Part shown: piece after piece, positions 1-44,543 of the stretch
How positions within the stretch are numbered: position 1 is the first letter of the stretch
Layout of the letters: every line of letters begins with the position of its first letter
Assembly: GCA_018711625.1 (NCBI GenBank)
Contig: DVID01000013.1
Coordinates: forward strand, 1 to 44,543
Reading direction: 5' to 3'
Length of the DNA: 44,543 nt
Origin: Candidatus Limicola stercorigallinarum
GTDB lineage: Bacteria; Actinomycetota; Coriobacteriia; Coriobacteriales; Coriobacteriaceae
Position numbers and translations under genes: made by a program
Notes under the pieces: model-generated
What the model was told of the DNA's origin: nothing
Databases searched by the model: none
What the model saw: the letters and a program-made list of their open reading frames with translations, nothing else

Positions 1-519
1 AAGGTGGAGCGTGTGTTATACGAGCAATGGTGGGAGCGCTCACTGGGCGAACGAATATCTGGTGAGGAAATCGAGCGCCGTGAAGACGAATACTGGGATG
101 AGCATCCTATCAGCTATCGCGAAATCATGAATCCTGGCGTGCCCGAGACGCTCGAGGAGCTTCATTCGCTCGGGCTGCGCTTGGCTGTAGCCTCGTCTTC
201 TCCACTTTCTCATATTGAGAAAGTGTTGGCCGAGTGTGGCATCGATGGCTACTTTGAAGTGGTTGAGAGTGGGGATGAGCTGCATCAAAGCAAACCCAAT
301 CCCGAAATTTATCTGCTTACCCTAGACAAGCTTGGACTTTCTGCCGACGTGTGCTGTGCGGTGGAAGACTCCGATCCGGGTATTCAGGCTGCTCGTAGTG
401 CTGGTCTTTACACCATTGCAAAGCGTGAAGAGCGGTTTGGATTCACCCAGCTCGGTGCGGACGTCATGGTGGACGAGATTCCGGGAGTTATCGGTGCAGT
501 GCTGGGTTATGGGCAGTGA
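1..519 (+). CDS. HAD-superfamily phosphatase/phosphoglucomutase-like, 5'-truncated by the window edge
   Basis: The reading frame is open to the first base, and the nucleophile motif (DxDG) expected at the N terminus is missing, so the gene begins outside the window. What remains matches the cap and C-terminal half of beta-phosphoglucomutase-type HAD enzymes: VASSSP (motif II region), SKPNPEIYL (motif III lysine) and VEDSDPG (motif IV acidic residues). It is clearly paralogous to the HAD at 4210-4887; both share KPNPEIYL, AKRE-RFGF and a similar C-terminal ending. About 65 N-terminal residues are missing compared with that paralogue. Its position just ahead of the aldolase/deglycase/kinase set suggests a sugar-phosphate substrate, but the substrate cannot be read from sequence. 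Confidence 0.85.
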   Translation, partial: KVERVLYEQWWERSLGERISGEEIERREDEYWDEHPISYREIMNPGVPETLEELHSLGLRLAVASSSPLSHIEKVLAECGIDGYFEVVESGDELHQSKPNPEIYLLTLDKLGLSADVCCAVEDSDPGIQAARSAGLYTIAKREERFGFTQLGADVMVDEIPGVIGAVLGYGQ

Positions 520-558
520 TCTATGGCCATACGCTGCGGTATGAAGGGAGACCAAGGC

Positions 559-1209
559 ATGGGTATCAACGCGTATATTGATTACATTGACGATCCAAAC
601 GACACCTTTGACGAGTATCTCGAGAAAGCGCGTACGTACGGGTTTCGTTGCGTTTTCGCCGATCCGGAGACGTATGAGCATGCATGTGCAACGCTTGCGG
701 GCACGGGCATCATCGTCGCGGGTGCCATTGATTTCCCGGCTGGCGAGCTAACGCTTGAGGACGAGCTGCCTCTATTCGAACGGTACGCTGCGAGGGGCTT
801 CACCGAGATCGATTATGTTTTGAACCAACGGGCGGTCGAAGAGCGTGACTTCGCCGAGATTGAGCGTGAGATGACCGGCGTCGCGGATTTCTGCCGTGCG
901 CACGGTATGCACGACAAGGTGATTGTCGAAATGCCCAAGCTCAAGACCGAGGAAGATAAACGGCGCGTGTGCGAGATCGCACTTCGTGCCCGCCCCACGT
1001 TTCTCAAGACCTCATCCGGTCGTCCGTATAAAGCGACCCTTGAAGATGTGCGGCTTATGCACGAGGTGCTTGGCGACGCGGTGCGCGTGAAGGCTGCGGG
1101 CGGCATCCGTACCTATGAGCAGGCCCAGGCGTTTATCGCCGCGGGAGCTTCGGCACTCGGCGCCACGGCCGGCATTGCAATTGTGGAGGGGGAGCGCGCC
1201 TCGAAGTAG
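559..1209 (+). CDS. DeoC-like (deoxyribose-phosphate aldolase family) aldolase
   Basis: The 216-residue protein has the class I aldolase hallmarks of the DeoC family: TEIDYVLN (the acidic residue that acts in proton relay), FLKTSSG (Schiff-base lysine) and VRVKAAGGIRT (second active-site lysine and phosphate-binding Gly-Gly). The length equals typical bacterial DERA. The ATG at 559 is chosen because AAGGGAG lies 9-10 bases upstream; in-frame ATGs at 523 and 541 lack such a site. It starts 39 bases after the HAD stop and is followed by the deglycase and kinase genes, so it probably acts in the same catabolic route instead of, or as well as, nucleoside salvage. No thymidine phosphorylase or phosphopentomutase lies nearby. 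The aldolase fold is certain; the substrate is not. Confidence 0.85.
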   Translation: MGINAYIDYIDDPNDTFDEYLEKARTYGFRCVFADPETYEHACATLAGTGIIVAGAIDFPAGELTLEDELPLFERYAARGFTEIDYVLNQRAVEERDFAEIEREMTGVADFCRAHGMHDKVIVEMPKLKTEEDKRRVCEIALRARPTFLKTSSGRPYKATLEDVRLMHEVLGDAVRVKAAGGIRTYEQAQAFIAAGASALGATAGIAIVEGERASK

Positions 1210-1295
1210 TTGCTTGCGGTCTGCTTGGCACGTGGCGTGCTCGGCGGGCGCCGATGGGCATGGATGGTTGGTACTGAAGAAAGAGGGTTTTCGAT

Positions 1296-2264
1296 ATGAA
1301 GGCATTTAATCTGGTGAAGGACATCATCGCCGAGCGTGGGAGTATCGAAGAGGTGTATTGGGTTGCGTGCGGCGGCTCGCTCATCGACCTGCTTCCTGCG
1401 CATATGCTGCTTGAGCGAGAGAGCTGCCGACTCGTCTCAAGTGCTTATACGGCACGAGAGTTCTGCATCTCCGCACCGAAGCGTCTGGGTGAGCATAGCC
1501 TTGTTGTTGCATGTAGCCATAGCGGAAACACCCCCGAGGTGCTCGATGCATGTGCACTCGCCCTTGAACGTGGCGCCAAGGTTGTTGCCCTCACAGACAA
1601 CGCAGACTCGAAAATCGCCCACGAACCGCTCGTCTGCTGGGTGTATCCCTGGGGAACGGACGTCCCGGCTGGTGAGGTGCCATCGGGTATCGCGCCGCTT
1701 ATTGCCGCTGAGCTGCTCGAGCAGCAAGAGGAATACGAGCATCTGTCCGATATGTATCAGGGCGTTGGCATCATGGATAATGTTTTGCCTGCGGCGCGGG
1801 GCAAGGTGAACGAAGAGCTGGCGCCCCGATTTGCGGCACTTTGTCAGGAACATCCCTTTCTTTATATCTTGGGATCGGGCCCTAACTTTTGCCAGACGTA
1901 TGGGTTTGCCATCTGCTCGCTCATGGAAATGCAATGGCAGAGCTGCAGCTATATCCATTCGGGCGAATATTTCCATGGGCCCTTTGAGGTCACCGAGCCA
2001 GGTGTGTTCTACTTTTTACAAATGGGTTCAAGCGAGTTTCGTATTATGGATGAGCGTGCGCTCGCGTTTTTGCGCGAACACACTGACACGCTCATGGTGC
2101 TCGACGCGCTCGAGTACGGAATGGACCAGGTCCCCGAGTCGGTTCGCGCCTACCTCGATCCGGTGCTTTTCTATGCTATGAACGTCGAGCTGCGTGCGGC
2201 GCGTGGCAAAGTGTTTGGACATGATCCGGACTATCGCCGTTATATGGGTGTGGTTTCGTACTAG
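1296..2264 (+). CDS. SIS-domain sugar-phosphate deglycase, FrlB-like (fructoselysine-6-phosphate deglycase family)
   Basis: The 322-residue protein has a double SIS fold. CGGS near residue 28 and ACSHSGNTPE around residue 70 form the first phosphosugar site; a second SIS half carries YILGSGPNF and SGEYFHGPFE. This architecture, without a glutaminase domain, is that of the FrlB/GfrF/FraB deglycases that split phosphorylated Amadori products into glucose 6-phosphate and an amino acid. The ATG is preceded by AAGAGGG. The next gene, a PfkB kinase, starts 9 bases after the stop, the expected kinase-deglycase pairing for fructoselysine-type substrates. Fructoselysine use has been reported for gut Collinsella, which fits, but fructose-asparagine or glucoselysine are equally possible from sequence alone. 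No transporter is visible; it would lie to the left. Confidence 0.8.
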   Translation: MKAFNLVKDIIAERGSIEEVYWVACGGSLIDLLPAHMLLERESCRLVSSAYTAREFCISAPKRLGEHSLVVACSHSGNTPEVLDACALALERGAKVVALTDNADSKIAHEPLVCWVYPWGTDVPAGEVPSGIAPLIAAELLEQQEEYEHLSDMYQGVGIMDNVLPAARGKVNEELAPRFAALCQEHPFLYILGSGPNFCQTYGFAICSLMEMQWQSCSYIHSGEYFHGPFEVTEPGVFYFLQMGSSEFRIMDERALAFLREHTDTLMVLDALEYGMDQVPESVRAYLDPVLFYAMNVELRAARGKVFGHDPDYRRYMGVVSY

Positions 2265-2273
2265 GGAGCTCCA

Positions 2274-3143
2274 ATGGGATACGATGTTGCGCTGCTGGGG
2301 TTTGGCGACAATGTTGTCGACCGCTATGAGCACCTAGGGGTTATGTATCCCGGCGGCAACGCGGTCAACGTTGCGGTCTACGCGCAATGGCTCGGAGCGC
2401 GCCGAGCGGCCTATATGGGCATTTTTGGCACCGACGATGCCGCCGAACACGTTATTGAGAGTTTGGAGCAAGAGGGCGTTGAGCTTGTGCGCTGTCGCCA
2501 GGAGATTGGTGAAAATGGCTCCTCGCGTGTGACGGTAAAGAACGGCGAGCGCGTGTTTCTTGGTTCAAATCAGGGTGGTGTTCGTGGTCGTTCGCGCTAC
2601 GTACTTGATCGTTTTGCTCTTGCGTATATCAAAGGCTTTGATGTGCTTCATACGGGAAGTTATTGCTTTACTGAACGTGAACTTCCTTTGGTTCGAGCGG
2701 CTGGGGTACCGGTGAGTTTTGACTTCTCGGAGGACTCTACTGATGCATACTGCGAAGACGTGGCGCCGTTTGTAGATTATGCCTTCTATTCTATGGAGGA
2801 TGAGGCTGACGACGCAGTGGTTGCTGAGCGTTTGCGGTGGCTGCAGGGTCTGGGTCCGTCAATTGCGATAGTGACGCGTGGTGAACGCGGGTCTGTGGCC
2901 TTTGACGGACAGCGGTTCTTTGAGCAGCCCATCAAGCCGGCAAAGACTGTGCGTGACACGATGGGAGCTGGCGATTCGTTTATCGCTGCTTTCTTGTTAG
3001 GGTATCTTGAGCGGTGTGCCTCTGGAGCTGCGCATGAGGATGCCCTTACGAGAGCGCTTGACGGGGCAGCGACCTTTGCTGCCAGTGTTTGCGGCATTGA
3101 GGGTGCTTGGGGTCACCCCCGTCGGTACGTCCAAGAGGGATAG
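2274..3143 (+). CDS. PfkB-family sugar kinase, FrlD-like (fructoselysine 6-kinase family)
   Basis: The 289-residue ribokinase-fold enzyme has the N-terminal substrate motif GGNAVNVAVYAQWLG (about residues 24-38) and the C-terminal PfkB signature DTMGAGDSF with the catalytic aspartate in GAGD. IVTRGERGS precedes the ATP site. The short, lid-poor sequence and the substrate-loop pattern resemble FrlD more than ribokinase or fructokinase. The start ATG follows the deglycase stop after 9 bases, with GGGAG as ribosome site, so the two are translationally linked. The inferred job is to phosphorylate an Amadori compound at C6 for the upstream deglycase. Substrate identity is inferred from the neighbour, not proven. 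Confidence 0.8.
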   Translation: MGYDVALLGFGDNVVDRYEHLGVMYPGGNAVNVAVYAQWLGARRAAYMGIFGTDDAAEHVIESLEQEGVELVRCRQEIGENGSSRVTVKNGERVFLGSNQGGVRGRSRYVLDRFALAYIKGFDVLHTGSYCFTERELPLVRAAGVPVSFDFSEDSTDAYCEDVAPFVDYAFYSMEDEADDAVVAERLRWLQGLGPSIAIVTRGERGSVAFDGQRFFEQPIKPAKTVRDTMGAGDSFIAAFLLGYLERCASGAAHEDALTRALDGAATFAASVCGIEGAWGHPRRYVQEG

Positions 3144-3214
3144 CCCATTATGACAGAAGGGCTCATCTGCTTTCCTTTGGTACTATGTATGCTTCGCGAC
3201 AAGGAGGAAAAACC

Positions 3215-4051
3215 GTGTCAATAAAAGCTATTGCACTCGATATCGACGGCACCCTTACCAACGACAAGAAAGTCATTACCCCACGCACGAAAGAAGCGCT
3301 CCTGGCTGCAGAGCGCGCTGGCATAACGCTCATTCTTGCTTCCGGTCGACCGGCACAAGGCCTCCGTGCGCTTGCGCACGAGCTTGAGCTCGATCGTCAT
3401 CACGGCATGCTTGTTGCCTATAATGGTTCGCAAGTGCGCGATGCCACTTCGGGTGAACTGCTTTTCAATCAGGCGATTTCGGTTGAAGATGCGCGGGCGG
3501 TTCTCGAACACTTGCAGAACTTCGATGTCATCCCCATGCTTGTTGATGCCGATCGTCTCTATATCGAGGATGCGTATCGCTGCACCATTTACCACAAGGG
3601 TGAGCCCAAAAACATCATCAAGTACGAACGCGACGCATGCAGCCTGCGCATCCACGAGGTTCAGTCGCTTCTTGATTGGTGCATTACGCCGCAAAACAAG
3701 ATTCTCACGGCTGGCACGGATACCTACCTCGCTGAGCATCATGAGGAGATGGCAGCTCCCTTTATGGACAGGTTGAGCTGCATGTTTACGGCGGATTTCT
3801 ATTTTGAGTTCACGGCGCGCGGCATCGACAAGGCGCACGCGCTTTCTGTGGCGCTGCCTGAGCGCGGCATCGATCCGTCCGAGCTTGTGGCCTTTGGAGA
3901 TGGACAAAACGACATCCCCATGCTTAAGCTTGCGGGTACGGGCGTTGCTATGGCCAATGCAACCGACGAGGTGAAGCGCGTGGCCGACTGCGTGACCGGG
4001 TCGAACAACGAGGACGGTATTGCTCAGATGCTGGATCGGCTGCTTGGCTAA
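3215..4051 (+). CDS. Cof/YidA-type HAD-IIB sugar phosphatase
   Basis: This 278-residue enzyme has all four HAD motifs: LDIDGTLT at the N terminus (nucleophile Asp8 and acid Asp10), LASGRP (motif II), a C-terminal catalytic lysine in the GIDKAHAL segment, and FGDGQNDIPML (motif IV). The large C2 cap between motifs II and III is typical of Cof-type phosphatases acting on sugar phosphates. The start is taken as GTG 3215, which sits 5 bases after AAGGAGG; the frame extends upstream to 3107 but would then overlap the kinase gene. It is the third phosphate-handling enzyme in this cluster and could limit phosphosugar build-up during Amadori-compound use. Confidence 0.85.
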   Translation: MSIKAIALDIDGTLTNDKKVITPRTKEALLAAERAGITLILASGRPAQGLRALAHELELDRHHGMLVAYNGSQVRDATSGELLFNQAISVEDARAVLEHLQNFDVIPMLVDADRLYIEDAYRCTIYHKGEPKNIIKYERDACSLRIHEVQSLLDWCITPQNKILTAGTDTYLAEHHEEMAAPFMDRLSCMFTADFYFEFTARGIDKAHALSVALPERGIDPSELVAFGDGQNDIPMLKLAGTGVAMANATDEVKRVADCVTGSNNEDGIAQMLDRLLG

Positions 4052-4209
4052 CGTGATCGACGGCTGTTTGTGGGGCGCGAGCGATGAGCCAGTGCATGCC
4101 AGGTGTTTGCGGAACCCTTACATCATGTGTGCGTTCGAAGAGTTCCGACGTGTCCCGAACTGTTTATCATGATTCTCCGGTGCGAAATCGCATGAGGTGA
4201 GGAGTTTAG

Positions 4210-4887
4210 ATGACCCAATCGTTCCCTTTCAAGGCTGTTATCTTTGATATGGATGGCGTTCTTATCGACACCGAGCTCTACTATTGGAACGAGATTCGTC
4301 ATTTCTCGGAGGATTTGGGGCTTGGTATCACCAAAGCCGAGCTCGACGCTCAGGTTGGTCAGTCACACCAGACGTTCCAGCGCAATGTTGCTTTTTGGCT
4401 TGAGCGTGCGGGGAAGGGTGTTGTGGAGCCGGCGGTCGCTGGTCAGATGTTCAATGACTGGTCGAAAAACCACGTGAAGAACTACGACGAGTTGTTGAAC
4501 CCCGGCATTCATGAAACGATCGACGAGCTTAAGCGGCGGGGCGTGCGTGTGGCATTGGCATCGTCCACACCCCTCGAGGGTATCAAGGAAGCGCTTGAGG
4601 GCTGCAAGCTCACCGATGCCTTCGAGCTGGTTGTTTCGGGTGCCGACTTCACCGAGAGCAAGCCTAACCCCGAGATTTACCTGCATACCATAAGTGCCTT
4701 GGGGCTTGCGGCTGAGGATTGTTGCTGCGTGGAAGACTCAGTACCGGGCATCACGGCAGGCAAGGCGGCAGGTCTGACTGTTTTTGCCAAGCGTGAGGAT
4801 CGCTTTGGCTTTTCGCAGGACGCGGCCGACGTCATTATCGATGAGGTGCCGGATATCCTCGAGGCGGCGCCGCACCTGTTTGGGTAG
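4210..4887 (+). CDS. HAD-IA phosphatase / beta-phosphoglucomutase-like protein
   Basis: The complete 225-residue HAD enzyme starts with the nucleophile motif IFDMDGVLIDTE (Asp13 and Asp15), has a helical C1 cap (about residues 20-95), then ALASSTP (motif II), SKPNPEIYL (motif III lysine) and VEDSVPG (motif IV). Members of this subgroup are beta-phosphoglucomutases or small-sugar phosphatases. It is a close paralogue of the truncated HAD at the left edge, so the aldolase-deglycase-kinase genes are bracketed by two copies of one enzyme type. The ATG is preceded by GAGGTGAGGAG. A 158-base gap separates it from the preceding gene, so it may have its own promoter; none is clear. Confidence 0.88.
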   Translation: MTQSFPFKAVIFDMDGVLIDTELYYWNEIRHFSEDLGLGITKAELDAQVGQSHQTFQRNVAFWLERAGKGVVEPAVAGQMFNDWSKNHVKNYDELLNPGIHETIDELKRRGVRVALASSTPLEGIKEALEGCKLTDAFELVVSGADFTESKPNPEIYLHTISALGLAAEDCCCVEDSVPGITAGKAAGLTVFAKREDRFGFSQDAADVIIDEVPDILEAAPHLFG

Positions 4888-5014
4888 GCACGCCAGCTCT
4901 GGTCGTCATTCTGGTATCCATTTATTAACGCCGATGCACTCTTTTCGGCCATTCGAAAGACTCGACCTGGTCGGAATGCAGTGTATCGGCGAAACGTTGG
5001 GGTCGTATTGGGTG

Positions 5015-5169
5015 GCCAAGAAAAACTCTTCGATTTGTTGCAGTTTAGGGCCGATCCCTCAGATACACCGGGAAAACCCAACGCTGTGACCTGCGGGTTT
5101 GTTCCGCGAAAAGGCCAGTCTACTCGGAGAGTGCACTCCAAACTGCAACAAATCGAAAAGTTTTTTGGC
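5015..5169 (+). repeat. Palindromic element A (long terminal inverted repeats, conserved core)
   Basis: The arms are 5015-5046 and 5140-5169. They are inverted copies of each other centred on CGATTTGTTGCAGTTT, with a few indels near the outer A/T-rich ends. The roughly 93-base interior carries blocks GACCTGCGG (5088-5095 region), TTTGTTCCGCG (5098-5108) and GTCTACTCGG (5118-5127). The same arms and core recur in inverse orientation as element B (20384-20541), and the core blocks recur in element C with unrelated arms. It encodes no protein. The transcript of either strand would fold into a roughly 30-bp stem. Confidence 0.85.
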
Positions 5170-5270
5170 GGGCTCGCGTCGCATGCTGCTGGGCATGCCG
5201 ATGAGGATGGGCGATGGTGGCAGAATGTGCGGAGCCGCCAACAAAGCGCACATGAAGGGGCGTCAAGCAT

Positions 5271-5302
5271 GTGGTCCGCCCGAGTACGCTCGGACGGACC
5301 AC
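5271..5302. terminator. 14-bp stem with UACG loop, possible factor-independent terminator without U tract
   Basis: GTGGTCCG-CCGAG pairs with CTCGG-CGGACCAC across a TACG tetraloop, with one C/A mismatch. It lies 38 bases downstream of the stop of the leftward small membrane-protein gene at 5340 and far downstream of the rightward HAD gene. No T-run follows on either strand, so termination is inferred only from stem strength and location between convergent genes. Confidence 0.4.
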
Positions 5303-5339
5303 TGTTAAGGGGGTCTATGTTTCGGGTCGCTTGGCGCTG

Positions 5340-5606
5340 CTAGGCCTGACGGATGGGAAAGCTATTCATCAGCGTTGTGACGTGATGCGCGCGGTGACCC
5401 GCACCCGAGCCTGCGACCGCTCCGGCATCGTACCAGTTGGTCATGGCGTGTGATGTCCATGAGACGTTGCCGTCATCCGGCTGGAACCACAGTGCTCCGC
5501 GGCGTGCCAATGCGGGCGCCACGGAGGCAATCGCCTCGAGCAACAGGAGCACCACCAGCGGCATAGCAAGCATTCCGACCAACGTGAAGATCGCGTTCGC
5601 GTCCAT
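5340..5606 (-). CDS. Small single-pass membrane protein, unknown
   Basis: The 88-residue product starts at the ATG at 5606, which has a strong ribosome site (GGGAGGTG, 6-7 bases upstream) and begins MDANAIFTL. Residues about 5-30 form one hydrophobic segment (FTLVGMLAMPLVVLLLLEAI), followed by a polar tail with a tryptophan-rich patch (ALWFQPDDGNVSW) and a His-rich end. I do not recognise a family. A longer in-frame start exists about 20 codons upstream without a ribosome site. It stands alone between a hairpin-rich region and tatD; the N-in or N-out orientation is unclear. The good Shine-Dalgarno and single clean membrane helix argue for a real gene, but coding evidence is limited. Confidence 0.5.
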   Translation of the reverse strand: MDANAIFTLVGMLAMPLVVLLLLEAIASVAPALARRGALWFQPDDGNVSWTSHAMTNWYDAGAVAGSGAGHRAHHVTTLMNSFPIRQA

Positions 5607-5751
5607 GTCCGCACCTCCCATCGCATTGTGGCATGTGACGTGCCTCAACATCTGCATACCCGTCACGAACGCAGTTATGCAGGTTGTTGGGCAGAGCGTG
5701 GTGCGCTCTCGGCAGAAGGTACGGAGTTGGTAGGCATGTGTTGAATGGTGG

Positions 5752-6531
5752 CTAGAGCCGTAACAGCCGTTCGCTCGTGCGGGCTATGGCTTCTGCGAGT
5801 GCGTGGGGGTCTTCTCGGCGAAGCTCGGCGAGGGCGGTCAAGGTGCGGGTAAGCGACGCCTCAAGTTCGCGCGCCGTATAGGGCGCATCAAGGCCGGGAG
5901 GCGCATCGGTTTCGAGCAGAAGCTGGTTGCGAGGGATGGCTTGCGCATAGGCGCGTCCGCGCTTGGTGGCAAGCGTATGCTCATTGATGGAAAAGGCGCA
6001 TCCCAGACGCCGGGCGCGTGTGAGTTCATCAGACGATCCCGAGAACCAGTGGATGATGACGGTTGTGCCCGCGGGCGCGTCCGCACCCAGAAGCCCCAGC
6101 TCTTCAAAGATATCGAGCACCGGGGTTACGGAGCGCACGGCGTGTACCGAAAACACGCGATGGGGGAGTGGGTGGCAGGCAGCACGCTCTACTATGGTGC
6201 GCAGCGCATGGGTCTGCATCGTCTCGGTGCTGGCATAACGTTTGCTCAAGTCGAGGCCAATCTCTCCCACGTAGGCGCTTGTTGCCGCCAGCCGTGCCGC
6301 TTGGATTACGTCTTCTTCTCCACAACGTCCATCGGCAATCCACCAGGGATGAAGCCCCGCGCCCACGCGAACGCTGGGTGCAGCCTCAAAGCGCAGTTGC
6401 GCTGCGAGGGCGTCGGTGGGTGTTACGGTGGTGTCGAAGATTGCAATGCTGCGCGTCGCGGCGTCCATCGCTACGTTGGTGGCATTGGTCATGCGGTCAA
6501 GATGGCAGTGCATATCAACGAGGCGGTACAT
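5752..6531 (-). CDS. TatD-family metal-dependent hydrolase / DNase
   Basis: The 259-residue protein (start MYRLVDMHCHLDR, ATG 6531, four bases after the stop of the preceding gene tcdA) shows the TatD metal ligands in order: HCHLD at the N terminus, GLHPWW, VGEIGLDLSKRY (bridging Glu), FSVHAV, IIHWFSG and LLETDAPP near the end. TatD enzymes are TIM-barrel 3'-exonucleases or phosphoesterases acting on nucleic acids. The frame is open for 19 further codons, but that extension overlaps tcdA and lacks a ribosome site. The near-contiguous spacing with tcdA indicates an operon. The assignment to the family is safe; the exact substrate is not known. Confidence 0.88.
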   Translation of the reverse strand: MYRLVDMHCHLDRMTNATNVAMDAATRSIAIFDTTVTPTDALAAQLRFEAAPSVRVGAGLHPWWIADGRCGEEDVIQAARLAATSAYVGEIGLDLSKRYASTETMQTHALRTIVERAACHPLPHRVFSVHAVRSVTPVLDIFEELGLLGADAPAGTTVIIHWFSGSSDELTRARRLGCAFSINEHTLATKRGRAYAQAIPRNQLLLETDAPPGLDAPYTARELEASLTRTLTALAELRREDPHALAEAIARTSERLLRL

Positions 6532-6535
6532 GTAC

Positions 6536-7444
6536 TCACCTGCTGTTTTGGGTTGTGGTCGCGGCTGCGGCAGCGGGCTCCAGGACAATCTGCCTCATCA
6601 CATGAGCGGCAATCATGTGGCCCATAATAGGCGGCAGATACGAGACGGTGCCCAGTGTGGGGCGTGCCGCTGCATCAGCGGGATTATCGGCGGCCGCGGC
6701 AACAGTGGTATCCGTGGGACTTGCCGTTAGGGGTAGCTCTTGTGGGGCCTCAAACGAGCAGCATACCGTGAGGCGGCGAATGTCCCGCTTGCGGCATTCT
6801 TTGCGCATCACGCGGGCAAGCGGATCCATCGAGGTTTCGAAAATGTCGCAAATACGCAGCCGCTCAGGGTCGAGCTTGTTGGCGCCACCCATGCTACTGA
6901 TGAGCGGTGTGCCTGTGCGCGTTGCCCAGGAGGCCACGGCAAGCTTGGCCGAGACGGTGTCGATGGCGTCAACCACATAGGTGATGGGGCCCACTTCATG
7001 CTCGATGGCCTGCATCAGCGCGTCGACCTCGTCGGCTTTGATAAGGCGGTCATAGGTTGTGAGCGTAAGGGATGGGTTGATAGCGCCCAGGAAGGTGCGC
7101 GCTGCCTCCACTTTGCGCATGCCGACGGTGTTTGCGAATGCGATGGCCTGGCGGTTGATGTTGCTCGGGGCCACTTCGTCGCCGTCAACAAGCACCAGAT
7201 GTCCCACGCCTCCGCGCGCAAGGCTCTCAGCGCAATTAGAGCCTACGCCGCCTACGCCCAGCACCACAACCGTTGCCGCTTCAAGGCGCGCAAGGCCGGG
7301 AGCTCCCCACACCAGCTCAAGCCGCGAGGTGGCGGTTTCTGTTTGGGGCTCGTGCGGCGTCAGAGACGCCGGGGATACCGAGGGCGCCTGAGGTGCGGCG
7401 CCAGCTTGGGACTCAAGGGAAGCAGGAAGGTTGGGCGAGGTCAT
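6536..7444 (-). CDS. tcdA: tRNA threonylcarbamoyladenosine dehydratase (TcdA/CsdL-like, ThiF/E1 fold)
   Basis: The 302-residue E1-like protein has the ATP-binding glycine loop VLGVGGVGSNCAESLARGG, the adenylate residues LVDGDEV and NINRQ, and the DAIDTVSAK helix typical of TcdA, which cyclises t6A37 in tRNA to ct6A. The MGGANKLDP segment, conserved in TcdA, is present. Two low-complexity Ala/Pro/Thr insertions are odd: an N-terminal tail of about 45 residues before the E1 core, and a loop of about 30 residues (PTDTTVAAAADN) before the final helix. The start is ATG 7444, preceded by AAAGGA; an upstream extension of about 60 codons is out of character and lacks a ribosome site. It is followed four bases later by tatD. 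Confidence 0.85.
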   Translation of the reverse strand: MTSPNLPASLESQAGAAPQAPSVSPASLTPHEPQTETATSRLELVWGAPGLARLEAATVVVLGVGGVGSNCAESLARGGVGHLVLVDGDEVAPSNINRQAIAFANTVGMRKVEAARTFLGAINPSLTLTTYDRLIKADEVDALMQAIEHEVGPITYVVDAIDTVSAKLAVASWATRTGTPLISSMGGANKLDPERLRICDIFETSMDPLARVMRKECRKRDIRRLTVCCSFEAPQELPLTASPTDTTVAAAADNPADAAARPTLGTVSYLPPIMGHMIAAHVMRQIVLEPAAAAATTTQNSR

Positions 7445-8089
7445 GGTGATCCTTTCGTGGTCGCCCCCTATTATAGGGAAACACCGACGTGCTCTGCGGC
7501 CCCTGGGCTGCTGTTGAGGACGGATGCACGCGTGGGACGTATGCCATGGCAAGCACATGCGCCGCTTTGCCTGGTTTCCAGGTGAGGTTGCGGTTTTGCA
7601 CCGAGGCTCGGCGGTATGCTCGGCCAACCGGATTCCAATTATGCATGTCGCGTGGCTCCGTGGCGCCTGTCGCGGCAGGCAGGACCTCTTGACATGTCAG
7701 AAAATCACCGTTTTGAACGACCCGTTTTCGATGGCGTGCGGATCTCAGTCTTCGGCTTACGCTGACCTGCGGAAATGCGTGTATAAAACCGGCTGAGAAG
7801 CGGCATCTTGTGCATACAATTTTCAACTCGTTCAAAACGGTGATTTTCTGACATCGGAGGGGGCTGTGGTGCACCATGAAGGAGGTATCGGGGCTGTTCA
7901 CCCGCGCGAACCGCACGAACACGCTCCAGACGGTTGTCGTGGGAGCGCGGCGGCTCTCAGGCCGCCATGGTTTCCGCATGAAGAGCACATCTGAGCATAT
8001 AAATCTACCTTTTCCCTGCGACTATGGATGGGTTGAACCGAGTGGGGCGTTGCGCTCCAACCAGTTGTATGACCAACGCAGGAGGATGC
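7445..8089. other. Long intergenic region between divergent tcdA and ettA
   Basis: This 645-base stretch carries the promoters of both divergent genes and palindromic element D (7694-7854). A TATAAA at 7998-8003, 87 bases ahead of the ettA start, is a possible -10 box, but no good -35 accompanies it. A short frame (7876 onward) overlaps ettA in another phase and shows no family resemblance. No gene is seen. Confidence 0.5.
7694..7854. repeat. Palindromic element D (27-bp perfect terminal inverted repeats)
   Basis: Arms 7694-7720 and 7828-7854 are perfect inverted copies over 27 bases (outer end ATGTCAGAAAATCACCG). The 107-base interior contains GATCTCAG and ACGCTGACCTGCGG, which resemble the corresponding core blocks of element A (CCCTCAG; ACGCTGTGACCTGCGG), but the rest has diverged. 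The arm sequence is unlike A/B. At the inner edge CGTTTTG followed by ACCCG echoes element C. Architecture and size match A, B and C; membership in the same superfamily is likely but weaker than for those three. Confidence 0.75.
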
Positions 8090-9769
8090 ATGGCAGAGTT
8101 CATCTACCAGATGTACCAGGCGCGCAAGGCGCATGGCGACAAGGTTATCTTGGATGACGTGTCGCTTTCGTTTTATCCCGGAGCCAAGATTGGCGTTGTG
8201 GGTCCCAACGGCATGGGCAAGTCGACGCTGCTCAAGGTTATGGCGGGCGTTGAGGAGGTCTCCAACGGAGAGGCTCGTCTGACGCCGGGCTACACCGTGG
8301 GCTTGCTTCCGCAGGAGCCGCCGCTCGACGATGACAAGACGGTTATCGAGAACGTGCGCATGGCCTTTGGCGATCTGCTGGCAAAGGTGGACCGCTTCAA
8401 CCAGATTGGCGAGGAGATGGCCGCCCCCGATGCGGACTTCGACGCGCTTATGGCCGAGATGGGCAAGCTCCAGGACGAGATTGATGCTGCCGATGGTTGG
8501 GACATCGACTCTAAGCTTGGCCAGGCTATGGATGCACTCCAGTTGCCCGATTCCGATATGCCGGTGAACGTGCTTTCGGGTGGTGAGCGCCGTCGTGTGG
8601 CGCTCTGCAAGCTCTTGCTTGAGGCGCCCGACCTGCTGCTCCTTGACGAGCCTACCAACCACCTCGACGCCGAGTCGGTGCTGTGGCTGGAGCACTTCCT
8701 CAAGGACTATCCGGGTGCTGTGCTTGCTGTCACGCACGACCGTTACTTCCTGGACAACGTCGCCGAGTGGATCTGCGAGGTCGACCGCGGCCACCTTTAT
8801 CCCTACAAGGGCAACTACTCCACCTATCTGGAGACCAAGGCGGCTCGTATTGCCGCGCAGGGTCAGCGCGATGCCAAGCTGGCGAAGCGCATGGCCTCCG
8901 AGCTTGAGTGGGTGCGCTCTTCGCCAAAGGCGCGCCAGGCCAAGAACAAAGCGCGTCTGGCCCGGTACGAGGAGATGGAGGCCGAGGCACGCGCCAGCCA
9001 GAAGCTCGACTGGACGGACATCCGCATTCCGGTGGGCCCGCGCCTGGGTGCGAAGGTGCTTGAGGTTGAGCACCTGCACAAGGAGTTCGACGGCCGCGTC
9101 CTCATCGACGACCTTTCCTTTAGCTTGCCGCGTGCGGGTATTGTGGGCGTGATTGGTCCCAACGGTGTGGGTAAGTCGACGCTCTTCAAGATGATCATTG
9201 GTGCTGAGCAGCCCACGTCGGGCACCATCACGCTCGGCGAGACGGTGAAGGTCTCGTACGTGGACCAGAATCGTGAGGGCATCGACCCCAACAAGACGCT
9301 CTGGGAGGTGGTCTCGGGCGGTACGGACAAGATGCTCGTGGGCGAGACCGAGGTGCCGAGCCGTGCCTATGTGGCGAGCTTTGGCTTTAAGGGCCAGGAC
9401 CAGCAGAAGCGTGCCGGTGTGCTTTCGGGCGGCGAGCGCAACCGCTTGAACCTGGCGCTTACGCTCAAACAGGGCGGCAACCTGCTGCTTTTGGACGAGC
9501 CCACCAACGACCTCGACGTGGAGACGCTTTCCTCGCTTGAGGCCGCGCTCTTGGAGTTCCCGGGCTGCTCGGTGGTTATTAGCCACGACCGTATGTTCCT
9601 CGACCGCGTGGCCACGCACATCCTGGCCTGGGAGGGTACGGACGATAACCCCGGCGCATGGTACTGGTTTGAGGGCAACTTTGCCTCCTACCAGGAGAAC
9701 CGCGTGGCGCGTTTGGGTGAGGATGCCGCAAGGCCGCACCGCATCCATCGCAAGCTCACCCGCGACTAA
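8090..9769 (+). CDS. ettA: Energy-dependent translational throttle protein EttA (ABC-F ATPase)
   Basis: The 559-residue protein with two ABC domains begins MAEFIYQMYQARKAHGDK, the family's characteristic start. Domain 1 has Walker A GPNGMGKST, signature LSGGERRRVAL and Walker B LLLLDEPTNHLD. An inserted arm and a charged linker (SSPKARQAKNKARL) follow. Domain 2 has GPNGVGKST, LSGGERNRL and LLLLDEPTNDLD. The C-terminal ending FEGNFASYQENR...RPHRIHRKLTR is the EttA hallmark. It sits in the ribosomal E site and couples the first peptide bonds to cellular ATP/ADP. The start is ATG 8090 with GGAGG 4 bases upstream; an upstream in-frame ATG at 8024 is not supported. A strong terminator follows at 9848-9882. 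Confidence 0.95.
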   Translation: MAEFIYQMYQARKAHGDKVILDDVSLSFYPGAKIGVVGPNGMGKSTLLKVMAGVEEVSNGEARLTPGYTVGLLPQEPPLDDDKTVIENVRMAFGDLLAKVDRFNQIGEEMAAPDADFDALMAEMGKLQDEIDAADGWDIDSKLGQAMDALQLPDSDMPVNVLSGGERRRVALCKLLLEAPDLLLLDEPTNHLDAESVLWLEHFLKDYPGAVLAVTHDRYFLDNVAEWICEVDRGHLYPYKGNYSTYLETKAARIAAQGQRDAKLAKRMASELEWVRSSPKARQAKNKARLARYEEMEAEARASQKLDWTDIRIPVGPRLGAKVLEVEHLHKEFDGRVLIDDLSFSLPRAGIVGVIGPNGVGKSTLFKMIIGAEQPTSGTITLGETVKVSYVDQNREGIDPNKTLWEVVSGGTDKMLVGETEVPSRAYVASFGFKGQDQQKRAGVLSGGERNRLNLALTLKQGGNLLLLDEPTNDLDVETLSSLEAALLEFPGCSVVISHDRMFLDRVATHILAWEGTDDNPGAWYWFEGNFASYQENRVARLGEDAARPHRIHRKLTRD

Positions 9770-9770
9770 C

Positions 9771-9830
9771 AGGACGGATGGGGACGGGGTCGATTCATCC
9801 AGGACGGATGGGGACGGGGCCGATCCATCC
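9771..9830. repeat. Two tandem 30-bp copies of a REP-like sequence
   Basis: The 30-base unit AGGACGGATGGGGACGGGGT + CGATTCATCC occurs twice head to tail (9771-9800 and 9801-9830), with two T-to-C changes in the second copy. Each unit has short self-complementary ends (GGATG/CATCC). Close relatives form the arms of the hairpin at 20549-20627 (GGATGGGGACGGAGTCGTTT). It lies immediately after the ettA stop. GGGGACGG-type short repeats resemble REP sequences handled by REP-associated tyrosine transposases, but no such gene is in the window. Confidence 0.8.
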
Positions 9831-9847
9831 ACTTTGCTCGTATGAGA

Positions 9848-9882
9848 AGCGCGGAAGGCGATGTGTCCTTCCGCGCTTTTTT
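9848..9882 (+). terminator. Intrinsic terminator of ettA
   Basis: A perfect 11-bp stem AGCGCGGAAGG / CCTTCCGCGCT with an 8-base loop is followed by six T residues. The T-tract overlaps the stop codon of the convergent gene that ends at 9881, so the two genes share this boundary. On the other strand the hairpin is followed by only two T residues, so it is mainly a rightward terminator. Confidence 0.92.
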
Positions 9883-11455
9883 AGTCCTGTTCGATGGCGG
9901 CGACAGCCCAGGAGAGGCCGTGTTCGTTTTTGCGCTTGATGGTTACGAGCGCTTCGCATCGCTTGCCATCCACGATATACCCCATAGGGAAGGTGACGCG
10001 CGAGCGCGTGCCGGACACGGTGCCGACCAGCTTAGCGATATCAAAGTAGGCGCCCAGTATGCCCAAGACGTCGGCTCCATAGGGGAGGAGCTGGGCAAGT
10101 GCGGCAAGCAGGTTATTGGGGCAGTAGACCTCTAGCGCGAAGTCCACCGGGAAGCCCGTGTAGTCGGGCAGGGGCGCTGGGGTGGACGCGTGCGCTGCGG
10201 CAGCGACGGGCTGCGGCTGCACGGCGGGTGCATCAGCTGCTGCAATGGTTGAGGTGAGGGCCGGCTGTGCTACCTGGTGGTTTGCAGGGGTGTTGCTTAC
10301 GGCCCGTGGTGTTTCGGCGGCATACGTTGCGGCCTCTGTGCTGCTTGCTGCCGGGGAGGGTGTTGCGACCGAAGCATCGAGCTCAGCAGGCACCACGGCG
10401 GTTGGCGCAGGTGCTGGCGAGGTTGTCTCTTCAGGCGCGGGAGTGGCTTCGGCTGCTGGCGCGGAGGCGGCTGAGGCAGTTTCCTGCTCAGGTGTGGGAG
10501 CGGTTGCCACGGGGGAGTCCGATGCAGCCTGGCTTTTTGGTGCAGCGCCGGGCGAGATGGTTTCAGCGAGAGTGTCCGCCGTATCGTTCGCGTCTTCTTC
10601 ATCCGCCGTTGGGTCGTAGAGGATGGTGAACGAGATGCTTGGCGTATGCTCCTCAGGAGCTGGGCGTGGGGCGTCGGAGAAGGAGTCGGCAGCCTCTGCA
10701 ACGTCAGACACAGCGGAATCTGCTGCGTCCGAGGTGTTCGGAGCATCAGCGTTTTGCGTGGAGTCGTCGGTCACGGGCGCGTTGGACGTTTGGGCCCCAG
10801 ATGCATCCTGGGCAATCGTGGCGTCTGCGTCAGCGGGCTCAATCTCGATGGTGATGGCAAGTCCGGCCGCTGTGGTCTCGATGCGCGCAGAATCGGCACG
10901 CTCCTTGGTATCGTTAGCTGTTCCGCTCGGATCGGAGGCATTCGGAGTGGGGGCTGCCTCAGGTGCGTCGGATGCGGGCTTTGCCGCATCGGCGTTAGCG
11001 GTCGTTGCAGCAGCATCCTCGACTGCCGCGACCTCTTCAGGCTCCTCAACGGGCTTCGGACGCTTTACGCGGCGCGGCCGCACCGGTTTGAGCTCCTTGT
11101 TCGTTTTCTTGCGCTTCCACGATTTTCCGCCTGCTTTGGTGTTGTCGCTTGCCTGCTTTGCATGAGCCGCGGCGAGCGCTTCGTCCCAGGCTGGCTGAGC
11201 AACGAGCGTGGCGTACACGCGCCCGCCCTTAAAGATGGTGAGCTGCACGCAGTCGCCCATAGCCTCCAGCAGGGTACGTGTGTCAGAAAACCCCAGATCG
11301 TCTGCACCCATATGCTCAGCGGCAAGCGCCTCCTCAACCTGGGGCATGAAGGTTTGCTTGCCCACGCCAAGGTGGCGGCTCAAGACGCCGTAGAGGTAGA
11401 TGCGGTTGCCCAAAGAGAGTGTTGGTTGCTGCGATTCGTGTGCGATAGATGCCAT
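9881..11455 (-). CDS. Unknown two-domain protein with long Ala/Pro/Asp-rich linker; N-terminal domain vaguely LOTUS/OST-HTH-like
   Basis: The 524-residue protein, starting MASIAHES at ATG 11455 (AGAAAGAAG upstream), has three parts. Residues about 12-95 are a compact helical domain (IYLYGVLSRHLG, then GFSDTRTLLEAMGDCVQL and GGRVYATL). Its pattern of helices, wing and a final strand recalls OST-HTH/LOTUS RNA-binding domains, though I cannot confirm this. A basic stretch follows (GKSWKRKKTNKELKPVRPRR). Residues about 145-415 are a low-complexity Ala/Pro/Thr/Asp/Glu linker. The last 110 residues form a second globular domain (DFALEVYCPNNLLAALAQLL to WAVAAIEQD). No signal peptide or membrane segment is seen, so it is probably cytoplasmic. 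The function is unknown. Confidence 0.75.
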   Translation of the reverse strand: MASIAHESQQPTLSLGNRIYLYGVLSRHLGVGKQTFMPQVEEALAAEHMGADDLGFSDTRTLLEAMGDCVQLTIFKGGRVYATLVAQPAWDEALAAAHAKQASDNTKAGGKSWKRKKTNKELKPVRPRRVKRPKPVEEPEEVAAVEDAAATTANADAAKPASDAPEAAPTPNASDPSGTANDTKERADSARIETTAAGLAITIEIEPADADATIAQDASGAQTSNAPVTDDSTQNADAPNTSDAADSAVSDVAEAADSFSDAPRPAPEEHTPSISFTILYDPTADEEDANDTADTLAETISPGAAPKSQAASDSPVATAPTPEQETASAASAPAAEATPAPEETTSPAPAPTAVVPAELDASVATPSPAASSTEAATYAAETPRAVSNTPANHQVAQPALTSTIAAADAPAVQPQPVAAAAHASTPAPLPDYTGFPVDFALEVYCPNNLLAALAQLLPYGADVLGILGAYFDIAKLVGTVSGTRSRVTFPMGYIVDGKRCEALVTIKRKNEHGLSWAVAAIEQD

Positions 11456-11590
11456 GATGCTTCTTTCTAAGTAGTCGATCATGAGCATCTTACCATCGAT
11501 GCGACGGACTCCGGCCAAATGGCCCAGTGGTCTTGGTTGCGGTACGGGGCGTTTGAGCGGAGCGCTCAGGCTCGCCGGCGGAGCAAAACC

Positions 11591-12541
11591 CTACGCAGCG
11601 CTGGCCGAAGCCGGTGCGTCCGAGGAGTTTGTCGTGCCAGCGCCCGTGCTTGAACCCGTGCCCGAAGCTGTGCCGGTAGAGCCGGGTGTGTCCGCTGTGG
11701 GGGCATCGCCTGTGGAGGGCTCGCCTGCGCCGTCATCTCCCGTGTCCGTAGAATCTTCCGCAGGCTCGGTGCTGGGAGAGGAGGTTCCGTCCGTTGTGCC
11801 TGCATTGGCGTTGTCGCCGGCATTCGTTCCGGTTGTGGGCATCTCTCCTGCTTCATCCAGGGGCTCGGAGGTGTCATCTTGCGTTTGGGCTTGCGTCGTT
11901 GGGGTGAAGAGAGGCTCGGGCCGGGTGCCCAGGCCTTCTCCTGCCGTGCCCCACAGAAGCACGGCCACATAGATGCCTAAAACGAGCATGGCAATCAGCA
12001 GCGAGAAAACCACCACGCGGCGCTGGGTTTTAGAGCGATGCGCGGCCGCCCGTGCCTGGAGTTTGACCGGTGCCACACGTGCGCCACGGACTGTTCCAGG
12101 TGCACCCGTTTGCAGCGTTCCGCCCGGTATATAGGATGTGGGCGCGTACGGCTCTGCCTGCGTGCCATACGAGCCTTGCTGAGCGTGCGCCCCTCCGGTG
12201 GCGCTGTTTGCGTGTGCATTGGGCAAAATGCTGCCGTCTTTGAGTTTGCGCGCGCCGGCGTCGAGGAAGTTGCGATACAGCTGCGACGACACGACGGTCA
12301 CCACCGAGCTTAACGCCGCGCCGATCGCCGAGCCGGCGATGCCAATGCGCGAAGAGAGCACCATAGCAGTTGCAGCGGCTGCAGCGGCGGCAATAATCTG
12401 TGCGGCGGAGAGGCCGTCAAAGAGGCCCTGCTTGCGTGGAATGAGCTGGGTGTTGCCGATGGAGGCATGCTCCTGCGGCTCGTCTTGACGCGCACGGTCC
12501 ATGATGCGCGTACGTTGCTGGCTGGTATATCGAGTTGCCAT
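11591..12541 (-). CDS. Membrane protein with acidic, Ser/Thr/Gly-rich C-terminal tail
   Basis: The 316-residue protein starts MATRYTSQQRTR at ATG 12541 (GGGAGGA about 7 bases upstream). The cytoplasmic N-terminal 40 residues are polar. Residues about 46-88 form one or two hydrophobic Ala-rich helices (AAQIIAAAAAAATAMVL, then SAIGAALSSVVTVV). A polar region of about 85 residues follows, then basic RSKTQRR and a clear transmembrane helix at about 175-197 (VVVFSLLIAMLVLGIYVAVL). The final 115 residues are a disordered tail rich in Thr, Asp, Glu, Ser and Gly, probably outside the cell. No enzymatic motif is seen. It lies in the same direction as the adjacent unknown protein and may be an envelope component. 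Confidence 0.75.
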   Translation of the reverse strand: MATRYTSQQRTRIMDRARQDEPQEHASIGNTQLIPRKQGLFDGLSAAQIIAAAAAAATAMVLSSRIGIAGSAIGAALSSVVTVVSSQLYRNFLDAGARKLKDGSILPNAHANSATGGAHAQQGSYGTQAEPYAPTSYIPGGTLQTGAPGTVRGARVAPVKLQARAAAHRSKTQRRVVVFSLLIAMLVLGIYVAVLLWGTAGEGLGTRPEPLFTPTTQAQTQDDTSEPLDEAGEMPTTGTNAGDNANAGTTDGTSSPSTEPAEDSTDTGDDGAGEPSTGDAPTADTPGSTGTASGTGSSTGAGTTNSSDAPASASAA

Positions 12542-12793
12542 GTAAGGTCCTCCCATTCATGGCTGAGCAAGTTATGGAATGCGGCCGCCACGCGCAGGGG
12601 TGGGTGCGGCGGCGCGGTATGGGTAAGGGTACTCAGGTCGTACCCCGCGGGGTAGAGACATGTGCGACATGACACGAGACACCACAAAAGCGTCGCGTGT
12701 GTTTTGATTCGATGAGGATTTGCCAAAGCTCTTGCAGCGCGGTCTACCTGCGAAGATGCTCAGTCGGGCATCCTCGTGGCCGTGCCGCTTGGG
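12542..12793. other. Intergenic region, nothing assigned
   Basis: These 252 bases separate two leftward genes. Apart from the ribosome site of the downstream gene (near 12550) and a weak 5-bp stem (GATGC/GCATC near 12752-12770), no terminator, repeat or gene is evident. Confidence 0.4.
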
Positions 12794-13864
12794 CTACGCC
12801 TCTCTGTCTTTGAGCGGCGGCATGGGTTTCCAGGTGCGGTCGCGGTAAATCTTGCGGGCATCACGCATGCCGCGCACGAGCGCCGGTATGCCGCCCTTGA
12901 ACGACCTGTCCACCATCACGATGCGAATAAGCTCTTTCGCAAAGGTCGCCGCAGTGCCCACGCCAAAAAGCAGACGGTGGTAGTCCCCGTGCTCCTTGAA
13001 GTAGTGCATCATGTAGCCGCGATTCCGCATGATGTGGTAGCGGTTCATGTCCGAGGTGCCGTTCAAGCGGCGCACGGTGCCGATGCTCATGTTCGCAATC
13101 TCGCGCGTGCGCTGCAGCACCACGTCGGCCACCACAATGGAGTCGGTCACCTTCGAGGCGAGATAGCCATAGACGGCGTCGTCAAAGTAGATGAAGAACC
13201 TTGGGTCGGGGTAGCCGATCTGGTTCACCACGCTGCGGGCAAAGAGGCCGCCTTCAAAGCAGAGCGTGTTCATGGGTTTGTAGCCCCGCTCGTCGAAGGC
13301 CGAGGGGGCGATGGGGTTGGGGATGCCGAGCGTGTTGATGAAGTGGTACTGCCAGTAAAACGGCTTGCCGTCAAAGTTGAGGCGCGAGCCTTGGATGACG
13401 CGGTGCGTACGCGTCCAGGGGGCGAGCTTGTCGAGGGCGTCGGGGAGCACACGCACGTCGTCGTCCATCACCCAAAACCACTGCGCGCCCAGCTCCCAGG
13501 CGCGTTTGACGCCGGCGGAGAATCCACCGGCACCGCCCAGGTTGTCTTCCTGCGGTGCATAGATCACGCGCTCGGTGCCGCCCCCGGCGTCCGGCGTGGA
13601 GGTGTCAGTGCCCCAGAGCGCGCGGGTACGCTCGGCAAGGTCGGACACCATGCGTGCCGTTTCGTCCGAGTGCTCGTTGTCTACGATCACGATGCGCCAA
13701 GGGGCCTGCGTGAGCGTGCAAAACGAGTCGAACAGCGTGGCCAGCAGCTGCTGACGCTTAAAGGTGACAACCACGATGGCAAGCTTTTCGATGTGCGCTG
13801 CCTCGCGGGTGGCGGAGGTGCCGTTTGCGCAGGTGGTGCGTGTGGGTTGTGCGGTGTCGCTCAC
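12794..13864 (-). CDS. Family 2 glycosyltransferase (GlfT2/WcaA-like)
   Basis: The GT-A fold enzyme is about 356 residues. The N terminus has KLAIVVVTFKRQQLL and IVIVDNEHSD (nucleotide-sugar binding), then NLGGAGGFSAG and the DXD-type metal site WFWVMDDDV. The acceptor-side motif FFIYFDDAVYG follows. This combination is typical of rhamnosyl/galactofuranosyl transferases that build cell-wall or capsule glycans. The start is uncertain: GTG 13864 has GAAAGG about 10 bases upstream and gives a protein beginning VSDTAQ; an ATG 23 codons earlier (13933) lacks a ribosome site. It is the only visible glycan gene here, so its polysaccharide cannot be named. Confidence 0.85.
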   Translation of the reverse strand: MSDTAQPTRTTCANGTSATREAAHIEKLAIVVVTFKRQQLLATLFDSFCTLTQAPWRIVIVDNEHSDETARMVSDLAERTRALWGTDTSTPDAGGGTERVIYAPQEDNLGGAGGFSAGVKRAWELGAQWFWVMDDDVRVLPDALDKLAPWTRTHRVIQGSRLNFDGKPFYWQYHFINTLGIPNPIAPSAFDERGYKPMNTLCFEGGLFARSVVNQIGYPDPRFFIYFDDAVYGYLASKVTDSIVVADVVLQRTREIANMSIGTVRRLNGTSDMNRYHIMRNRGYMMHYFKEHGDYHRLLFGVGTAATFAKELIRIVMVDRSFKGGIPALVRGMRDARKIYRDRTWKPMPPLKDREA

Positions 13865-14091
13865 GGGCTCGTGCCTTTCTTGTCTTGGGTGCTGCGGCGG
13901 GCAAAGCCCGCGGGCGAATTGGTGTTTCGTCACGTCCCATTATACGGCCGCAGGCCTGCCTTGAGAAAAAGCACAAGCGGATAGCGCGCAAGCTTGGGGC
14001 TTCTCGGGCGCGGTGATGAGGGGTGCGGTCGGGCTCCATTGCTACAATAAAGCCATATGAACAATGGCGCCCGGCGCGTAAAGGGGTATTC

Positions 14092-16188
14092 ATGGACGAG
14101 CTCGTGTTGACAAGTGTGGATGGACCGGCGGGCGTTGGCGCTTCGGACGGGTTTTTCCGTGTGGCGGCGGCCACGCCTGCTATCCGGGTGGCCGATGTGG
14201 CTCACAATGCGGCAGCCATTGTGGAGACGGTGCGCGCTGCCGCAGCCGAGGGCGTGGGCGCCCTTGCGCTTCCCGAGCTCTGCCTTACGGGCTATACCTG
14301 CGCCGACCTCTTTCTCGACCGCACGCTTTTGCGCGCAAGTGAGCAGGCGCTTGAGCAGATCTTAGCAGCCACGAGCGACCTTCCCGTGCTCTTTGCTATG
14401 GGCCTGCCCGTGGCGCATGGCGAGAACCTCTACAATTGCGCGGCGGTGTGCTGCGCGGGCCAGCTTCTGGGCCTCACGGTCAAAGCAAACATCCCTACGC
14501 ACGGCGAGTTTTACGAGCGCCGCTGGTTCACCCCGGCTCGCCGCAACCCCATGGGCTACGTGAGCTTTGCCGGGCAGGGCCCTGTGCCCTTTGGCGCCAA
14601 CATCGTCTATCGCTGCGCCGACGCGGGCCTGCGCGACGTGGTGATTGGCGTCGAGATTTGTGAAGACCTGTGGGTGCCCCAGCCGCCGTCGTGCGATATG
14701 GCGCTCGCAGGCGCGACGGTGATCTTGAACCTCTCTGCCTCCGACGAGATCATCGGCAAGGCGGCGTATCGTCACGAGCTGGTGGCGCAGCAGTCGGCAC
14801 GGCTCTACTGCGCGTATGTCTACGCTGACGCGGGCGAGGGCGAGTCAACGACCGACTTGGTCTTTGCCGGCGAGAACCTGGTGGCCGAAAACGGCAGCTT
14901 GCTCGCGCGTACGCCCCTCTTCTCGTGCGACATGGCCGTCGCCGATGTAGACCTTGACCGCCTCATGGCCGAGCGCCGGCGCTCAACCACGTGGGTGCAG
15001 CCTGAGTTCGCCACACGCGGGGCGAGCGAGGCGAGCTTCTCATTCCGTGGCGCCCGGAGCGCGCTCGCGCGTGCGGCCCGGCAGGGTGCAGATGGCAAGG
15101 GGAGTGCGGCCGAGGCGCTTGAAGATGCCTCCCGCCTTTCTGCGGAGGCGGCATTGCAGCTTCGTTCTGCCCTCGATACCACCCGCGTGTTTGTGCGCAC
15201 GCCGTTTGTTCCGGCCGATCAGGGCGACTTGGCCCAGCGCTGCGAAGAGATTTTTGGTCTGCAGGCGGCGGGCCTTAAAACGCGCCTTGCCCATACGGGC
15301 ACCACGCATGCGGTCATCGGCCTCTCGGGCGGCCTCGATTCTACACTTGCCCTGCTTGTGACCGTGCGCGCCTTCGATGCCCTGGGGATTGATCGCACCG
15401 GCATCACGGCGGTGTCCATGCCGGGCTTTGGCACCACGGGTCGCACCAAGTCCAACGCACAGAGCCTTGCCGAGAACCTGAGTGTTACCTTCCGCGAGAT
15501 TCCCATTCATGCGGCGGTGGAGCAGCATTTCCGCGATATCGACCACGACCCGGCGGTGACCGACGTCACCTACGAGAACAGCCAGGCGCGCGAGCGCACG
15601 CAGATCCTCATGGATTTGGCCAACCAGGTGGGCGGCTTTGTTATCGGTACGGGCGACCTCTCCGAGCTCGCGCTGGGTTGGGCCACCTACAACGGCGACC
15701 ATATGAGCATGTACGCCGTCAACGCGAGCGTGCCCAAGACGCTCGTGCGCCACCTCGTGCGCTACGCTGCGGGCGTGTTTGGCGGCACGATCGAGGCCAC
15801 TCTTCTGGACATCCTCGACACGCCGGTGTCGCCCGAGCTTCTGCCGCCCACGGGCGATGGTGAGATCGCTCAGCGCACGGAGGACCTGGTAGGGCCCTAC
15901 GAGCTGCACGACTTCTTCTTGTACCACCTGCTGCGCTTTGGGTTCACGCCGGGCAAGATCTATCGCATGGCGTGCCGTTCCTTTGAGGGGGTCTACGATC
16001 GCGTGACCATCCACAGCTGGCTGCGCGTGTTCTACCGGCGGTTCTTTGCACAGCAGTTCAAGCGGAGCTGTTTGCCCGATGGCCCCAAAGTGGGTTCGGT
16101 CACCCTCAGCCCGCGTGGTGACTGGCGCATGCCAAGCGACGCGAGCGCCCGTCTGTGGCTCGCGGAGATTGACGCACTGGAGCCTTAG
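14092..16188 (+). CDS. nadE: Glutamine-dependent NAD(+) synthetase
   Basis: The 698-residue bifunctional enzyme has an N-terminal nitrilase-fold glutaminase with catalytic Glu62 (LPELCLTGYTC), Lys131 (TVKANIPTHGEF) and Cys190 (GVEICEDLW). The C-terminal ATP-pyrophosphatase synthetase domain has the P-loop GLSGGLDSTLAL at about residue 410, and later GTGDLSELALGW and YNGDHMSMYAVNAS. It amidates deamido-NAD with ammonia channelled from glutamine. The length matches actinobacterial and clostridial two-domain NadE. The start ATG 14092 follows AAAGGGG; the open frame upstream lacks a ribosome site. It is transcribed away from the glycosyltransferase, with their promoters in 13865-14091. Confidence 0.95.
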   Translation: MDELVLTSVDGPAGVGASDGFFRVAAATPAIRVADVAHNAAAIVETVRAAAAEGVGALALPELCLTGYTCADLFLDRTLLRASEQALEQILAATSDLPVLFAMGLPVAHGENLYNCAAVCCAGQLLGLTVKANIPTHGEFYERRWFTPARRNPMGYVSFAGQGPVPFGANIVYRCADAGLRDVVIGVEICEDLWVPQPPSCDMALAGATVILNLSASDEIIGKAAYRHELVAQQSARLYCAYVYADAGEGESTTDLVFAGENLVAENGSLLARTPLFSCDMAVADVDLDRLMAERRRSTTWVQPEFATRGASEASFSFRGARSALARAARQGADGKGSAAEALEDASRLSAEAALQLRSALDTTRVFVRTPFVPADQGDLAQRCEEIFGLQAAGLKTRLAHTGTTHAVIGLSGGLDSTLALLVTVRAFDALGIDRTGITAVSMPGFGTTGRTKSNAQSLAENLSVTFREIPIHAAVEQHFRDIDHDPAVTDVTYENSQARERTQILMDLANQVGGFVIGTGDLSELALGWATYNGDHMSMYAVNASVPKTLVRHLVRYAAGVFGGTIEATLLDILDTPVSPELLPPTGDGEIAQRTEDLVGPYELHDFFLYHLLRFGFTPGKIYRMACRSFEGVYDRVTIHSWLRVFYRRFFAQQFKRSCLPDGPKVGSVTLSPRGDWRMPSDASARLWLAEIDALEP

Positions 16189-16260
16189 TGTGCGAGCGCG
16201 TGGTAGTCTGGATAGGTGGAAGCTGAATTATTCGCCGCACGTCTGTGGAAAGGACACGTC

Positions 16261-17424
16261 ATGCAGTTCTCGCATCGTCTTGATCGGTTTGGTGCCGAGG
16301 TGTTTTCGTCTCTTAACGCCAAGCGCCTGGAGCTTGAGGCGCAGGGGCGCACTATCTACAACCTTTCGGTGGGTACGCCCGATTTTCACCCGTATGCGCA
16401 CGTGGTCGAGGCGCTGCGCGATGCTGCAGCTGATCCCACGCAGTGGAAGTACAGCCTGGGCGACCTGCCTGAGCTTAAGCAGGCGGTGTGCGATTACTAT
16501 GCGCGCCGATTTGGCGTAGAGGGCATTACGCCCGATATGGTGGCAAGCTGCAACGGCACCCAAGAGGGCGTGGGCCACTTGGGTCTTTGCCTCCTCAACC
16601 CTGGTGACACGGTGCTTGTGCCCGATCCATGCTATCCCGTGTTTGAGGCGGGGGTCAAGATTGCCGACGGCGAGCTGGCTTATTACCCGCTTGAGGCCGA
16701 GCACAACTTCTTGCCGTATGTGGCTGGTATCGATCCCGCCGTTGCCGACCGTGCGAAGTACATGATTGTGTCGCTGCCGGCAAACCCGGTGGGCAGCGTG
16801 GGTACCGATGAGCTGTACGACGAGATTATCGCGTTCGCTCGTGAGCACGACCTGCTCATTGTTCACGATAACGCCTACTCGGACATCGTTTATGACGGTC
16901 CGCGCGGTGGCAGCTTCTTGGCGCATCCCGGCGCGCTTGAGGTGGGCGTGGAGTTCTTCTCGCTCTCCAAATCGTTTAACGTCACGGGTGCGCGCATTGG
17001 CTTTTTGGTGGGTCGCTCCGATGTGGTGCAGGCCTTTGCCAAGCTGCGCAGCCAGATTGACTTTGGCATGTTCTTCCCCATTCAGAAGGCTGCTATTGCG
17101 GCACTTACCGGCCCGCTTGACGAGGTGGAGCATCAGCGTCATATGTACCAGGAGCGTCGCGATGCGCTGTGCGACGGGCTTGAGCGCATTGGTTGGGAGC
17201 GTCCCAATGCGCATGGCACCATGTTTGTGTGGGCGAAGCTCCCGGGTGGCCGCACGGAATCCATGGCGTTTTGCGAGGAGCTCATGGAGCGTGCGGGCGT
17301 AGTGGTTACGCCGGGCGCGAGCTTTGGACCTTCGGGCGAGGGCTATGTGCGCATGGCGCTCGTGCTTCCGCCGGAGGGACTACAGGCTGCGGTGGCGGCC
17401 ATCGAGGCGGCTGGCATCTGCTAA
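16261..17424 (+). CDS. PLP-dependent class I aminotransferase, candidate N-acetyl-LL-diaminopimelate aminotransferase
   Basis: The 387-residue fold-type I aminotransferase has the substrate/PLP motifs NLSVGTPDF, CNGTQEGVGHL, VSLPANPVGSV (the usual NP pair), VHDNAYSDIVY and the Schiff-base lysine in SLSKSFNVTGARIG. The family includes LL-DAP aminotransferase (DapL), PatA and alanine aminotransferases. The lysine operon 3 kb downstream encodes the acetyl-branch acyltransferase and a likely deacetylase but no aminotransferase, so this gene is a natural candidate for the missing transamination step; that is inference. The start ATG 16261 has GGAAAGGA upstream; a GTG at 16216 is in frame but poorly placed. 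It starts 72 bases after nadE. Confidence 0.85.
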   Translation: MQFSHRLDRFGAEVFSSLNAKRLELEAQGRTIYNLSVGTPDFHPYAHVVEALRDAAADPTQWKYSLGDLPELKQAVCDYYARRFGVEGITPDMVASCNGTQEGVGHLGLCLLNPGDTVLVPDPCYPVFEAGVKIADGELAYYPLEAEHNFLPYVAGIDPAVADRAKYMIVSLPANPVGSVGTDELYDEIIAFAREHDLLIVHDNAYSDIVYDGPRGGSFLAHPGALEVGVEFFSLSKSFNVTGARIGFLVGRSDVVQAFAKLRSQIDFGMFFPIQKAAIAALTGPLDEVEHQRHMYQERRDALCDGLERIGWERPNAHGTMFVWAKLPGGRTESMAFCEELMERAGVVVTPGASFGPSGEGYVRMALVLPPEGLQAAVAAIEAAGIC

Positions 17425-17534
17425 AAGGCGGGTGCGGCTTGGGCTGAGCCTCCGGCAGCACTGCCTTTCCGGATGTTTCCGCCACTTCTGGTACATCTTG
17501 ATATGCGCAAACGGGCTACGAACAGGAGCTCTGT

Positions 17535-18965
17535 ATGGTTGATGAAGAATCCGCATGCGAGAACGCAGCCGAACAGGGTGCCGCCTCTGAAGAAAGAAAG
17601 CCTGCGTTTTTAAAGCGCCTGGACAAGGGTTTGGATCTTGCTGCCAAGCTTCCCGATCTGCCCTTGCCCGGGCGCTCCGACCGTGCGCGCGAAGGCGCAC
17701 GCAACGAGGAGCGCAGCAAGGAGCCAAGCACGATGCTGACCTACGTGCGAGAGGCCTTCGATTCCTTTGCCGAGCGACCGCTGGGTGAGGTTGACAGCAT
17801 CGTGTTCGCCTGGCTCTCGTACTATCGGTTGAACTCTGCGCTCAAACGCGCTGCCACCTGGGAGGGCATTGCGCTCTCTGAGCTTTTGCGCGCCGAGGAC
17901 TTTGAGCAGATGTTTGGCACTAGTTGGGACCCCGAGGCAAGCCGTGACCTGCTGTTTGCTGTGTGCGCAAGCCCGCGGTTTCGTGCTGTACGCCTCTGTG
18001 GCTGGCGCTATAAAACCAACGAGGAGGAAGAAGAGCAGTTTGCCGCCATGACGTTTCGGCTTCCCACGGGTGCAACCTATGTGGCGTTTCGGGGCACCGA
18101 TTCCACCATTGTGGGATGGAAGGAAGATTTGAACATGGCCTACCTGTGCCCCGTCCCGTCACAGGTGGAAGCCGCGGCGTATCTTGAGGAGGCGCTGCGG
18201 GCGCTCGACGGGCCTGTGTACGTGGGCGGCCATTCCAAGGGCGGCAACTTGGCGGTCTATGCGGCGGCGCAGTGCCCCGTTGCGTTGCAAGGCCGCATTG
18301 TCCGGGCGTTTTCGCACGATGGGCCAGGCTTTGACGACGCGTTTTTGGCCTCGTCGGGATTTCTCGCCCTGCAAGGGCGCATCTGCAAAACCATCCCAAA
18401 GTCATCTGTCATCGGCCTCATCATGGACGACGGCTCTCAGGCTGAGGTGGTGGAGAGCGACGGTGTCTCGGTGTTCCAGCACAATCCCTTCTTGTGGGAG
18501 GTTGAGGGCAACGCGTTCAAGCGTGCCGACGGGCTTACCGCGAGCGCTCGCTATCTGGCAACCACTATTGCCAGTTGGATGGCTCGCTTCACGCCCGAGG
18601 AGCGCGGGCGCTTTATCGACACGCTGTTTGGCGTGATTGGCGTTACCGGCGCCAATCGCTTTGCCGATATCAAGGACTCGTGGAAGACGAGCTTCCCCGC
18701 CATGCGCGAGGCGGCGGGCGAGCTTGATCCCGAGGAGCGCGATATTGTGCTCGATGTGATTAAGGCTCTGGCTAAAACGGCCACGATCGACAAGGTGTCC
18801 GATGCGGCCACCTCGCTCATCGCTTCAATTAATCCGCTGCGGGACGATGGTGCTGATGGCGCCGATGAGGAGGACGGCGAGGCTGGGGTACCGGGCTTCA
18901 CTTCGGCAGAGGACGTGCCGCCTTCTGCTGGTGAGCTTGTGTCCAAATCGTCCCCGGATGCGTAG
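17535..18965 (+). CDS. DUF2974 (Mbeg1-like) alpha/beta-hydrolase
   Basis: The 476-residue protein has a disordered charged N terminus (about 60 residues), then an alpha/beta-hydrolase of the DUF2974 type. The strand YVAFRGTDSTIVGWKEDLNM precedes the nucleophile elbow GGHSKGGNLA (catalytic Ser in GHSKG), and FSHDGPGF is the usual downstream Asp region. The last 150 residues are helical with an acidic, low-complexity tail. These proteins are lipase-like and widespread in Firmicutes and Actinobacteria; the substrate is unknown. There is no signal peptide. The start ATG 17535 follows GGAGCTCTGT. It is probably a single gene; the gap to the aminotransferase is 110 bases. Confidence 0.85.
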   Translation: MVDEESACENAAEQGAASEERKPAFLKRLDKGLDLAAKLPDLPLPGRSDRAREGARNEERSKEPSTMLTYVREAFDSFAERPLGEVDSIVFAWLSYYRLNSALKRAATWEGIALSELLRAEDFEQMFGTSWDPEASRDLLFAVCASPRFRAVRLCGWRYKTNEEEEEQFAAMTFRLPTGATYVAFRGTDSTIVGWKEDLNMAYLCPVPSQVEAAAYLEEALRALDGPVYVGGHSKGGNLAVYAAAQCPVALQGRIVRAFSHDGPGFDDAFLASSGFLALQGRICKTIPKSSVIGLIMDDGSQAEVVESDGVSVFQHNPFLWEVEGNAFKRADGLTASARYLATTIASWMARFTPEERGRFIDTLFGVIGVTGANRFADIKDSWKTSFPAMREAAGELDPEERDIVLDVIKALAKTATIDKVSDAATSLIASINPLRDDGADGADEEDGEAGVPGFTSAEDVPPSAGELVSKSSPDA

Positions 18966-19170
18966 CCTTAGGAATAAGAATAATAGTCCCGACGCCTTTG
19001 TCTCATGTCGCCGCTTCGCCCAACCCAGATGCTTCGCCGGGGAGGGCGGCACGGCGGCGCGGATGCTATACTTGCCTGCGCTCCAGGGAGATGCCGCTCA
19101 AAGCATTTCGTTCCCCGCGGACGCGGAAGCACGATAACGAGCGTCTCCCCAGGTCAGAAAGGTTGCCATC

Positions 19171-20175
19171 ATGAAGATAAACCATGCTGTTTTGCATGTT
19201 CTTGATTTTGACTCTGCGGTGAACGTGTTCTCGCAGCGTGAGCTTGCACTCGATACCCGCGCGGTGCGCTCGTTTGTGACCAAGCATCTTGCCCGCGCCC
19301 GCACCGCCGCCGATAACCGGCGTGGCACGTTTGCGCCCGAGAGCACCTTTGCCGGCGAGCTCAAGCGCTATTTCTTTGGTGAGCGTGAGTTCATTGATCT
19401 CTCGCTCGATATCGCGGAGTTCTTTGCTCAGGAGCTTGCGCGCGCGGACAAGCTTGAGTCCACCGACGTTTTGGTGGCGGACTTTGACGACGATGACGAC
19501 GTGCGCTGGTTTGCCGTACTCTTGCTTACGAGCCGTATGGCGTTCATGCACGAGGTGGAAAACGCCTCCGGTGCGCCCGCATGCGATATCGCTCGTCACT
19601 ACGCGATCCTTCCGAGCCCTTCGCAAAAGCTCACTTCGTATGCGCTGGTGCGCGCGAGTTCCTTTGACGTGCTGTACCAGGACAAGCAGCGGAGTATTGC
19701 CGGCGAGGAGCGCGCGGTGATTCCCGAAGGGTTGCTGCAGTGCTCGGCTGGTGTGTCGAGCAAGCAGGTTATGGACGCCGTCACGCGCATTGTGGCCGAG
19801 GTTGCCGAGGAGCACGGGGCCAATGCGTCGGTGGCGGTTGCTGCGGCAAAGGCTGCCATGGTTGAGGCGGTTGAGGAAGATGAAGAACTGCCGCCTTGGG
19901 ACATCATCGACGAAGCCTTTGAGGATGAGCCCGTGCTGCACGATGCCATTAAGCGCACGCTTGAGGAGGAGCGGGTGCCCGAGCGAGTGCCGGTTGAGCG
20001 CGCGCAGGTGCAACGAGCTGCCGTGCGCAATCAGAAGATTCGTACGGACACGGGTATTGAGGTAACGTTTCCTGCCGAGATGGCGCGGAACTCCGAGTAC
20101 ATTGAGTTCGTGAACGAACCCAACGGGTTGATTTCGATCGCGCTCAAAAACATCGGCTCCATTGAGAACCGTTAG
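19171..20175 (+). CDS. Nucleoid-associated protein, NdpA/NA37 family
   Basis: The 334-residue protein begins MKINHAVLHVLDFDSAV, the characteristic start of the 37-kDa nucleoid-associated (YejK/NdpA) family. The conserved FAGELKRYFF, DVLVADFDDDDDVRWFAVLLL and ALVRASSFDVLYQDKQR patches follow, and the C-terminal end has ITFPAEM-like VTFPAEM. Members bind DNA non-specifically and are often found near mobile elements. The start ATG follows AGAAAGG. The upstream gap (18966-19170) has a TATACT at about 19067 as a possible -10 box. It ends at 20175, 30 bases before a strong hairpin. Confidence 0.88.
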   Translation: MKINHAVLHVLDFDSAVNVFSQRELALDTRAVRSFVTKHLARARTAADNRRGTFAPESTFAGELKRYFFGEREFIDLSLDIAEFFAQELARADKLESTDVLVADFDDDDDVRWFAVLLLTSRMAFMHEVENASGAPACDIARHYAILPSPSQKLTSYALVRASSFDVLYQDKQRSIAGEERAVIPEGLLQCSAGVSSKQVMDAVTRIVAEVAEEHGANASVAVAAAKAAMVEAVEEDEELPPWDIIDEAFEDEPVLHDAIKRTLEEERVPERVPVERAQVQRAAVRNQKIRTDTGIEVTFPAEMARNSEYIEFVNEPNGLISIALKNIGSIENR

Positions 20176-20199
20176 GGTGGCGGACAGCCCAAGAGCGTA

Positions 20200-20229
20200 A
20201 AAACGCGCGGCGGGGAAGTCCCGCCGCGC
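20200..20229 (-). terminator. GC-rich terminator hairpin between convergent genes
   Basis: A perfect 10-bp stem GCGCGGCGGG / CCCGCCGCGC (20205-20229) closes a 5-base loop. On the minus strand it is followed by CGTTTTTACG, a T5 run, making it a terminator for leftward transcription arriving from the dap operon through elements B and the REP hairpin. On the plus strand it is followed by CTTCACC, so it is weaker there, although it sits 29 bases after the NdpA stop and could serve both. Confidence 0.7.
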
Positions 20230-20383
20230 CTTCACCCGGTGCGGCGCTCGTGCGCCCTCTTGGCAGCACAGATGCTACGAATTCGTCGAGCGGGCTAGCA
20301 CGGAGCTCTTTCCATGTCGAAAAAAACCGAATGGTGGGCCATCGGAGAGGTGTGACCGCCACTTCAGACGGGCCCAATCAAGT

Positions 20384-20541
20384 CCAACAAAAAAACTATT
20401 CGATTTGTTGCAGTTTGGAGCGTAACCTCCGAGTAGACAGGCATTTGCGCGGAACAAAGCCGCAGGTAGCGGCGCTGCGCTTCTGCGGTGTATTTTGAGG
20501 GTCGGCCCTGAACTGCAACAAATCGAAAAGTTTTTGGTCGG
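20384..20541 (-). repeat. Palindromic element B (same arms and core as element A, inverted)
   Basis: Arms 20384-20416 and 20510-20541 contain CGATTTGTTGCAGTTT and its inverse, with A/T-rich outer ends. Read on the minus strand, the core carries CTACCTGCGG, CTTTGTTCCGCGC and GTCTACTCGGAGG, matching element A block by block. It lies between the convergent NdpA and dapH genes, next to a REP-like hairpin. The two copies keep their arms nearly identical, while interior spacers such as the GC-rich run near 20465-20485 differ. Confidence 0.85.
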
Positions 20542-20548
20542 CAAGGTG

Positions 20549-20627
20549 GTGGATGGATGGTTAAGGGGTCGTTTCATCTCCTTGGCGGGGCAGATTGAAT
20601 GAAACGACTCCGTCCCCATCCATCCAC
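20549..20627. repeat. REP-like inverted repeat hairpin
   Basis: Arms 20549-20577 (GTGGATGGATGG...GTCGTTTCAT) and 20599-20627 are imperfect inverted copies over 29 bases separated by 21 bases. The right arm read on the minus strand, GGATGGGGACGGAGTCGTTT, is nearly the same as the tandem units after ettA (9771-9830). This is the classic inverted-pair arrangement of REP/BIME elements, placed just downstream of dapH. Confidence 0.75.
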
Positions 20628-20685
20628 ATGATTCCAAGCGACTTTCTCCGCGTCGCTTGTCCTGGGTGATGTGTCGATATGCTCA

Positions 20686-21387
20686 CTAAAGCGTGCGGAG
20701 CGCTTCTTCCAGACCCGTTTTGCTATCGGTCTTGTCATCACGCATCTTGATGACGCGGGCAGGGACGCCGGCGACCACGGCACCTGCGGGAACATCCTCA
20801 ACGCAGACAGCGCCGGCAGCAACCACGGCGTGCTCGCCCACACGGACACCTTCGAGCACAACCGCGTTGGCGCCAATCATCACGTCATCCTCCACAATGA
20901 CCGGTGTGGCACTTGCCGGTTCAACGACGCCGGCGAGCACGGTACCGGCACCAATGTGGCAACGTTTGCCCACGGTGGCGCGACCGCCCAGCACGGCACC
21001 CATGTCAATCATGGTGCCCTCACCAATCACGGCGCCAATATTGATGATGGCGCCCATCATGATCACGGCATTGTCGCCGATCTCCACCTGGTCGCGAATA
21101 ATTGCGCCTGGCTCAATGCGCGCGTTGACGCCCTTGAGGTCAAGCAACGGGACGGCTGAGTTGCGGCAGTCGTTTTCGATGTCAAAGTACTCGATGGCAT
21201 CAGCATTTGCCGTAAGGATAGGCTCAAGCTCCGACCAGTCGCCAAAGACAACCGTGCCCTCGCTTCCGCCGTAGACGCGGGCCTGCCCCCACGATACCGT
21301 CTGCCCCTCCTTCTCGCGCACATAGAGCTTGACCGGGGTTTTCTTCTTGGCGCGAGCGATGAAGTCGATGATTTCCTGAGCGTTCAT
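20686..21387 (-). CDS. dapH: 2,3,4,5-tetrahydropyridine-2,6-dicarboxylate N-acetyltransferase
   Basis: The 233-residue enzyme begins [20 protein letters not shown], the diagnostic N-terminal domain of the acetyl-type DapD/DapH. The left-handed beta-helix follows, built of hexapeptide repeats ([47 protein letters not shown]) and the C-terminal AGVPARVIK. It acetylates tetrahydrodipicolinate using acetyl-CoA in diaminopimelate and lysine synthesis. It is the last gene of the leftward lysA-dapA-dapB-dapH operon, 135 bases after dapB. The matching deacetylase is the divergent gene at 24826. Succinyl-type DapD is ruled out by the N-terminal domain and length. Confidence 0.93.
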
Positions 21388-21522
21388 GGTGTCCTTTCAA
21401 ACGTACGGGAGAATAAAGGGCGTGCGGTGCCGCGGAGAGGCCCCGCACGGTGGGGGATGCGACGGGCATGGAGGGCACATCGTGGCCCACCTGGCTGACG
21501 GTCCAGCGAGGTGGGCTGATGA

Positions 21523-22287
21523 TCAGCCAAACATGATGTCGTCGAAGGTGTAGAAGCCTCGCGGCCGCGCAACAAGCTTGGACACGGCGGCAAGGGCGCC
21601 GCGCGCAAAGATCTCGCGGCTTTCAGCCCGGTGCGTAAGCGTTACCTCTTCGCTCGGCCCGAAGAACGAGACGGTGTGCACACCGGCAACGGTGCCGCCG
21701 CGCAGGGCGTGCACGCCAATTTCGCGCGGATCGCGCGGACCCGTCATGCCCGAGCGCCCATACACGGGGTAGGGAGCATCATCGGCGTCGCCGTTCGCAG
21801 CGTCTTCTTTGGCGCTTACGACCGCATCGAGGAGCATGGTTGCTGTGCCGCTAGGAGCATCGGCCTTCTGGTTGTGATGGGTTTCGCAAATCTCAACATC
21901 AAACCCAGGGAGCTCACGCGTGGCCTGCGCAACAAGGTGTCTCAGCGCCGCCACGCCCACCGAATAGTTGCCCGACCACACTACGGGTGCGACAGCGCCC
22001 AACGCGCGCACCCGCTCCATATGGGCCTCGTCGTAGCCCGTGGTGCCCGAGACAAGCGCGGTACCGGTGCGCGAAACGTATGCCTCCACGGCGTCGAAAG
22101 TGGCCACGTTGGAGAAATCGATGATTGCGTCGGCGGCGGGCACCGATGCAAGCTCCTTGGTGTCAAAGCCAACCTGGGCAAGCACCTCAAAGAGCGGCTC
22201 ACCAGCATTGTCGCGGGCGGCTTCGGCGAGGGTGCGCACAAGCGTACCCATGCGCCCGGCGCCCATGATGACGAGCTTAAGCAACAA
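21523..22287 (-). CDS. dapB: 4-hydroxy-tetrahydrodipicolinate reductase
   Basis: The 254-residue protein has the Rossmann loop IMGAGRMGTLV, then IDFSNVATFDAV, VSGTTGYDEAHM and WSGNYSVGV. The catalytic/substrate signature ETHHNQKADAPSGTA contains the DapB His-His and the Lys. It reduces hydroxytetrahydrodipicolinate with NAD(P)H. The start MLLKLV at 22287 overlaps the end of dapA by 11 bases, so the two are translationally coupled. The end lies 135 bases from the dapH start. Confidence 0.93.
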   Translation of the reverse strand: MLLKLVIMGAGRMGTLVRTLAEAARDNAGEPLFEVLAQVGFDTKELASVPAADAIIDFSNVATFDAVEAYVSRTGTALVSGTTGYDEAHMERVRALGAVAPVVWSGNYSVGVAALRHLVAQATRELPGFDVEICETHHNQKADAPSGTATMLLDAVVSAKEDAANGDADDAPYPVYGRSGMTGPRDPREIGVHALRGGTVAGVHTVSFFGPSEEVTLTHRAESREIFARGALAAVSKLVARPRGFYTFDDIMFG

Positions 22288-23167
22288 GACCAGCCTCCTT
22301 CATCACGGCATGCAGGCGCTCGCGCGCGGGGGCACCCATGGTGCAGAGCGGCATGCGGTAGTTTGCTTCAATGAGGCCCATCTGGGCCAGGGCTTCTTTA
22401 ACGGGAATGGGATTCACCTCAGAGAACAGCGCGCGCACGAGCGGGATGCCACCCACCTGGATTGCACGCGCACGGTCCAGGTCGCCCTCCAAATACGCCT
22501 GCACCATCTGGTGCACGAGTGCAGGCTGAATATTGGCCCACACCGAGATGACGCCGCTTGCGCCCAAGCTCATGAGTGGCAGCACCATGTCGTCGTTGCC
22601 TGAGAACATCTTGAAGTTGGGACCCAGGCAATGCGCGATGTCGGCGGCATAGCTGATGCTGCCGCTTGCCTCTTTGATGGCCATGATATTGGGGTGCTCG
22701 GCCAGGCGTTCAACGTTTTTGACGCTGATGGAGCAGCCGGTGCGGCCGGGGATGTTGTACAGGATGCAGGGGATGCCAACACCCTCTGCCACACTGGCAA
22801 GGTGGCGGTAGATACCCTCCTCGTTGCCCTTGTTGTAGTACGGCGTGATGATAAGGAGGCCGTCTGCGCCTAGACGCTCGTAGGTGCGGCTTTTGTCGAG
22901 CATGGTGGCGGTGCAGTTGGAGCCCGACCCCACGATAACGGGGACGCGGCCCGCTACACGCTCGACCACAAAGCTGCATACGCTGTTGTCTTCAGCATCG
23001 GTCATGGTGGAGCTCTCGCCGGTGGTGCCGAGCGTCAAAATGGCATCGGTGCCCTGCTCAAGGTGCATGTCCACGAGTCGGCCCAGCGCATCGAAGTCAA
23101 CCGATCCATCCGCCAAAAATGGTGTGACCAGCGCAACGACAGAACCTTGCAGGTTGCGGATATCCAT
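22277..23167 (-). CDS. dapA: 4-hydroxy-tetrahydrodipicolinate synthase
   Basis: The 296-residue TIM-barrel enzyme has LVTPF near the N terminus, the TLGTTGESSTM loop, catalytic Tyr in LLIITPYYNK and ILYNIPGRTG, and the Schiff-base lysine in IMAIKEASG. It condenses aspartate semialdehyde with pyruvate, the first committed step to lysine. The start MDIRNLQGS (ATG 23167) has AAAGGA upstream; the 12-codon upstream extension overlaps lysA and is not supported. It follows lysA after 11 bases. Confidence 0.94.
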   Translation of the reverse strand: MDIRNLQGSVVALVTPFLADGSVDFDALGRLVDMHLEQGTDAILTLGTTGESSTMTDAEDNSVCSFVVERVAGRVPVIVGSGSNCTATMLDKSRTYERLGADGLLIITPYYNKGNEEGIYRHLASVAEGVGIPCILYNIPGRTGCSISVKNVERLAEHPNIMAIKEASGSISYAADIAHCLGPNFKMFSGNDDMVLPLMSLGASGVISVWANIQPALVHQMVQAYLEGDLDRARAIQVGGIPLVRALFSEVNPIPVKEALAQMGLIEANYRMPLCTMGAPARERLHAVMKEAGLVA

Positions 23168-23178
23168 GGTTGATCCTT

Positions 23179-24522
23179 TCACTCGTGGTTGGTGACAGAG
23201 CATGGTGTTGTTGCGGGTGAGCTGGGCGCGGAGGCCTGGGCGATCACCGACCTGCCTTCGGCGGTAACCTCAAGGGTGGCAAAGTAATCGCGCGGCGTCT
23301 CGGCACGGCGGATGAGCTCGGTAGAGCCGTCCATGCGTAGAAGCACCTCGGCTGAGCGCAGGCGACCGTTGTAGTTGTAGCCCATTGAGTACCCGTGGGC
23401 ACCAGTGTCGTGGATCACCAGCAGGTCGCCCACGGCAGTCTCGGGCAGCATGCGGTCAACGGCAAATTTGTCGTTGTTCTCGCAGAGGTTGCCGGTTACG
23501 TCGTAGGTATGCGTTGCGGGCATCTGCGATTTGTCCGGCCCCTCTTCGGATCCCATCACCGTGATGTGGTGGTACGCGCCATACATAGCTGGTCGTATAA
23601 GGTCGCAGGCGTTGGCGTCAACACCCAGGTAGTCCTTGTAGATCTGCTTTTCGTGAATAACGCGCGTCACCAAGCATCCGTACGGCCCCAGCATGAAGCG
23701 ACCCATCTCGCAGGCGAGGGCTACATCGTCCATGCCGGCAGGCACCAGGATCTCTTCAAACGCGCGGCGCACGCCGTCTCCGATGGCGCCGATGTTGTTT
23801 GCGCGCTCCTCGGGACGGTAGGGAATACCCACGCCTCCCGAGAGGTTTACGAAAGCAATGTGCGCGCCGGTCTCGCGCGTAAGGCGTACGGCCAGCTCAA
23901 AGAGGATGCGCGCCAGGGCGGGGTAGTAGTCGTCGGTGACCGTGTTGCTTGCCAAGAAGGCATGGATGCCAAAATGCTTTGCGCCCCGCTCGCTCAGCAT
24001 GCGGAAGGCCTCAAAAAGTTGCTCCTCCGTCATGCCGTATTTGGAATCGCCTGGGTTATCCATGATGCCGTTGGCCAGCTTGAAGAGTCCGCCCGGGTTG
24101 AAGCGACAGCTCACCGTCTCAGGGATGGGGCCTGCCACCTGCTCAAAGAACGGGATATGCGAGATGTCGTCAAAGTTGATGATGGCACCCAGCTCGCGTG
24201 CCAGGCGGAAATCTTCGGCTGGCGTATCGTTGGACGAGAACATGATGTTGTGGCCCGTGATGTCCAGCGCGCGGGCAATCATGAGCTCGGTGAGCGACGA
24301 GCAGTCGCAGCCGCAGCCATATTCGCGCAGGATGGCGATGAGAGACGGGTTGGGATTGGCCTTTACGGCAAAGTATTCCTTGAAACCGGGGTTCCATGAG
24401 AAAGCGTCAAGAACCGCCTCGACGTTTTTGCGGATGCCTGCCTCATCATAGAGATGAAACGGCGTGGGGTAGCGCCGGACAATGGCGGCAAGCTGGTCTT
24501 TTGATACAAAGGGCTGCTTCAT
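23179..24522 (-). CDS. lysA: Diaminopimelate decarboxylase
   Basis: The 447-residue fold-type III PLP enzyme has the PLP lysine Lys54 in YFAVKANPNPS, the NLSGGVGIPY glycine loop that binds the phosphate, CEMGRFMLGPYG and, late in the sequence, VIHDTGAHGYSMGYNYNG. It decarboxylates meso-diaminopimelate to lysine. The ATG at 24522 follows AAGGAGCTCACC and lies only 17 bases after the end of the lysine riboswitch, so lysine can control it directly. It is the first gene of the operon. The order, with the last pathway enzyme first, is unusual but fits feedback control by lysine. Confidence 0.94.
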   Translation of the reverse strand: MKQPFVSKDQLAAIVRRYPTPFHLYDEAGIRKNVEAVLDAFSWNPGFKEYFAVKANPNPSLIAILREYGCGCDCSSLTELMIARALDITGHNIMFSSNDTPAEDFRLARELGAIINFDDISHIPFFEQVAGPIPETVSCRFNPGGLFKLANGIMDNPGDSKYGMTEEQLFEAFRMLSERGAKHFGIHAFLASNTVTDDYYPALARILFELAVRLTRETGAHIAFVNLSGGVGIPYRPEERANNIGAIGDGVRRAFEEILVPAGMDDVALACEMGRFMLGPYGCLVTRVIHEKQIYKDYLGVDANACDLIRPAMYGAYHHITVMGSEEGPDKSQMPATHTYDVTGNLCENNDKFAVDRMLPETAVGDLLVIHDTGAHGYSMGYNYNGRLRSAEVLLRMDGSTELIRRAETPRDYFATLEVTAEGRSVIAQASAPSSPATTPCSVTNHE

Positions 24523-24538
24523 GGTGAGCTCCTTGACC

Positions 24539-24699
24539 GATAGCGCTCCTGCAGGTTTTTGCAGACAGTCCCGCGGGTATTACCCACGGGCCCACCCGGC
24601 ATTTGCGCCCAAACTCCGGGTTCGGCGGACGCGCCTCGCTGCAGCATCTTTACCTGCCGGTTCCACTGCAGCTCTTCTTGCCCGCGCCTCTATCTCAAA
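24539..24699 (-). promoter_or_regulatory. Lysine riboswitch (L-box)
   Basis: Read leftward, the segment opens GAGATAGAGGCGCG and closes GGAGCGCTATC, the two halves of the P1/P2 region of the lysine aptamer. Inside are AAGAAGAGC, the conserved CGAGGCGCGTCCGCCGAA block, and GGACTGTCTGCA...TGCAGGAG, which match conserved L-box positions (for comparison, GUCGCCGAAG and GGCUGUCAAG...UUGGAGGGCUAUC in Bacillus lysC). No T-tract terminator lies between it and lysA. The Shine-Dalgarno AAGGAG lies just after the closing strand, so control is probably at translation initiation. Confidence 0.9.
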
Positions 24700-24825
24700 T
24701 TACGCTAACAGGGCGGCGAGCATAGTGCACGCTGTAACGATTTGGAAACGAAGATGTTACCTTTGGACGTGCGCATGCCGACGTATACTGGCCACATTCT
24801 GTTCTAGCGGCCCCGAGGAGGCGGC

Positions 24826-25992
24826 ATGGCGCTTCAAACGTGCGATAAGATGCTCTGCACCAACCGCGAGCATGATGAGCTGGTGCGTATGCGCCGTGCG
24901 CTGCATCGCATCCCCGAGCTTGATGATGATTTGCCAGAAACCTTGGCGTTTGTGCGTCACGAGCTCGAAGGGCTTTCGTGCTCTTTTGTAGATGTGGGTC
25001 CCTCGGCACTTGCGGCTTGGTTTGACTTTGGCCGTACCGAGACCGTTGCCATTCGTGCCGACATGGACGCCCTGCCTATCACGGAGGCCACCGGAGCCAC
25101 CTTTGCGAGTACACACCCCGGCTGTATGCACGCTTGTGGGCACGATGGACACATGGCCATGGCGCTTGCGGCGGCTCAGTGGGTGGACGCGGTGCGCTCC
25201 GGCTTGGTTGCGGAGGTGAGCGCGGCCGACATGCACCGCAACGTGCTCTTTGTGTTCCAACCGGCAGAGGAAACCACAGGTGGGGCGCGGCGCATCTGCG
25301 AGACAGGCGTGTTTGAACACCTAAACGCCACACGCATTTTTGGGTTTCATCTTTGGCCCGACCTGCCGCATGGAGCCGTGACTACGCGTTCGGGCGCGCT
25401 TCTGGCGCGGTCGAGCGAGACGACGGTTGTGTTCCACGGGCGTTCGAGCCACATCGCCAAGTGGCGCGATGGGCGTGATGCGCTTGGTGCGGCGGCGCGA
25501 TTTGTGGTGGGTTCCAAGTGGCTTTCGCGTCGGTTTGAGCAGGAAGAGCCCTTTGTGTTGCGCTTTGGGCATCTTGAGGCGGGATCGGTTCGCAACGCAA
25601 TAGCCGGTGAGGCGCGCGTGGAGGGCAGCCTCCGCGTGTTTTCCGACGAGATGTTTGCGCGCGCCCAGGAGGCGGTGCGCGAGCTGGCACAGACCGCGGC
25701 GGACGAAGAGGGCTGTACGTTTACGTTGACGTTTTCGGACGGATATCCGCCTGTGCTGAATGACGCGGACCTTACGGAGCGGGTGCGCGTGGCGCTGCCC
25801 GAGCTCAGCCTGCTGCCCGAGCCGTTGCTCATTGCTGAGGACTTTTCGTTTTACCAGCGTGTGTTGCCAGGGGTGTTTATGCTGCTGGGAACGGGCACAG
25901 GCATTCCGCTTCATGCCGATACGTTCCAGTTTGATGAGGACGTGCTGGACGTGGGGCTCGGCGCATACAAGCGGCTGCTCACCATGGCGTAG
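24826..25992 (+). CDS. M20D metallopeptidase, probable N-acetyldiaminopimelate deacetylase
   Basis: The 388-residue amidohydrolase has metal-site motifs RADMDALPI, CMHACGHDGHMAMAL (His and Asp ligands) and FVFQPAEETTGGA (catalytic Glu-Glu), a dimerisation lid with FHGRSSHIAKW, and LIAEDFSFY near the end. This is the M20D (hippurate hydrolase / N-acetyl-amino acid deacetylase) group. Divergence from the riboswitch-controlled dap operon, which holds an acetyl-type DapH, makes N-acetyl-LL-diaminopimelate the likely substrate. The intervening 303 bases contain the riboswitch and both promoters. The start ATG follows GAGGAGGCGGC. Other N-acyl amino acid substrates cannot be excluded. Confidence 0.85.
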   Translation: MALQTCDKMLCTNREHDELVRMRRALHRIPELDDDLPETLAFVRHELEGLSCSFVDVGPSALAAWFDFGRTETVAIRADMDALPITEATGATFASTHPGCMHACGHDGHMAMALAAAQWVDAVRSGLVAEVSAADMHRNVLFVFQPAEETTGGARRICETGVFEHLNATRIFGFHLWPDLPHGAVTTRSGALLARSSETTVVFHGRSSHIAKWRDGRDALGAAARFVVGSKWLSRRFEQEEPFVLRFGHLEAGSVRNAIAGEARVEGSLRVFSDEMFARAQEAVRELAQTAADEEGCTFTLTFSDGYPPVLNDADLTERVRVALPELSLLPEPLLIAEDFSFYQRVLPGVFMLLGTGTGIPLHADTFQFDEDVLDVGLGAYKRLLTMA

Positions 25993-26070
25993 CGCGGTGC
26001 GGCGACACGGCCGGGCGGGCGTGCTATAACCTTAAAGCATGGAGTGGTTTGCCGCGCGAGGGGGTGCGCC

Positions 26071-26928
26071 ATGCGGGTCATTGTTGAGACGCAGAGCCGC
26101 ATCCGTGCGCGCAAACGTCGCCGTGCGAAGCTGCTATTCCTGCGTATTTTGCGTGCCATGGGCGGTGCTCCGGTGGCACCTCTCGACGGCGCGGTCACCT
26201 TCCAGCGCGTTTCGCGCGTGCGGGCCGCGGTGCGACGCGTGGTGCCCGATCCGCTCCTTGCGAGCAAGAAGGCGCAGGCGATGGTTGTGGGGCTGGTGGC
26301 GGGCGTTATCCATGTTGCCTTCGCACTGGTGAATATGATTGCCGGCCTGCTTGTACGCTCGGTATGGACCTTCTCGGTTGGTGTGTTCATTGCGCTCATC
26401 AATGCAGGTAAGTCCTATCTTGCTTCTGGCGCCCTCATGGGCGGGACGCTTGACGGCAAGCCCGAAACCACCGAATCGCTCAAGCGCTGCCGCCGTGCCG
26501 GGCTGTCGCTCATGGTGATTGTTGTTGCTATGTCGGGCACGGTGGCGCGCTTGGTTGTGGCGGGGTACGGCCGCTCGTATCCAGGCGTACTCATCTATCT
26601 CTATGCGGGGTACGCGCTTATCCAGATGGTCTTTGCTACGGCGAATCTTGTGCGCGCTCGCCGGGAGGAGTTTGTTGCCGTGAAAGGCGTGCGCCTGTTC
26701 AACCTGGTCTGCACCCTAGTTTCCATCTTTGCCCTGCAAACGGTGCTCCTTTCGCGCGTGGCATGGGAGCGCCTGCCCATCCGTCTCTCGCGCGGTGTGG
26801 TGGAAGGTGTCGTGGGCGGCTCGGTGTGCGTGCTCATCGTTTTTGTGGGACTGTGGTTGGTTGTTGCTTCGAGCACGCGTCTTGCCGAGCGCCGGGGCGG
26901 CGTTGCACATCGGCGGCACCGTGAGTGA
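26071..26928 (+). CDS. Polytopic membrane protein, unknown
   Basis: The 285-residue protein starts at ATG 26071 (GAGGGGGTG upstream). A very basic N terminus (RIRARKRRRAK, then RAAVRR) precedes about six hydrophobic segments, roughly at 70-92 (AMVVGLVAGVIHVAFALV), 95-115, 150-170, 178-200, 215-235 and 250-275. The basic cluster predicts a cytoplasmic N terminus. I do not recognise the family; no transporter signature is seen. The gap to the deacetylase is 78 bases, so co-transcription is possible. The C-terminal end is Arg/His-rich. Confidence 0.7.
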   Translation: MRVIVETQSRIRARKRRRAKLLFLRILRAMGGAPVAPLDGAVTFQRVSRVRAAVRRVVPDPLLASKKAQAMVVGLVAGVIHVAFALVNMIAGLLVRSVWTFSVGVFIALINAGKSYLASGALMGGTLDGKPETTESLKRCRRAGLSLMVIVVAMSGTVARLVVAGYGRSYPGVLIYLYAGYALIQMVFATANLVRARREEFVAVKGVRLFNLVCTLVSIFALQTVLLSRVAWERLPIRLSRGVVEGVVGGSVCVLIVFVGLWLVVASSTRLAERRGGVAHRRHRE

Positions 26929-26977
26929 GTGATTGCGGCGCCACCGCGAGTGAGCGTCTACGGTTCTGACCGCGCGA

Positions 26978-27014
26978 TGCGGACAGTGGGTGCGCAAAAA
27001 GCCCCCACAGTCCG
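26978..27014. terminator. Hairpin between convergent genes
   Basis: GCGGAC-GTGGG pairs with CCCAC-GTCCGC (one A/A mismatch) across a roughly 13-base loop containing AAAAA. It lies between the convergent membrane-protein gene (ending at 26928) and the ABC-F gene (ending at 27046). No T-tract follows on either strand, so its role as a terminator is only likely by position. Confidence 0.45.
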
Positions 27015-27045
27015 CTCGCACATCTACCGGGGCATTGACAGCTAT

Positions 27046-28533
27046 CTAGCGCAGAGCGCACTCCCGCACCGCACCGTCGGCAATTTTCCAGGTACGCGTT
27101 GTGCAGGCTGCCAGAAACGGTCGGTCGTGGCTCACGAGCAAAAGCGCACCCGGATACGAGGCGAGCGCGCGTTCAAGCGCTTCGACCGAGTGCAGGTCGA
27201 GATGGTTTGAGGGCTCGTCCATGATGATGAGTACCGGGTGGTCGAGCATGCCGAGTGCCAGCATGAGTTTTCGCAGCTCGCCGGGACTGGTTACATCGCC
27301 TTCGAGAAGACGGTCGGGATGCGAGTTGAGCTGTGCCACGTTGGAGAGCACCTGCCCGCGCTCGTCGGGGGAGAGTGCTCGGACGTGGGCGAGCACAGCG
27401 TTGCGCTGGGCGTCGTCTATTTCTTGGGGGATATCCAGCACCGCGAGGTCGTGCGGGATGAGTGTGCGCGCATGCGCGAGCAGGGTGGACTTGCCTGCGC
27501 CGTTGGGACCCACGATGGCCACGTGGTCGCGCGGGCCCACAAAGAGCTCGGGCACCGCGAGCGTGCCCGAACCGCATGGGATGTGCTCTTCGGGCAGATG
27601 CACAAGCACCTTTCGCGGGCTGGGCGTGGTGTCCATCCAGAGCTCGCCGTCGTAGCGCTTGTGCACAAAGGCTTGTGCCACGCGTTCGCGCGCGGCGCCT
27701 ACGCGCGCCTCCATCTGGGACGAGAGACGGCCGGCTTGGCCATCCTTGCCCGTGAAAATGGCGAGGTCGATCACGGCTTTTGCCGAGGTGTCCTTGGGGT
27801 CAATGTGCCGTTTGCTGCGCTGCGCCTGGGCGCGCGCTGCTTCGTGGTCGCGTCGCAGCTTCTCGGCCTGTAGCCGCGCGAGGTCTGCTTTCGCCTGGGC
27901 GCGTTCCCGCATGGTTGTTGTGCGCTCCAGTTCTGCCTGCTGATGTGCTGCGGTGTAGCCTCCCGGACGCTCGACGAGCCGGCCGCCCGGCTCAAACGAA
28001 ACACAGCGGTCCACCAGTGCGTCAAGCAGCTCGCGATCATGGGAGACCACGATGCCAATGCCGCGAAAGCCAGCAAGTGCCTGCTCAAGTGCCTGACGCG
28101 CGTCGCTATCAAGATGGTTGGTGGGCTCATCGAGGATGAGTACATCGGGACGCTGCCACAGGGCGCAGGCTATCTGGAGTTTTTTGCGCTCGCCAAACGA
28201 GAGCTCGTCAAAGCGCCAGGGCATGTCGTCCTCCAGATTGAAGGCTGTGCGCAGCCGGCGCGCTTCGGTGCCATAATCGAGCGCAAAGTCTGAGAGGTTC
28301 TCCGGTGGCGCCGCGGCGTCCTGCGGGCAAAGGGCACACACAAGGCCTTGCGTAACGGCGCCAGCATCGGGCTTGATGATGCCGGCGGCTATGTTTACCA
28401 GGGTACTCTTACCGCAGCCGTTATCGCCCAAAAGGCCCGTCCAGCCGGTGGGGAAGGTGATGGATACGTTGTTTAAAATGGGGTCTACCGCCGAGGGATA
28501 GGTATAGGTGACACCCGAGAGCATAAGCTGCAT
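27046..28533 (-). CDS. ABC-F family ATPase, possible antibiotic-resistance (ribosome protection) type
   Basis: The 495-residue protein has two ABC domains and no membrane segments. Domain 1 has LLGDNGCGKST, the signature FDELSFGERKKLQ and VLILDEPTNHLD. A charged coiled-coil linker follows (about residues 200-260, with EAARAQAQRSKRH). Domain 2 has IVGPNGAGKST, a degenerate signature TSPGELRKL and LIIMDEPSNHLDL. The short length, the SFGERKK signature and the degenerate second signature resemble Lsa/Msr-type ABC-F proteins that remove antibiotics from the ribosome rather than EttA. Resistance has not been shown. The start ATG 28533 has AAAGGAG upstream. The leader appears structured (see 28534-28620). 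Confidence 0.8.
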   Translation of the reverse strand: MQLMLSGVTYTYPSAVDPILNNVSITFPTGWTGLLGDNGCGKSTLVNIAAGIIKPDAGAVTQGLVCALCPQDAAAPPENLSDFALDYGTEARRLRTAFNLEDDMPWRFDELSFGERKKLQIACALWQRPDVLILDEPTNHLDSDARQALEQALAGFRGIGIVVSHDRELLDALVDRCVSFEPGGRLVERPGGYTAAHQQAELERTTTMRERAQAKADLARLQAEKLRRDHEAARAQAQRSKRHIDPKDTSAKAVIDLAIFTGKDGQAGRLSSQMEARVGAARERVAQAFVHKRYDGELWMDTTPSPRKVLVHLPEEHIPCGSGTLAVPELFVGPRDHVAIVGPNGAGKSTLLAHARTLIPHDLAVLDIPQEIDDAQRNAVLAHVRALSPDERGQVLSNVAQLNSHPDRLLEGDVTSPGELRKLMLALGMLDHPVLIIMDEPSNHLDLHSVEALERALASYPGALLLVSHDRPFLAACTTRTWKIADGAVRECALR

Positions 28534-28620
28534 AGCGCATTCTCCTTTGATTGTGCCTGTATAGGCAGGCTGGTTGCGGGAATTCCCGCTGAGGAAAAAT
28601 GGCTAGCGAATGCGCACTTG
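28534..28620 (-). promoter_or_regulatory. Candidate structured leader of the ABC-F gene
   Basis: Three features suggest control in the leader. A perfect 14-base palindrome GCGGGAATTCCCGC lies at 28576-28589. The octamer at 28608-28615, read leftward GCGCATTC, can pair with GAATGCGC at 28535-28542, which sits between the Shine-Dalgarno AAAGGAG and the start codon. A CCATTTTTCC stretch lies between. Such pairing would sequester the start region, as in leaders of ABC-F resistance genes. No clear leader peptide is seen. Confidence 0.4.
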
Positions 28621-28950
28621 GTCCGTCCTATCCGCTTGTCCGATGGCGTCGCCACACGCGCTGCAGGCCCTATTGCCTACTCGGCAAGCGAGCCCAGTAT
28701 AGCCAAGGTATCGCTGTGGGGCAATCGCGGAGTGTGTCCGGTTGGCCGCCCCGTGCGGTCCCGTGCGGCTGCGTGCAGTCATGCAACCGGCAGCCCCTGA
28801 GGGCCCTTGGAAGGTGCTGTTGCGGAGCTTCGTCCTCATGGGGCCGTATCGTTTCGGTTTCATCGCAACGAATGGACCGCTTGCCGGCATCAGCCGGGCA
28901 CATTGCATGCTGTTGGAGCCCTGCTGCGTATTGTTTTGGACGGTTCAGAA
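28621..28950. other. Intergenic region, nothing assigned
   Basis: About 330 bases upstream of the ABC-F leader hold short open frames on both strands without ribosome sites or recognisable products. Apart from supplying the ABC-F promoter, nothing is seen. It is followed directly by palindromic element C. Confidence 0.4.
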
Positions 28951-29095
28951 AAAATGAATGCGGTTATCCGACGTTTTGACCCGATGCCCTAAGTATACGC
29001 AAAAACCCCGAGGCCTCTACCTGCGCTTTTGTTGCGCGGATAGGGTGGTCTACTCGGGGCGTGCGCGCAAAACGTCGGATAACCGCATTCATTTT
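28951..29095 (+). repeat. Palindromic element C (28-bp perfect arms, core shared with A and B)
   Basis: Arms 28951-28978 and 29068-29095 are perfect inverted copies over 28 bases (AATGCGGTTATCCGACGTTTTG plus A/T-rich ends). The arm sequence has no similarity to A/B. The core, however, has the same ordered blocks: CCGATGCCCTAAGTATAC, CTACCTGCG, TTTTGTTGCGCG and GTCTACTCGGGG. It lies between the ABC-F leader and the permease gene end, encodes nothing, and would fold into a long hairpin on either strand. Confidence 0.85.
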
Positions 29096-29199
29096 CATTT
29101 GACTGTCTCAATCGATGCCGTAGTCCGCCCCGGCGGGGTTCACGCGGGGATGAGCCGGTGTGTGGCGGGGCCATGCCTGCCGGGGCTGTGGTTGATTCG

Positions 29200-29925
29200 C
29201 TAGAGCTCGCGGCGCTCGTAGAGCTTGAGAGAGAGGGCGGCGGAGGCGGCAAGGACAACGGCGGAGATGATAACGCATACTGCCACACCGGCGACTATTC
29301 CAGCTGGGGTCTCGAGTGCTTCGAGCGCGCTAGAGATGAGCTCCATTCCGGGGATGCCGCCGTCGAGCATCCCGCTGTTGCCGAGTGTCGCTACCGGAAG
29401 CACGAAGAGCAGCACGATAACAGTAGGCAGGATTTGCGTGGCGCGCGTCTGGCCAAGGCGGAAGTAGATGGGTGTGACCACGCTCGCCACCACCGAGCCG
29501 ATGAGCAGGGTGAAGCTGGTCGTGAAGGCCATGACGCCAAGGAGGTCCGGATCGAAGGCAAATGTCTCTCCTACCTCGCCGCCGATTCCCAGGGCGGAAA
29601 TCGCTGCCACGGAGACGAGCGCTCCTACCACGCCTACAACCATGCCCAGAAGGCCAAGCGTCACAATCGCGCCGTAGCGGCCGAGTACTACGTCACGCCG
29701 GGAGAGCGGCAGAGTGAGGCGAAAGAGGCCCCAGTGGTTGAGCTCGTCGTAGGCGGCGAGTCCCATGGCACCCATCATGAAGAACATGCAGGTGAGGGTG
29801 GCAGGCATGGCGAGGGGCGTCCTCATGCCCATCCCGATGCACAAGCTTACGAGAAGGCCAAGGCCCAGGAGCTGTCGGGCGTAGTGCTTGAAAACCGTCA
29901 TTTCAATCAGGTAGGCGCGCTTCAT
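29200..29925 (-). CDS. ABC-2 type exporter permease
   Basis: The 241-residue permease has about six transmembrane helices (for example LLGLGLLVSLCIGMGM, MFFMMGAMGLAAY, IVTLGLLGMVVGVVGALVSV, IVAGVAVCVIISAVVLAAS). A conserved cytoplasmic loop after helix 2 reads LPLSRRDVVLGRY, the coupling-helix pattern of ABC-2 permeases. The ATPase gene starts upstream and overlaps by one base at 29925, so the two form one transporter. With the GntR regulator, this is a YtrA/YtrB-like export cassette. The substrate (peptide antibiotic, lipid or other) is unknown. Confidence 0.85.
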   Translation of the reverse strand: MKRAYLIEMTVFKHYARQLLGLGLLVSLCIGMGMRTPLAMPATLTCMFFMMGAMGLAAYDELNHWGLFRLTLPLSRRDVVLGRYGAIVTLGLLGMVVGVVGALVSVAAISALGIGGEVGETFAFDPDLLGVMAFTTSFTLLIGSVVASVVTPIYFRLGQTRATQILPTVIVLLFVLPVATLGNSGMLDGGIPGMELISSALEALETPAGIVAGVAVCVIISAVVLAASAALSLKLYERREL

Positions 29926-30833
29926 TACCGGACACCGCCTTTCAGGGTGAGGGTGAGATAGTCGTCGATGGTCATACGGTCGCAGGGAATCTCTGGGAAG
30001 TTCTCCGCAAAGGCAAAGCGGTCGGGCACCAGGAGGTCGATGCCGTAGTCGTGGCGCAGGCAGCGGAGGTCGTGCTCGGGGATGATGCCCGAGGCCGCCA
30101 CGCGCTCGAAGTCCGTGGCGCGGCAGCGGGCGACACCCATCTCGTCGGTGATGGCGTCCTTGGGAAGGTCAAAAATGATGCGGCCCGCCTCGATGCACAC
30201 GATACGGTCTGCGATGCGCTCGAGGTCGCTCGTGATGTGGCTGCTCATGAGGATGGCGCGTCCCGGCTCGGCCACGAAGTCGCGGAGGCGGTCGAGCATC
30301 TCGTCGCGAGCCATGGGGTCGAGCCCCGCCGTGGCCTCGTCCAGGATGAGCAGGCGTGCGTCGTGGGCGAAGGCGCAGGCAAGGGAGAGCTTCATGCCCA
30401 TGCCACGCGAGAGCTCCTTCACGGTCTTGCGGGCGTCGAGGCCAAATTCGGCGGTGAGACGCTCGAAGCGCCGCGCATCCCACGTGGCATAAACTCGGGA
30501 GTAGATGTGGCTCACGTCGGCCACGCTCAGGTGTTCAGGTAGGGAAACGGCGTCAAAGACAACACCGACCTGCTCCTTGGTGGCGGCGCCAGAGGGACGG
30601 GAGAGCTCCGTGCTCGAGGTTCCGAGTACGCGTCCCTCACCGCCGTCGATGGGAAATAGGCCGAGCAGCGCCTTGATGGTGGTGGACTTGCCGGCTCCAT
30701 TTTGGCCGACGAAGCCTACGATTTCGCCTTCGTTTACGGTGAAACTCACGGTGTCGAGTGTAAAGCCGTCGTAGTGCTTGGTGATACCGCGCGCCTCGAT
30801 GAGAGGAGTTCCGGCGGTCTGTTCGGACAACAT
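29925..30833 (-). CDS. ABC transporter ATP-binding protein (BcrA/YtrB type)
   Basis: The 302-residue ATPase has Walker A GQNGAGKST, the Q-loop region VGVVFDAVSLPEHLS, a signature KELSRGMGMKLSLA (SRGM in place of SGGQ, common in this group), Walker B LLILDEATAGLD and the switch His in SSHITSDLE. The C-terminal 80 residues are the usual accessory domain. The start ATG 30833 has AAAGGA upstream; the open frame 18 codons further up lacks a site. It follows the GntR gene after 74 bases and is coupled to the permease. Confidence 0.9.
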   Translation of the reverse strand: MLSEQTAGTPLIEARGITKHYDGFTLDTVSFTVNEGEIVGFVGQNGAGKSTTIKALLGLFPIDGGEGRVLGTSSTELSRPSGAATKEQVGVVFDAVSLPEHLSVADVSHIYSRVYATWDARRFERLTAEFGLDARKTVKELSRGMGMKLSLACAFAHDARLLILDEATAGLDPMARDEMLDRLRDFVAEPGRAILMSSHITSDLERIADRIVCIEAGRIIFDLPKDAITDEMGVARCRATDFERVAASGIIPEHDLRCLRHDYGIDLLVPDRFAFAENFPEIPCDRMTIDDYLTLTLKGGVR

Positions 30834-30907
30834 AGAGAATCCTTTCATAGGAATGGGTTGGTTGGGGACGTGTTCCAACTGACCCATTGGGGACTGGGTA
30901 GGTCGTG

Positions 30908-31276
30908 CTATTCGAGGGCGAGGGCGAACATCTCGGTGAGCTCGTCGTTGCTGAGCCCCATGGCGCGTCCCGCTTCGATCGCGCGCGTCATGTGCGCTTC
31001 CACCTGACGGAGTTGGCTTTCGCGGATGAGCTCGGCATTCCCGCCGGCAACATAGCTGCCCTTGCCTTGCACCGTCTCGATGAAGCCGGCGGCCTCAAGG
31101 TCGGTGTAGGCGCGTTTGGTGGTAATCGCACTCACGCGCAGGCTGTTGGCCAAGGCGCGGATGCTGGGGAGCTGCTCGCCCTCTGCAAGCTCGCCCGAGA
31201 GAATCGCCGCTTTAATGCTGTCGGTGATCTGCTCGTAGATGGGCTTGCTGCTGGCGTTGGAGATAATGATTTCCAA
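30908..31276 (-). CDS. GntR-family transcriptional regulator, YtrA subfamily
   Basis: The 122-residue regulator has an N-terminal winged helix: PIYEQITDSIKAAILSGEL, LPSIRALANSLRVSAITTKRAY (recognition helix) and GFIETVQGKGSYV. Only a short helical C terminus for dimerisation follows, as in YtrA. The start is taken as TTG 31276, with AAAGGA about 8 bases upstream; the frame continues upstream but offers no better codon before the promoter. It is the first gene of a regulator-ATPase-permease operon and probably represses it through the palindrome in its own leader. Confidence 0.88.
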   Translation of the reverse strand: MEIIISNASSKPIYEQITDSIKAAILSGELAEGEQLPSIRALANSLRVSAITTKRAYTDLEAAGFIETVQGKGSYVAGGNAELIRESQLRQVEAHMTRAIEAGRAMGLSNDELTEMFALALE

Positions 31277-31391
31277 GTTGGGTATCCTTTCGTGCGACTC
31301 GGCGAAGCGTCCTTCGTCCGAGGTGCCGCGTGCGCAGGCGTCCCTGCGGGCGCGGCGGGAGGGCGGCTGACGTCGCTGCCACCTTCCCGTC

Positions 31392-31447
31392 GGGTATAGT
31401 GTGTATACCCGATAAGTACAGTATATACTCACCTATACACAGTGCAA
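31392..31447 (-). promoter_or_regulatory. Promoter and operator of the GntR-ABC operon
   Basis: On the minus strand, -35 TTGCAC (31442-31447) and -10 TATACT (31420-31425) are separated by 16 bases. A perfect inverted repeat GGGTATA-GTGTG-TATACCC (31392-31410) lies just downstream of the predicted transcription start, and a second palindrome GTATATAC (31421-31428) overlaps the -10 box. The arrangement is that of autorepression by a YtrA-like dimer that blocks the promoter or early elongation. Confidence 0.8.
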
Positions 31448-31600
31448 GAACTTTTTGCCGAGCGATGCGGGAGCGTGCGCTTTGGCGGCTCCAACGCGCA
31501 TTCGCGAGGCCTCATATGACCGTGAAATGCGGCGCAACCAAAACGCAACCGAAAGTTGGGTGACATAGCCTATCTACCTGCGGTTTCTCTGAAAAATTGC

Positions 31601-32722
31601 CTAACTTTGGCTAAATGCTTTCATTGCCGACGCGACCTTTTCGAGAAGTTGGGAGGTTGACGGCTTCAAATAGTGCTCGCCGGTGACACCTTTGAGCTTG
31701 TGGCCCATGAGCAATTCGCATGTGTCGTAGTCTATGCTCCACTCGTACTGCGCGAAGGTGCGCCACGACCGACGCATGTTGGAGGGCGGGATTGTGTACG
31801 GCTTGGATTCGTGGTTCCAGATGCGCATGAAACGCGAGTATGTGATGACAGAGCCATCGTAGTATGGGAAGAGCCATTCGCTTTCACGCGCGGCGGTACC
31901 GCTGGAAAGTTCTAGCAGTCGCGTGCTGTACGGTTCAGGGATTATGATGGTTCGGACGCTCTGGCTGTTTTTCAGGTCTTCATCAGTGCGCAGCTTGTCC
32001 CTGTGCGACATTTGACGAACGATTGGAACGAGCGCGAAGGTCATGCCCATGCATTCGGCGGGCTGCACCTCTAACCTTTTGACTGCAAGCGATTCTCCGA
32101 CGCGGCATGAGCCGAAGAGTTGGAGAATCAGCGCTGGTTCGCAGGTCTTCCCGCGCATGAATTCGAACATTTCGTTTGCTTGTGCAAGGGTGTACATGCC
32201 GTCAGACTTCTTCGTCTTCTTGTCCGGCAGCTCGTAGCCGAGACGGAATTTGTTAGCCGGTGAAACCTCGTACTTGACCGCAAAATCCATGATGGTTCTA
32301 GCAACGATCAATGACAGCTTTGCATCATAGTGGTTGAGCGTCATGAGCCATGATTGAATATCAATAGGCTTGATGGCTGTCACTGGGGCGTTCCTCCACC
32401 TTGGCAGCACGTATGCGTTGAGAACCTTTTTATATTTTTCGGCGGTGTCCGGCTTCACCTTGCCGGTTTCGACGCGCGTGGCAAGCCATGGCAGATACCA
32501 CAGGTCGCACGCGGTTTCGATTGTCGGTGTCGGCCTATCCTTGCCGTGGAGCACTTCAAGCTCTGACATTCGCGCGTCAGCCTGCTTGTACGTGCCGTAA
32601 AACGTCTCGCACATGCGCTTGCGACCGTCCGTGGTGTTCTCCACCCATCTGAGGACGTATTTCTTGCCTTTTATTCTTTCATCGATATGGCCCCACGAGC
32701 GCCTTTGCTTTCGACGTGGCAT
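31601..32722 (-). CDS. Phage tyrosine-type integrase
   Basis: The 373-residue protein has a basic N-terminal arm-binding domain (MPRRKQRRSWGHIDERI), a core-binding SAM-like domain (about residues 70-165) and a C-terminal catalytic domain. Catalytic residues visible are Arg in GSCRVGESL, the second Arg in SNMRRSW, His in LLMGHKLKG and the nucleophile Tyr in GEHYLKP. The usual first His of the H-x-x-R motif is Asn here (NMRR). The start ATG 32722 follows GGAGGCAACTACATT. It is transcribed leftward at the phage edge, as usual for integrases. A 12-bp hairpin at 32768-32807 separates it from the next gene. Confidence 0.92.
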   Translation of the reverse strand: MPRRKQRRSWGHIDERIKGKKYVLRWVENTTDGRKRMCETFYGTYKQADARMSELEVLHGKDRPTPTIETACDLWYLPWLATRVETGKVKPDTAEKYKKVLNAYVLPRWRNAPVTAIKPIDIQSWLMTLNHYDAKLSLIVARTIMDFAVKYEVSPANKFRLGYELPDKKTKKSDGMYTLAQANEMFEFMRGKTCEPALILQLFGSCRVGESLAVKRLEVQPAECMGMTFALVPIVRQMSHRDKLRTDEDLKNSQSVRTIIIPEPYSTRLLELSSGTAARESEWLFPYYDGSVITYSRFMRIWNHESKPYTIPPSNMRRSWRTFAQYEWSIDYDTCELLMGHKLKGVTGEHYLKPSTSQLLEKVASAMKAFSQS

Positions 32723-32767
32723 AATGTAGTTGCCTCCGTTTCCCCCAAAAGACGAGGCTGATAGATT

Positions 32768-32807
32768 GCCCTCTCCACCCCATGCTTGGCGGCTAGGTGG
32801 AGGGGGC
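32768..32807. terminator. Stem-loop between the accessory gene and the integrase
   Basis: GCCCTCTCCACC (32768-32779) pairs with GGTGGAGGGGGC (32796-32807), with one mismatch, across a 16-base loop that itself contains CCA-TGCT-TGG. No T-tract follows on the minus strand. It could reduce read-through from the GIY-YIG gene into the integrase, or act on the integrase leader. Confidence 0.35.
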
Positions 32808-32816
32808 GCCTTGCGC

Positions 32817-34172
32817 TTATATCCTGTCGTATCGGAATACCCCTCTCTTTCTCAGCTCCTCGCTCGTGCGGAACTGCTCGGCGTCGGGTACTTCGGTGAA
32901 CTCTACTGTTTTGTCGTAATTTTTCTTAACGACCTCCTCAATCTCCGCTAGTGAAACCTTGAAGAACTCTCGCCGTTGGTTAACTATGTTCACCTTGCGA
33001 TCCTCGAACTCATGGTGGAGTGCTGCTTCGAGCTTCGGGGCATCATCGCAAAATATCATGGCGTGCACGTCAAAATTAAATGGCACAGACGCATCGCTTA
33101 GCTCGCGAATCCGCTCCATCGGGTCGAGTCGTCTCGTCATTCCGATTTTATAGATCCCTTCTCCAAAGGAACCGATGTTCGAGATGACATAAACGAACCC
33201 CGCCTTTTGATTCGCTTCTCGATAGTCGACGTCGGCAACCGCCTTATCAACATCGGCAAGCTTCGCTTTGAGTTCTGATGCCTTCTCCTCAAGGTCGCGT
33301 CGTTCATCGCCCGTCGCATCTTTCAGACGATTTGAGATGTCCTTATAGGCTGTTAGATACTGCTTCCTCTCTTTCTCTAGCTTTTTGCGAGCTGCTGCGA
33401 TTTCCTGGGCGAGCTTCCTCGCTTCTCGCTCTTGCTCACGAGCTTCGCGAAGTGCTTCTTTCTCTTCTTCTTTCTGAAGGGCGTATTCGTAAGCGAGACG
33501 AACCTCTTCTTCCTTTAGCTGTTGATATTTACGGGGGACGTCGATTCCCATGACAGAGCCAAGCCTGTTGATTGTTTCTGCGGTTTTATAGACCTGCTCG
33601 ATAGACTTGTTAACGTTCGTCGCTTTCACCTTGCGCACAATCTCATCGCATTCGCCGTTGTAGGCTCTGATGAGCAATTTTGTGGTCTGGCTGACCATCT
33701 GTCTGCCCTTTGCTTTGCTTCCGTCTACAGTCCACCTCGTACCATTCGCTATCTTGTTGATCATTTTGATGAATTCTTTTTGACGGGCCCTGCACGATTT
33801 CAGCTCGTCTTTGAATTGGCTTGAGTTGGCGAAGTCGAAACGCGGCTCATATAGGCCGAACTCCTGAACCAAGAACTCGTCATCGAAAGTAGCGAGTTTT
33901 TCTCGATTCCGCTTTATTTCATCTGCCAAATCTTTGCTCTCTCTGGAAAGCCTAGAGTTCTTACTGGCGATTTCATCTTGTTGCCTGCGGGCATCGGAAA
34001 TTTCCCCTTTGATCTTCTCTAGAAGCTGGGAAAGCCTAGATGCTTCTCTCATCTCAGGTGTAAGAAGCTTTTCTGTATTGTCTAAGCGGTTCTGAAGTTC
34101 TTGCAGCTTTGATTCGAGTTCTTCGGCCTGCTTTTTATATTCATTTCCCTTGAAGGTATCTAGAAAGCCCAT
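32817..34172 (-). CDS. DUF4041 / GIY-YIG (T5orf172-type) nuclease with coiled coils
   Basis: The 451-residue protein starts MGFLDTFKGNEYKKQ. Residues about 10-95 form a coiled coil; about 95-230 form a mostly helical domain containing FGLYEPRFDF and NGTRWTVDGSKAKGRQM, a DUF4041-like core; about 230-310 form a second coiled coil. The C terminus (about 326-410) is GIY-YIG-like: FVYVISNIGSFGEGIYKIGMTRR, with the Glu-bearing KLEAALHHEFEDRKVN and REFFKV. It has lower GC and a different codon feel from neighbours. Lying between integrase and repressor, it should be expressed in the lysogen. That position and the nuclease fold suggest a phage-exclusion role, which is inference. Confidence 0.85.
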   Translation of the reverse strand: MGFLDTFKGNEYKKQAEELESKLQELQNRLDNTEKLLTPEMREASRLSQLLEKIKGEISDARRQQDEIASKNSRLSRESKDLADEIKRNREKLATFDDEFLVQEFGLYEPRFDFANSSQFKDELKSCRARQKEFIKMINKIANGTRWTVDGSKAKGRQMVSQTTKLLIRAYNGECDEIVRKVKATNVNKSIEQVYKTAETINRLGSVMGIDVPRKYQQLKEEEVRLAYEYALQKEEEKEALREAREQEREARKLAQEIAAARKKLEKERKQYLTAYKDISNRLKDATGDERRDLEEKASELKAKLADVDKAVADVDYREANQKAGFVYVISNIGSFGEGIYKIGMTRRLDPMERIRELSDASVPFNFDVHAMIFCDDAPKLEAALHHEFEDRKVNIVNQRREFFKVSLAEIEEVVKKNYDKTVEFTEVPDAEQFRTSEELRKRGVFRYDRI

Positions 34173-34226
34173 TGCTCTTTCACCGCTTTCCCATGTGGCG
34201 TCTTCACCAACAACCTGTTTGTTTCG

Positions 34227-34883
34227 TTACTCCATCTCCTCGCTCGGCTGGAACCAGACCACCGTGCCGTGGAACTCCACCGAGTGTTCGTCGGAGCTCG
34301 TGATAACGATGTCCTCGTAGCCCTCGTCCCACGACTCGGGGGAGAGCACCAAGGTGGAGGCCCCTCGGTACATGCGTCTCATGACGTAGTCCGACCCGTC
34401 GATGCTCACGACCGCCACGCTGCCGTTCTGGGGCGCGCGGCTCGGGTCGATGAGGATGTAGCACCCCTCCGGATAGACCTTCGACATGCAGTTGCCCTCC
34501 ACCTGGAGGAAGTACGCGTCCGGATGGCGCTCGCGCACCTCGTAGGGTACGGGGATCTTCTCATCTAGGATATCCGGCTCCTGCGCGGCGCCCGCATGCA
34601 CGCGGCCCAGCAGAGGGGCGTAGGCGGGCTTGGGCTCGCTGTTGGGAATCTTTGCCCCATGCGGCAGGTCGCTACCGAAGTTCATACCGCCGTCTTCTAT
34701 AAGGTTGCTTTTCTTCAGTCCGTAATGATCCGCAATACGCTGGATGGAACCCATACGCGGCTCAGAGAAGCCGCCCTCCCATTGAGAAACGGCACCACGC
34801 GATACGCCTGCAATTTTTGCAAGCTCTTCTTGCGTAATGTCGTAGCGTTTGCGCAGCTCAACAATATTTTCCCTAATTCCCAT
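34227..34883 (-). CDS. Phage repressor: HTH plus S24/LexA-like domain with altered catalytic dyad
   Basis: The 218-residue repressor has an N-terminal helix-turn-helix (ITQEELAKIAGVSRGAVSQWEGG, residues 16-38) and a C-terminal S24-like domain (about 90-215). A possible Ala97-Gly98 cleavage site is kept (GRVHAGAAQ). Where LexA/CI have the catalytic Ser of G-x-S-M, this protein has Cys132 (VEGNCMSKV); where the general base Lys stands in V-T-V-K-R, it has Arg169 (YVMRRMYR). RecA-stimulated self-cleavage is therefore doubtful. It diverges from the Cro-like gene and has AGGAGGTG before its ATG. It should maintain lysogeny. Confidence 0.9.
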   Translation of the reverse strand: MGIRENIVELRKRYDITQEELAKIAGVSRGAVSQWEGGFSEPRMGSIQRIADHYGLKKSNLIEDGGMNFGSDLPHGAKIPNSEPKPAYAPLLGRVHAGAAQEPDILDEKIPVPYEVRERHPDAYFLQVEGNCMSKVYPEGCYILIDPSRAPQNGSVAVVSIDGSDYVMRRMYRGASTLVLSPESWDEGYEDIVITSSDEHSVEFHGTVVWFQPSEEME

Positions 34884-34995
34884 CTGCGCACCTCCTGTTA
34901 GGATTTCTTACATTGTAAGATAATTCCGCTTGACACGCTACGTTAGTATTACTAGCATTATCATTGTCAGATAAAAGGAAGGAGGGACGGTACCG
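34884..34995. promoter_or_regulatory. Divergent lysis-lysogeny promoter and operator region
   Basis: Rightward: -35 TTGACA (34930-34935), 17-base spacer, -10 TAGCAT (34953-34958). Leftward: possible -35 CTGACA (34965-34970) and -10 TACTAA (34943-34948), 16-base spacer, overlapping the rightward promoter. A perfect palindrome CTTACA-T-TGTAAG at 34907-34919 and a degenerate copy TTATCATTGTCAG (9 of 13 bases, around 34958-34970) are the likely repressor/Cro sites, one near each gene. GGAAGGAGGGA serves the Cro-like start. Confidence 0.75.
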
Positions 34996-35199
34996 ATGCC
35001 TTACGAAACGCTATTGGAAGCGCGCAAGCGCGCTGGATACACTCAGCAAGACATGGCAGATAAGCTGGGCTGTTCACGCCCCACTTACGCTGCAATAGAA
35101 GCAGACCCGTCACGTGCGACGGTGCTTCAGGCCAAAACGATATGCTCGTTGCTCTCGAAAAACTACGAGTATATTTTTTTCACCCAAAACGCTAGATAA
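34996..35199 (+). CDS. Cro-like helix-turn-helix protein
   Basis: The 67-residue protein is a single XRE-type HTH: ARKRAGYTQQDMADKLGCSRPTYAAIEADPS gives the two helices and turn, and the remainder (LQAKTICSLL) the packing helices. It is divergent from the repressor and shares its operator region, the position of Cro. It would bind the palindromes at 34907-34970 and favour lytic development. It could also be an activator. The start ATG has a strong GGAAGGAGG upstream. Confidence 0.85.
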   Translation: MPYETLLEARKRAGYTQQDMADKLGCSRPTYAAIEADPSRATVLQAKTICSLLSKNYEYIFFTQNAR

Positions 35200-35214
35200 A
35201 CTAACGATTCGATT

Positions 35215-35292
35215 CACCCCTCCGCGCGGAGCCGTCCGAACTGTACCCGAGTGCTGCTGCTGCGATCGCGGACGGCCCCGGGCGGGGGAGTG
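35215..35292 (+). other. Long imperfect stem-loop in the early leader
   Basis: Bases 35215-35238 and 35269-35292 are complementary at 20 of 24 positions plus one G-U, both rich in G/C (GCCGTCCG / CGGACGGC at the loop side). The 30-base loop is GCTGCTGCTGC-containing. It lies between the Cro-like stop (35199) and the next ribosome site (35311). No T-tract follows. It may be an attenuator or antitermination structure for the early operon. Confidence 0.5.
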
Positions 35293-35320
35293 GAGCAAAC
35301 GACGAACCAAGGAGACCGAA

Positions 35321-35602
35321 ATGAGGAGCAAACCGACCATCGAAGAGCTGAGGGGCATGTACTCCACCTACCTCGACGCATGCGAGGAGAACGAGAGGGC
35401 CAAGAAGGCGTACGCCGCCGACCGGAACGACCGCGGCAAGGCGCTCGACTTCGACGCAGCAGCGACGCGCATGCTCGACGCCCGCCACGACTTCGTGGCT
35501 GCTGCGGGCGGCGTGCTCGCCATCGGCCGCGACGAGTTCACGAAGCTCTGGTTCTCGCGCGACGTGAGCGACCTCATGGAGCGTCTCGAATCCGCGGCGT
35601 AA
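35321..35602 (+). CDS. Small phage early protein, unknown
   Basis: The 93-residue, charged, helical protein starts MRSKPTIEELRGMY (ATG 35321, AAGGAG 7 bases upstream). Sequence patterns (YLDACEENERAKKAYAADRN, then TRMLDARHDFVAAAGG) predict two or three amphipathic helices. No membrane segment or known motif is seen, and I do not recognise the family. It is the first gene after Cro and the early leader hairpin, so it is probably made early. The reading frame continues upstream but without a start signal. Confidence 0.65.
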   Translation: MRSKPTIEELRGMYSTYLDACEENERAKKAYAADRNDRGKALDFDAAATRMLDARHDFVAAAGGVLAIGRDEFTKLWFSRDVSDLMERLESAA

Positions 35603-36024
35603 GCGGAACGACGACTCGCGGCCCGGCTTGTATTCCGGGCGAGTAGCTTGAGTACTGAATAGCCCCGACCCCTTGCAAGGATGCGAGCGCACCACGCCAT
35701 GACCATCCTCGATTGGGCGAGTGGGGCGGGTGTGGCACCTACCGAACCGAAAAGGTGCGATATCGAGGCAACCGCCATGCGGGGGCGTGTCGAGGTGGGA
35801 AGACTCCTTGACCACCAAGCCCGGCACACCCCTACGTGTCCCAAGCAAGGCGATGCGGGGCCGCCGGCATAACGGCCCCAAGGACATAGACCCATGACTG
35901 ACCACGCCGGGCTGCACGCCTCCACGTGGCGGCTGCCGACACAAAGCAAAGCAATCAAAAAAGAGAAAGCCCCTGCACGAAATGGAACGCGGGCAAGGGG
36001 CTTACGACCTGGAAGGAGGTCTAT
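35603..36024. other. Early-region gap; weak short frame and structured DNA
   Basis: Between two rightward genes lie about 420 bases with no confident gene. A 63-codon rightward frame (35681-35872) has no ribosome site or family resemblance. A GCCCGG/CCGGGC hairpin sits near 35620-35640. The stretch ends in the minus-strand terminator described separately, followed by the ribosome site GGAAGGAGG of the excisionase-like gene. Confidence 0.45.
35951..36003 (-). terminator. Minus-strand intrinsic terminator inside the rightward early operon
   Basis: AAGCCCC (35967-35973) pairs with GGGGCTT (35997-36003), extended by TGC/GCA with one bulged base. Read leftward, the hairpin is followed by TCTCTTTTTTG, a good T-rich tract. 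All annotated genes here run rightward, so it should stop a leftward transcript or antisense RNA. On the plus strand no T-tract follows. Confidence 0.6.
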
Positions 36025-36267
36025 ATGGATGATACCACCGCAACGACGTTCGCCGAGATGGCGGAGCACATTGGCATAAAGCCGCGTCTGCTCTACCCGG
36101 TGAAGACCGTGGCGCAGGTTCTGGGAGTGGAGCCCTCCACCATCTATGACGAGATAAGCGCCGGTCGCATGCGCTACCACCTGCCGCCAGGAAGAAGGCA
36201 GGGCCGCATGGTGCGCCCAGAGTGGGTCGATGAATGGATAGAGGAGGGCACGCATGGAACGCTCTGA
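36025..36267 (+). CDS. Excisionase-like helix-turn-helix protein
   Basis: The 80-residue protein starts MDDTTATTFAEM at ATG 36025 with GGAAGGAGG 5 bases upstream. Residues about 27-75 form a MerR/excisionase-type HTH (PVKTVAQVLGVEPSTIYDEIS), a wing with GRMRYHLPPGRRQGRMVRPEWVDEWIEE. This HTH_17 form is typical of phage excisionases and recombination directionality factors. It might work with the integrase at 32722, but plain regulators share the fold. It overlaps the next gene by 14 bases. Confidence 0.8.
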   Translation: MDDTTATTFAEMAEHIGIKPRLLYPVKTVAQVLGVEPSTIYDEISAGRMRYHLPPGRRQGRMVRPEWVDEWIEEGTHGTL

Positions 36268-36373
36268 CTTGCAGATGTGGCGCGAGGCGAGCCTCGCCGA
36301 GAAAGTCTCCACAATCGCGGGGGCGGCGGTGTCCGTCCTCGCTTTCATCGCCATCTCATGGGCGGTGCTGTGA
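36254..36373 (+). CDS. Tiny single-pass membrane protein
   Basis: The 39-residue product, MERSDLQMWREASLAEKVST then a hydrophobic helix (IAGAAVSVLAFIAISWAVL), ends directly in the membrane segment. The ribosome site GAGGAGG lies inside the end of the preceding gene, and its stop overlaps the next start (TGATG), so it is embedded in a coupled series. The polar N terminus and C-terminal helix predict an N-in tail-anchored topology. Such small phage membrane proteins can act in exclusion or lysis, but there is no evidence for either. Confidence 0.65.
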   Translation: MERSDLQMWREASLAEKVSTIAGAAVSVLAFIAISWAVL

Positions 36374-36552
36374 TGGAGGTCGTGAAGAACTCGCGCGGCG
36401 AGTGGTGCTCCGTGGAGCGCATCCGCCGCGACGACTACGAGCCCGCGCACGACGTTCGGATTCTCCACCCCATCGAGGGTGTACCCAAGACGGCTACAGC
36501 GCGTCAGGCGATGGCGCACCTGGCGCTCAATCAGGAAGGACGCGAGGAATGA
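36373..36552 (+). CDS. Small phage protein, unknown
   Basis: The 59-residue polar protein begins MEVVKNSRGEWCSVERIRRD (ATG 36373, overlapping the preceding stop). It has a mixed beta/helix pattern with no membrane segment. I do not recognise it. Its stop overlaps the next start by four bases (ATGA), typical of translational coupling in this stack. Its start and stop fit neatly with the neighbours, which supports it as real. Confidence 0.6.
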   Translation: MEVVKNSRGEWCSVERIRRDDYEPAHDVRILHPIEGVPKTATARQAMAHLALNQEGREE

Positions 36553-36728
36553 AGAAGCTCTACCTGTTGACGACGCACTACGGGGACGTCCCCGTGATGG
36601 CGTTCGCGGACGAGCGGACGGCCCGGGCGCTCGAGGAGAGGTTCACAGGGTCGAAGGTCGTGGCAATCCCCGCGCTCATCGTGGAGGAGCTTGAGGAATG
36701 GAAGTGGGGCGAGGATGGAGAACGATAA
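36549..36728 (+). CDS. Small phage protein, unknown
   Basis: The 59-residue protein begins MKKLYLLTTHYGDVPVMAFA and continues with two helices (DERTARALEERF, IVEELEEWKW). It has the beta-beta-alpha look of small phage proteins of unknown role. GAGGAATG supplies its ribosome site inside the previous gene. Its end overlaps the next gene by 14 bases. No catalytic motif is seen. Confidence 0.6.
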   Translation: MKKLYLLTTHYGDVPVMAFADERTARALEERFTGSKVVAIPALIVEELEEWKWGEDGER

Positions 36729-37245
36729 GGCCGCGGGCATCCAGAAGCTCGCGCTGGCCGAGGCAATCATCAAGGCGCTGAAACCGCTCACGGACACGCG
36801 CGGCGGAAAGGGCGGCGTGGACAACCTGCGCACGCGCGCTGACGACGAGCTGCGCCGCATCTACGCGGAGAGCGGGGCCGACCGACGCCAGATAGACATC
36901 AACGGAGTGAAGGTGGGCACGCTCTCGCTCGCCTTCACGAAGCCCGTAGACCGCACCGAGATAGGCGTGCTCGACATGGACGAGCTCATCGGGTGGCTGC
37001 GCGACACCGACGAGGGCCGGGACACCCTGGCAGAGGTGCTAACCGGTTACAAGACCCTGAGGGCGGTGCTCGACACCGCGCAGGCGTTCGGGTTCATGCC
37101 GGACGGATGCAGCGCGGTGGAGGTGCACGACCCGGCGCACATCAAGGGCACGACCCTGCGCGTCGACACGCAGAAGGTCGCCGAGGCGCTCGCCGGGCAG
37201 CTCCCCGTGGCCGTCGCGGGTCTCATCTCCGGGGAGGTGGAGTAA
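36715..37245 (+). CDS. Phage early protein, unknown
   Basis: The 176-residue soluble protein starts MENDKAAGIQKLALAEAIIK at ATG 36715 (GGGGCGAGG upstream). It is helical at the N terminus, with a beta-rich middle (GVKVGTLSLAFTKPV) and a helical C-terminal half (DMDELIGWLRDTDEGRDTLAEV). The final stretch is KVAEALAGQLPVAVAGLI. I cannot place it. It lies directly upstream of the HNH/ATPase/SSB replication-recombination set, and could be a recombination accessory protein; that is only position-based. The stop overlaps the HNH start (TAATG). Confidence 0.65.
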   Translation: MENDKAAGIQKLALAEAIIKALKPLTDTRGGKGGVDNLRTRADDELRRIYAESGADRRQIDINGVKVGTLSLAFTKPVDRTEIGVLDMDELIGWLRDTDEGRDTLAEVLTGYKTLRAVLDTAQAFGFMPDGCSAVEVHDPAHIKGTTLRVDTQKVAEALAGQLPVAVAGLISGEVE

Positions 37246-37835
37246 TGGGTCATAGGAAGGACATGGGCCGGGTCACCTCTGACATGCTGAGGGCTATTCC
37301 TGGCTGCCCGCATTACCTTGCATGCTCAGACGGCAGGATTCTCAGCCTGTATAGCATGTCGTGGCTCGAACCGCATCTCGACAAGTCTACCGGATACCTA
37401 CATGTGAGCATTTCCGAAGAGGGAAAGGTTTCTACGCGTTCAGTCCATCGGTTGATTGCTGAGGCGTTCCTGCCCAAGGAGTCAGACATGCTCGTGGTCA
37501 ACCACAAGGACGAGGACAAGCTGAACAACACGCCGGGAAATCTCGAATGGGCCACTGTCGCCGAAAATATCCGATATGGCACGGCTAGAAAACGAGCGTC
37601 CGAAACGGCTGGGATTGAGGCGCTTAGGGAATCGGCCGCGCGTGCGCGAGAAATCAGGTCTAAGAGGCACGAGAGGCCGGTGGTCAACATCGACACCGGT
37701 CGCGTGTTCCCTTCCATTCGAGATGCCGCCCATGCGATGGGTCTGCGCAAAACCGGCATATGGGGCGCGTGCAACAAGAGGCAGAAGACATGCGGCGGAT
37801 ACCGATGGGCGTATGAGGTGGAGACGGCGTTATGA
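37245..37835 (+). CDS. HNH homing endonuclease-like protein with NUMOD domains
   Basis: The 196-residue protein has an N-terminal NUMOD4-like segment (IPGCPHYLACSDGRILSL), an HNH nuclease core (VHRLIAEAFLPK, VVNHKDEDKLNNTPGNLEWATVAENI, with the HKD/N-x3-N-LEW pattern) and a C-terminal NUMOD1-type DNA-binding helix-turn-helix (FPSIRDAAHAMGLRKTGIWGACN). These are selfish or freestanding homing nucleases common in phages. Its base composition is visibly lower in GC than the flanking genes. Start and stop overlap both neighbours (TAATG before, ATGA after), so it is tightly built into the operon rather than simply inserted. Confidence 0.85.
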   Translation: MGHRKDMGRVTSDMLRAIPGCPHYLACSDGRILSLYSMSWLEPHLDKSTGYLHVSISEEGKVSTRSVHRLIAEAFLPKESDMLVVNHKDEDKLNNTPGNLEWATVAENIRYGTARKRASETAGIEALRESAARAREIRSKRHERPVVNIDTGRVFPSIRDAAHAMGLRKTGIWGACNKRQKTCGGYRWAYEVETAL

Positions 37836-38500
37836 GCATTCCTGTTCTTATCATCGGCGAGCCGGGCAGCGGTAAATCATCCAGCATGCGCGGGTTCGCC
37901 GAGGACGAGCTGGGCGTTATCCAGACCATTGCGAAGCCCCTGCCGTTCAGGAGCAACCTCAAGGTCGCGCGGTCGAGGAGCTTCGAGAAGGTCAGGTCAT
38001 GGCTGCTCGCGTCAAAGAAGTACCGGGCCATGATGGTCGACGACTTCGGCTACCTGATAACGGACACGTACATCAAGTACAGCTATGGAACGGAGAAGCT
38101 GTACGACCAGTACGAGGTGTTCAAGATTATCGGCGGCGAGGTTTACAACCTCATCAACGCGCTCAACGAAGATGGCCAAGATGACCGCATTGTCTACCTG
38201 ACCATGCATATCGAGCGCGACAACTTCGGACATATCGAGCCGGCGACAGTGGGAAAGATGCTCAACGAGAAGGTAAAGCTCGTGGGTATGTTCACCATCG
38301 TAATCATGGCGACCAGCGATGGTGGGGATTACCGGTTCATCACGAACGGACAGCCGCTCAAGTCACCTATGGGGATGTTCCCCCAAGAGATGCCGAACGA
38401 CCTCAAGCAGGTCGACACGCTCATACGCGAGTACTGGGGCATTGCCCCGCTGAAAGACACCGAGAAGAAGGGAAATCCAGATGAAACCAATCGACCTTAG
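37832..38500 (+). CDS. Phage P-loop (AAA_24/Sak4-like) ATPase
   Basis: The 222-residue ATPase has Walker A LIIGEPGSGKSSS (residues about 6-18), a Walker B-like MMVDDFGYL (the Asp-Asp pair) and a later conserved YLTMHIERDNFGH. Proteins of this size and pattern next to an SSB-like gene are phage AAA ATPases, often recombination-linked (Sak4-type single-strand annealing). It ends 20 bases inside the SSB-like gene, so the two are coupled. The exact biochemical role (annealing or helicase loading) cannot be told from sequence. Confidence 0.8.
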   Translation: MSIPVLIIGEPGSGKSSSMRGFAEDELGVIQTIAKPLPFRSNLKVARSRSFEKVRSWLLASKKYRAMMVDDFGYLITDTYIKYSYGTEKLYDQYEVFKIIGGEVYNLINALNEDGQDDRIVYLTMHIERDNFGHIEPATVGKMLNEKVKLVGMFTIVIMATSDGGDYRFITNGQPLKSPMGMFPQEMPNDLKQVDTLIREYWGIAPLKDTEKKGNPDETNRP

Positions 38501-39068
38501 CAACGTGGAGGAGTCCGACGGGGGCTATGCGAGCCTCAAGCCGGGCGCTTACAAGTGCACGATCATGAAGGTGGAGGACGTTCCCGCCAAGGAGTACCTG
38601 CGCGTGTTCCTGGACATCATCGAGGGCGAGTTCAAGGACTACTTCAGCGACCCGTTCTACGAAGACAAGCCGTTCGCGCGCTCCATCATCATGAGCTACA
38701 AGGAGGCGGCGAAGCCGTTCCTCAAGGGTAGGCTCCACGTCATCAGCGACTGCAACCAAGGGTTTGACGCCGAGGCCGCCATCAACGCGGGCAAGGAGCA
38801 GATGCTTGTGGGCAAGGCCGTGGGTGTGGTGTTCCGCGAGGAGGAGTACTACGACAAAAAGACAGGCGAGTTTAAGATGGGCTCGCCGCGCCCCGACCGG
38901 CTCGTCCGGTTCGACGAGATGGGCAAGGACTCCAACGCCAACCCGAAGCCCAAGATGCTCGACGACGCGGGAAAGCGCGGAGCGATGGAGCGTGCTGGCG
39001 TGAGGACGTCGGCGGGAACCGTGGTCACGACGTCCGACATTTACGACGATGACATCCCGTTCGACTAG
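38481..39068 (+). CDS. Phage single-stranded-DNA-binding-like protein (DUF669 type)
   Basis: The 195-residue protein starts MKPIDLSNVEESDGGYASL and ends with an acidic tail TSDIYDDDIPFD, the C-terminal protein-interaction tip typical of SSBs. The central beta-rich part (KCTIMKVEDVP, YLRVFLDIIEGEFKDYF, GVVFREEEYYDKKTGEF) fits an OB-like fold. Its neighbours, an ATPase and an ERCC4-type nuclease, suit a replication-recombination role. It overlaps both: the start lies 20 bases inside the preceding gene, and the next gene starts 20 bases before its stop. Confidence 0.78.
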   Translation: MKPIDLSNVEESDGGYASLKPGAYKCTIMKVEDVPAKEYLRVFLDIIEGEFKDYFSDPFYEDKPFARSIIMSYKEAAKPFLKGRLHVISDCNQGFDAEAAINAGKEQMLVGKAVGVVFREEEYYDKKTGEFKMGSPRPDRLVRFDEMGKDSNANPKPKMLDDAGKRGAMERAGVRTSAGTVVTTSDIYDDDIPFD

Positions 39069-39597
39069 GCCGGAAATACTCTGCGACACACGGCAGCAAA
39101 AGGGAAAACACGGGCACGTCGATGGCTGGTTCACCGCTCACGGCGTGCCCTTCTCCTACCGAAAGCTCGACTTCGGCGATTATATGCGATCCGACGGGTT
39201 CGGAAACATCGTTGTCGACACCAAGAAGGACGTTCAGGAGCTGGCCGGCAACTGCGGGCGAGAGCACGCGAGATTCGTGCGCGAGCTCGACCGCGCGAGG
39301 GACGCCGGATTCCGGCTCTTCATCCTCGTGGAGGAGCTCGAGAAGTACAACGACCGGGACGAGATGTACCGCTGGGTGTCGCGCGTGTGCCGCTCATGCA
39401 AGGAGTTCCGCGCCAAGAGGTGCAGGCCGAGCGTCGACAGGTGCCGGGTGCGGAGGTTCAAGCCGATGAACGGTGGGACGCTCGCCAAGATCATCACCAA
39501 GCTGGAGAAGGAGCACGGGGCGCTGTTCATGTTCTGCAGGCGGGGCGACACCGCCCGCGTGATATGCGACCTGCTGGGGGTTGAGTATGACGAATGA
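39049..39597 (+). CDS. ERCC4-type nuclease
   Basis: The 182-residue protein matches the ERCC4/XPF nuclease core: DTRQQKGKHG at the N terminus, KLDFGDYM, IVVDTKKDVQEL (the usual ERKS position reads DTKK) and CGREHARFVRELDRARDAGFRLFILVEE, followed by HIS-poor, Cys/Arg-rich SRVCRSCKEFRAKRCRPS. Phage members process replication or recombination intermediates. The start ATG 39049 lies inside the SSB-like gene; the downstream prim-pol gene overlaps its end. There is no helicase domain, as usual for phage-sized versions. Confidence 0.8.
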   Translation: MTSRSTRPEILCDTRQQKGKHGHVDGWFTAHGVPFSYRKLDFGDYMRSDGFGNIVVDTKKDVQELAGNCGREHARFVRELDRARDAGFRLFILVEELEKYNDRDEMYRWVSRVCRSCKEFRAKRCRPSVDRCRVRRFKPMNGGTLAKIITKLEKEHGALFMFCRRGDTARVICDLLGVEYDE

Positions 39598-41725
39598 CAT
39601 CTCGCCGTGCGGGGCGGCGGCGCTCGACTACATATCGAGGGGGCTGGCTGTAATACCGGTGAAGCCGGGCACGAAGGTTCCAGCCACCCTGCACGGCATC
39701 AACGACTGGAGCGACAACCCCGACCAGGCGAGGTTCTGGTGGGGCTCGGGCGAGTTCAAGGGCAAGCCGGGTTCCAACCCGCGGTACAACGTTGGCGTGG
39801 TGTGCGGACAGGTCTCAGGCGGCCTCGTGTGCATCGACGTCGACTCGCACGGCGACGTTGACGGGCGCGAGACGCTCAGGACGTGGCAGGTGGAGAACGG
39901 CAAGCTGCCAGAGACCGTGACCCAAGTAACGGGAGGCGGCGGGCTCCAGCTCTTCTACCGGGTCGATAGGAAAATCAAGCCGAGCACCAACGGTGATATC
40001 GGAATTGATATCAGGGGCGACGGCTCGTTCGCGGTCATGCCGCCGAGCCTCCACCCCTCGGGGGAGCGCTACGAGTGGAGCGTGAGCTTCGACGATTGCG
40101 ACATGGCCGACGCGGACAGCAAGGTCTACGAATTCATCGATTACGTCAGGCCCGAGGGCGCGAAGGCCGCCGAGGACGGCTCAAAGCCGCTCTTCGAGCT
40201 GCCTGACGTGATTGAGAGCGACCGCAACAACACGCTCTTCAAGTACGCCTGCAGCCTGCGCGAGAGGGGGCTGGGCGGGGCGGACATAGCGACGCTCGTG
40301 GAGGCGAAGAACTCCACCAACTGCAAGCCGCCCCTGCCCGCCGCCGAGGTGCGCAAGATCTGCCAGAGCGTGCTGCGCTACAACCCGGGGAACGAGGCGA
40401 AGACCACCAAGGCCGAGACCATCGGCGAGGTGGAGAAGGCCGAGAAGCTGAAGAACGTCACATCCCTTGAGGTGTGCCAGCTCATGCTCGGCAACGAAGA
40501 CATATCGAAGGGCATCAAGTTCGACGTAATCGACCAGAGGCCATGGAAGGTCGCCCCGCTACCGTGGGACAGGACGGACGAGGTGCGCCCTGTCGCGGAC
40601 GGCGACGTGGCCAGCATGTACGGGGTCCTCGAATACGGCAGCGGCATACGCTCGATGGCGCAGTTCAAGACGGCGTTCGACCAGTTCCTCATGGTTCCGT
40701 CGCAACGCATGAACCCGATTGACGACGTGTTCGGAGCCCTCCCCTCCGTTGAGATGGAGTGGGGGGACCCGTCAAGGCCGCCCGAGACCTGCAAGGTCGA
40801 CGGGGTGGAAGAGATGACGTTCTCCGGCAAGCTGTTCAGGCTGCTGCTCGACGCGGAGGACAACGAGTACACGGAGCAGGTGGAGCTGCTGATGCTCAGG
40901 CAGCTCGTGGCCAGGGCGTTCCACCCGGGATGCAAGGCGGACTCCATGATCGTGCTCGCGGGCGGGCAGGGAATCGGAAAGTCGACGTTCGCCCGAGAGC
41001 TCGCGCTAGACGAGAGGTTCTTCCTCGACGGCATGAGCAAGTTCGACGAGGAGCATAAGCGCAGGCTTATCGGGAAGCTCGTGGTGGAGGTCTCAGAGCT
41101 TGAGGCGTTCAACCACAGCGACATGTCGAGCATCAAGCAGGCCATCACGGCCCAGCGCGACAACATCCGCATGCCGTACCGCGAGTACGCGGCGGACTAC
41201 CCTCGCACGTGTGTCTTCATCGGCACCACCAACGAGGGCGCGTTCCTGACGGACACTACAGGCAACAGGCGGTTCCTGCCGGTCGTGTGTAAGCAGCCGG
41301 CATGCGAGCCGAACCCTATGCTGTTCGACGGGACAGCGAGGGACATGATACGGCAGGCCGTGGCGGAGACCGCGGCGCTCTACGAGCAGCTCGGGGATGA
41401 GGCGTTCATGAAGACGCTGGTGCTGCCGAAGCGCATCATGGCGCAGGTGGTGGAGACGCAGGACGAGTACACGCAGGAGGACGATGTTCTCACGGCCGTC
41501 TCGTCCTACCTTGACTCGCTGCCCGACAACATATCCCGAGTGAACGTGAAGATGGTGATGATCGAAGGCATGGACTATTCGAAGGAGGCGTTCAGCCGGG
41601 AGAAGCGATATGTCAAGAACGACGTGGCGCGCGCCATCTCGAAGTGCACGGGATGGGAGAAGATGAAGGGCAAGCAGCTCGTGAACGGCTTCGGCACGTC
41701 GCAGACATGGCGGCGCGTCGGATAA
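39587..41725 (+). CDS. Prim-pol / VirE-like replicative helicase-primase
   Basis: The roughly 712-residue protein has an N-terminal bifunctional primase-polymerase domain (residues about 10-175: GLAVIPVKPGTKVPA, VVCGQVSGGLVCIDVDSHGD with the metal-binding Asp pair, TGGGGLQLFYRV). A linker follows, then a P-loop VirE-like helicase domain: Walker A VLAGGQGIGKSTFA, Walker B LVVEVSELEAF and the sensor TNEGAFLTDTTGNRRFLPV. Such fusions start phage or plasmid replication. ATG 39587 was chosen over the TTG at 39581; no strong Shine-Dalgarno stands before either. It is the last replication gene before the iteron region, and probably acts on it. Confidence 0.88.
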   Translation: MTNDISPCGAAALDYISRGLAVIPVKPGTKVPATLHGINDWSDNPDQARFWWGSGEFKGKPGSNPRYNVGVVCGQVSGGLVCIDVDSHGDVDGRETLRTWQVENGKLPETVTQVTGGGGLQLFYRVDRKIKPSTNGDIGIDIRGDGSFAVMPPSLHPSGERYEWSVSFDDCDMADADSKVYEFIDYVRPEGAKAAEDGSKPLFELPDVIESDRNNTLFKYACSLRERGLGGADIATLVEAKNSTNCKPPLPAAEVRKICQSVLRYNPGNEAKTTKAETIGEVEKAEKLKNVTSLEVCQLMLGNEDISKGIKFDVIDQRPWKVAPLPWDRTDEVRPVADGDVASMYGVLEYGSGIRSMAQFKTAFDQFLMVPSQRMNPIDDVFGALPSVEMEWGDPSRPPETCKVDGVEEMTFSGKLFRLLLDAEDNEYTEQVELLMLRQLVARAFHPGCKADSMIVLAGGQGIGKSTFARELALDERFFLDGMSKFDEEHKRRLIGKLVVEVSELEAFNHSDMSSIKQAITAQRDNIRMPYREYAADYPRTCVFIGTTNEGAFLTDTTGNRRFLPVVCKQPACEPNPMLFDGTARDMIRQAVAETAALYEQLGDEAFMKTLVLPKRIMAQVVETQDEYTQEDDVLTAVSSYLDSLPDNISRVNVKMVMIEGMDYSKEAFSREKRYVKNDVARAISKCTGWEKMKGKQLVNGFGTSQTWRRVG

Positions 41726-41970
41726 TTTTGCCAGCGAGGGCAAACGCTTTGCCCATAAGGCAAAGAACGGAACCGCTGGTAAACGACTTATTTTGCCCTA
41801 TTTGCCCTACTTCCTCTAACCCAATGAATCTATAGAAAAATATATATAGATATATATAGGGGAATAGTCTCAGAGCATGGGCAAAGGGCAGAAGGGCAAA
41901 GCCGATAGCAACAATCGGCAGGTCAACGGCAAAAAACGGCCGTTTTGCCCATGGGCAAATTTTGCCCAAC
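41726..41970. other. Candidate phage replication origin: TTTGCCC/GGGCAAA iterons with AT-rich core
   Basis: At least eight copies of TTTGCCC or its inverse GGGCAAA occur in about 245 bases: 41738, 41748, 41792, 41801, 41879, 41894, 41944, 41953 and 41961 (positions of the 7-mer starts), plus near-copies GGCAAAG and GGGCA. They flank a run of about 30 A/T-rich bases (41830-41859, TATATATAGATATATATAGG), very unlike the surrounding GC-rich DNA. This layout of iterons beside a DNA-unwinding element directly downstream of the replicative helicase-primase is typical of an origin. Confidence 0.75.
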
Positions 41971-42003
41971 GCAATCGAATCACAACCGAATAGGAGGCGG
42001 CCT

Positions 42004-42303
42004 ATGGGCCGATACGAGGGTACGGGCCGCAACCATGAGGGCTACCGCGACCCGACGGCGGAGCGAGCCGTGCGCAAGGTCGACGTGCCCCTGCGCGACT
42101 GGCGCGACTACGATGCGATGCGTTTCATGCGCTACGCGGACGGAGCGCCGATAGAGCACGGGCATGTTGTCCACCTCCCCGGCAGTGGAGACATGGCGCT
42201 CTACCGCGTCCAGGGATTCAACACCCGCTCCGGGCGCGTCGTGCTGATCTCGACGCTCGGTGCAACGGTGGAGGCCGACCCGAGCGAGGTGAGCCGATGG
42301 TGA
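42004..42303 (+). CDS. Phage protein, unknown
   Basis: The 99-residue protein starts MGRYEGTGRNHEGYRDPTAE at ATG 42004 after TAGGAGGCGGCC. It is polar and beta-rich in its second half (VVHLPGSGDMALYRVQGFN, RVVLISTLGATVEA). There is no membrane segment or catalytic motif. It begins the block after the origin-like region. The stop overlaps the start of the next small gene by seven bases. The function is not recognised. Confidence 0.6.
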   Translation: MGRYEGTGRNHEGYRDPTAERAVRKVDVPLRDWRDYDAMRFMRYADGAPIEHGHVVHLPGSGDMALYRVQGFNTRSGRVVLISTLGATVEADPSEVSRW

Positions 42304-42419
42304 AAGAAGCGTTTCAAGCCATGTGGCGGCGTTTTGAGAACCGCCCCGGTGCGTCCGCCCGGAGCGCCAGCCAAAGGGCCGTGAACACGGCCTGCGGCCC
42401 GAGAGAGGAGCAAGCATGA
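42297..42419 (+). CDS. Very small basic phage protein
   Basis: The 40-residue, Arg/Ala-rich product begins MVKEAFQAMWRRFENR and ends TACGPREEQA. It overlaps the preceding stop (by seven bases) and the next start (ATGA, four bases), so it could simply bridge the two genes and allow coupled translation. No good separate ribosome site stands before it (GAGGTGAG is present at 42286-42293). Coding status is plausible but not certain. Confidence 0.45.
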   Translation: MVKEAFQAMWRRFENRPGASARSASQRAVNTACGPREEQA

Positions 42420-42724
42420 AGATACGTTTCGCCGACAGATACGAAGTGCAAAAGTTCGACAAGCTCAACTGGGCGGTGTTCCGCGTGATGCCCGAGAGCT
42501 ACGACAACTCAAAGACTAAGTACCGCACGGCAGAGGACGGCCGCGCGCTCAAGCACACGGGGACGTACCACGGGAAGTGCGAGCACGCGGTGGAGAAGGC
42601 CGCGGAACTGCTGCTCGCGGACGGCCTGGACGCGTCGGAGGCGCGTGACCTTGCCGCGCTGCTCACGGATATCCGCGCTGAGGTGGAGAAGGCCGCTCGT
42701 GAAATCGGAGAGGCTACATCGTGA
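42416..42724 (+). CDS. Phage protein, unknown
   Basis: The 102-residue protein starts MKIRFADRYEVQKFDKLNWA (ATG 42416, GAGAGGAGCAAGC upstream). The first part is beta-rich; the C-terminal half is helical (HAVEKAAELLLADGLD, DLAALLTDIRAEVEKAARE). No known family is recognised. It overlaps the next GTG-start gene by four bases. Confidence 0.6.
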   Translation: MKIRFADRYEVQKFDKLNWAVFRVMPESYDNSKTKYRTAEDGRALKHTGTYHGKCEHAVEKAAELLLADGLDASEARDLAALLTDIRAEVEKAAREIGEATS

Positions 42725-43008
42725 AGCCGAAGCGGAAACCCGAGTGGCTGAAGAGCGTGCCCGACGTGCTCGCAGACCTCGAGCGCGTGGCCCGCTCGGG
42801 CAAGGTGGAGACTGGCGCCGCCCTGCGAATCCTATGGGACGTCGGCCTGCTGCAAACAGACCTGCAGAGCACGCGAGAGGAGGAGCGACGCACCGCGTAC
42901 GCAGCGGGCTTTGCTGAAGGCGCGGCCCTCGCGGGCAAGCGGGCCAGCCGCTCCATGGGCTTCAAGGACGGCTACTGGGAGTCCATGGCGAACAAGGGAA
43001 AGAGGTAA
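42721..43008 (+). CDS. Phage protein, unknown
   Basis: The 95-residue basic, helical protein begins with GTG 42721 (VKPKRKPEWLKSVPDVLADL), its start overlapping the previous stop (GTGA). It contains a helix-turn-helix-like stretch (GAALRILWDVGLLQTDLQSTRE), but the match to a DNA-binding fold is weak. The end SMGFKDGYWESMANKGKR is basic. The next gene starts two bases later. Confidence 0.55.
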   Translation: MKPKRKPEWLKSVPDVLADLERVARSGKVETGAALRILWDVGLLQTDLQSTREEERRTAYAAGFAEGAALAGKRASRSMGFKDGYWESMANKGKR

Positions 43009-43010
43009 CG

Positions 43011-44159
43011 ATGGAAGACGATGTGAGGCAGTCGAGCACCGACCGCTACGCCGTGTCTCAGGCCTATCGATGGAAGGCTGAGCGGGACAAGGCGCGGCAG
43101 GAGCTGATGAAGGCTCAGGCAAGGCTCATTCCCGAGGGCATCGAATGGCCTAAGTACGACACGGGCGGGCTTGTGAGCATCGGGGACGATGTGGTCGGCC
43201 CGGACTACGGCGAGAGCATCCATGTGGACGAGATCACCTTCCACGCCAACGGGTTCACGCTGCGCGAGAAGACGGGACTCGACCATTGGTACGAGAACAA
43301 TGACCGGTTCAAGCGCCCCGCCGTACCCGTCGCCGATGGCGGTGGCTGCTGCGAACCCGGAACGTACCGGTGCCAAGAGCGAGCCTTCACGTGCGACTCA
43401 TGCGGCCACACCGTATTCGTGGACAAATGCATGGTCGATGAGATTCGCTATCTCCGCGCGAAGGGCATCAGGACGCTCAACTGCTGCTGCGGCCACGGAG
43501 GCAAGGCTGAGCCGTTCATCATCGTCAACGAGGACGATGAGCGCCGTATGCTCAACATGGGATACGAACGACTCGTGAACGAGTTCGGGTCTACATACTT
43601 CATCCCGAAGAGCTCATGCCCGCCAAAAGTCCTAGCCGCTGACGGCGAGCCGCTTGAGGTCGGGCAGACGGTGTACGAGGTTGACGGCACCGGGCACGCG
43701 TTCAAGGTCGTGAGCATCCGACACGGCATCGAAGGCACCATACAGCCGACGGTGGTGACATGTGACGAAGGGGACGGCACGAGCTCTCATTTTCTCCCAT
43801 CAGCCCTCACCCACCAGCGCCCCGTGCTGGACGCGGACGGCGTGCCCATTGAGCTCGGCGATGACCTATACAGCGTTGAGGGCGGTCTGAAGCTCCACGT
43901 CTCAAACATCGATAGGGTTAGCTGCATGATCGCGACGTCTGCGATGTTCGCACTCGACAAGTGGGCCGACCCGTCAATGTTCACCCACACCAAGCCCGAA
44001 ATCGACAGCTGGGAGCGTATCGAGGCCGACGCCATGGTGGACGCCAAGCGCTACTGCGAGACCAGAGGCATCAGCCCCGAGTACCCGAAGCACAACGGCA
44101 AGGCGAAGTGCGAAGACCTCGTGCGCCGCGCCAAGAAGCTGGCGGGGGTGGGCGAGTGA
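43011..44159 (+). CDS. Phage protein with zinc-ribbon-like cysteines, unknown
   Basis: The 382-residue protein starts MEDDVRQSSTDRYAVSQAYR. Cysteines cluster around residues 110-165: CCEPGTYRCQ, CDSCGHTVFVDKCM and LNCCCGHGG, which form CxxC-type pairs and suggest one or two zinc-binding modules. The second half has two or three beta-rich repeats containing LAADGEPLEVGQTVYEVDG and VLDADGVPIELGDDLYSVEG, which resemble each other and suggest internal duplication. The C terminus is helical. Similar modular proteins occur in gut phages. The function is unknown. Confidence 0.65.
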   Translation: MEDDVRQSSTDRYAVSQAYRWKAERDKARQELMKAQARLIPEGIEWPKYDTGGLVSIGDDVVGPDYGESIHVDEITFHANGFTLREKTGLDHWYENNDRFKRPAVPVADGGGCCEPGTYRCQERAFTCDSCGHTVFVDKCMVDEIRYLRAKGIRTLNCCCGHGGKAEPFIIVNEDDERRMLNMGYERLVNEFGSTYFIPKSSCPPKVLAADGEPLEVGQTVYEVDGTGHAFKVVSIRHGIEGTIQPTVVTCDEGDGTSSHFLPSALTHQRPVLDADGVPIELGDDLYSVEGGLKLHVSNIDRVSCMIATSAMFALDKWADPSMFTHTKPEIDSWERIEADAMVDAKRYCETRGISPEYPKHNGKAKCEDLVRRAKKLAGVGE

Positions 44160-44329
44160 TGTTCGAGATGAACGTCTACCCCGCCTGCCTCGAATGCAGG
44201 TGGCGCGAGTTCGTGGAGGAAGAGGCCTACGACTCTAAGGGCACGGCCTACATCTTCGAGTGCAAGAAGCTCCCCGTCTGCAAGCGCATTGAAGGCCAGG
44301 AGAAGTTCAAATCCGAGAGGGGCGAGTAA
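44159..44329 (+). CDS. Small Cys-containing phage protein
   Basis: The 56-residue protein begins MFEMNVYPACLECRWREFVE and has cysteines at C10, C13 and in ECKKLPVCK, consistent with a small metal-binding fold. It starts at ATG 44159, overlapping the preceding stop (TGATG), and its stop overlaps the next start (TAATG). There is no known function. Confidence 0.55.
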   Translation: MFEMNVYPACLECRWREFVEEEAYDSKGTAYIFECKKLPVCKRIEGQEKFKSERGE

Positions 44330-44541
44330 TGGCCGAGTACATATGCGAGATGGACGAGCAGATGCATGCGACGGTCTATGGGGACATGCCGATCGTGCGG
44401 TGCCGCAACTGTAAGAACTACCGGCCCGCCGAGGATGACGAGCACGAGGACGGTTGCGCACTTGCATATGCATACCTCTTCGAGACCAGCCCCGACGGCT
44501 TCTGCGCGTGGGGCGAGCCAAGGGAAGGAGAACGACGATGA
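44329..44541 (+). CDS. Small Cys-rich phage protein
   Basis: The 70-residue protein has the pattern VRCRNCKNYRP (CxxC), DGCALAY and DGFCAWGEP, four cysteines that probably bind zinc. Such Cys-rich small proteins, ending in DGFC-W-E/GE, are widespread in gut phages and of unknown role. It overlaps the preceding gene by one base. A further ATG at 44538 (ATGATT) starts within its stop and presumably begins the next coupled gene, cut by the window edge. Confidence 0.65.
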   Translation: MAEYICEMDEQMHATVYGDMPIVRCRNCKNYRPAEDDEHEDGCALAYAYLFETSPDGFCAWGEPREGERR

Positions 44542-44543
44542 TT

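Follow-up and report, generated by a model that had tools for sequence, protein, structure and literature searches.

A prophage-borne SNIPE (PD-Lambda-1)-family gene next to the repressor in a Coriobacteriaceae genome, with a short N-terminal tag where Escherichia coli SNIPE has a transmembrane helix

What does the nuclease gene between the integrase and the repressor of a Coriobacteriaceae prophage do, and how would a host tolerate its product? We examined this locus in a 44,543-nucleotide stretch from Candidatus Limicola stercorigallinarum (contig DVID01000013.1; the whole stretch is referred to here as the window). An earlier note on this DNA had read the gene product as a 451-residue nuclease-fold protein with two coiled coils, and this description is borne out by Pfam and by an AlphaFold2 model (mean pLDDT, 80.6). 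The open reading frame starts with ATG, 7 nt downstream of a Shine-Dalgarno sequence (GGTGA). Pfam matches were obtained for DUF4041 (PF13250; residues 165 to 220; 4.8e-18) and for two GIY-YIG-type domains, T5orf172 (PF10544; residues 325 to 417; 1.4e-20) and MUG113 (PF13455; 4e-21). In the model, a pair of long helices (residues 4 to 36 and 39 to 103) is followed by the helical DUF4041 region (117 to 208), described as a bundle, by a second long helical stretch (214 to 285 and 289 to 320), and by the GIY-YIG domain (327 to 418; strands at 327 to 332 and 340 to 345). Because both long helical stretches appear in the model, we take the two coiled coils to be real. The features of the locus are listed in Table 1.

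Table 1. Features of the SNIPE-family gene and its surroundings (window coordinates)
Feature	Position	Strand	Basis or remark
SNIPE/PD-Lambda-1-family gene	32817..34172	-	451 aa; DUF4041 + GIY-YIG nuclease
N-terminal tag MGFLDTFKGNEYK, residues 1-13	34134..34172	-	Replaces E. coli SNIPE TM helix; docking role inferred
N-terminal coiled coil, residues 14-103	33864..34133	-	AlphaFold2 helices 4-36, 39-103
DUF4041 Pfam match, residues 165-220	33513..33680	-	Pfam; function from PMC13190303
Long helical linker, residues 214-320	33213..33533	-	AlphaFold2 helices 214-285, 289-320
Codon of R225 (equivalent to SNIPE W257)	33498..33500	-	R in 23/86 homologues at that column
GIY-YIG nuclease domain (T5orf172/MUG113), residues 325-417	32922..33200	-	Pfam, AlphaFold2
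Codon of predicted catalytic E382 (= SNIPE E414)	33027..33029	-	Invariant in 86/86 homologues
Tyrosine integrase	31601..32722	-	Directly downstream of SNIPE gene
CI-like repressor (HTH + Peptidase_S24)	34227..34883	-	Directly upstream of SNIPE gene, same strand
Probable operator region, cI-cro	34908..34974	.	Palindrome TTACATTGTAA + 13-nt direct repeat (34911-34923, 34962-34974); function inferred
Cro-like HTH	34996..35199	+	Divergent from repressor

The protein matched the PADLOC PD-Lambda-1 profile over nearly its full length (E = 1.3e-147; residues 14 to 443 onto profile positions 47 to 475 of 491) and also PHROG 1847, annotated as "unknown function" (E = 1.3e-144); with an E value of about 1e-147, chance is not an issue for this homology. 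It shares 38% identity over residues 17 to 441 with the E. coli PD-lambda-1 protein annotated in phage PhiR26_1, the numbering of which fits the published SNIPE residues E414, N250, L253, and W257. The GIY-YIG motifs (GFVYVISN...YKIGMTRR) are present, R354 and E382 are invariant, and E382 aligns with the published catalytic E414. Seven basic residues of DUF4041 (K121, R128, K132, K136, K165, R169, and K183) fall in columns that are more than 75% K/R among homologues. Foldseek comparison with the PDB returned chance coiled-coil matches alone (best E, 0.03), and no relative turned up when the PDB was searched by sequence. Judged by sequence, the protein is a full-length member of the SNIPE (PD-Lambda-1) family, a defence family explained only recently. 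In our search, 4 of 65 Coriobacteriaceae genomes carried the family; homologues with 69 to 71% identity (L043 and L044) lie in Coriobacteriaceae chromosomes, with prophage genes not nearby.

The earlier note had called the mode of action of such proteins not well described, a statement that is now out of date. PD-Lambda-1 was found by functional selection in E. coli (Vassallo 2022, PMC9519451), and it has since been renamed SNIPE and characterized as an inner-membrane nuclease that cleaves phage DNA as it is being injected and defends against lambda and siphophages (Saxton 2026, PMC13190303). Both ManYZ and the tape measure protein are contacted by SNIPE; the DUF4041 domain, which binds the latter as well as DNA, guides cutting, and either E414A or deletion of DUF4041 abolishes defence (PMC13190303). 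In a Gram-positive host, a Streptococcus thermophilus homologue (the EU01 variant) gave more than 3-log protection against dairy siphophages (PMC12322248).

The arrangement of our protein (i.e., DUF4041, long helix, and GIY-YIG, in that order, with the catalytic glutamate) and its prophage location are those of E. coli SNIPE. By analogy with the family, when a siphophage injects its genome, DUF4041 would bind both the incoming DNA and the tape measure protein of that phage, and the C-terminal GIY-YIG domain, with E382 as its catalytic residue, would cut that DNA on entry, to the benefit of host and resident prophage alike. For this protein, both the cutting of DNA at injection and the recognition of the tape measure are expected from the family, and on this reading such injection-stage nuclease defence would extend to a Coriobacteriaceae prophage. 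One residue differs at a position of interest: where E. coli SNIPE has W257, R225 is native here, and 23 of 86 homologues have arginine at the aligned position. In E. coli SNIPE, the substitution W257R made the protein bind the Bas14 tape measure protein more strongly (PMC13190303). Up to the end of the contig, the prophage portion contained no PF10145 match for a tape measure gene of its own. A transmembrane (TM)-bearing SNIPE homologue, gp19 of phage ES18 (L038), is a moron close upstream of the ES18 tape measure gene.

We confirmed that the gene lies between the integrase and the repressor, in one leftward cluster (31601-34883). The gaps are 54 nt from the repressor to the SNIPE gene and 94 nt from the SNIPE gene to the integrase, and all three genes are on the minus strand. 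No terminator-like site was found between the repressor and the SNIPE gene, so co-transcription with cI in the lysogen is likely; the short gap and the location of the repressor gene upstream, in the same orientation, are also what a gene expressed in the lysogen would be expected to show. The position differs from that in PhiR26_1, in which the gene lies between ren and rha, and from that of the S. thermophilus member of the family, the locus of which is chromosomal (PMC12322248).

The interval between repressor and integrase is used in a similar way elsewhere. In phages EJ-1, phiS10, Poushou, and PLE3 and in viral contig L001, a SNIPE gene lies between repressor/metalloprotease genes and the integrase, in some of them together with extra small genes. 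Directly upstream of homologues at 90 loci, we found HTH regulators (24), M78 peptidases (19), and S24 repressors (13), with overlap between these classes; among 82 downstream neighbours, integrases and recombinases were the commonest (17 tyrosine integrases and 7 serine recombinases). In Coriobacteriales prophages with related integrases, other cargo occupies the place upstream of int, namely NYN nucleases (L122 and L132), AbiD (L135 and L138), DUF3800/PDC-M04A (L124), lipoproteins (L127 and L143), and unknowns. The lipoprotein cargo that we tested had no Pfam or PADLOC defence signature, and a search of viral contigs with the integrase as query returned no relatives. This comparison shows the repressor-integrase slot of Coriobacteriales prophages to be a swappable defence site. 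Since SNIPE relatives and other cargo occupy the slot elsewhere, and the protein matches a proven defence family over its full length, the earlier suggestion of a lysogeny-expressed gene for superinfection defence is supported.

An analogue at the same map position is Ltp of phage TP-J34, a superinfection-exclusion lipoprotein that prevents DNA injection by contacting the tape measure protein (PMC3952083). The order int - ltp - metalloproteinase - CI - cro resembles that of our locus, and Ltp is expressed in the lysogen. However, Ltp is an unrelated outer-face lipoprotein without a nuclease and is therefore an analogue, not a homologue.

It could be argued that the protein serves the resident phage in some other way (e.g., in processing of its own DNA or as a homing-type endonuclease) and has no role in defence. 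Homing endonucleases commonly contain GIY-YIG domains, and an HNH endonuclease gene is present elsewhere in the prophage. We nonetheless consider this reading very improbable in view of the end-to-end similarity to a family with experimentally demonstrated defence activity, the lysogeny-module position common to unrelated phages, the exchange of other defence genes into the slot, and the existence of the solitary chromosomal copies L043 and L044.

One locus may record such an exchange. In genome G049 (L200, G049:C12 about 2720-4770; L188), the tail of an S24 repressor gene is followed by what look like the first 13 or so SNIPE codons, a lipoprotein gene, Abi_2, and a serine recombinase gene. 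Beginning immediately beyond the lipoprotein gene, a 760-base stretch shares 97.9% identity with the DNA downstream of the SNIPE gene in L042, where the SNIPE gene is intact. The 13-codon match is weak on its own (E, 0.03), and together these features suggest that the locus is probably a relic of one defence gene replaced by another. In L042 itself (1604-4540; uncultured Collinsella), an HTH regulator, a SNIPE gene encoding a protein 78% identical to ours, and Abi_2 form a small defence cluster.

The earlier note had also remarked on a base composition lower in G+C than that of the neighbours, and our values agree: 48.1% for the gene compared with 53.8% for the integrase, 60.0% for the repressor, and 60.4% for the window, with third-position G+C of 55% compared with 68 to 89% in neighbouring genes. 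Such values would suit a recently acquired, AT-rich passenger that has decayed and lost its function. Of two S. thermophilus homologues that are 98.5% identical, one was protective and the other gave no protection (PMC12322248), so family membership is no guarantee of activity. In our gene, however, the 451-codon frame, the start codon, and the Shine-Dalgarno sequence are intact and all of the invariant nuclease residues are kept, and we consider decay quite unlikely.

The protein departs from E. coli SNIPE most clearly at its N terminus. It has no TM helix (maximum 19-residue hydropathy, 0.81, compared with 3.37 in E. coli SNIPE) and begins instead with MGFLDTFKG. A misannotated start codon was rejected as the cause; no earlier start codon occurs in the 18 in-frame codons upstream, and thus none could supply a TM helix. 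What is new here is the absence of the very anchor that E. coli SNIPE cannot lose without becoming toxic; deprived of its TM domain, E. coli SNIPE cuts host DNA (PMC13190303). The TM domain was reported to be absent in 34% of SNIPE homologues, for which Saxton et al. pointed to DivIVA-like, PH, and other domains; amphipathic N termini are not mentioned in the main text of that study (PMC13190303). Loss of the DNA-binding charge of DUF4041 in TM-less members was considered and rejected (mean net charge, 6.2 versus 5.9 between classes).

Among 91 nonredundant homologues, with TM helices called by a simple hydropathy cutoff, 25 had a TM helix, 5 had a zinc ribbon without a TM helix, 52 had neither of these and started with M[GSA][FLIVM], and 9 had none of the three; the M[GSA][FLIVM] start was thus present in 52 of the 61 homologues that have neither a TM helix nor a zinc ribbon. 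The strict form M[GSA][FLIVM]xDx[FLIM] occurred in 47 of 108 homologues compared with 1 of 673 neighbouring (background) open reading frames, a somewhat favourable count in that near-duplicates were included and start codons were chosen with preference for the strict form. Conservation in the tag class was higher in residues 1 to 13 (0.51) than in the following coiled coil (0.28), partly due to selection of the class by residues 2 and 3. D5 (81%) and K13 (77%), neither of which was used in class selection, were also conserved.

In a tree of the core region, TM and tag types interleave, and well-supported branches force at least nine changes of the tag label and at least six of the TM label. 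Sister proteins with 72 to 78% identity in the core carry either a TM hairpin of about 40 residues or a zinc ribbon on one side and the short tag on the other (L051/L008, L047/L007, and L107/L077). N-terminal modules have therefore been exchanged among close relatives that differ little in the core and mainly at the N terminus, and the exchange of tag and TM hairpin in proteins 72 to 74% identical suggests that the two are equal in role.

The same type of start is found in host proteins. In 13 Coriobacteriaceae genomes, M-G-[FL]-[FL]-D-x-[FL] had 32 matches at protein starts (reversed control, 0), of which about ten were FtsY and twelve were PTS EIIA-Glc (three of these assignments were made by Pfam scan and the others were recognized from sequence); the remainder were mostly SepF, PTS EIIC, acylphosphatase, portal protein, and small unknowns. 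SepF has a membrane-docking N terminus. As orthologues of related genomes are not independent, FtsY, EIIA-Glc, and SepF represent three unrelated families rather than 23 events. EIIA-Glc and FtsY have N-terminal membrane anchors (PMC6123446; PMC2780400), and they share with our protein the opening motif, but the likeness is confined to the first ~8 residues and their N termini are more amphipathic. FtsY itself was apparently absent from the genome of the window, most likely owing to a gap in the ~95%-complete assembly; the relatives tested have FtsY. Small proteins starting with MGFFDWLR that have no Pfam match (L174 and L185) also occur in Coriobacteriaceae genomes and are possibly another membrane-docked family.

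The first ~10 residues may therefore attach this coiled-coil protein to the cytoplasmic side of the membrane and so keep its nuclease away from the chromosome of the host; for MGFLDTFKG in our protein, we put this at about one chance in two. We give equal weight for and against to the broader proposal that about one-half of the SNIPE homologues sampled are membrane-docked without a TM helix, by a portable tag of 8 to 10 residues (M-[GSA]-F/L-x-D-x-F/L-K) that spares the host chromosome, with TM hairpins, zinc ribbons, and the tag acting as interchangeable address labels. If so, the tag would be a very small targeting element and would explain how many TM-less SNIPE homologues avoid killing their hosts.

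The tag itself scores poorly as an amphipathic helix: a HELIQUEST-type score did not mark it as lipid-binding (mean D, 0.17 to 0.54, compared with 0.53 to 0.55 for background N termini), and its hydrophobic moment was lower than those of the FtsY and EIIA-Glc controls. The first residues of the AlphaFold2 model are of low confidence. These observations, together with the low hydropathy throughout the protein, would fit a cytoplasmic nuclease that encounters phage DNA once this has entered the cell and whose activity is restrained by self-oligomerization or by dependence on tape-measure recognition alone, the tag being a cap or oligomerization element of the coiled coil; membrane-bound SNIPE is auto-inhibited, according to Saxton et al. 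(PMC13190303). We judge this arrangement unlikely, if worth keeping in mind, in the face of the toxicity of TM-less E. coli SNIPE, the exchange of tag for TM hairpins, and the start shared with FtsY, EIIA-Glc, and SepF. The account that we prefer, and consider highly probable, is that of a prophage-borne SNIPE-family anti-phage gene, most likely co-transcribed with cI and acting by cutting DNA at the injection stage, with docking by the tag as the proposed substitute for a TM helix.

The contig ends at 44543 inside the prophage, so the right half, the attachment sites, and the structural genes, including that for the tape measure protein, are missing and intactness of the prophage cannot be shown. 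Within the part present, the HNH endonuclease gene (37242-37835, plus strand; PHROG 59, 1e-37) is inserted among early prophage genes and adjoins genes for a Sak4-like annealing protein (37832-38500) and an ERCC4-type nuclease (39049-39597). The prophage replication protein is a Prim-Pol primase fused to a VapE-like helicase (39581-41725, plus strand).
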